DNA from: Aureococcus anophagefferens
Taxonomy: Eukaryota > Sar > Pelagophyceae > Pelagomonadales > Pelagomonadaceae
NCBI RefSeq assembly: GCF_000186865.1
Contig: NW_008705563.1
Span: forward strand, 21,938-57,412
Length of the DNA: 35,475 nt
Direction of reading: 5' to 3'
Positions within the stretch are counted from its first letter, which is position 1. Each line of letters starts with the position of its first letter. The position numbers and the translations under genes were made by a program. Below are positions 1 to 35,475 of this stretch, in pieces. The notes below the pieces were generated by a model, which saw only the letters and a program-made list of their open reading frames with translations, did no database searches and was not told the DNA's origin.

Positions 1-538
1 CCGCCCGCCGAGCGAGCCCGCGCCGGCCGCGGCGTCGGCGGAGTTCGAGATGGACCGGCAGCGGCGGCTCCTCGCCGACGAGGCGCGGCGCTGGGCCGCC
101 GCGGGCGACGCGGGCGCCGTCGCCGCGCGGCGCGCGCCGCGGCCGGCGGCGGAGCCGCGGCTCCGCGACGAGGACGGCGTCGCGCTGCCGGCGGACGTCG
201 CGGACCTCGTCTTCATGGCCCAAGTCGCGGCGCAGCGGTCGCGGCAGCGCGGGCGGCGCGCGGATCCGCCGCGCGGGGCCGCGCCGGGCTGCCGCGTCGC
301 GGCGCCGCTCCGGCCGTTCCGGAAGAACGCGACGCCGCCGCCGCTGCCCGTCTGGCGGCCGCCGGACGACGACGACGACGCGGCGTCCGCGTCGTCCGGG
401 GACCCCGGCGCGTCGGACGGGGACCCCGGCGCGTCGTCCGGGTCCGGGACGCCGCCGGACGCGGGCGACGCCGCGCGCGTCGCTGGCGACGCGCCCGGCG
501 GGCCGCTCGCCCGGCGGGCCGCGCCGCCCGTGGACTAA
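1..538 (+). CDS. 3' end of an unrecognised Ala/Arg/Pro-rich protein
   Basis: The reading frame is open from the first bases of the window to a TAA at 536-538, so the gene probably begins upstream; the ATG at 50 is only the first in-frame methionine visible. The visible part is low in complexity: an Arg/Ala-rich stretch, a short more ordered piece around VADLVFMAQVAAQ, then an acidic run of five Asp and a small tandem repeat (GDPGAS, GDPGAS), ending in a Pro/Ala-rich tail. I recognise no domain. The stop lies only 2 bp from the stop of the cyclophilin gene on the other strand, so the two genes converge and their 3' UTRs must overlap. It is called coding because of its length in frame and the tight fit with the next gene; high-GC DNA gives long false ORFs, so doubt remains. 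Confidence 0.45.
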   Translation, partial: RPPSEPAPAAASAEFEMDRQRRLLADEARRWAAAGDAGAVAARRAPRPAAEPRLRDEDGVALPADVADLVFMAQVAAQRSRQRGRRADPPRGAAPGCRVAAPLRPFRKNATPPPLPVWRPPDDDDDAASASSGDPGASDGDPGASSGSGTPPDAGDAARVAGDAPGGPLARRAAPPVD

Positions 539-540
539 GG

Positions 541-1197
541 TTACGCGAGGCCCGCGACGGCGATGGAATGCATCGCGACGGGCTCCACCGGCCGGTCGTC
601 GCGGTCCGTCTTCGCGCGCGCGATCTTCAGCACGACGTCGTAGCCCGACGTCACACGCCCGAAAACGGGGTGGGACGCCGGGCCGCCGCCGAACCAGTCG
701 AGCTCGCCGTTGTCCTCGACGTTGACGAAGAACTGCGAGCCGCCGCTGTGCCGCGCGCCGCTGTTGGCCATGGACAGCGTCCCCGCGGCGTTCGTGTCCC
801 GCGACGTGAACTCGTCGCGGATGTTGCCGCCGTTGAAGCGCGCGTCCGTCGCGTTGCGCGCGTAGTTGTGGAACGCGCCGTCGGGCGGGCCGCCGGAGCC
901 CGCCTTCTTCGACTTCGGGTCCCGCGCGTGGGGGCAGCCGAACTGGACCATGAAGTCGTCGATGACGCGATGGAAGTGGATGCCCTCGTAGAAGCCCGAC
1001 GTCGCCAGGTCGACGAAGTTCGACACCGTGCGCGGCACGCGGTCCATGAAGAGCTCGGCCTCGAAGTCGCCGAGCGTCGTCGAGAACGTCGCCGTCGGGT
1101 TCGGCCGGTCCCAGACGACGGGCGGCTCGCGGTCGGCGCCGAAGACCGCGTAGGCGATCGCGACCGCGGCGGCGGCGGCGGCGGCGTACTTGAGCAT
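541..1197 (-). CDS. Membrane-anchored or secreted cyclophilin-type peptidyl-prolyl isomerase
   Basis: Cyclophilins catalyse cis-trans isomerisation of Xaa-Pro bonds and help proteins fold. The 218-residue protein has a hydrophobic Ala/Val-rich N-terminus (about residues 3-20, a signal peptide or anchor), then one complete cyclophilin domain (about 32-216). Visible signatures are TVSNFVDLA, the catalytic-Arg segment FHRVIDDFMVQFG, the substrate-pocket segment GTLSMANSG, GSQFFVN, and HPVFGRV near the end. These match the small secretory or bacterial-like cyclophilins better than cytosolic CypA (FHRIIPGFMCQGG). The start at 1197 is chosen because an upstream extension to 1275 has only a TTG codon. 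An entry into the secretory pathway is inferred from the N-terminus. It shares a 128-bp divergent promoter region with the gene starting at 1326. Confidence 0.88.
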   Translation of the reverse strand: MLKYAAAAAAAVAIAYAVFGADREPPVVWDRPNPTATFSTTLGDFEAELFMDRVPRTVSNFVDLATSGFYEGIHFHRVIDDFMVQFGCPHARDPKSKKAGSGGPPDGAFHNYARNATDARFNGGNIRDEFTSRDTNAAGTLSMANSGARHSGGSQFFVNVEDNGELDWFGGGPASHPVFGRVTSGYDVVLKIARAKTDRDDRPVEPVAMHSIAVAGLA

Positions 1198-1325
1198 GGC
1201 GCTGCGCGGAGACGGCGCGGAGCGGCGGCGCTGCGATGGCGCGATCTGATTGGGCAGCCCCAGGTTGACGCGCAAGTTGCCGTCGGTTTCATCAGACCTC
1301 CTCGAGAAGGTGGGGAGGCTCGACC
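1198..1325. promoter_or_regulatory. Short divergent promoter region
   Basis: These 128 bp separate the start codons of the cyclophilin gene (-) and the coiled-coil gene (+), and must hold both 5' UTRs and both promoters. I see no TATA box or other motif I would name. The call rests only on the head-to-head arrangement. Confidence 0.4.
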
Positions 1326-4300
1326 ATGGTCGTGCGCGAGCAGAAGGAGTGGTCCTACGCTAATTTCCAGCGGCCCAAAGCGGGGAGCCGCAAGAGCCCG
1401 CGCGGCGCGTCGCTGCGGCCCTACGTCAAGGGCCCGAGGCGCGTCGTCGATGCCAGCTGGGCCGGCGGCGGCGACGCGTCGGGCGACGGCGAGTCGCTCG
1501 AGGACCGCGACGCCGCGAGCTGGCTGCCCGGCGGCGCGACCTACTACGGGTCGCTGGGCGCCGGCGCGGCCGCGGCCCGGGGCGCGCTCGAGGTCGTGCC
1601 GTCCGCGGCGCGGGCCGCGTCCGCGCCGCCGCGCGCGCGGCCGCCGGCCGACGACGGCGCGCACGTGCGCACGGCGCTCAACTTCCTCATGCTCGAGGGC
1701 GCCCAGAGCGCCGAGAGCATGTGCCGCCAGCTCCGGGACCTGGGCCTCAACGAGGAGGCCGCGCGGGGCCAGGTCGCGCGGCGACTCCGGGCGACCGCGC
1801 GACCGGGCGCGGCGGAGCCCGAGGACGCGCCGCGGCCGAAGCTGCGCGAGGAGACGCTGGACCTGCGGCGGCGGCTCCGGGAGCACTTCGACAAGCTCAG
1901 CGCCGCCGAGGCGCGGGACGCGGCCGAGGCGCCCGCGCCCGCGGCGCCGCCGCCGCGGGCCCGGATCCTCGACGAGGCGACCGCGCCGAGCGTCGCCGCG
2001 TCGCCGCGCGTCGTCGTCAGCGACCGGCGGCCCGCGTCGAGCCCCCACGGCCGGCGCTGCGCGTCGCGGCCGGGGAGCCGCCAGGCGCGCGGCGCGCGGC
2101 CCGCGACGGCGGACCCGCGGCTCGACTTCGGCGACGGCTTCGGCGACGTGCTGGGCTCGCCGCCCGCGAGGACGCGGAGCCGGTCGCCGCCGCGGTCCGC
2201 GGCGTCGCCCGAGCGGTGCGGCCCGCGCTTCGGCGACGACGTCACGGCCGTGATCTGCCCGTCCTGCAAGTGGGACCACGGGCGCCGGTGCACCTACTGC
2301 CTGCTCCCGAAGAGCGCGTTGACGCCGCGGCTGAGCCTCAAGGACGTCGGCGCGCGGCTCCTGAAGAAGCACCCCGGCCTGAAGGCCGCGGAGTTGCTCG
2401 ACAAGCTCGAGGCCTACGGGCGCAACGACGGCGTCGCGGCCGAGACGCACGCGAATCTCCGGCTGCCGCGGCCCGAGCCGCGGTCCCTGGCGCACCTCTG
2501 CCCCATGCACGCCCTGGAGCGGGAAGCGCTGGAGCACGTCGCCGAGCGCCAGGACGCGTCGCTGAAGCGCAAGGACGCGGAGCGCGCGGCGCAGGGACGG
2601 GTCGAGGACGGCCTCCGCGTGACGATCGCCGAGCTCAGCGTCGGCAACGAGGCCTTCGAGAGCCGCATCGCCGGCGCCATGACGACGCTGAGCCTGAGCC
2701 ACAAGGAGATGATGACGTGGCAGGAGACGGCGCTCATGGGCCACGAGGACCACGCCCAGTTGGCCGCGAAGCACGCCGCGGTGCTCGACGCGAAGGCGTC
2801 GCTGGCCTACAAGCAGCGGGGTCTCGAGGAGCACAACAAGCAGCTGCGGCTCCAGGTCCACTTGCTCGAGGGCCACGTGCGGGCGCTGCAGGAAGATAAG
2901 AAAAAGCTCGTCGCGCCGCCGCCGCCGCGGCGCGTCCGCCACTTCGGGTGCCAGACGGCGACCTTGGTCGAGCGCGTCGTCACGGTCTACGCGCCGGCGC
3001 CGGCGCCCGTCGTGTCGCCGCCGCCCGAGGAGCCGCGGAGCGAGGCGCCGTCCGAGGACGAGAGCCTCATCACCGCGGGCTCCGCGAAGACGCTCGGCTT
3101 CTCCGCGACGCTCGAGGAGATGCACGCGATCCTGGAAAAAAAGGCCAGGGCCGACTTCGCCCACGCCGCCGAGGGCGCGGCGAGGCAGGACCTGCCGCGC
3201 TTCGTCGAGGCGCACATGGCCAAGAAGCACGGCAGCGAAAAGGCCGCGCGCGCGAAGACGCGCGTCTTCGCGACGTCGGTCCTCAAGTGGGAGCGCCACA
3301 AGGGCATCGGCCGCCTCTACGCCTTCGCCATCGCCGCGGGCCTCATGCACACGGACGCGTGGAGCCCCGCGCTGTCCGACGTCGCCGTCGGCCTCTTCGC
3401 GGCCGCGTTCTCCAAATCGGACGGCGCGGGGCTCGCGGACTTTTTGAGCCGGAACACGATCGTCTGCGCCGGCGAGAAGCGGCGATTGGTGGACGCGCTG
3501 ACGCTCGCGGCGCCCAAGGCCGCCGCGGCGTCCGCGTTTTTGGGCGCGAACGTCGCGCGCGGGGCGCCGCCGGCGCCCGCGCAGTGCCTGCGGGCGGTGG
3601 CGTCGGAGGTGCAGCTGCGGCGTCTCTTCGTCGCCATCGACCGCATCCCGACGGACGCGAAGACGAAGACCGGCGAGCCGCTGTTGGACTTCGAGTTCTT
3701 TCTGCGGTTGGTCTTGGATTTCTACATCTCGCGCGCGCGCGCCGTGCTGCGCTGCCTCGAGCGCTGCTTCGCGGAGCTGTGCGCCGGCGGCGGCGACGTG
3801 TCCTTCGGTGCCTTCGCTTCGTGCCTCGACGAGCACCGGGTCGTCTACCGGGGCGTCGCGGGCTGTGTGGAAATCAACCGCTGGTTTGGGACGTCCCGAC
3901 CAAACTTTGAAATTCTCTAGCTCAGCCACATCGAAGTCGATTCGGCTGATTCTTGGACGGATCGATCGCTCTCCTCGAGTTCTTGAAGCAGAGTTGAAGG
4001 GCTTGTGTCGAACCTTTCGAATACGCGCACATTGAAGTCGGGTTGAAGATTTGATTTCCCCGCAGGTCGCCGGCGACGCGGCCTACGCGGACTTCGGGTC
4101 CGCGGACGAGGCGCTCAACGTCGCGGGCCGGGGCCGCGCGTCGCTGGGCGCTAGGCAGCGGGCGAAGAAGGAGAACCACGGTCGCCGGCTCCAGGTCTGG
4201 AAGGCGCTGCGGCTCGAGGCCGCGGCCACGGACAAGGGCGGCGCGCGCGCGTCGTCCGCGCGGAGCGTGCGGTCTTCCGCGGCGAAGCGCGCGTCGGCGG

Positions 4301-4524
4301 CGAGCCTCGCGAAGAAGCTCGAGAGCGCGAAGAACGAGGAGCTCGAGGCCATGGCGCTGAGCCTCGACGCGGCGCGCCTCGCGCGCGCGTGCTTCGTCGC
4401 CCACGTCGTCCCGGCGGACCCGCCGGACAACGAGGTCAACGACCAGGCGGCCCTCGACACGGTCCTCTCGGCCCTCGACGTCGTCGTCCACGACGAGGGC
4501 GACGCGGCGACGGCGCTCATGTAA
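1326..4524 (+). CDS. Large coiled-coil protein with a Cys-rich motif, two exons split by an introner
   Basis: Exons 1326-3854 and 4066-4524 give 995 residues. From N to C: a disordered basic start; a short helical patch around residue 120-160; a long Pro/Ala/Arg-rich linker; a compact Cys motif near residues 309-325 (CPSCKWDHGRRCTYC, probably metal-binding); a coiled coil about residues 390-530; then a mostly helical C-terminal half with acidic, EF-hand-like stretches lacking a clear calcium loop; and a second basic coiled coil near the end. The 211-bp intron is in phase 0: the exon 1 frame would otherwise read into the element and stop at 3918-3920, while splicing gives the smooth join YRG-VAGDAAYADF. 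I do not recognise the family; the layout is reminiscent of cytoskeletal or ciliary proteins, which is a guess. A possible AATAAA lies at 4573. Confidence 0.75.
3855..4065 (+). mobile_element. Introner element 1 (intron made by a non-autonomous DNA transposon)
   Basis: The 211-bp intron consists of an 8-bp target-site copy (GTCGCGGG, 3855-3862) and a 203-bp element (3863-4065); the second target copy (GTCGCCGG, 4066-4073) begins exon 2, with one mismatch. The element ends are imperfect inverted repeats: CTGTGTGGAAATC at the left and, reversed, CTGCGGGGAAATC at the right (11 of 13 match). The donor GT is supplied by the target copy and the acceptor CAG by the right terminus. The body is clearly poorer in GC than its surroundings and has a perfect 10-bp palindrome GGGACGTCCC at 3889-3898. 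It aligns without gaps to the reverse complement of the element at 8836-9038, with 24 differences in 203 bases by hand count. Confidence 0.9.
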
Positions 4525-4572
4525 AAGCTTCAACTTGCCGCGTTTTTTAATGGGGCTGCCCTCGCACGAAAA

Positions 4573-4578
4573 AATAAA
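4573..4578 (+). terminator. Possible polyadenylation signal AATAAA
   Basis: An AATAAA hexamer lies about 50 bp past the stop codon of the coiled-coil gene and 36 bp before the next start codon, inside an A-rich patch that stands out in this GC-rich DNA. Use of AATAAA in this lineage is not certain. Confidence 0.3.
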
Positions 4579-4613
4579 GTGCTGATGGCTGCGCCCCGCT
4601 AGGCCGCTCCGCG

Positions 4614-5831
4614 ATGGGCCTCCTCTTCCTCGCCGCGGGCTACAGCGCGACGTCGGCGACGCTGTCCATCGTCAACAAGTGGGCCCTCGTGCGCTTCCCC
4701 TACTCGGGCGCCCTCACGGTGCTCCAGTTCGGCTTCGCCGCCGGCGCCGTGCGGCTTTTCGCCGCGCTGAAGCTCGTCGAGTGCGACGCGCTGGACTGGA
4801 AGACGGTCAAGGCCTTCGCGCCGGCCGTGGTCATGTTCTACGCGTCCATCGCGTCGAACATGCGGCTCCTCGCCGCGTCGACCGTCGACACGTTCGTCGT
4901 CGTCCGTTCCGTCGTGCCCATCGCGACGCAGGTCGGCGAGCTCCTGTTCTTCGAGCGGTCCGTGGCGCCGGCGCCGAGTGCGCTCCAGGTGGCGTCCCTC
5001 GCCGTCATCGCTGTGGGCGCCGCGGGCTACGGGTCCGCGAACGCGGCCGTGTTGTCGCCGGCCGTCGCGGGCTGGGCCGCGCTCTATCTGGCGTGCATCT
5101 CCGGCGACACCCTGGTGGTGAAGAAGGTCGTCTCGTCCGTGGAGTTGAGTAGATGGGGCTACGTCTACTACAACAATTTGCTCGCGCTCGCGGTGTTTCC
5201 GGTTTGGGCGTGGTTATCCGGAGAGCTCGCGCGGCTCGCGACCGAGAGGCCCCTGGAGGCGCTCGGCGACCCGGTGTCCTGCGCGGCCGTCGCGCTCTCC
5301 TGCGCCATCGGCCTGGGCATCTCCTTCTTCGGGCTCAACGCGCGGCGCGCGCTCTCCGCGACGGCGTTTACCGTTTTGGGCGTCGCGTGCAAGTTCCTGA
5401 GCATCGCCATCAATTCGACGGTCTGGGCCCACCACGCGCCCCACGCGGCCCTCCCCTGGCTGCTGTTGGCGCTGTTGGGGTCCGTGCTCTACCAGAAAGC
5501 GTCGAACCTGGCGAAGGACGACCGCGACCGGCGGACGTCGCGCGACGCCGCCGAACAGCGGAAGCGGGACCGGCGCGGCGCGGCGGCGTGGCCCGCGCGG
5601 CTCGGGGTGCTGGTGGCGGCGGCGCTGGGTGTCGCCGCGCTCCGGGCCGCGCTCGCGCCGGCGACGGCGGTCGTCCGCCCGTCGCCGGAGCTCGCGGAGC
5701 GGCTCCGCGCGGAGGAGCGGCGCGCGGCCGCGGCCGAGGCGCTCGCCGAGGAGGCGATCGCCCACGTCGAGGCCATGCGCCTCGACCGCGACGCGGCGCG
5801 CGCGCGGCTCCGCGGGGCGCGGGGGATGTAA
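4614..5831 (+). CDS. Nucleotide-sugar transporter-like protein (TPT/DMT superfamily, GONST-like)
   Basis: This is a 405-residue multi-pass membrane protein of the drug/metabolite transporter superfamily, whose TPT/NST branch exchanges nucleotide sugars across the Golgi membrane. The first helix starts at residue 1 (ATLSIVNKWAL, as in NST N-termini), and about nine hydrophobic segments follow to residue 295. The segment GLNARRALSATAFTVLGVACKF matches the conserved penultimate-helix region of plant GONST-type GDP-sugar transporters (SATAFTVxGVxNKF), followed by INSTVWAHHA. After the core comes a charged linker, one extra hydrophobic segment (about 325-345) and a basic/acidic coiled coil to the end, which ordinary NSTs lack. 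The substrate cannot be read from sequence; a GDP-linked sugar is the best guess. The gene is single-exon and lies 90 bp after the previous gene on the same strand. Confidence 0.75.
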   Translation: MGLLFLAAGYSATSATLSIVNKWALVRFPYSGALTVLQFGFAAGAVRLFAALKLVECDALDWKTVKAFAPAVVMFYASIASNMRLLAASTVDTFVVVRSVVPIATQVGELLFFERSVAPAPSALQVASLAVIAVGAAGYGSANAAVLSPAVAGWAALYLACISGDTLVVKKVVSSVELSRWGYVYYNNLLALAVFPVWAWLSGELARLATERPLEALGDPVSCAAVALSCAIGLGISFFGLNARRALSATAFTVLGVACKFLSIAINSTVWAHHAPHAALPWLLLALLGSVLYQKASNLAKDDRDRRTSRDAAEQRKRDRRGAAAWPARLGVLVAAALGVAALRAALAPATAVVRPSPELAERLRAEERRAAAAEALAEEAIAHVEAMRLDRDAARARLRGARGM

Positions 5832-6010
5832 AAGGCGGGTCGATCGTCGATGGGTGGGGGCCCTGAGACGCGGCCATGGCCGGCCGGAGGCCGTCGCGCC
5901 GCGACCAGCGGCGTGGCGGATTTGCTGGATCTTGGCTTTGAAGCCCAGAGTCGCTTCGCGTCACGCACTCGCCGCTCGCATCGACGAGCCGCCGCACGGA
6001 ATCACCGTCG
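5832..6010. other. Intergenic spacer before the pyrophosphatase gene
   Basis: This 179-bp spacer between two same-strand genes must hold the end of the transporter transcript and the promoter and 5' UTR of the pyrophosphatase gene. I see no RNA gene or repeat in it. Confidence 0.4.
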
Positions 6011-6817
6011 ATGTACACGTCCGCCACCCTCATGCTCGCACTGGCCGCGCGCGGCGCGTCGGCCTTCGCCGCCGGCGCCCGCAGGGTGTCGGCGACGGCG
6101 CTGCGCGCCACGTCCACCGTCGTCGAGGGCGAGGAGGGCACGGAGTCCTACGCCCAGTACTTCGTCGACGCCGACGGGTCGAAGATCAGCCCCTGGCACG
6201 ACATTTCCCTCATGGACGGCGACGCCTACAACATGGTCACGGAGATCCCCAAGTACGGCACGGCCAAGATGGAGGTCGACACCAAGGGCGAGAACAACCC
6301 GATCGTCCAGGACATGAAGAAGGGCAAGCTCCGCTTCTACCACGGCCCCATCTTCTGGAACTACGGCTGCCTGCCCCAGACCTGGGAGAACCCCAACGAG
6401 GAGCACCCCGTGCTCAAGTGCTTCGGCGACGACGACCCCATCGACGTCGTCGAGATCGGCTCGTCGGCGCTCGTGCCGGGCTCCGTGACGCCCGTCAAGC
6501 CCCTGGGCGTCCTCGCCATGATCGACGACGGCGAGCTCGACTGGAAGGTCGTCGCCATCGCCGAGTCGGACCCGCTGGCCAAGGAGCTCGACGACATCGC
6601 CGACGTCGAGGCCAAGTGCCCCGGCGTCGTCTCGGGCATCCGCGAGTGGTTCCGCTGGTACAAGACGCCCGACGACAAGCCCATCAACGCCTTCGGCTTC
6701 GACGAGGAGTGCCTCCCCAAGGCCAAGGCCGTCGAGGTCATCGAGGAGACCCACGCGTCCTGGAAGGGGCTCCGCGACGGCTCCATCGACGCGGGCAAGC
6801 TCTGGAAGGGCAACTAG
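6011..6817 (+). CDS. Soluble inorganic pyrophosphatase (family I), probably plastid-targeted
   Basis: The enzyme hydrolyses pyrophosphate to two phosphates and so drives biosynthetic reactions such as ADP-glucose, nucleotide and aminoacyl-tRNA synthesis. The 268-residue protein has the family I signature DDDPIDVVEIG with its metal-binding Asp residues, plus EIPK, YHGPIFWNYGCLPQTWENP and a C-terminal KAVEVIEETHASW helix, all as in eukaryotic members. The first 40 or so residues form a signal-peptide-like stretch followed by A-S-A-F-A and an Arg-rich segment, the layout of the bipartite plastid presequence in algae with secondary red plastids (ASAFAP motif). Plastid location is inferred from this. 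The ATG at 6011 is chosen because it gives the complete presequence. No introns are seen, and codon use is strongly biased to C-ending codons, as expected for a well-expressed gene. Confidence 0.93.
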   Translation: MYTSATLMLALAARGASAFAAGARRVSATALRATSTVVEGEEGTESYAQYFVDADGSKISPWHDISLMDGDAYNMVTEIPKYGTAKMEVDTKGENNPIVQDMKKGKLRFYHGPIFWNYGCLPQTWENPNEEHPVLKCFGDDDPIDVVEIGSSALVPGSVTPVKPLGVLAMIDDGELDWKVVAIAESDPLAKELDDIADVEAKCPGVVSGIREWFRWYKTPDDKPINAFGFDEECLPKAKAVEVIEETHASWKGLRDGSIDAGKLWKGN

Positions 6818-6891
6818 ATCGCGGCCGTTCAAGGCCCCGCGAAAATCCCCCGCGCGGCCGCCAAGGCGCCTCCCCGTTTCGTAACGAGCGG

Positions 6892-8043
6892 CTAGGGCGT
6901 AGCGTGGACGGCGACGTGCGCGGACCCGAACGCGGACCCCCAGCGGATCTCGCCGAGGGGCCGGTGGCGCACGCGCCGCCGCGCCTGGGCGACGGCGAAG
7001 GCGTGGGCGACGTCGCGCAGCGTCGGCGCCGCGTCGACGGCCCAGCGCAGGGGCGCGTCGCCGTCGAGGCACCGGAGCCGGGAGATCGACCGATCGACCT
7101 TCGCGGTGTGGTAGGCGTGGGCCGAGCCCTCGCGCCTCCGCAGCGCCGCGGCCCAGGCGCCGAAGTCGACGTCCGTCGTCTCCGGCTGCGCGTCGCCGCG
7201 GCGGAGCGCCGTCGTCGACGCGCGCGAGGCGCCGCGGAGGGGCGCGCCGTCGTCCTCCGGCGCCGGGTAGGGCTCCGCCGCGAGCCGCGCCGCGAGGTCG
7301 CGAAAGGCACCGACGAGGCCCGCCGACCGGCGGTCCCAGCCCTCGACGAGGAGCGCGGACCCCGGCGCGTCCGGGTCTCGCACGGACCGCGCGAGCCAGT
7401 GCTGGAGCTGCGCGTCCAGCAAATCCGACGCGACGCGGCTCATGGGGTTCCAGGCCGTGCGGCCGCCGGCCGTGCCCTTGCGGTGCTCCGCGCGCGCGCG
7501 GCTGAACCTGCGCAGCGAGTCCTCCTCCGTCTCCAGGAAGTAGCGGCCGCGGCCGCTCGGGATCACCGCGCGGGCTTTGAACCGCCGGCTCACCGCGGGC
7601 AGCGCGACGCCCTCGGCGGCGCGCACGTAGGCTAAAATGCGGCCCATGAGGTCGTCCACGCGCGAGACGGCCGCGGCCGCGCCGCTCGAGTTTGTCGCGA
7701 GGCGCAGCGGCGGGACTTTGGGCGCGTCGAGGTCGAGGACGGAGACGGGCGACCGCGGCGCGGCGTCGGCCTTGGCCCGGGGCGACCGCGGCGCGGCGTC
7801 GGCCTCGGCCCGGGGGATGCCGCCGGGCGGCCGGCCCTTGCGCAGCGTGACGACGAGGCCGTTGCGCAGCCTCGTGGCGTCGGTGACCGGCGCGCCGTTG
7901 GCTTCGAGGTAGAGCTCGCCCTTGGCGCGGAACTTGGCCTTGACCGCGGCGAGGAGCGCGTCGGCCGAGCCCGAGCCGCCCGACCATTTCAAGGGCTTCT
8001 CCTGCTGCCCGAAGGCGACGGAGAGACGGATAATCGTGGCCAT
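6892..8043 (-). CDS. Unrecognised protein with ubiquitin-like-sized N-terminus and possible F-box-like segment
   Basis: The ATG at 8043 gives 383 residues; an extension to 8142 exists but looks like 5' UTR. The first 75 residues (from MATIIRLSVAFG to LRNGLVVTLRKG) have the size and strand pattern of a ubiquitin-like or doublecortin-like fold. A Pro/Ala/Asp linker follows, carrying an exact 11-residue tandem duplication of the ADAAPRSPRAK type, coded by a 33-bp repeat. Next is a helical piece (VDDLMGRILAYVRAAEG, LPAVSRRFKA) that resembles an F-box, then an Arg/Ala-rich region with several Trp residues. I do not recognise the family and the domain suggestions are weak. It converges with the pyrophosphatase gene (75 bp between stops) and diverges from the ankyrin gene at 8213. 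Confidence 0.6.
   Translation of the reverse strand: MATIIRLSVAFGQQEKPLKWSGGSGSADALLAAVKAKFRAKGELYLEANGAPVTDATRLRNGLVVTLRKGRPPGGIPRAEADAAPRSPRAKADAAPRSPVSVLDLDAPKVPPLRLATNSSGAAAAVSRVDDLMGRILAYVRAAEGVALPAVSRRFKARAVIPSGRGRYFLETEEDSLRRFSRARAEHRKGTAGGRTAWNPMSRVASDLLDAQLQHWLARSVRDPDAPGSALLVEGWDRRSAGLVGAFRDLAARLAAEPYPAPEDDGAPLRGASRASTTALRRGDAQPETTDVDFGAWAAALRRREGSAHAYHTAKVDRSISRLRCLDGDAPLRWAVDAAPTLRDVAHAFAVAQARRRVRHRPLGEIRWGSAFGSAHVAVHATP
7748..7813. repeat. Tandem duplication of 33 bp inside a coding region
   Basis: Two adjacent 33-bp copies (7748-7780 and 7781-7813) differ at one base (cctTgg versus cctCgg). The repeat is in frame with the gene on the minus strand and duplicates 11 residues of its linker. 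The high identity suggests a recent slippage or unequal-exchange event. Confidence 0.85.
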
Positions 8044-8212
8044 GACGACGCGCTGGAGCTCAATGTGAGAGGCGGTTCGTGGCCATGACGCTGCCAGAGC
8101 GCCGATCTCGGCATCACCGACCCAACTGCACGACGGCAACAACGCCCGTGCACAGCGGCGGAGAGCGTCGACATGGGCAGCTAGCTAAACCCCGACACGG
8201 TAACCATTAACC

Positions 8213-9614
8213 ATGCCGACGCTGCGCAAGTCGGTGCAGATGAAGGTGGACCAGCTGCCCGCGGCCCTGCCGGGCGTCGGGCGGAATCCGAAGAAGGCGC
8301 AGCCGAAGAAGCAGGACACGTACCAGGTCGCCGAGCAGGACCAGGGCGTCATCTTCGCCGCCGCGGAGCGGGGCAACTGGGAGACGATCACGCGCATCTA
8401 CGACGCCCTGGAGCTCGAGCGCGAGCTCTCGGAGATGCCCTGCGAGCACCGCGTGAACCTGGCCACGCGCCTCAACGCCGTCCTGACCGTGTCGAAGGAG
8501 AAGCGCCGCGGCATCTTCGTCGCGGACGTCACGCCCATGGACGGGCCCGACGAGGCCAAGGGCCGCTTCGAGCGCGGGCGCAAGCTGCGGACGACGTCCG
8601 GGCGCGACGTGCAGGAGCGCGGCATCGAGGTGTCGGGGACCGGACGGACGGCGCTGCACATCGCCGCGCAGGCGCACGCGCCTTTGACCGTCGTCGAGGC
8701 GCTCATCAAGCTCCAGCCCTCGGCCGTGCGGAGCCGCGACAACGCGAGTTCGACGCCGCTCCACCTCGCCGCCGGCGGCGGCTTCTGCTTCGCGCGCGCC
8801 AAGGGGCAGTCCGTGCACCACGAGCACGTCAAGCCCGGCGTGCGAATCAAATCTTCAACTCGACTTCAATGTAAGCGTATTCGAATGTTTTGACACAAGC
8901 GCTTCCGCTGTGCTTCGAGAACTCGATGAGAGCACTCGATCCGTCCAAGAATCAGCCGAATCGACTTCGATGTGACCGAGCTCGAGAATTTCAAAGTTTG
9001 GTCGGGACGTCCCAAACCAGCGGTTGATTCCGGCACAGGTCAAGCCCGTCAACGAGAATAAGCGCGCGCGGAACATCATCTCCGCGCTCGTCGACGCGGC
9101 GCCGGAGCTCGCGTCGGCCGTCGACGAGCACAACCACACGCCCCTGGACGTCGCCGTCGCGAACCGCAAGTGGATGGCCGTGGAGCGGCTCGTCGAGGCC
9201 GCGCCGGCCTGCGTTAAAAGATCGGACGCGGCGCCCTTGCCGCTCTACGCCTCCGCGCTCGCCGGCGCGGCGCCGCCCCGGGTGCTGCGATGCCTCGAGG
9301 AGGCGCACCCGCGGAGCGACATGCCCCTGCCGTCGTTGGTGAAATGCAAGTTCTACGACGACGCGCTCAAAGCGGTCACGGAGGAGGCCGCGAAGCGCAA
9401 GGACGACCGCGACCGGCTCCCGCTCCACCTCGTCGCCGCGGACCCGGACGCGCCCGAGGCGCTGATCACCGCTTTACTCGAGGCCTTCCCCCAGGCGACG
9501 AACGCGAGGGACAAGGCCGGCTGGCTCCCGCTGCACGACAGCGCGCACGTCGGCGGGCCCTCGAAGCTCTACCGCTGCCACCACCACGAGCCGCCCCGGT
9601 TCCTGAACTTGTAG
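8213..9614 (+). CDS. Ankyrin-repeat protein, two exons split by an introner
   Basis: Exons 8213-8827 and 9039-9614 give 396 residues. The N-terminal 90 residues are basic then helical; ankyrin-type helix pairs follow. Exon 1 has TGRTALHIAAQAHAPLTVVE and STPLHLAAGGG; exon 2 has HNHTPLDVAVANRKWMAVE, RLPLHLVAADPDAPEALI and GWLPLHDSAHVGG. Ankyrin repeats bind partner proteins; no catalytic domain is present. The 211-bp intron is phase 0 and splicing restores HEH-VKPVNENK, whereas unspliced exon 1 stops at 8891-8893 inside the element. The stop at 9612-9614 lies 26 bp from the stop of the opposite-strand gene. The start ATG at 8213 follows an in-frame-clean A-rich leader (accattaacc) and sits 169 bp from the divergent gene's start at 8043. 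Confidence 0.82.
8828..9038 (-). mobile_element. Introner element 2, inverted relative to its gene
   Basis: This 211-bp intron is an 8-bp target copy (GTCAAGCC, 8828-8835) plus a 203-bp element (8836-9038). The second target copy starts exon 2 at 9039; identity between the two flanks runs 10 bases (GTCAAGCCCG). The element is the reverse complement of introner 1 and has exactly the same length, with 179 of 203 positions identical by hand count. Here the acceptor CACAG is the reverse complement of the element's left terminus (CTGTG), while the other terminus has decayed (CGGCGTG in place of CTGNG). The donor GT again comes from the target copy, so the element supplies a working intron in either direction. 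Confidence 0.9.
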
Positions 9615-9640
9615 AAAGCTGTTTAACGCGCGGGGGGGGC

Positions 9641-12600
9641 TCAGGGCGACCCGAGGAGCGTCTGCGCCTCGGGCGACCGCGCGGCTTTCCGGGTCCGTTT
9701 CCGCGATGCCGCGACGGCGACGATCGCGACGGCCGCCGCGGCCAAAAGCGCCGGCGCCGCCCAGGGCCCGGACGCCAACGACTCGCTCGACGCCGCGGCG
9801 AGGTCCGCCGGCGCGACCTTCTTCGAGGCCGTCGCGGAGTCGCGCGCGAGGACGCCGTGCTCGTCCTTGGGCGCCGACAGCCCCGCGTAGGCCAGCGCCT
9901 CCGGGGACACGAAGGTCGAGTCGCGCTGTTTCGAGGGCGCGGGCTCGACGGCGAAGTCCTCGGCCCCGGGGCCGATGGGATTCATGACTTGCCCCGTGAT
10001 CTGGGACGTCATCGTCGCGGCGACCTCGGCGGTCTTGTTCGCGCTCCAGGCGCACCAGTCGTCGAGGTCCAGGAAGAAGTTGGACCCGCTCTCCGTGACG
10101 ACCGTCGTGCCGTACTTCTTCACCGCGCGGCGGCACGCGGGGTCCGTGCGCGCCATGTCGTCGACGCAGCTCAGGCAGAACGCGTGCGTCGCGCACTCGC
10201 CGTCGATGTCCAACGCGTCGCCGACGGGCGCGTCGTCGAGGTCCGGCGGCAGGTCCATGGCCTTCTTCGGCGTCGTCGCGACGAAGGTGCCCGCGCAGAC
10301 GGCCTCGAGGTCTAAAAGCGCCTCCCAGGCGCAGATCAAGCCCCAGGACCGGCCCTTGTCGCTGTCGACGGCCGTGACGTTGCAGAGCTCGCCGTACTTG
10401 GGCGTCATCTCCATGCGGTGGCGGTACTCGGACTGGTAGTCGCTCAGGGAGCAGGCCGTCATGGAGCCGTAGAGGCCGTCGTCGTCGTAGCGGTCGCAGT
10501 CGGACGCGAGCTCGTCGACGTAGGCGTCGTTGCAGCACTCCCAGTCGCTGGGCGCGGCCGTCGACGGGACGAGCGTGGGCGGGTAGGTCGGCTGGGCCGT
10601 CGGCTTGTACGTCGACGGCGCGAGCGTCGACGGGCTCTTCGTGGGCATGTACGTCGTGGGCGCGTGGCTCGACGGCTCGACGGACGGCGCCTTGGACGGC
10701 GCGGCGGCGGCGTCGGCGCAGCAGATGACCGTCTTCGCCTCCTCGGCCTTGGCGCACGTCGTCTCCAGCGTGCCGCCCTGGGCCCGGACGGCCGCGTAGC
10801 CGCTCCGCCACGTGCTGTGCGCGCCCGTCGTGCCGTTGGCCACGGTCGGCGCCCGCTCGAGGGCCGTCGTGTCGGCGCACGTGTTCTCCTCCTCCATGTA
10901 GCAGCTCTCGCAGACGAAGGTCGTCCACGCGGGCGACGCGAGCAGCGTCTCGAACAACTCGCGGCCCGCGCCTTCCTTGGCCGCGCGCTCGATCTCGTGG
11001 AGCTCGCACATGCGCGCGCCCTTCTCCGTGCAGGCCGCCTTGGCGGCGAAGAAGGACGACTCCGTCGCGGCGCCCTTGGTCTGGCGCGTGGACGCGCAGA
11101 CGCCGTCGCCCGACGGCCCGCCGCCGCCGACGACCGGCAGGTAGGTCCAGCCTAGGTCCTCGCAGGACCGGTGGCTCGCCTCGGGCGGCGCGAGCGGCGC
11201 GCGGCGCGCGTCGTAGATGACGCTGCGCACGTCCGCGCGGTGGCCGCCGCGCTTCGTGTCCGCGAGCGACACGACGCGGAGGGCCCGGTTGTCCGTGTCC
11301 GCGAGGAGCACGCTGTCGCCGTCGACGATGGACACGTCGTGGAGCCGCGACAGGTGCGCGACGCCCGCGTGGCCGTCGAGCCAGCCGCTACCGGACGCGT
11401 CGTTGCCCGAGAGCACGCGGCACGGCGACGCGCCGACGTCCTTCCACGACACCGCGGGCACGTCGTCGAAGTCCGCGTCGTCGTCGGACGCGCCCTTCTT
11501 CGACGACTTGGCGTCGTCGTCGTCCTCGGAGGACTTGCTGCTCTTTTTGGAATCGTCGTCGTCCTCGGAGGACTTGCTGCTCTTCTTGGAATCGTCGTCG
11601 TCCTCGGAGGACTTGCTGCTCTTCTTCGAGGAAGCGTCGTCGTCCTCGGAGGACTTGCTGCTCTTCTTCGAGGAAGCGTCGTCGTCCTCGGAGGACTTGT
11701 CGCTCTTCTTCGAGGAAGCGTCGTCGTCCTCGGAGGACTTGTCGCTCTTCTTCGAAGACGAGGCGGCGTCGTCGTCGGCGGCGTCGTCGCCGTCGGACGA
11801 CTTGGACTTGAGGCGCCGCGCGCCGTCGTCGTCGTCGCCGTCGGACGACTTCTTGTTCTTCTTCACCGCGGAGGAGTCGTCGTCGTCGTCGGCCGCCTTG
11901 GCGGCGCTGTCCGTCTTGTCGTCCTCGATCATGTCGTCGTCGGCGACGCCCTTCTTGTGGTGCACGACGCTCGACGCGTCGTCGTCGTCGACGACGGTCG
12001 CGACGACGTCGTACGAGTAGGAGAACGCGTCGACGGCGCCGTCCGTCGCGTTGGCGGCGGCGGCGGCGATGTCCTCGTAGGAGTAGGAGTAGGCGTCGGC
12101 GGCGTCCTGGCGCTCGTCGCGGCGCTTCTCCTTGGCCGTCTCCGCGACGGGCGCCGCCGTCGGCGTCGCCGTCGGCGCGTAGGACGGCGCGTACTCGTAG
12201 CCGTCGACGAGCTCCGCCCGCAGCGCGTTCGGCAGCTCCAACAGGAGACTCCCCCGGTCGTCGCGGTACGCCGCCACGAGGAGCGTGCGGTTGTTCGTCG
12301 GGTCCCAGGTCGCCGCGTGGAACTCCGCTCCCTTGCCACTGCACGTCTCCGGCACGTCGACGCGCTGCTTCAACCGGCCGTCGGCCGTCGCCAGCACGGA
12401 GACGCCGTGGCTCTCCGTGGTCACGAGCAGGGACCGCTCGTCGGGGAGGAGCTGGAGGCCCTGGCACTTGTCGCAGTCCGCGAAAGCGCTCACCGCGATG
12501 GCCGCGCCCGCGGGGAGCCGCCCGTCGACCGCGCCCGTGCCGATCTTCCAGATCTTGCCGTTGGCGTGGTCCGCGGCGTAGGCCGTCGCGCCGTCGCTCG

Positions 12601-13009
12601 TGAGCACGAGGTCCCGCAGGGTCCCGAAGCTCGCGTCGACGGTCGCCTCCACCGTCGCGGACGCGAGGCCGAAATCCTCGGAGCTCGCGAGCGACGCCCG
12701 GAGCGGCCGCGGCAGGTAGACGCGGTAGAGCTTCGACGCCTCCTCGGACGCCGCCAGCGCGAAGGCGCACGTGTCGCAGGACGCGACGGCGGACACGGAC
12801 ACGGCGCCCTCGCGCGAGTTGGGCTCCGTGTCGAAGACGCGCCGCTCCACCAAACCGCCGTACTGCAGATCGACGAGCGCGAGACCGTCCAGGTTCGAGT
12901 CGGCGACGAGCGCGAGCTTCGAGTTCACGCTCCAGAGGCCGTTGGGCCCGCGCCCGGCGCCCCGGGCGCCCAGGACGAGCCCGAGGCAGAGCGACGCGCG
13001 CCGCCCCAT
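9641..13009 (-). CDS. Large type I surface protein: beta-propeller-like repeats, acidic Lys/Ser/Asp repeats, PT-rich linker, C-terminal TM
   Basis: The 1122-residue single-exon gene starts with a signal peptide (MGRRASLCLGLVLGARG). Residues about 25-270 look like NHL/SMP-30-type propeller blades (LALVADSNLDGLALVDL, LVLTSDGATAYAADHANGKIW, LLVTTESHGVSVL). A long low-complexity region of Asp runs, SYSYE motifs and six tandem 12-14-residue units of the KSSEDDDASSKK type follows. Another blade-like piece (SIVDGDSVLLADTDNRALRVV) comes next, then a Cys-rich part with GARMCELHEIE, a PT-rich linker (PTKSPSTLAPSTYKPTAQPT), a second Cys-rich domain, and a C-terminal TM (about 1082-1104) with a basic tail. 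The Ser residues sit in acidic contexts typical of casein-kinase-type phosphosites. A role at the cell surface, perhaps in adhesion or ion binding, is inferred; no enzyme motif is visible. Confidence 0.8.
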   Translation of the reverse strand: MGRRASLCLGLVLGARGAGRGPNGLWSVNSKLALVADSNLDGLALVDLQYGGLVERRVFDTEPNSREGAVSVSAVASCDTCAFALAASEEASKLYRVYLPRPLRASLASSEDFGLASATVEATVDASFGTLRDLVLTSDGATAYAADHANGKIWKIGTGAVDGRLPAGAAIAVSAFADCDKCQGLQLLPDERSLLVTTESHGVSVLATADGRLKQRVDVPETCSGKGAEFHAATWDPTNNRTLLVAAYRDDRGSLLLELPNALRAELVDGYEYAPSYAPTATPTAAPVAETAKEKRRDERQDAADAYSYSYEDIAAAAANATDGAVDAFSYSYDVVATVVDDDDASSVVHHKKGVADDDMIEDDKTDSAAKAADDDDDSSAVKKNKKSSDGDDDDGARRLKSKSSDGDDAADDDAASSSKKSDKSSEDDDASSKKSDKSSEDDDASSKKSSKSSEDDDASSKKSSKSSEDDDDSKKSSKSSEDDDDSKKSSKSSEDDDDAKSSKKGASDDDADFDDVPAVSWKDVGASPCRVLSGNDASGSGWLDGHAGVAHLSRLHDVSIVDGDSVLLADTDNRALRVVSLADTKRGGHRADVRSVIYDARRAPLAPPEASHRSCEDLGWTYLPVVGGGGPSGDGVCASTRQTKGAATESSFFAAKAACTEKGARMCELHEIERAAKEGAGRELFETLLASPAWTTFVCESCYMEEENTCADTTALERAPTVANGTTGAHSTWRSGYAAVRAQGGTLETTCAKAEEAKTVICCADAAAAPSKAPSVEPSSHAPTTYMPTKSPSTLAPSTYKPTAQPTYPPTLVPSTAAPSDWECCNDAYVDELASDCDRYDDDGLYGSMTACSLSDYQSEYRHRMEMTPKYGELCNVTAVDSDKGRSWGLICAWEALLDLEAVCAGTFVATTPKKAMDLPPDLDDAPVGDALDIDGECATHAFCLSCVDDMARTDPACRRAVKKYGTTVVTESGSNFFLDLDDWCAWSANKTAEVAATMTSQITGQVMNPIGPGAEDFAVEPAPSKQRDSTFVSPEALAYAGLSAPKDEHGVLARDSATASKKVAPADLAAASSESLASGPWAAPALLAAAAVAIVAVAASRKRTRKAARSPEAQTLLGSP
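11512..11765. repeat. Coding minisatellite of 36-42 bp units (KSSEDDD repeats)
   Basis: About six tandem units, each built on the plus-strand core gtcgtcctcggaggacttg followed by ctgctcttctt or a variant, encode 12-14-residue blocks of the gene above. Unit length falls from 42 to 36-39 bp toward the protein's C-terminal side. Flanking (GTC)n/(GAC)n runs extend the low-complexity zone to about 11460-12020. Length differences between strains would be expected. Confidence 0.85.
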
Positions 13010-13222
13010 CGCGCCTCCCGCTTTGTCACTTAAAACAGAGATACGAAGATTTCTTGGAGCCAGAGCCGGACTTTGATTTCTGACTCGGCGAGCCGGCCCC
13101 AGGTCAAGTCCCCCGATCCCGGGATGGCTCGGAACACGCTCGAGCTCTAGCTTCGGTGCTTTAGGCGGCGCCGCGCGCGGAACGTGCGCGCGGCGGACGT
13201 CCGCGGGCGGGCGGGCGGCGGC
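13010..13222. other. Intergenic spacer
   Basis: The 213 bp between the start of the surface-protein gene (-) and the stop of the Sds3-like gene (-) must contain the surface-protein promoter. The stretch 13020-13080 is AT-richer than its surroundings. I see no gene or named motif. Confidence 0.4.
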
Positions 13223-14084
13223 CTACTCCGCCTCGTCCTTCTTGCGCTTCGTGCCGCCGTTGGCGACGGGCTCGCCCTGGGCCTGCACGGCGCTCGCGAT
13301 GGCGACGAAGTCGTCGAGCATCTCCGCCTCCGTGAGGCCCTGGTCGAGGAGGAGCGTCGCGGGCGTCTGCGGCCCGCGCGTCCGCGCCGCGCCGCGCCGC
13401 GGCCCGCGCTCGTCGTCCTTCGCGTCGCGCGACCGCAGGTTGCGCGTCGCGTGGACGCGCGTCGGGTCCTCGATGCCCTCGGCGCGCGCCTTGGCCGACG
13501 CGAGCTGGTCCACGATCTTCTCCTCCGCGGCGTCGAGCCTCCGCCGCATCTCGCGGCCCGAGACCTCGATCTCGTGGTCGTGGAGCCGGTCCAGCGTCGC
13601 GAGCTCCGCCTCGTAGTCCCGCGTCGCGCGCGCGATCTGCGCGGGGAGGCGCGGTTCGGGGGGGCAATTGGGGGAAAGAGCGGCTCGAGCGCCGTTCGAG
13701 CGTCGCGGTAGGTAGAGTTGCATGGGACGCGGCGCGCGCGCCCGCGCGTCCCGCGTGTCGTCGAGGACCTTGACGCGCGCGACGAGCTCCGGGTGCGTGC
13801 CGTCCTCGATCGTCGCTGCCTCCTCGTCCAGTTGCTTCAACGCGTAATCGTAGGCCATAACCTGCCGTTCGAGCTTCTCCTTCGATACCTGCGGGAGGCA
13901 CTCGAATCGCGCGCAATGAAGTTGGGGCGCGCGCGCGTGGCGGGCGACGATGGGGTGCCGCAGGGACGGTTGCGAGTGCAGGGGCCCGCGGGCGCGGGTC
14001 TGGCAGGTTTCGCGCGCGAGCGAGGCCAGTTGGAACGCGTTTGCTCACCTTCACGCTAATGTGGCCGTTCTGAGGCTCGCCCAT
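13223..14084 (-). CDS. Sds3/SUDS3-like subunit of a SIN3 histone deacetylase complex
   Basis: Sds3 family proteins join the SIN3 co-repressor and stimulate its histone deacetylase. Exon 1 is tiny (14084-14049, MGEPQNGHISVK); a 160-bp GTGAGC...GCAG intron (14048-13889) follows; exon 2 starts VSKEKLERQV. Family landmarks appear in the right order: EEAATIEDGTHPELVARVKVLDD (human SUDS3 has a QLQEGT...RMKKLDQ segment here), a charged coiled coil (YEAELATLDRLHDHEIEVSG), RNLRSRD (RKLRRR in SUDS3), LLLDQGLTEAEMLDDF (LNYLLTDEQIMEDL in SUDS3), and a basic nuclear tail TKRKKDE. Between TRDAR and IARATRDY an in-frame insert at 13637-13741 reads like intron, ends in GCGCAG, but would need a GC donor. With it the protein has 233 residues, without it 198. 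Family call is by motif order from memory. Confidence 0.72.
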
Positions 14085-14905
14085 GTCGACGGCGCGCAAT
14101 TCGATGGGCGATACCCCCGCAGATGACAGCCGTCGGCACTCGAGGTGCTGAGAGTGCAGGCGCTAGTGAGGCGCGCTCATCGACGCGGCTCGCAAAGCAC
14201 CTACTCTCTCTCTCTCTCCTCAGCTCCACAGTGCTGCACCTACAGCGGCAAGTTATCGGCACGTTCGGCCGGCGCAGCGCTCCGGTTCGAGGCGCTGGCC
14301 GAGCCGTGAGCGCCCCCGCGATGGCTGCGTCGCGACCCCCTTCGTCGCGAGGGGGGAGGGATCCGCTGCCGCCCGCTCCGCCTCGACTCGGAGCCGCTCG
14401 CTCTGCCGGCCGCCGCGCACGCGTCGCGATCGCGTCGCCGTGCCCATACTCACCCTTGGGACGGGGACGAAAGTTTGGACGCTGGTGCGCACAGAAGTAG
14501 TCGTGCTCGTGGTGCTTGCAGACCGTTCCGTGGGGGGGGGTGCGGCTTCGGTCAGTGTCCCGACCACATGATGATCCGAGTCGTCTGCTTGTACGTGGGC
14601 AAGGAGACTCTCGATGCGTGGCACAGGATGGTGGGTCCTTGGAATACTTTTCTGCAGGATTGTAGGAAGAGATGTGGTTATTTCGTGCATTCTAAGCACG
14701 CATTCATCGAGCGCGTTAACTAAAATCCAAACGAACCACACAGAGACGAACGCGTGCTTGTGCATGGCGACGCCGGAGGACATGCCGTAGAATAGCTGGA
14801 CACGCGACCCGTCGGGCTTGACGACGCCGTCGCCGACCGACTCGTCCGTGCCCGAGAAGAGGCCGCCCGTCAGCGATCGCGGGCGCGGCCCCGCTTCAAA
14901 CGAAG
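14085..14905. other. Gene-poor stretch with a gene relic and a CT run
   Basis: About 820 bp with no intact gene I can support. It holds a (CT)8 run at 14204-14219, an AT-richer part at 14570-14740, and the GMP reductase fragment listed separately. Short ORFs on both strands here show no recognisable domain. One of them, on the plus strand at about 14570-14721 (reads ETLDAWHRMVGPWNTFLQDC), has less biased composition and could be an unrecognised fragment. The promoter of the Sec1-like gene must lie at its right end. Confidence 0.5.
14751..14867 (-). pseudogene. Fragment of a GMP reductase gene
   Basis: The minus strand reads GGLFSGTDESVGDG, then KPDGSRVQLFYGMSS, then GVAMHKHA, 39 residues in one frame. 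This matches the GMP reductase segment that follows the catalytic core (family pattern LGGMxAGHDES...KLFYGMSSEMAMKKYA), and fits it better than IMP dehydrogenase, which lacks LFYGMSS. The conserved sequence before it (GADFVM) and after it (GGVAEYRASEG) is absent on both sides, and no splice sites that would join it to further exons are evident. GMP reductase deaminates GMP to IMP, but this piece is far too short to be active, so it is called a relic. A misassembled exon remains possible. Confidence 0.65.
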
Positions 14906-16816
14906 ATGGATGCAGCCAAGTGCCGCAGACGCGGCGCGCGCCGCGCCATGATGAACGTCGCGAAGCTCGCGCTCGAGCCGCTGGCGCGCCTCCTGCGCCG
15001 GGAGCAACAAACGAACAAAGAGGTCCACCTCGTGCTCGACGACGGCGCGCAGGAGGTCCTGCGGTGGTCCGGCGGCGTCGAGGGCGCCGTCGCCGACCTC
15101 GGCGTCGCGAGCGTGCGCGCGCTGCCCGCCGCCGGCGAGCCGTGCCCCTGCGACGGCTCCGTCGTCGTCGTCGCGCTCTGCGACGCCTTCGACGCGAAGC
15201 GCTGCGCCGCCTTCGCGGCCGCGGCGCGCGCCGTCGTCGCCGCGAGCTCGGCCGCGGACGCGGCGGCCGCGCGCGACCGCTTCGGAAGCGACGGCGCGGT
15301 CGTCGTGGAGGAGGCGCCGCTCCTCTTCAGCGCGCCCTTCGGCGGCGGCGACGACGCGCTGCCCCAGTTCTTCGCGCTCGCGGACGCGACGTCCGCGCGC
15401 TGCTTCCCCGTGCTCCCGTGGGACGTCGCCGCGGACCCGGAGCGGTGGCGCGCGGACGACGTCGACGACGTGTCGCGGGCGCGGCTCAAGCACCTGGCCA
15501 CGCGCGTCGCCGACGCGACGCGGGCCCTGCGCCTCGACGCGTCGAAGAACGCGTGGAGTTTGGGGCGGACGTCCGCGCTCGTGGGGCAGGCGCTCGCGCT
15601 CCGCCTCGAGGCGCACGCGGAGCGGTCGCCGCTGCCGCTCCCCAGGGCGGCGCTCGTGCTCGTGGACCGCACGGCGGACCTCGCCGCGGCCTGCGCCGCG
15701 TCGCCGGCCTGCGTCGACCGCGCGCTGCGGTACCTGCCGCGCGCGGCGCCGCGGTCCGCGGACGTGGCGCTGGGAGCTGGGGACGAAGGAACCAAAGCCG
15801 GCGCGCCGCTCTCGGCCGTGGAGAACCTGCGCACGCTCTACGGTATCACCCCGAGCCTCGCGGCCGGCGACCGGCGGCTGGTTCGTTCTCTCGCGGCGGC
15901 GAAGGAGAACGACGCGGCGCTCGAGCTCATCGCGGCCGCGGCGAACGCGCGCTGCAGAGCCGCGGGCAAGCCCCCGCCGCGGCCCAAGCCCGGCCGCGGC
16001 AAGGGCGCCGAGGCCACGGAGCAGCTCAAGGCGCTCCTCGCGCCGCCGGCGCCGCCCGGGGCCGCGCGGCCCGCGTGGGGCGGCGGCGCCGCGGCGTCCG
16101 CGGCCGTCGCCGTCGACGTCGAGGACCTCGCCGCGGCGGCCTTCTGCTGCGTCGAGGCGACGCAGCGCACGCGCAAGGGCGGGCCTTTGGAGCACGTGCT
16201 CGCGCTCCAGACGCTCGTGGGTCGGCTGGCCGACGCGTCGGACGCGGGCCTCGAGGAGCTCCTGTCCGTCGTCGCCGAGGCCGCCGCGCGCGCGAAGCTG
16301 CCGGCCCTGGACGCGCTGGCCGTCGCCGTCCAGGCCGCGGCGCGCTGCGGCGTTCCGGGGGGCGCGCCGCGCGCGCTCGACGCGCTCGCGGCGTGCGTCG
16401 GCGCAGAGAGGCGCCGCGAGCTCGACCGGTTGCCGGCGCTCGCGGCGCTCGCGGCCGCGCTGCCGCCCCGGCCCGCGGGCCCGGCGTCTACGCGCCTCGG
16501 CGCCGTCGTCGAGGCCGCGCTCGCGGGCGCCGAGGACCACGGCCTGGCGCCCGTGGGCGGCGAACTCGCGACGTTCGGCGCGGCGGCCGCGGGCGCGTTG
16601 GGCATCGGCCGCTTCCTCAAGGCCAACCAGGCCGCGCGGCGCGTCGGCGACGGCGCCGAGGTCCTCGTCTTCTTCGTCATCGGCGGGCTGACCCTCGCGG
16701 AGCTGCGGGACGTCGGCGACGTCCTTTCGCGCCACCCGGGCAAACGCGTCGTCTTGGGGTCCACGGGCCTCGCGACGGCCGACGCCGTCGCCGCGCGCCT
16801 CTTCCCCGGCTTTTAG
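14906..16816 (+). CDS. Sec1/Munc18 family protein (SCFD2-like)
   Basis: SM proteins bind SNAREs and control vesicle fusion. The 636-residue, very Ala-rich product shows two family landmarks: LVLVDRTADLAAA near residue 250, corresponding to the Sec1 LILDRxxDL segment, and the C-terminal pattern EVLVFFVIGGLTLAELRDV followed by KRVVLGSTGLATADAVAARL, corresponding to the family pattern vFvvGGvTyaElR...GST.iltp..fl. Spacing between them suits an SM protein of about 600 residues. The divergent centre is more like the SCFD2 branch than Sec1, Sly1 or Vps33, but that assignment is tentative. The ATG at 14906 is taken; one at 14948 (MMNVAKLALEPL) is also possible. The stop is 9 bp from that of the opposite-strand transporter gene. 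Confidence 0.65.
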   Translation: MDAAKCRRRGARRAMMNVAKLALEPLARLLRREQQTNKEVHLVLDDGAQEVLRWSGGVEGAVADLGVASVRALPAAGEPCPCDGSVVVVALCDAFDAKRCAAFAAAARAVVAASSAADAAAARDRFGSDGAVVVEEAPLLFSAPFGGGDDALPQFFALADATSARCFPVLPWDVAADPERWRADDVDDVSRARLKHLATRVADATRALRLDASKNAWSLGRTSALVGQALALRLEAHAERSPLPLPRAALVLVDRTADLAAACAASPACVDRALRYLPRAAPRSADVALGAGDEGTKAGAPLSAVENLRTLYGITPSLAAGDRRLVRSLAAAKENDAALELIAAAANARCRAAGKPPPRPKPGRGKGAEATEQLKALLAPPAPPGAARPAWGGGAAASAAVAVDVEDLAAAAFCCVEATQRTRKGGPLEHVLALQTLVGRLADASDAGLEELLSVVAEAAARAKLPALDALAVAVQAAARCGVPGGAPRALDALAACVGAERRRELDRLPALAALAAALPPRPAGPASTRLGAVVEAALAGAEDHGLAPVGGELATFGAAAAGALGIGRFLKANQAARRVGDGAEVLVFFVIGGLTLAELRDVGDVLSRHPGKRVVLGSTGLATADAVAARLFPGF

Positions 16817-16825
16817 AGAAAAACT

Positions 16826-19800
16826 TTACTGGATGATCTCCGACGGCGCGCCGTCGGCGTCGTCGTCGAGGAGCGCGCGGGCGTCGTCGCGGGGGAGGCC
16901 GGGCGGCGGCGTCGACGGCCACCAGGCGCGGCCCCGCGACAGGGACAGGAGCGCGGGCGTCAAAAATGTGCGGACCACAAAAGTGTCGAAGAGCACGGAC
17001 ACGCCGAGGATGAAGGCCGCCTGGTTCAGAATCGTCGTCTCGGAAAGCAACAACCCGCCGAAGGCGATGGCCATGATGAGCCCCGCCGCGGAGATGATGA
17101 GCCCCGTGCGCTCGATGGCCTCGAGCGTCGCGCTCCGGTCGTCCATGGCGTCGGCGAAGCGGTACTCGTGGACGCGCGCGAGGAGGAAGACGTCGTAGTC
17201 CAACGCCAAACCGACGACGATGGTGAAGCAGAGCAGCGGCGCGAGCCACGACACGCCCGGGTGCGCCGTACGGGTGGTCAAGAACGCGGGCAACTCGGAC
17301 TGGGCCGCGCGCTGGTAGACCATGACCGTCGCGCCGAAGGCGAAGGATAACGTCAGACACAAGGCGCAGACGGACCGCAGCGCCACGGCCAACGACCGGA
17401 ACGAGAGCGTCAACAGCACGAAGACCGCGCCGAGGGTTATCGCGATCACCCCCGGGAAGTTGCCGTAGAGGTCGTCGATGACGTCCTTGAGCCCGCCCGC
17501 GAAGCCGTAGACGTAGGGCGCCACGCCCAGGGCTTTCAGTCGCGACGCGTCGGCGGTCCGCGCCTTGGCGACCCACGCGAAGCCCGCGGGCGAGTAAGGG
17601 GAAGCGTCCAATAACACGGTCGCCGTCACGGCGTCGCGGCTCGCGCTGAGCGACGTTTGAAGGAGGCCGAGCAGCGACGCGCACCTGGCCGTCTTCGGCG
17701 GCGTCCCCGCAGCGACGCACGCCGCGTAGTCCGCGACGGCGACGCGGTCGTCGCCGAGGCGCGTCGGCGACACGACGCGCAGCTGTTGACCTAAATTTCC
17801 CAGCGTGCCGAAGAGATACTCGTCCACGGCGTCGAGGAGCTCGTCATCCAAAGCGCCACCGGCGCGGCCCCGCGCGTCGAACAACACGGTGAACGGCGCC
17901 ACGGCGCCCGCGCCGAAGTCGTCGCCGAGGCGCACCAGCGCTCTTTCGGGCCCCGACGGCGACGGCGCCGTCATCACCGGGTCCGCGCCCGTCTGCAGGG
18001 TCAGGGCGTAGCGCGACACGGGGAACGCGACGGCGACGACGAGCAGCACGACGGCCGCGGCGACGCGGCGGTCGTCCCAGATCGCGGCGCCGACCGCGCG
18101 CCACGCGTTGCCTTTCTTCGCGACGACCGTCGTGCCCTCGGAGCCGGCGTCGTCGTCGTCGACCGCGGTCCCATCCAACAAAGGCGCCTCGAGGCCCGCG
18201 GCCGAGGGCCGGTGCGCCGCGGCCCGCTTCGCGCAGGCCCAACCGACGAACCGCTCCTGCGACGCCGCGAGGCGTTCGCCGCAGACGTGGAGCAGCGCCG
18301 GCGACAGCGTCAGGTTCATGGCCATGGCCGTGCAGAGCCCCACGGACACGCAGACGCCGATGCCCCGCAACAGCGCCGACGGGAACACGAGCAACCCCAG
18401 GAAGCACGCGACCAACGTGCTCCCGGACACCAAAATCGTGTGCCCCGCGCCGCCGACGACCTTGAGCACGCGCCGCGCCTCGTCGGCGACGCCGTCGCGC
18501 CGCGCCTCCAGGTAGCGCGAGCAGATGAAGAGCGAGTAGTCGAAGGACATGGCGAGCGTCAGCGTCATCATCACCTGGGCAGGAAGAGGGTGCGAAATTC
18601 CCAAATTCAAAGGCTCGCCTCTCGGCCGTTTTCCACTCGTTTCGGCTGATCTTTGGACGCGCGATCATCGCTCGGAGCGCTCTCGAAGCGTGGATGCTTT
18701 TCCCGAACGCGCGCGCGCGGAACACTCATATTGAAGCGAACCTGAACCACCCTTTCCCGCCCTCGTCATCACCGACGGCGCGAACGCCGCGACCTGCATG
18801 CGCCGCGCGACCTGGGCCATGATGACGAATTCTAAAACCGTCGTGCAGGCCATGTTGAGCACGGGGATGAGGAGCATGGGGAAGGAGCCGAGCGTGAGGG
18901 CCATGACGATCAACGCGAGCGGCAGCGACCGCATGTCGAGATTCTCCAGATCTTTCTGCGCGCCGGCCGTCGACGCGACGGTGAAGCAGTCCCAGCCCGT
19001 GACGCCGACGCGGAACGTGCCGAGGCCTAAAACAGTCTTCGCGAGCTCATTCACTTTGTCCTGCGCGAAGTTGACGAAGGCCGTCATCTTGTCGGGGTCC
19101 GCGTTCTGTTTGTAATTGACGACGAACGTCGCCGCCGTCGACGAACCCAAACCGCCCGTCGCCGTCGGGGCGTCGACGAGGTTGCCCGCGAGGTACGTCG
19201 CGTTCCGGGCCGTCAATAGACACCAGGCCTCCGGGTCGCCCTTCAAAAAGTCGTCGCCGCCGTAGTCGTTCACGATCGCCGCGGACAGTCGGTCCTCGAA
19301 GGCGCACCAGCGGTCGCGGTGCGTCGCGAGCGTCGCGCCGCGCTTCGCCTCGACCAAGACGATCATGGACCCCACGGACACGGACCCGGGGAACGTGGCC
19401 TTGAGCTTGCCGAACGCCTCCTCGCTCGGCGATCCGGCGACGAGCTGATNNNNNNNNNNNNNNNNNNNNNNNNNNNNNNNNNNNNNNNNNNNNNNNNNNN
19501 NNNNNNNNNNNNNNNNNNNNNNNNNNNNNNNNNNNNNNNNNNNNNNNNNNNNNNNNNNNNNNNNNNNNNNNNNNNNNNNNNNNNNNNNNNNNNNNNNNNN
19601 NNNNNNNNNNNNNNNNNNNNNNNNNNNNNNNNNNNNNNNNNNNNNNNNNNNNNNNNNNNNNNNNNNCTGCCCGCCTCTTGGGAGCGCCGCTCGCAGTCGA
19701 CGAGGACCGGCAGGCAGTCGACCGTACGCCGGAGCAGGGGCAGCACCGTCGCGTTGGAGGCGAGGTGGAAGTCGAGGTCCTCGGTCGCGATGGGCGGCAA
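16826..19800 (-). CDS. MMPL/RND-type membrane transporter, 5' part broken by an N gap
   Basis: Two hydrophobic repeats, each with the RND/MMPL helix signature, are visible: VMMTLTLAMSFDYSLFICSR (followed by YLEAR) and FTIVVGLALDYDVFLLARVH (followed by EYR). Both match the pattern GxxxDYxxFLxxRxxE that holds the proton-relay Asp-Tyr in MmpL and related RND proteins. Each is followed by helices rich in Gly/Ala/Leu and an extracytoplasmic porter loop. Exon 2 is 18574-16826 (582 residues); exon 1 runs from 18773 to the gap at 19449. Past the gap the minus strand at 19667-19800 still reads like the first porter loop (ATEDLDFHLASNATVLPLLR) but in another frame, so the gap length is wrong or hides an intron. 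No reliable start can be named. Substrate unknown; lipids or other hydrophobic molecules are usual for the family. An introner forms the intron 18575-18772. Confidence 0.78.
18575..18772 (+). mobile_element. Introner element 3, a diverged copy
   Basis: In the direction of the transporter gene (minus strand) the 198-bp intron starts with the target copy GTGATGAC (18772-18765) and ends in CCCAG; exon 2 starts with the second copy GTGATGAT. The 190-bp element, read on the plus strand, begins CTGGGCAGG and shares with introners 1 and 2 the block TTCGGCTGAT(C/T)(T/C)TTGGACG in the middle, and the blocks CATATTGAAGCGAACCTGAA / CACATTGAAGTCGGGTTGAA and CTCGAAGC near the right end. Elsewhere it has diverged strongly. 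Like introner 2 it lies inverted relative to its gene. Splicing gives FAPS-VMMTLTLAMSFDYS, which rebuilds the first transporter signature exactly, so the intron is certain even though the copy is old. Confidence 0.82.
19450..19666. other. Assembly gap (217 N)
   Basis: The sequence is unknown here. The transporter's reading frame differs on the two sides, so the stated gap size should not be trusted. Confidence 1.
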
Positions 19801-20565
19801 GAGCAAGCATGGCCGCCGGCAGCCCCAGCGCTGCGGCCCCAAGGGCGCGAGCAAGATCCTCGACGCCGGCCCGCACGCGCTCTACCTCTCCGGCGAGCAC
19901 TTCGCCCAGCGCAGAGACGCCATGGAGGCCCTGGGCATCACGCGCGTCGTCGCCTGCGGCTGCGACGCGCACCATCCGAGCGCCTTCGCGTATACCTCGA
20001 GGTGCGGCTGCGCGACGCGGCGAACGCCAAGGTCGCGCCGCACCTCGCGCGCGCGGCGGACTTCGTCGCCGCGGGGCTGCGCGAAAGCTCCGTTTTAGTG
20101 CACTGCAAGGCCGGCGTCTGCCGATCGGCGGCGCTGGTCATGGCCTACCTCCTGCGCCACCGGCGCGACGTCGCGCCGTCGGTCGCGGACGCGCTAAAGG
20201 TCGTGCGCGCGGCCCGGCGCTGCGCGACCCCGCGGGAGACGTTCCTGCGCGAGCTCGAGCGGTTCGAGGCGGAGAACCGCGGCGGCGCGCGCGGGGCTGC
20301 GGCGCTCGACGAGCTGCCGGCGGAGGTCCTCGGCGCCGTCCTCGGCGCGCTGCCCGGCGCGGACCTCCCCGTCGCCGCCGCGGCGTCGCGCCGGATCTCG
20401 GCCGCCGCGGACGCCGTCGCCGCGCGGCGCCTCGAGGAGCTGGCGTCCTTCGATTTTCGGCCGAGGTGGCCCGGCGAATCGCGGGCCGTCCACCTCCGCC
20501 GGTGCGTCGAGGACGTCGACCGGCAGGTCCGGACGTGGTGGGCGCCCGCGGACGCGACGATTTAA
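19790..20565 (+). CDS. Dual-specificity protein phosphatase fused to a C-terminal F-box-like domain, with a frameshift
   Basis: DUSPs dephosphorylate Ser/Thr and Tyr. The start MGGKSKHGRRQPQRCG leads into the DUSP strand/helix ALYLSGEHFAQ...GITRVVACG, then after a frame change VRLRDAAN (general-acid Asp region) and VLVHCKAGVCRSAALVMAYL, which is the HCxxGxxRS active site with catalytic Cys and Arg. The frame changes at 19991-19994: removing a duplicated TA in TATAC gives FAY-LEVRLRD, just what the family expects, so a 2-bp slip (assembly error or mutation) is likely. After the phosphatase domain comes LDELPAEVLGAVLGALPGAD followed by LPVAAAASRRISAAAD, typical in pattern of an F-box. Restored length would be about 257 residues. 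The 5' end overlaps transporter-like coding sequence on the other strand, close to the gap, so the start region deserves caution. Confidence 0.72.
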
Positions 20566-20594
20566 CATAGCCCGCCGGCGGGAGAGGTTCGACC

Positions 20595-22085
20595 TTAAGC
20601 CGCCGCGTAGTGGAGCTTGAAGACGAGGCCGTTCTTCGCGAAGGCGAGGTTCGCGATTTCGGCGGGGATGGGGAGCACGAGGCCCGCGTCCGCGGCGATG
20701 GCAGAAACCTCGCCGAAGCCGAGGAGCTCGGCCTTGGCGAGCGCCATGGACGTGAGCGTCGGCCGCGCGGCGACGACCGTGACGTTCCCGGACGGCGCGG
20801 CCGGCGCCGGCAGCGGCAGTTCGCCCGCGGGCTTCGTCGTCGGGACCATGACGTAGAGCGCGAGGCCGTCGCCGGCGGCCTTGCTCGTGTAGAAGGCGCT
20901 CGCGCCGTCGCTGTAGGGGTAGGCGGGCGCGGCCCCGTGGAGCGCCTCGCCGTTGACGGCCATCCACGCCGCGAGCTCCGCGAGCGCACCGTCGGCCGAC
21001 GCCGCGAGGGGGCCCGCGGGCGTCGGGGACACGTCGAGGAGGTAGTTGCCGCCCTTGGCGCGGATGAGCATGAGGTTCGCGATGACGAGGTTCGCGGGCT
21101 TCTGCGCCGAGGCGGGATCGTAGGCCCACTGCTTCGACGCCTGCAGCACCGACGCGACCTCGAAGGGCGCGCCGGAGAAGGACTGGTAGTCCAGGACGCC
21201 CTGGAGCACCAATGCCTCGCTCTGGTCCGGCAGTTCCAGATAGTCGCTGAAGACGCCGTTTCGCGACAGCACGAGCGCGCGCGGGTTCGCGGCGCGGATC
21301 GCCGGCGCGACGGCGTCGAGGCGCGTGTCCCAGGGCGGCGCGTTGTGGCAGTCGAACCAGAAGATGTCCGGAGCGTAGTTCTTCGCGAGCTCCGCGACGA
21401 GGCCGTGGAGCCGGTCGACGTGGCGCCGCCAGCGCTCCGGGTGCTCGGCGACGTCGTAGGTCGGCATTTCCCCGCCGTTCGCGTTCGGCGTCGCGAGGGG
21501 ATCGGGATAGACGAAGTCGACGTCCTCGGGCCCCCACTGCGTCGTGCAGAGGTAGGCGCCGACCTTGAGGCCCGCGGCGCGCAAAGCCGCCGCGAGCTCG
21601 CCGAAGAAGTCGCGCGCGAACGGCGTCGTCTCGACGTTGTAGGTCGCGACCTTGGAGGGCCAGTTGGCGAAGCCGTCGCAGTGCACCGTCGTGTAGACGA
21701 CGTACTTCATGCCCGCGTCCTTGGCGCGCGTCGCGAGCGCCGTCGCGTTGAAGTCCTTCGGGTCCCAGGTCTTCGCGAGGTCGAAGTACTCCCGGCGGTG
21801 CGCCGCGAGCTCGTCCGTCGTCGTGAGGTTGCGCGGGACGTTCTTGGGACCGGGCACCGTGCAGGGCAGGGTCGTGCAGACCAGCGGCCAGCCGATGTCC
21901 GTGCCCCATTGTGTCACTGGGCCGTTGTGGATGAACATGCCGAAGCCGTCGCTCTGGAAGCTTTCCAGGGCCGCGCGCGTCGCCGCGTTGCTCGAGCCCT
22001 GGCCGAAGTTCCAGGGCGACGCGGCGGCGGCGGCGCCGAGCAGCGCGGCGATGCGCAGCAGATCCATGGGGCAGCCCGACGCCAT
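20595..22085 (-). CDS. Secreted alpha-L-fucosidase (GH29)
   Basis: GH29 enzymes remove terminal alpha-L-fucose from glycans by a retaining mechanism. The 496-residue product starts with a signal peptide (MASGCPMDLLRIAALLGAAA; a start at 22067 is also possible). Family landmarks are FGMFIHNGPVTQWG (GH29 pattern FGhFxHWGxxS), EYFDLAKTWDPKDFNA, MKYVVYTTVHCDGFANWPSK (family: AKYxxLTxKHHDGFxxWxS) and DIFWFDCHN, whose Asp245 is placed like the catalytic nucleophile. A beta-sandwich-like C-terminal domain follows. The first His of the usual HH(D/E)GF motif is kept but the second is Cys here, so activity on typical substrates should not be assumed. The gene is single-exon, converges with the phosphatase gene (29 bp) and diverges from the gene at 22140. 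Confidence 0.85.
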   Translation of the reverse strand: MASGCPMDLLRIAALLGAAAAASPWNFGQGSSNAATRAALESFQSDGFGMFIHNGPVTQWGTDIGWPLVCTTLPCTVPGPKNVPRNLTTTDELAAHRREYFDLAKTWDPKDFNATALATRAKDAGMKYVVYTTVHCDGFANWPSKVATYNVETTPFARDFFGELAAALRAAGLKVGAYLCTTQWGPEDVDFVYPDPLATPNANGGEMPTYDVAEHPERWRRHVDRLHGLVAELAKNYAPDIFWFDCHNAPPWDTRLDAVAPAIRAANPRALVLSRNGVFSDYLELPDQSEALVLQGVLDYQSFSGAPFEVASVLQASKQWAYDPASAQKPANLVIANLMLIRAKGGNYLLDVSPTPAGPLAASADGALAELAAWMAVNGEALHGAAPAYPYSDGASAFYTSKAAGDGLALYVMVPTTKPAGELPLPAPAAPSGNVTVVAARPTLTSMALAKAELLGFGEVSAIAADAGLVLPIPAEIANLAFAKNGLVFKLHYAAA

Positions 22086-22139
22086 CGAATGAGAAGGCTG
22101 CAATTGGTTCCGAATCGGCGAGCAGTGCAAGGTGCATGG

Positions 22140-23232
22140 ATGTTGCAGATCCGCAGCAGGAGCGTTCCTCGCACAAGCCTGCGACGAATACGATGGGCTG
22201 CGCACCTTCGTGGCCCCAGGAGGGACCCTTGGGAAGACGACCCGCCGGGCTTCGTGACGGAGGAGGGCGGGACCTGGACGAAATACAAAGATGTGGACAT
22301 GTGCGGGCAGGGCGACGTCGAAATCATCGGGGACTGGAAGCGGTCTCGCACGATCCAGCAATTGAAGCGCATCGTCGAGGCCAAGGGCTATAGCGCCTTC
22401 ACCGTCAGCGACAGCGTCCGACGACAGGAGCGCTGCCTCGCGCGATGGTCGCCTGCGAAAATCCCGCTCGTTCTAGGTCAGCGACGGCCAGCCCTCGTTC
22501 GGGCATGCGGCGCTGAAGAGCTTCGACTTCGAGCTCTTGCGGTCGCACTGCAAACCAATTTCCACCTGCTGCCACCATCCGTGTTCGATCTACATCTACA
22601 CGCCGCCGAAGCATCTCCGGAAGCCGCCGGGGGGACCCAAGCCCCGGGTGGTCCTCGCGAAGAAGGACGATAAGCAGGTGTGCGTCTTCGACGCGCTCCC
22701 GCGCGCGGGCGGGGGCCTCGCGCCGCTGACGCTCGCGAGCCATCCGGGGCTGTGCCTCGCCAAGGCCCACACCGATGTCAGGCAAGCGGGCGAGTGGTCC
22801 TACATGGAGCTCTGCGTCTCGGACGCCCGCGCCGCCGCGGCCCAGGGCCTGCTCGTCAACGCGAAGATGGCGGGCAAGTTCATCGTGACGGAAGACGGGT
22901 TCGTGTTGGACGTCGCCTACTGGAAATACGAGGAGAGGAACACGGTGAATCTCGTCCGCCATGCCCACGGCCGAGACGACAAGACCTACGCGACGAATCA
23001 CGACGGCAGTGGCGGGCGCAACTTCGTCGTCAACGCCGACGGCACCGTGACGCCGGAAGCGGCGGCGCATTTCGCCCTCGGGTGCCAATTCGCGCCGGCT
23101 TCGCCCCAGGTCGTGCCCATCGAGGGCGTCGCCTACGACCAGCCCGTCGCCGAAGCCTTCGGCGAAGGCGGGCCCATCGAGGGCGTCGTCGTCGGCGTCG
23201 CCCTGGCCCCGGCCAACAAGACCCCGTACTAG
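22140..23232 (+). CDS. Unrecognised two-part protein with a 73-bp intron
   Basis: Exons 22140-22403 and 22477-23232 give 339 residues. Part one (about residues 35-130) is compact and rich in Cys and aromatics: GFVTEEGGTWTKYKDVDMCG, EIIGDWKRSRTIQQLKRIV, AKGYSAFTVSDGQPSFGHAA, SHCKPISTCCHHPCSIYIY. It looks like a small conserved domain with possible disulphides, but I cannot name the family. Part two (about 150-310) has strand-rich repeats with GLCLAKAH, GLLVNAKMAGKFIVTEDGFV and NFVVNADGTVT, loosely like a beta-trefoil such as ricin-B. Splicing fuses SAFTV-SDGQPSF; without it the frame is lost. The start is unsure: the ATG at 22140 is in frame but gives an Arg-rich leader, while the ATG at 22193 is in another frame, so an upstream intron may exist. 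Confidence 0.68.
22404..22476 (+). other. Short intron with a perfect 9-bp repeat at its two boundaries
   Basis: The intron begins GTCAGCGAC (22404-22412) and the following exon begins with the same nine bases (22477-22485); its end is TTCTAG. The 73-bp length is not a multiple of three, so it must be removed to keep the frame, and removal gives a smooth protein. Phase is 0. It shows no similarity to the introner family and no clear terminal inverted repeats. It may be a remnant of another inserted element or the product of a tandem duplication that copied an AG-GT junction. Confidence 0.75.
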
Positions 23233-23355
23233 GGGCGGCCGGCTCCGTGCTTATGTCACATGATTGCGGGGGGCGAGGGGGCGTTGGGCTCGGGGCGTGT
23301 CGCAGGCCCAGCTCGTCGTCTTCTCCCACCAGCCGATGGAGGATTACTTGGCGGC

Positions 23356-24424
23356 CTAGGGCGCGCGCATGAGGAGGAAGAGCGCGTAGCGCACGCCGCG
23401 CTCGAGGGTCGAGACGCCGTGGGCGACGCGGTCGTTGTGGACCGTGTAGCTCCCGGCGGGGCGCCGCGGCTTCACGAGCTTGTCGTCCGCCGCGAAGACG
23501 AGGTCGCCGCCGTCGAAGTTGTCGTTCAGGCACAGCTGGAACGTCTTGTGGTTGACATCCGTGTGGAAGTTGATGCACTGGCCGACGGCCGCGGACCGGC
23601 GGAGCACGATCTCGTCGACGCGGCCGCCGTGCGATCGAGAAGAGCGCCTCGAGCGAGGCGTAGACCTTCGCGCCGAGGCGCGACGACGCCTCGCGGCGCG
23701 TCAGCGGCTTCTTGAAGTAGCGCGCGTCCGCGGCCCGGGCGCCGAGGTCGAGCTCCGAGCGCAGGGCCGCGCGCTGCGCCGCGGACAGCAGGCCCGCCGC
23801 CGGGAAGGACGCGAAGTACGGCGCGGCGCCCTCGGACCCGCCGCGGCGGCAGCGCGCCTCGATCTCCCGGACGACGGCGGCGGGCGCGTCGTCGAGTTTG
23901 GCGCCGGGTTGGAGGAAGGCGAGGCCGGGGCTTCCGGCGTGGGCGCCGAACGTGCCGATGTCGCCCTGCTGCTCGAGAATGCAATCGATTTGGTCGCCGT
24001 CTTCCATGTCGAGGTCCTGCGGCGTCTCGTCGTCGCGGACGCGCTGGCCGTTGAAGAGAAACCGAAGATCTAGCGCGTCGACGCCCTTGCGCTGGGCGTA
24101 AAGGCTGAAGACTATTTCGAGCTTCGTCGTCTTCTTGACCTTGTAAAAGGTCTCCTCGCCGCTCTGGTCCCGGATGCGGATGTTCAACGAGCTGTCCACC
24201 TTGGCGCGTTTAGGCGCAGGCTCCGCTTCCTTCTCGACGCGCACCGGCGCTGCCTTGGCCTCTGCGCGCGCCTTCTTCACGCCGGCGCGCGCCGCAGCGC
24301 TGAGCTTCGCGGCCATGGCCTCGAGCCGCTCTCCGAAATCGTCACCGCTCGAGGCGGTCGCCTCGACGGCGGCATTGACGGCCGCCTCGGCGGCGGCGAC
24401 GACGGCCTCTTCGATGGCGCTCAT
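23356..24424 (-). CDS. SUMO-like domain fused to a 2OG-Fe(II) oxygenase (prolyl-4-hydroxylase type), with a frameshift
   Basis: Residues about 1-75 are Ala/Glu/Lys-rich, partly helical. Residues about 78-158 align with SUMO: LNIRIRDQSGEETFYKVKKT, FSLYAQRKGVDALDLRFLFN, GQRVRDDETPQDLDMEDGDQ, IDCILEQQGD; human SUMO has KVKMTT, QRQGV, LRFLFEGQRI, TPKELGMEEEDVIEV, QEQTGG at these places. The C-terminal Gly-Gly is missing (QQGD), so it cannot be conjugated. The rest is a 2OG-Fe(II) oxygenase: INFHTDVNHKTFQLCLNDNF with the HxD iron ligands, GGDLVFAADD, and the distal RVAHGVSTLERGVRYALFLL with His and the Arg that binds 2-oxoglutarate. One extra base near 23632 breaks the frame between ALFSI and GGRVDEIVLRRS; without it the protein has about 355 residues. 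The ATG at 24424 is the first clean start. Confidence 0.8.
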
Positions 24425-24485
24425 CGTATGCGTGCTCTGCGACGGTCGACCCATAGACTCGGGCAACACGTTATGGCTAGTTAGC

Positions 24486-24525
24486 AATAACGCGATAACA
24501 CCCCAGCTAGCCAATCAAATAACAC
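24486..24525. repeat. Left part of an ATAACACCC-type motif array
   Basis: AATAACGCG, GATAACACCCC and AATAACAC occur within 40 bp, next to the left end of the inverted-repeat element. The same motif continues beyond the element at 24916, so the element probably inserted into a pre-existing array. Confidence 0.6.
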
Positions 24526-24915
24526 TAAAGCAGATCGGAGTTAATTTTGACCCCTCGAGCTATGGGAGCTATTGGCACTTTTTTTTTGACTTTTTTTTTT
24601 CGATGCTCCTACGCGCCCCGGCGGACCCCCGGGGCACCAGGGGGTGGGGAAGGGCGCTGCGACGCGGCGGGTTGTCGAGGAACTCGCTTTAGCGCGCGTG
24701 CGACGGCCGCGTGTCGCGCCGGCGGCGCCCGCGCGGGACCGCGCGGCGCATTACGACGGTCGGCGCGCGTTCGCCCCCCCCCCCGCGCTCGCGCACGCCC
24801 CGGGCGGGTCCCCGGGGACCCCCTGGACCCTCCGCGGCTCGCGGCGCAAAAAAAAAAAAAGTGAAAAAAAAAGTGACCATAGCTCGGGGGGTCAAAATTA
24901 ACCCCGGGTTGCTTT
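24526..24915. mobile_element. MITE-like element with long terminal inverted repeats
   Basis: The left end (24526-24600) and the reverse complement of the right end (24848-24915) share TAAAGCA, then GGTTAATTTTGACCCC, CGAGCTATGG, CACTTTTTTTTTT and a second T run, so the inverted repeats are about 65-75 bp with a small indel. The body of about 240 bp is extremely GC-rich and codes for nothing recognisable. The element is flanked on both sides by AATAACAC (24518-24525 and 24916-24923), an apparent 8-bp target duplication, though that sequence also recurs in the surrounding array. No transposase is present, so mobility would depend on another element. Confidence 0.75.
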
Positions 24916-25080
24916 AATAACACCCTGCCGATGGCAGCCACTCGATTTTTCAAAATCAATAACACCCTGGCGAAAATTCTCGATAACACCCATAACACCC
25001 AGCCACCCGATCCTTAAAAAGCCAATAACGACCTAACACCCGAGCGTCCGAGGCCAATAACGCCCTAACGGTCTAACGGG
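24916..25080. repeat. Right part of an ATAACACCC-type motif array
   Basis: About nine variants of (A/G)ATAAC(A/G)CCC lie at irregular 8-30 bp spacing: AATAACACCC twice, GATAACACCC, CATAACACCC, AATAACGACC, TAACACCC, AATAACGCCC and two TAACGG variants. The stretch is AT-rich against a very GC-rich background. It is neither a clean tandem repeat nor a standard TTAGGG telomere repeat. Clustered protein-binding sites or an old degenerate repeat are both possible. Confidence 0.7.
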
Positions 25081-25216
25081 TTGCACGAGTCGAGACCCAG
25101 ATCCTTCGCGGGGCCAACCAAGTGGGTCAACATCCCCGGCAGATCTTGCAGGGCCGCCCTGCATCGGGACGGGACTTGGGACGGGTCGCCACCCACACAC
25201 ACAAAACACGCCCCCC

Positions 25217-26959
25217 TTAGGGCCCCGTCGCGTTGGGCACGGCGGAGACTTTGGCCTTGGCGTAGTAGTCCAGGGGCCCGCAGCCCCAGTGGGTCACGTA
25301 GCCGCCGTTGCGGTCGAAGGCCGCGGACGCGGGCGGGCTCTCGGCGACGTAGTCGAGGTGGGGCGTCGACGGCACGTAGTACTCGGCGGCGTAGGTCGCG
25401 CGCCAGAAGGCCGTCATCTCGTCGACGCGGTCCGCGTAGGCGGCGTCGTAGAAGAGGTTGTGCCGCTCCTCGGGGTCCGACGGCGCGTGGAACAGGAACG
25501 ACGCCTCGACGTCGCGCGGGCACATGGAGCCGTTGTGGTGCTCGAGCCAGTTGATCGGGTCGACGCCGTCGGCGATCCAGGACGCGTTGAGCGACCGCAC
25601 GAGGAGCTTGTAGTCGCCGCGGCGCAGCGAGAGGTGCTTCGCGCTCAAGGAGAAAACCACCGTGTCGCGGCTCGCGCCGCCGCCCGCGCCCGTGACGTGG
25701 CTCCAGACGTCGAGGGAGTCGTAGGTCGGGTCCTCGTCCCGCAGGTTCGCCCCGCCGGCGAGCGACACGAAGGTCTGGAGCCAGTCGACGTGGTGCACCA
25801 GACCGCCGTAGGCCGCGCCGCGCCGCCCCGCGGGCAGGAGGCTCGACTCCACGGCGCAGGGCACGCGCGTGCCCCCGTCGAAGTCCGTGAACTTGTAGCC
25901 GCGCAGGGGCGCGTTGGACCCGGCGCAGTCCGTCGAGCACGCGGACGCGCCGTTGTCGCTGTGGACCACGAGCACGTAGTCGCGGTCGGAGTTTAATAGC
26001 CGCTCGCGGACGAGCCCGACGCCCTTGTCCACGGCCCGCAGCCCGGCGGCGAAGCGCCGCCGGCTCAACGACAATTGAACGATGCGCGACTCGTTGAGGA
26101 ACGCGTCGGCCTCGCCCGGCGCCAGCCCCGAGTCGACCTGGTCGCAGCCGTCGTTGCCGTGCATCGCGTGGTAGGCGAGCCAGAGGTGCAGGGGCCGGTC
26201 GTCCCGGTCGTCGAGGACGTCGAGCGCGAACTGGGTGAAGAGCGGCGTCGTGTGCGTGCCGAAGTAGCGGCTCCCGTTGCGCACGCCCTCGCCCTTGCGC
26301 GCCGTCATGAGGTCGCGCCACTGCGTCTGCGTTCCGTCCGCGCGGGAGAAGTTCTTCGTCTCGTGCGTGAGGTAGTTGACGCCGGACGTGAAGTAGCCCG
26401 CGAAGGACTCGAAGCCCCGGGCCCAGGGCATCAAGAGCTCGTTGCAGTGGCCGATGTTCCACTTGCCGATGCCGTGCGTCGCGTAGCCTCGCGCCTTCAG
26501 CGCCTCGGGCAGCAGGGGCGCGCCCAGGGGCACGGACCAGTTGCTATACGCATCGAGTTCGATGCCCTGGGACTCGAAGCGCGAGAAGCCCGTGCGGTGC
26601 GTGAACTTGCCGCTGAGGAGCGCCGCGCGCGCCGGGCTGCAGAACGCCTGGCCGTAGTAGTTCGTGAGCCGCACGCCGCTCGCCGCGACGCTCCGGATGT
26701 TCGGCGCCACGGCGTCCGGGAGATCCGTCGAGTCCCAGAGGTCGTTGCTGCCGACGTCGTCGAGGGTGATGAGGACGATGTCGGGCTGATTCTCGTGCGC
26801 GCCGCTCGGCGCGCTCGCCCGGACGGTCTCGGTGCTGAGCGCGACCGTTTGCTGCGGGTCCGCCGCGGGCGCGACGACGCGCGCGGCGACGAAGCAGGCC
26901 GCGGCGAGCCCCGCGGCGACGAGCCCGGCGGCCACCGCGGGGCGACGCTGCCCGCCCAT
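25217..26959 (-). CDS. Type I sulfatase (arylsulfatase B-like), membrane-anchored
   Basis: Sulfatases hydrolyse sulfate esters, here most likely on polysaccharides. The 580-residue protein starts with a short basic segment and one hydrophobic helix (about 8-30), a signal anchor or signal peptide. IVLITLDDVGSND holds the calcium-binding Asp pair (67-68). CSPARAALLSGKFTHRTG holds the formylglycine site CxPxR at Cys107-Arg111, the Cys that must be oxidised by a sulfatase-modifying enzyme. Further active-site segments are GIGKWNIGH, YHAMHG and VVHSDNGAS. The fold extends through GGTRVP and HHVDWLQTF, in the pattern of the arylsulfatase B/I/J group. Several NxS/T sites fit a secretory route. The gene is single-exon and shares a 76-bp divergent promoter with the gene at 27036. 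Confidence 0.92.
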   Translation of the reverse strand: MGGQRRPAVAAGLVAAGLAAACFVAARVVAPAADPQQTVALSTETVRASAPSGAHENQPDIVLITLDDVGSNDLWDSTDLPDAVAPNIRSVAASGVRLTNYYGQAFCSPARAALLSGKFTHRTGFSRFESQGIELDAYSNWSVPLGAPLLPEALKARGYATHGIGKWNIGHCNELLMPWARGFESFAGYFTSGVNYLTHETKNFSRADGTQTQWRDLMTARKGEGVRNGSRYFGTHTTPLFTQFALDVLDDRDDRPLHLWLAYHAMHGNDGCDQVDSGLAPGEADAFLNESRIVQLSLSRRRFAAGLRAVDKGVGLVRERLLNSDRDYVLVVHSDNGASACSTDCAGSNAPLRGYKFTDFDGGTRVPCAVESSLLPAGRRGAAYGGLVHHVDWLQTFVSLAGGANLRDEDPTYDSLDVWSHVTGAGGGASRDTVVFSLSAKHLSLRRGDYKLLVRSLNASWIADGVDPINWLEHHNGSMCPRDVEASFLFHAPSDPEERHNLFYDAAYADRVDEMTAFWRATYAAEYYVPSTPHLDYVAESPPASAAFDRNGGYVTHWGCGPLDYYAKAKVSAVPNATGP

Positions 26960-27035
26960 GCTGCGTAGGCCAACCTCGCGGATACTCTCCTAGGCATCAA
27001 GTCAAAGCTGCCGTTTTGGGTTGCGTGGGACCACG
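26960..27035. promoter_or_regulatory. Divergent promoter between sulfatase and a membrane-protein gene
   Basis: Only 76 bp separate the two ATG codons, so both promoters and 5' UTRs are compressed here or extend into coding sequence. Co-expression is plausible but unproven. No motif is named. Confidence 0.4.
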
Positions 27036-28421
27036 ATGGCGGGCTACGAGCGGCTGCCCGGGAGCCGGCGCCGCTGGGTCGCGACCCTCGCCGGGTCGGC
27101 GGCCCTGTGCGGCGCCGCCTACTACGCGGCGCCGGCGCTGCCGGCGACGCTGAGCAGCCTCGTCGCCGAGCGGCACGTCGCCACGGTCGCCGACGACGAC
27201 GACGACGGCGGCGCCACGAGCCGGGGCTCGCGGACGAAGATCACGGGCATCGGCAAGTCGACCTACTTCGCCAGCGAGCAGGGCATCCAGCGCTTCACGG
27301 CGTTCCTCGAGACCCACCTGCCCGTGAAAAAACTGGAGAACTTTGCGAGCGACGACGACGACGACGGGACTACGTGCGTCGACTGGATGAAGATGTGCAT
27401 GATGGACCGGAGCGGCATGCCCTGCAACAACTCCCACGGCAACTTCCAGCTCCACGCCGTCGACGCCATGATGCGGCCCACGGGGCCCAAGGACCTGGGC
27501 TACTACGAGAAGGCCTTCGACGAGGCCGCGGCGTCGATCGCGCGCGCGAAAAACGACGGCGCGGACTGGGACCCGCTCTGGGACACGTCCGTGGCGTTCT
27601 ACACGTCGGACCTCGACTACTACGCGCGGTCCTTTGCGGCCGCGGGCGTCAAGCACGTCATCTTCAAGTGGCACCTCGAGAATTTGGCGGACGACGACGA
27701 CGACGCGGACGCCGCGGCCTACCACTCGCTCCTCGTGCACGTCAACGGCACGATCATCAACTTGGAGCTCCAGAGCGACAATTTAACCTTATCGGAGGAC
27801 TTCTCCGTGGCCTTCGAGTCCGACATGCCGCGCTACTTTAAGCGCGAGGGCATGACGTTCCCGCCGTCGCTCGACGACGCCGCGGGCGAGAAGCCCTTCG
27901 TCTGGCCGACGAAGATCTCCTACGGCACGTCCGACGCGACGCGGGACGCCGCGTTCCTGCGGAACGTCGTGGGCTGGAATCTATTGAGCAAGAAGACGTA
28001 CGACCACGGCGTCGAGATGGCCACGTTCGAGACCGCTTCCGACCACACGACGCTCCTCCAGTACGTCCAGCGCACCTTCAACTCGGCGAGCCGCATGCAG
28101 GTCGAGGACTTCGAGACCTACCTGAACAAGGCGCACACGAAGTACATGGTCGCGCCGGACTACGGCTTCGACCGGCCCTGCGACTTCCACTTTGGGCTCG
28201 CGTCGGCCAACATCACGGACATCGTCCGCCGGAACAACGCGACGGCCGAGCCGAGCCGCTACCGCTTCTTCCACACGACGGACAGCGACTTCAGCGGCTC
28301 GAACCGCTACAACGACTCCTTCATGTACATCGCCCAGAAGGGCGGCGCGTGCGTCCAGCTCGTCGGCGAGATCACGACGCACTACGACACGGGCAACTAC
28401 TCCTTCTGCGCCGGCTACTGA
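27036..28421 (+). CDS. Unrecognised type II membrane protein with lumenal domain and poly-Asp tracts
   Basis: The ATG at 27036 gives 461 residues (an upstream TTG at 27021 is rejected). A basic start (YERLPGSRRRW) precedes one hydrophobic helix, about residues 16-42, so most of the protein lies in the lumen or outside. The rest has several NxS/T sites and a fold-like alternation of strands. FYTSDLDYYARSFAAAGVKH and KYMVAPDYGFDRPCDFHFGL loosely recall glyoxalase/VOC-type repeats, but I would not assign the family. Three (GAC)n runs insert five or so Asp residues at separate places. Its head-to-head pairing with the sulfatase gene hints at work in the same secretory or wall pathway, an inference only. 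No introns are seen. Confidence 0.72.
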   Translation: MAGYERLPGSRRRWVATLAGSAALCGAAYYAAPALPATLSSLVAERHVATVADDDDDGGATSRGSRTKITGIGKSTYFASEQGIQRFTAFLETHLPVKKLENFASDDDDDGTTCVDWMKMCMMDRSGMPCNNSHGNFQLHAVDAMMRPTGPKDLGYYEKAFDEAAASIARAKNDGADWDPLWDTSVAFYTSDLDYYARSFAAAGVKHVIFKWHLENLADDDDDADAAAYHSLLVHVNGTIINLELQSDNLTLSEDFSVAFESDMPRYFKREGMTFPPSLDDAAGEKPFVWPTKISYGTSDATRDAAFLRNVVGWNLLSKKTYDHGVEMATFETASDHTTLLQYVQRTFNSASRMQVEDFETYLNKAHTKYMVAPDYGFDRPCDFHFGLASANITDIVRRNNATAEPSRYRFFHTTDSDFSGSNRYNDSFMYIAQKGGACVQLVGEITTHYDTGNYSFCAGY

Positions 28422-28500
28422 CGCCCCCCTGTTTCCCCCCCGATTTATGCTTGTTCATCTCACACACACTTCTTACACGCGGGACGGGGGGCGGCCGCGT

Positions 28501-29232
28501 TCACTTCTTCTTGAGCACGAGGAGCGCGCTCGTCGCGCCCATGGGGTTGCCCGCGAGGTGCGGGTGCTCCGCGGAGCAGTGCTCCGTCTCGTAGTCGGCC
28601 TCGGCGTTGAGCAGCTGCTCGACGAGGGCCGTCGAGATCGTGTAGGGCGGGCCGGCCATGTAGTAGCGGACGAGCTGGATGGCCGACGTCCGATACGACG
28701 ACTCGATGGGGAAGACGAGGCTGATGACGCGCCCGCCGGGCTTGAGGAGCTTCGTCTCCTGCTTGGCCCAGCGCTCGCGCGCGCGCGGGTGCAGCGCGCA
28801 GAGGAAGGTGCAGTCGAAGATGACGTCGTAGGCGCCCTCGTGCTCGAAGAAGTCGCCCTCGACGAACTCGACCTTGTCGACGCCGGGCGACGCCTGCTCC
28901 GCGTGCCAGGCCTTGGCGGCGGCGATGGCGTGCGGGCTCATGTCGAGCGACACGACCCTGCCGACGTGCGCCGCGAGAACGATCGCGTCGTGGCCGCGGC
29001 CCGCGCCGGGGATGAGCGCGACCTCGTCGCCCTTGAGGTCCATGGTCTCGAGGTAGCGGCGCAGCGCCTCGCAGCCCGCGGGCGCGTCGAAGGCCTCGCC
29101 GGCGGGCATGCCGCCCTTCCAGAGCTCGTCCCAGTAGGGGCTCGAGCCCTCCTTGGCCGCGTCGTTGTTGTGCGTGCTGGCGGAGAAGGAGAAGAGGAAC
29201 TTGTTCGCCGCGTCGCCGTCCTTGGACGCCAT
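28501..29232 (-). CDS. TPMT/HOL-type SAM-dependent methyltransferase (thiol or halide ion methyltransferase-like)
   Basis: This group transfers methyl from S-adenosylmethionine to thiols, hydrosulfide or halide/thiocyanate ions, producing methyl halides in algae and plants. The 243-residue protein shows the family pattern in order: YWDELWKGGMPAG (family WxxxWxxGxxPW), ALIPGAGRGHDAIVLAAHVG (SAM-binding motif I), VVSLDMSPHAIAAAKA, VEGDFFEH, and YDVIFDCTFLCALHPRARERW, which is close to the plant HOL and marine TPMT-like proteins (DYTFFCAL). PGGRVISLVFP follows. Start 29232 (MASKDGDAANKF) is chosen; the ORF extends upstream through a simple Pro/His-rich repeat that looks untranslated. Which substrate it uses cannot be told from sequence. 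Confidence 0.85.
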   Translation of the reverse strand: MASKDGDAANKFLFSFSASTHNNDAAKEGSSPYWDELWKGGMPAGEAFDAPAGCEALRRYLETMDLKGDEVALIPGAGRGHDAIVLAAHVGRVVSLDMSPHAIAAAKAWHAEQASPGVDKVEFVEGDFFEHEGAYDVIFDCTFLCALHPRARERWAKQETKLLKPGGRVISLVFPIESSYRTSAIQLVRYYMAGPPYTISTALVEQLLNAEADYETEHCSAEHPHLAGNPMGATSALLVLKKK

Positions 29233-29526
29233 GCTTGGTGGTGGCGGTGGCGGCTTGGTGGCGGCTTGGTGGCGGCGGTGCTCGTGGTGGGGCTCGTGGG
29301 GCAGGCCTAGCTCGAGTTTTTTCTGCGACTGCAAGTTCTACTGCAACATGAAACAGCAGGCCGCGGCCGCGGTACAGAGCTCCCGGCAGAGTATGAAACA
29401 GCACGGGGCCTCAGCCGCGGCCGCGGTAAACAGCTCCCGGCAGAGTTTCTGCGACTGCAAGCCTACTGCAAGCCTGCTGCAAGGCCACTGCAACATGAAC
29501 ACAAGAGCACAATTAATCGCCGTCCG
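29233..29526. repeat. Spacer with GGTGGC microsatellite and a nested duplication
   Basis: At 29233-29280 lies a GGTGGC/GGCTTGGT-rich run. At 29320-29500 blocks are duplicated: TTTCTGCGACTGCAAG occurs at 29320-29335 and 29446-29461; a 33-bp block with core GCCGCGGCCGCGG and end CGGCAGAGT occurs at 29360-29392 and 29414-29446 with two differences, each copy preceded by ATGAAACAGCA; CTGCAACATGAA occurs at both outer ends. No gene is supported. The spacer lies between the start of the methyltransferase gene and the stop of the PH-domain gene, both minus. Confidence 0.75.
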
Positions 29527-31746
29527 TCAGGACAGGCCGAGGGAGACGGAGATGAAGGACGAGTCCGTCACGTCGCTCGCGGCGACGCTCGCGTCGTCGT
29601 CGTCGTCGTCGAAGGCGAGGGCCGCGGCCGCGGCCGCGTCGTGGTCGCCGGCGCTCGCGGCGGCGGCCGCGTTGGCGTCGGCGACCCAGCCGTCGCGGTC
29701 CGCGGCCGTCGCCGCGTAGAACTCGTAGCGGAAGGCGCCGTCGCCCGGCGCGGCGACGACGAAGCCGAAGCGCTTCTTCGCGGGCTTCTCGTCGGACGCC
29801 GCGGCCGTCGTCCCCGCGAGCGGGATGAGCTTGAACGTGTTCTTCGACTTGACGAACATGGACAGGCAGGGCCCGGCGTCGCGCCCGTTGTCCATGGTGC
29901 GCGTCGAGAGGCGAAAGTGGCGCTCCTTCCACTTGCGGAAGCGGCGCTTGAGCTTGACGTGGAGCCGGCCCTCGCGCGTCGTCACCGTCACGCCCGGGAA
30001 CGGTTGCGCCGCGATCGCGGGCGCGGGCGCCTCGTCCTCGTCCTCGGGCACCGTGGGCAGCGTCGCCTCGAAGGCGTCGCGCCGGTAGCGGCCGTCGTCG
30101 TCGGGCTCCGTGAAGAGCACGGACCCCTCGTCGTCGTCGTCGCCGCCGCCGGCGGCGCCGGCGTCGTCGCCCTTGAGCCGCGCGACGATGTCGAAGAACC
30201 AGGACCGGGGCTCGGAGATCTCGGAGACCTCGGGCCCGGCCCCGGTCGCCCGCGCGCCCTCGAGCGCGCGGCCCCGCGCGTCCGCGAGGCCCTCGTGCGC
30301 CGCGCTTTCCGAAAGCGCCGCGCTCTCGAAGTGGTGGTCCGCGACGAGGCGCCGCATGGCCCGCACGAGGGCCAGGCGCCGCGCCACGGACCCCGCGGCG
30401 AGCTCGACGTCGCCCGACGGGTGCGCGACTTTGAACGCCGCGAGGCCCTCGTCGTCCGCGGCGTCCGCGTCGCCCGCCATGATGATCTCGCAGCCGTCCA
30501 AAAACAGCGTCGCCACGCGCAGCGTCTCGTCGCGCGCGTCGAAGAGCTGGAGCGCCGGGCCGACGTCCGCGCCGTCGGACGTCGCGTGCGCGAGGACCCG
30601 CGCGGTCCGCGGCGTCCACTCGCCGTTCAAGTCCAGCCGCTCGAGCACGGCGCCCGCGAGGACGACGCGGTCCGGGGCGGCGACGACGACGCGGTCGTCC
30701 TCGGGCTCCCCGCGCAGGCGCGCCGCGAGCGCCGCGACGGTCGCGAGCGGGCCGCCGCCGTCCGCCGGCGGCCGCGGCGGCGCCGCGGCTCTGACCCACG
30801 CGACCAGACCCGCGGCGTCGTCCGGCGGCGCCGCGGGCGCCCGGAGCCAGCCCAGCAGCGACGGCGGCTCGTCCAATTCGTCGTCGCCGCCGAGGCCGTC
30901 GTCGTCCTCTAGTTTCTCGACGTCGAGATCGTCCTCCCTCGCGGCCGCGATGCTGCTCCGGAGCCCCGCGGCGCAGTCGACGATGTGCCGCTCGACGGCG
31001 GCGCGGATGGCCCTGGCCCAGCGCGCGCGCTCGCGCTCGTCGCCGCAGCCGAATTCGACGGCCCGGTCCATGTCCGGGTGGTCGATCGACAACGGATACA
31101 GCCCGGCGTCGCGCGGCTTCTCCGCCGCGCGGCAGCCGCCGAGGAGCACGCGCCCCGCGGCGCCGCCGCCGGCCCGGAAGAGCTGGAGCGACGGCCCGAG
31201 GTCCAGACCGTCGGCGGACCACGTCGGCCGGGTTAATTTGGCGTGCGCGCGGACCCAGCGGCCGTCGCGGCCCCGGACCCGGACCGCGCCGACGACGAGG
31301 AGCCCGTCCGCGGGCGTCATGAACTTCTCGCGCGCGAAGGCGTCGCCCGCCCGCGGCGACGTCGCGAGGTCGCCCAAACCCCGGAGCCAGGTCGTCGCGA
31401 TGCTGTGGAGCGCGGGCGCGTCGCCGTCCTGCGCAACGCAGAGCAGCTTCGGGTCCTCGAGGGCGCAGCCGTCGTCGCCCTGGTCCCGGCAGAGCGTCGC
31501 CGCCCGCAGGTCCGCGCAGACGGGGAGGCTCGGCGCCTCGCAGAGGAAGAACGACGCGCGCCAGCCCTCGGGCGGCGGCGGCGGCGGCGGCGGCGGGCCG
31601 GCGTCGTCGGCGGCGACGCTCACCGGGGGCGCCGCCGTGGTCCAGTCGAAGGACTCGGGCAGGTCCGACGCGCCGCTCGACGCGTCGCTGCCGGTCTCGT
31701 CCTCGTCCGGCACGCCTCGCACTCGTGCGAGGAAAGCTTCCATCAT
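29527..31746 (-). CDS. Protein with three pleckstrin-homology-like domains
   Basis: The 739-residue single-exon gene encodes three PH-type units. The first, about residues 145-255, has VVGAVRVRGRDGRWVRAHAK, GPSLQLFRAG and a final helix ending ERARWARAIRAAVERH. The second, about 350-470, is more divergent (EWTPRTARVLAH, GPALQLFDARDETLRVATLF, final helix RRLALVRAMRRLV). The third, about 580-690, is the clearest: LHVKLKRRFRKWKERHFRLS, PCLSMFVKSKNTFKLIPLAG, RYEFYAATAADRDGWVADAN, with the invariant Trp in the last helix. The basic first strand of the third unit suits phosphoinositide or acidic lipid binding. Linkers are Asp/Ala-rich, with a poly-Pro run near residue 50. Role unknown; membrane recruitment is the usual use of such domains. 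Start: tandem ATGs at 31746/31743. Confidence 0.82.
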   Translation of the reverse strand: MMEAFLARVRGVPDEDETGSDASSGASDLPESFDWTTAAPPVSVAADDAGPPPPPPPPPEGWRASFFLCEAPSLPVCADLRAATLCRDQGDDGCALEDPKLLCVAQDGDAPALHSIATTWLRGLGDLATSPRAGDAFAREKFMTPADGLLVVGAVRVRGRDGRWVRAHAKLTRPTWSADGLDLGPSLQLFRAGGGAAGRVLLGGCRAAEKPRDAGLYPLSIDHPDMDRAVEFGCGDERERARWARAIRAAVERHIVDCAAGLRSSIAAAREDDLDVEKLEDDDGLGGDDELDEPPSLLGWLRAPAAPPDDAAGLVAWVRAAAPPRPPADGGGPLATVAALAARLRGEPEDDRVVVAAPDRVVLAGAVLERLDLNGEWTPRTARVLAHATSDGADVGPALQLFDARDETLRVATLFLDGCEIIMAGDADAADDEGLAAFKVAHPSGDVELAAGSVARRLALVRAMRRLVADHHFESAALSESAAHEGLADARGRALEGARATGAGPEVSEISEPRSWFFDIVARLKGDDAGAAGGGDDDDEGSVLFTEPDDDGRYRRDAFEATLPTVPEDEDEAPAPAIAAQPFPGVTVTTREGRLHVKLKRRFRKWKERHFRLSTRTMDNGRDAGPCLSMFVKSKNTFKLIPLAGTTAAASDEKPAKKRFGFVVAAPGDGAFRYEFYAATAADRDGWVADANAAAAASAGDHDAAAAAALAFDDDDDDASVAASDVTDSSFISVSLGLS

Positions 31747-31822
31747 CGTCCGACGGCGGGGCAGCCTCGGCTGCTTGAAGGTTAATTGAATAGTTCAAAC
31801 CGGGGCTCGCCAGCGCTGCCCG

Positions 31823-32512
31823 ATGGCTGATCAAGAATTATTCGAATTCGCAGAGGAAGCCGTAGAGGGGCCATATTATTCGACCCTCCAGCGCGCTGTC
31901 GAACGCAATGACACGAGCTCAGTCCGCAGATTGCTCGAGCTTGGGGTTCACCCGCCGGCATTGTTTCAGACACCTGCTTTGTGTTGCGCGCTTTCCAAGG
32001 AAGTCGTCGCAATTCTGGTAGAAGCGGGCGCGAACGTCGATTGGGAAGATATTTCTGGTGGCACAGCGTTACATTTCGCAAAGGCTCGCTGTGTCGAAAA
32101 ACCAGGGCCAGAATCGTACGGAGTCCTAGCCGCTCTCATAAAGGCCGGGGCTGATGTGAACGCGAATCACCGTGTGGTGGGGTGCACCCCACTCTTTCAC
32201 CCTCATTGGTCCGATCAGTGCATCGCGCGCGCGGGCCAGCAAGCGCTCGGTGCGCGTCCAGCGACCCGTTCAGAGTTCTGGCGCCGTCGCGCTTTCCTTG
32301 CTCTACTTCGCGCGGGGGCGCTTGTGAGGACTCCTATGGCAATTTTGAAACGCCCGGATCTGTGCGAGTCCCTCAAGCGCTTCGCGGACTTCGACCAATA
32401 CTGCGCCGACCACCGCCGCGTCTGGGTCTCCGTCGTCACCAAGTGTGCCGCCGTCCCGTGGGACGCGGCCGGCGTCGTCGCGGCTTTCGTCTCTCCCCGC
32501 GGTGGCTACTAA
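31823..32512 (+). CDS. Ankyrin-repeat protein with unusual low-GC codon use
   Basis: The 229-residue protein has ankyrin helices: STLQRAVERNDTSSVRRLLE, ALCCALSKEVVAILVEAGAN, GGTALHFAKARC, VLAALIKAGADVNANHRVVG followed by CTPLFHP, and AFLALLRAGALVRTP. The C-terminal 60 residues (CADHRRVWVSVVTKCAAV, then WDAAGVVAAFV) are of the kind seen at the ends of algal ankyrin proteins of large lineage-specific families. Sampled 60-bp lines at 31860-32160 run about 47-58% GC, whereas nearby coding lines exceed 75%, and A/T-ending codons are common; the last third returns to high GC. This suggests a recently arrived or differently evolving gene, but origin is unproven. Start: ATG at 31823, 76 bp from the opposite gene's start. 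Confidence 0.78.
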   Translation: MADQELFEFAEEAVEGPYYSTLQRAVERNDTSSVRRLLELGVHPPALFQTPALCCALSKEVVAILVEAGANVDWEDISGGTALHFAKARCVEKPGPESYGVLAALIKAGADVNANHRVVGCTPLFHPHWSDQCIARAGQQALGARPATRSEFWRRRAFLALLRAGALVRTPMAILKRPDLCESLKRFADFDQYCADHRRVWVSVVTKCAAVPWDAAGVVAAFVSPRGGY

Positions 32513-32633
32513 GTGCGTTCAAAGTTTACCCTCTCGGCGCGGGCGCTCCGGCGGCACCTTCTGGCCTCGGGCTCATGTTGCACGACTAGCGAAGTGCGTT
32601 ACCGCGGCGCGCTTTCGCGCGCTCGCGCGCCGC

Positions 32634-33704
32634 CTACTCGAGCTTGCGGCTCGCCCAGTCCGCGGCGCTCGCGACGGCGCCGGGCCCCTTGACGACGTGG
32701 CCGTGCCAGGACCGGCACGTGGACTTGGCCGCGTCCTGGAAGCGGAAGTCGAGGCTCCAGCGGATGTGGTCCGACACGTTCTCGCCGCCGCGGTGGACGA
32801 GGATGTTGTTGAAGAGGAGCACGGAGCCCGGGTCGAGCTCGACGGAGACGGCCCCCGGCTCGACCTGGGCCATGATCTCGGGCTTGATGGCCGTCATGTA
32901 CGACCCCACGGGCGCGGCCGTCTCCTCGTCCGCCTTGAAGCCGTCGATGGAGTCCGGGATGGCGCCGCCTTCGAGGCCCGCGGCGCCCATGGAGTAGCAG
33001 GACACCAAGGCGTGCTCGAGGAGGCCGAGCTCGTGGGATCTGGGGACGACTTTCATACACCCGTTCCCGACGCGCGCGGGCACGAGCGGCGTCCAGACGT
33101 TGACGACCTTGCCGACGCCAAAGTTCTCGAGGCGCTCGGCCTCGGGCGCCGTGCTCGGCCCGCCGTCGCTCCGGAGGCCCGCGTCCTGGTGCCAGACGAC
33201 CGCGTGGACGGGCGAGGGCGTCTTCGGGCGCGCGCTGTAGTTCGGGTAGATCCTCGTACTCTGGGCCTCCGGGAGCAGCGCGCCGACGACGTCCAGGAGC
33301 GTCGGATCGCAGAGCAGCGCATGGAACTCCTCGCGGTGGAGCTCCGCGCGGAACAGGTTCGGCAGCTCCTCGGGGCAGCCCCGGCAGAGGTCCATGAGCC
33401 GCGTCTCGAAGGGGCTGCCCTCGCACGCGTCGGCGACGGCGCCTTTCGCCAGGAGCCGCTGGGCGAGTGCTTCCACCAGCGCGGCGCAGCCTTGCTTCGC
33501 CTCGGCGACCACCGCGTCCGAGAGCACACCGGAGACGATGACGTATCCTTGTTCGGCGTAGTGGGCCTCCCAGGCAGCCCGGTGTTCGAGCGGAAAGGTG
33601 TCGCTGCGCCGGAGCCCGACGTCGGGCTGGACCGTTTTCGCGTAGTGGCCCTTCATGTTCGGCCGCGCCGCCACCTTGGTCAATTCTTTCAGCATCTCGG
33701 CCAT
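32634..33704 (-). CDS. Phytanoyl-CoA dioxygenase (PhyH) family 2OG-Fe(II) oxygenase
   Basis: PhyH family enzymes use iron, oxygen and 2-oxoglutarate to hydroxylate lipids or small metabolites. The 356-residue protein has YAEQGYVIVSGVLSDAVVAE near the N-terminus (family: GYxxxxGxLs), VVWHQDAG with iron ligands His172 and Asp174, VVNVWTPLVPARVGNGCMKV followed by VPRSHELG, and the distal VHRGGENVSDHIRWSLDFRF with His304 and the 2-oxoglutarate-binding Arg. These match PhyH proteins from algae and bacteria that act on small molecules rather than mammalian PHYH in detail; the substrate is open. Start 33704 (MAEMLKELTKV) is the first ATG; an extension to 33758 has only TTG. It diverges from the aminotransferase gene over 71 bp. 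Confidence 0.9.
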   Translation of the reverse strand: MAEMLKELTKVAARPNMKGHYAKTVQPDVGLRRSDTFPLEHRAAWEAHYAEQGYVIVSGVLSDAVVAEAKQGCAALVEALAQRLLAKGAVADACEGSPFETRLMDLCRGCPEELPNLFRAELHREEFHALLCDPTLLDVVGALLPEAQSTRIYPNYSARPKTPSPVHAVVWHQDAGLRSDGGPSTAPEAERLENFGVGKVVNVWTPLVPARVGNGCMKVVPRSHELGLLEHALVSCYSMGAAGLEGGAIPDSIDGFKADEETAAPVGSYMTAIKPEIMAQVEPGAVSVELDPGSVLLFNNILVHRGGENVSDHIRWSLDFRFQDAAKSTCRSWHGHVVKGPGAVASAADWASRKLE

Positions 33705-33775
33705 TGTCCAATCGGCGTGGCTTCTCGTCGGCGATTTGCGGTTGTTGATGTTCAACAAACCCGATTAGTGGGCAA
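33705..33775. promoter_or_regulatory. Divergent promoter between PhyH and aminotransferase genes
   Basis: The 71-bp stretch between the two ATG codons is AT-richer than its surroundings (TGTTGATGTTCAACAAACCC) and must drive both genes. TTGTTGATGTTCAACAA at 33742-33758 is a near-perfect palindrome and could be a shared binding site; that role is speculative. Confidence 0.4.
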
Positions 33776-35039
33776 ATGATGGCCTCACATCGCGCCGTGT
33801 CGCGGCTCGCGCACCAGCACCGCCGCCTGTCCGCTCTCTCCCTCCAGCCGACGCCGCCCTTCGTGCTCGAGCGCTTCTTCGCGGCGCACGAGTTCTCCTG
33901 CAAGCACGCGCTCTGCTCCAGCGACACGGAGGCCGTGAGCCTCGCCGACACCGTGGCGCGCATGAGCGGCGACACGCGCGCCCTGTGGGAGTCGCTGAGC
34001 CTCGGCTACACGGAGACCCGCGGCCACCCGCGCATGCTCGAGCTCCTCGCGGAGGACTACGACGGCCTCGCGCCGGCGAATTTTCAAGAGCTCGCGCCCC
34101 AGGAGGCCATCCTGCTGACCTTCGCCGCGCTGCTCGAGCCCGGCGACGCCGTCGTCGCGACGGCGCCGGGCTACCAGAGCTTCTTCACCTGCGCCGAGGC
34201 CGCCGGGGGCGTCGTCGCGGAGTGGCGGCCGCGGTTCGACGGCGGCGCCGCGCGCTTCGACGTCGCGGACCTCGAGCGGCTCTGCGCGGCGCACCGGCCG
34301 AAATGCATCGCGGTGAACTTCCCCCACAACCCGACGGGCGCCCTGCCGAGCGAAGAAGAGTGGGCGCGCGTCGTCGACGTCTGCGACGCGCACGGCGCGT
34401 ATCTCTTCGCGGACGAGATCTACCGGGGCCTCGGGCGGACGCTGCCCGCGGCGGCGGCGGCCTACGGCCGGGGCATCTCCCTCGGCGGCCTGTCCAAGTC
34501 GCTGGGCATGCCCGGCGTCCGCGCGGGCTGGCTCGCGGCGAAAGACGACGCGTTTCTGACGCGCGTCGCGGAGCTGCGCGCGCGTCCGCCGGCGCCCTCG
34601 GGTTCGTTTCGCCGCGCGACCCCTTCCGTCGCAGGACTACACGACGATCTGCTCGTCGGCGCCGTCGCAGATTTTGGCCATCGCCGCGCTCGAGGACAAG
34701 GCCGCACTGCTGCGGCGGAGCAACGCGTTCGTGGACGCGGGGCGCGCGGCGGTGTCGGGCGTCCTGGACGCGCACGCGGACAAGCTGACCTGGGGCCCGG
34801 GCCCCGCCGCCGGGCCCGTCGGCTGGATCCGGCTGGAGCGCGGGTCCGCGGCCGCGTACGTCGACGCGCTCCTGGAGTCGGACGACGGGCTTTTGTTATT
34901 ACCGTCGACGGTCTTCGACGCGGGCGACGCCCACGTGCGCGCGGGCTTCGGCCGCGCGGACTCGCCGGCGCTCATGGCCAAGTGGCGCGCGACGCTCGAC
35001 GACGCGGACCACCCGGCGACGGCGCTCCTTCGCGCGTAA
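33776..35039 (+). CDS. Class I/II PLP-dependent aminotransferase, two exons
   Basis: The product transfers amino groups using pyridoxal phosphate. Exon 1 (33776-34579) has SLGYTETRGHPRMLELLAED, APGYQSFFTCAEAAGG, CIAVNFPHNPTGALPSEEEW, LFADEIYRGL and SLGGLSKSLGMPGVRAGWL, with the PLP lysine at residue 241. Exon 2 (34635-35039) starts DYTTICSSAPSQILAIAALE. The order NxPHNPTG, DE(I/V)Y, SxSKxxGxPGxRxGW, then DYTTICxSAPS is that of small aspartate/methionine-type aminotransferases. The two parts are in different frames, so an intron is needed. Taking it as 34580-34634 (55 bp) joins RVAELR to DYTTIC and gives 402 residues, the family's usual length, but the donor would be GC. A GT donor at 34568 would delete the conserved helix end. 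Specific substrate unknown. Confidence 0.82.
34580..34634 (+). other. Probable GC-AG intron of 55 bp
   Basis: The frame before and after differs by 55 mod 3 = 1, and homology demands a join close to LR|DYTTIC. The acceptor GTCGCAG|GACTAC is plain. The only phase-0 donor that keeps the helix is CTGCGC|GCGCGTCC. The GT four bases further on gives the wrong frame. A 67-bp GT-AG alternative (34568-34634) stays in frame but removes four conserved-looking residues. Confidence 0.55.
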
Positions 35040-35084
35040 CGCTTTTTTAGAGGGGAGGCGCCCGCCGGGAGGGGGCTCGTGTGT

Positions 35085-35475
35085 CTACTCCTTGAGGCCG
35101 ATCTCCTGGGTCGGGTTGTACTTCTCCTTGAGCGCGGTCTCGACGCGGTTCATGCCCACGGAGCCCGTCACGAAGAGCGTGAAGATGACGCCGAACGCGA
35201 AGAAGATCCAGAGCGCCGTCGACTTCTCGTCCGTGTCGAGCGCCGCCTTGAGGAGGAGCGTGTAGATGCCCAGCAGGCACATCCAGAGCACGATGAAGAG
35301 GCTGCCGATGATGCCGAGGTCCTCGCAGCTCAGGAAGCATCCGAGGTTGATGTCGACGTCGTGGCCCGCGCTGTGGTGGTAGACGAGCTTGAAGGGCACG
35401 TAGCCCTTCTTCTCCTGGATCTCCTTGAGGGACGCGGGCCGGAAGTCGCGCTCGTCCTTGGAGCCCTTGACCTAG
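35085..35475 (-). CDS. 3' exon of a small two-helix membrane protein
   Basis: The coding exon runs leftward from a CTAG|GTCAAG acceptor at the very end of the window (first exon base about 35471) to a TAG at 35085-35087. It encodes about 128 residues beginning VKGSKDERDFRPASLKEIQE. A soluble part (GYVPFKLVYHHSAGHDVDIN) is followed by LGCFLSCEDLGIIGS, a first hydrophobic helix (LFIVLWMCLLGIYTLLL), a polar turn with acidic residues, a second helix (LWIFFAFGVIFTLFV), and a charged tail. I do not recognise the family. The in-frame TAG directly before GTC shows that an intron lies upstream, beyond the window. The gene converges with the aminotransferase gene (45 bp between stops). Confidence 0.65.

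Follow-up and report, generated by a model that had tools for sequence, protein, structure and literature searches.

The introners and their host genes

The window, i.e. the whole stretch of 35,475 nucleotides of Aureococcus anophagefferens DNA analysed here, holds two genes each interrupted by a 211-bp intron (3855-4065 and 8828-9038), and each of these introns consists of an 8-bp target duplication and a 203-bp element, here called introner family A. The features, including those of a separate family B, are as follows.

1326..4524, + strand: host gene 1, with an open frame once 3855-4065 is removed; predicted spliced product of 995 aa
3855..3862, + strand: left target duplication of intron 1, GTCGCGGG; the GT inside is the predicted 5' splice site
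3863..4065, + strand: first copy of introner family A (203 bp, CTGTG...CGCAG); the terminal CAG is the predicted 3' splice site
4066..4073, + strand: right target duplication of intron 1, GTCGCCGG, the first exonic bases downstream
8213..9614, + strand: host gene 2, of ankyrin-repeat type; predicted spliced product of 396 aa
8828..8835, + strand: left target duplication of intron 2, GTCAAGCC; the GT inside is the predicted 5' splice site
8836..9038, - strand: second copy of introner family A (203 bp), pointing against its host gene
9039..9046, + strand: right target duplication of intron 2, GTCAAGCC, 8/8 with 8828-8835
18575..18764, + strand: introner family B copy, 190 bp; the predicted acceptor is the left end (CTGGGCAG, or ...CTGCCCAG on the sense strand)
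18765..18772, - strand: family B target duplication, GTGATGAC in the sense direction; its GT is the predicted 5' splice site

When one of the 203-bp bodies is reversed, the two align end to end without gaps (179 of 203 positions identical), and their likeness ends exactly at the element boundaries. This pair is also the longest inverted repeat among those listed for the window (204 nt, 88%). Recomputation reproduced the equal lengths, the gapless alignment and the identity given in the first-pass annotation. Its 8-bp duplications are exact at intron 2, but at 3855-3862 and 4066-4073 the match is 7/8 (GTCGCGGG versus GTCGCCGG). In copy 2, the CTGTG end is read backwards and yields the acceptor CACAG. 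Removal of 211 bp leaves an open frame in phase 0 in both host genes, in agreement with the earlier proposal that splicing would restore the pre-insertion codons. A distance of 4.8 kb separates the two introns, whose elements point in opposite directions.

The two host genes look unrelated to each other, as had been claimed: the relatives of host gene 2 are of the ankyrin type, no Pfam family matched the first exon of host gene 1, and no homologue was found for its residues 560-995. Two proteins 69-72% identical to that of gene 2 (P0121 and P0123) continue uninterrupted across its junction, on contigs that may be DNA or RNA. P0122, a nearly identical protein that comes from a different public sample, continues into the intron of gene 2. 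A search for a paralogous empty site for gene 2 returned, for the spliced protein, nothing beyond its own exons and one 58-residue stretch elsewhere. Between the two genes, the inorganic pyrophosphatase at 6011-6817 corresponds almost letter for letter to A. anophagefferens proteins outside gaps (one protein).

The family B copy and its duplication (18575-18772) would form a 198-bp intron in a minus-strand gene for an MMPL-type transporter, whose frame is open and conserved across the copy. The exonic copy of the duplication, at 18567-18574, reads GTGATGAT and matches GTGATGAC at 7/8 positions. This third introner of the window was absent from the first-pass annotation. We considered it as a decayed family A copy and rejected this, as it was found to belong to a separate family.

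Copies, frames and splice sites of family A

Family A is abundant in the genome. A 24-mer from it has 870 matches in the 49-Mb assembly, and a 34-mer of one element end occurs at 102 + 114 places with up to 3 mismatches; the reversed controls gave 0 in both cases. A search with the window element gave at least 40 places: its own, that of the other window copy, and 38 more that are 88-93% identical. These counts exclude a unique two-copy duplication, the case that would have spoken against the initial description. A sample of 86 unique full-length copies was picked by similarity to the window copy. Their terminal inverted repeat is CTG...CAG. The flanking 8-bp duplication is exact in 49 and has at most one mismatch in 69, for a shuffled-pair expectation of 0.56 with no mismatch and 1.11 with one (about 1.7 for at most one); in 11 of the 86, three or more mismatches or a shifted boundary are needed. 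Recent activity, which had been proposed for the family, is not supported: the window copies agree at 88% of their positions, those in the sample, although chosen as similar, lie at a median of 8.4% from their consensus with no pair above 96.6% identity, and insertion 2 is present in the other public sample as well (P0122).

Reading frames were assayed by a coding-score test of the flanks that makes no use of splice motifs. Both flanks were coding on one strand in 76 of the 82 copies tested (in the other 6 they vote for opposing strands), and in 73 of these 76 a single frame was kept after removal of the element and one duplication, where one third would be expected; the other 3 are out of frame. 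An earlier version of the test, whose training set was less clean, found 62/64 in frame. The element lies in either orientation relative to the gene (39 to 34). Among the 73 in-frame copies, the duplication offers a GC donor in 34 and a GT donor in 32 (66/73). Seven have no GT or GC donor and in five the end assigned as acceptor has no AG, in part because of shifted boundaries.

The two ends of the element were compared over 24 terminal positions in the 62 in-frame copies of the first test version. At the acceptor end all 62 retain the A of the terminal AG, against 42/62 at the other end (p = 3e-7), and none of the other positions differs between the ends. A TTGAT motif is equally common near the acceptor end (52/62) and the opposite end (51/62), so a role as branch point is neither supported nor opposed. 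At the duplication end that does not serve as donor, GT or GC occurs in 20/62 against a background of 21% (p = 0.04); since this excess is slight, the bias among donors seems to reflect which copies survive and not which targets are chosen. The predicted donor (GT or GC) is supplied by the duplication, and the predicted acceptor AG by the element end.

Both window introns almost certainly arose by insertion of introners of a single family, short DNA transposons of the cut-and-paste type that are non-autonomous. This identity, put forward in the first-pass annotation, is borne out by copy number, 8-bp duplications, inverted ends, both orientations, and conservation of the frame and splice ends, and the genus is one that the annotation had named. 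A transposase, probably acting from elsewhere, would insert the 203-bp element and duplicate 8 bp of target, the latter step being shown by the duplications seen. If the target 8-mer starts, in the sense direction, with GT or GC, the left of its two copies would become the 5' splice site, and the CAG that terminates both ends of the CTG...CAG inverted repeat would offer a 3' splice site whichever way the element lies. Splicing, as predicted from the sequence, would take out the element and one duplication, and the codons would therefore be unchanged.

Three other explanations were weighed. The copies could be ordinary miniature transposons that interrupt pseudogenes or unexpressed loci and are not spliced; short length, inverted ends, an 8-bp duplication and lack of coding capacity are the generic anatomy of such elements, read here from DNA. 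This is very unlikely, as virtual removal keeps the frame in 73/76, the terminal A is kept only where splicing needs it, and the MMPL frame is open and conserved across the family B copy. It is just as improbable that an existing intron was copied into new genes through RNA, by reverse splicing and reverse transcription. The sampled copies do end in AG where splicing is expected (apart from 5/73), but reverse splicing yields neither target duplications, found here in 69/86, nor copies in the antisense direction, whereas orientation here is 39 to 34. Finally, a local inverted segmental duplication that brought one intron into the second gene would fit similar introns 4.8 kb apart in opposite orientation, but is next to impossible given that the likeness stops exactly at the element ends and that hundreds more copies, with their own 8-bp duplications, are spread across contigs.

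Family B and the search for a mobiliser

Family B has 2,078 pattern matches in the genome. The duplication was found for 27 copies, 21 of them exact. In the 25 copies of readable sense, the acceptor end is CTG in 25/25, and the opposite end is CAG in 17, CGG in 6, CTG in 1 and GAG in 1. Where a single end is splice-competent (CTG), that end is downstream in 24/24 copies. We take family B to be related to family A and to share its predicted mode, but to be one-handed, in that a single end would read CAG into the exon and the copies in genes would have this end downstream.

Profile and end searches of the same genome revealed no autonomous element with introner ends. The hAT profile (PF05699) gave 4 weak matches of 22-24 bits, and introner-type ends were absent from the readable sequence in the 3 kb around each. 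No match was obtained with the Merlin-type (PF12762) and MULE (PF10551) profiles, nor with the KDZ profile (PF18758), whose silence carries no weight since it matched no control genome either. The P-like profile (PF21787) detected one relic (C25:178372-178818); introner ends were absent from the sequence readable around it, 6.2 kb with 2,462 bases given as N.

A pattern of family A ends around another interior gave 18 places, 17 starting with CTG and 1 with CAG, so that this search leaves CAG-ended relatives of family A unsupported; within 30 kb, no two of these places are in a facing arrangement, and the single one inside a retrieved locus (L077) is an introner variant. As for carriage by viruses, viral contigs contained no exact match to a family A 23-mer. 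They contained two to an 18-mer from the core that is shared, which were taken as chance, the profile matches there covering 22 to 47 positions.

The hAT superfamily makes 8-bp target duplications, as families A and B do here, and its ends are of the type C/T-A-A/G-N-G. The free end of family B, CAGGG, fits this type in 17/25 copies, whereas the CTGTG ends of family A deviate at the second base. Tentatively, and with rather more doubt than confidence, we propose as a single reading that family B preserves the step from an ordinary miniature transposon to an introner. Its free end would still be the hAT-like CAGGG, while at the other end a single A-to-T change at the second base would have produced CAG on the RNA, i.e. 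a 3' splice site. Two sub-lines would carry this change at opposite ends, would differ in roughly the outermost 25 bp and not in the interior, and would each persist in genes only with the changed end downstream. Family A would have changed at both ends, so that insertion in either orientation is useful. As part of the same reading, donors borne by the target, with GC and GT in similar numbers, would explain the abundance of GC-AG introns.

Relation to known introners and significance

Huff, Zilberman and Roy (2016) reportedly described introner elements of about 210 bp at high copy number in A. anophagefferens. These are said to have terminal inverted repeats and direct repeats, to carry one splice site and co-opt the other from the duplicated target, and to insert between nucleosomes. 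Family A shares with them the species, the length (211 bp here) and many copies inside genes, as well as inverted ends, target duplication, one predicted carried splice site and a predicted unchanged transcript; no difference is shown. This work on A. anophagefferens is cited in PMC9481584, which also gives introns of about 210 bp for Pelagomonas calceolata, a related pelagophyte with introns of the same length class, likened here by length.

According to PMC9860276, introner family 4 of an Aureococcus sp. TARA MAG makes an 8-bp target duplication and carries both splice sites (Fig. 2F). It resembles family A in its related algal host and 8-bp duplication, but adds 12 bp to the transcript, whereas the window copies are predicted to leave it unchanged. 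In the same paper, introners of Symbiodinium microadriaticum have inverted ends, carry the 3' splice site and take the 5' site from the target duplication (Fig. 2B); this arrangement is the one predicted here, but with a 4-bp duplication and in an unrelated host. The window introners are of an already known kind and mainly a rediscovery, to which detail on the origin of the splice sites of each copy is added.

Introners are the best-supported genome-scale source of new introns, and the window is a clear example in which intron boundaries can be read as transposon anatomy. The comparison of a two-handed with a one-handed family connects the places in which copies survive with how many of their ends are splice-competent, and yields a testable view of the way in which the end of an element may turn into a splice site. 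PMC3033335 gives 39.6% GC-AG introns for A. anophagefferens, an exceptional proportion termed an enigma. Insertion into GC-rich targets may link introners to this abundance of GC-AG introns in A. anophagefferens.

Two window introns and their family

The first-pass annotation had described two 211-bp introns, at 3855-4065 and 8828-9038, in each of which a 203-bp element is joined to an 8-bp target duplication. This anatomy was recovered, but the duplication is perfect only in 8828-9038 and carries one mismatch in 3855-4065. As had also been claimed, the elements align without gaps once one of them is reversed (179/203 positions identical), and the host genes have nothing detectable in common, one being of the ankyrin-repeat type and the other without a match. 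Both introns are in phase 0.

P0121 and P0123, two homologues of the ankyrin-type gene encoded on public metagenome-type contigs, cross the junction with no residue added. In P0122, a protein near-identical to this gene, the C-terminal residues are the unspliced translation of intron 8828-9038. Therefore this insertion also occurs in a second sample, from this alga or a very close one; relatives that are approximately 70% identical either lack it or splice it. The pyrophosphatase gene of the window, at 6011-6817, matches two sequences labelled Aureococcus anophagefferens at 238/262 and 204/234 positions, and gaps account for most of the differences.

The assembly containing the window (49.05 Mb, 86 contigs) was searched with a window copy, giving at least 40 places of 88-100% identity. 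When up to 3 mismatches were allowed, a 34-mer was found at 216 places (reversed control, 0). A 24-mer occurs at 870 places and its reversed control at 0; the elements belong to a multi-copy family, hereafter family A. The 78 loci used were picked for their similarity to the window copy and yielded 86 unique full-length copies, most with CTG...CAG termini. At the model boundary, the duplication was exact in 49/86 and had one mismatch in another 20/86, whereas shuffling the flank pairs would give 0.56 and 1.11. The other 17/86 had at least 2 mismatches at this boundary; several fitted after a one-base shift.

One very short copy of approximately 66 bp (genomic locus L062:1992-2057) retains no more than the first 49 bases and the last ones; near it lies a tandem array, its units (AACTTCGATGTGGAAGCCCG) approximately 21 bp long, with a start like that of an introner. 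Another locus, L046, holds four family A copies within approximately 1.8 kb of one gene region.

In this sample, picked for similarity, the median divergence from the consensus was 8.4% (range 2.5-23.1%), with values of 7.9 and 9.9% for the window copies; the two most similar copies were 96.6% identical. Recent activity had been proposed from the high identity of the two window elements. As such divergence was found although the sample was picked for similarity, very recent activity is not suggested, and the proposal is not upheld.

Splicing signature in the DNA

Sense strand and frame were assigned to each flank from codon usage, with a score that was trained on window genes and made no use of splice motifs. 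In the main run, with a cleaner training set and 150-nt flanks, 82/86 copies were testable. Both flanks scored as coding on one strand in 76/82, and one frame was kept after removing the element and one duplication in 73/76, against a chance expectation of one third. The inserted length was not a multiple of three in 65/73 of these copies. Their duplication supplied a GC donor in 34/73 and GT in 32/73; element orientation relative to the gene was 39 vs 34, and phases 0, 1 and 2 were found 36, 14 and 23 times. An earlier run, whose training set held some antisense frames, gave 62/64 in frame.

The acceptor end and the other end of these 62 in-frame copies were compared over 24 terminal positions. 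The sole difference was in the A of the terminal AG, present at 62/62 acceptor ends vs 42/62 other ends (p = 3e-7). Retention of this A at the acceptor end is predicted by splicing but not by insertion alone. At the non-splicing ends, the terminal A was replaced by G in 20/62 (CAG to CGG), far over the mean divergence, and CA/CG exchange was also frequent at further terminal positions of the family.

On these sequence grounds (copy number, duplications, frame retention and acceptor-end A), the introner reading of the first-pass annotation was right: the window introns are real introner insertions. Huff and colleagues reportedly described introner elements in A. anophagefferens in 2016, and the window introners are an already known phenomenon in the species for which it is known. 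PMC9481584, citing Huff and colleagues, gives a characteristic introner length of approximately 210 bp in this alga.

A second family with handed ends

The family A profile also matched weakly at 18619-18736, where an intron of a second family, family B, was delineated:

18575-18772, minus strand, family B intron of 198 bp in an MMPL-type transporter gene; duplication 7/8; frame open across the junction

A genome search with this intron gave at least 40 places, up to 91% identical, and a 30-mer occurred at 2,078 places (control, 0). The interior is partly common to both families. In the fetched loci, 27 family B copies had a duplication, exact in 21. Sense was readable in 25 of them, after dropping one without usable flanks and one with unclear ends; at locus L024, the alignment was used to place the ends of the copy manually. 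As these loci were chosen for family A copies and are mostly genic, handedness is described for such loci.

The acceptor end started with CTG in 25/25 copies, and the opposite end with CAG (17), CGG (6), CTG (1) or GAG (1). Among copies with only one CTG end, this end was located downstream in 24/24 (p = 1e-7). In family A, the non-acceptor end retains the A of AG in 42/62. Near the ends, nearest neighbours were of the same sense in 22.3/25 vs a null of 12.6, indicating that the orientations differ there; in the interior they were not distinguished (13.9/25 vs 12.5, p = 0.29). This difference, restricted to the ends, would fit two family B sub-lines whose splice-competent ends lie on opposite sides. 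The family B splice site possibly originated by a base change.

Mobiliser and GC donors

An 8-bp duplication is compatible with several superfamilies. Searches of this genome for five transposase families yielded four weak hAT-type matches, a single P-like relic and nothing else. The surrounding DNA, where readable, contained no introner ends, and we therefore infer the mobiliser of the introners. Two loci (L080 and L081, on contigs G000:C1 and C13) are 98.6% identical over 2.7 kb, and each has a 344-codon frame with a weak match to the hAT dimerisation domain. The P-like relic (PF21787; L083:2559-4329 on contig G000:C25) has a GC-rich first part of 399 codons with 7 in-frame TAG and zero TAA or TGA, and an AT-rich later part with all three stops. 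Between them lies a 160-bp stretch resembling an introner-derived intron (duplication 6/8). Scoring the relic with TAG as Q, K, S or E did not discriminate. Finally, an intergenic foldback element at 24526-24916 of the window has two nested pairs of inverted arms (40 nt, 88%; 35 nt, 91%), A/T runs, a flanking direct repeat ATAACAC and TAAAGCA ends, unlike those of introners.

According to PMC3033335, 39.6% of introns in A. anophagefferens are GC-AG, and their origin is termed an enigma there. GC donors were present in about half of the sampled introner introns (34/73 in family A and 11/25 in family B). Introners would be a natural source of GC-AG introns in this alga.
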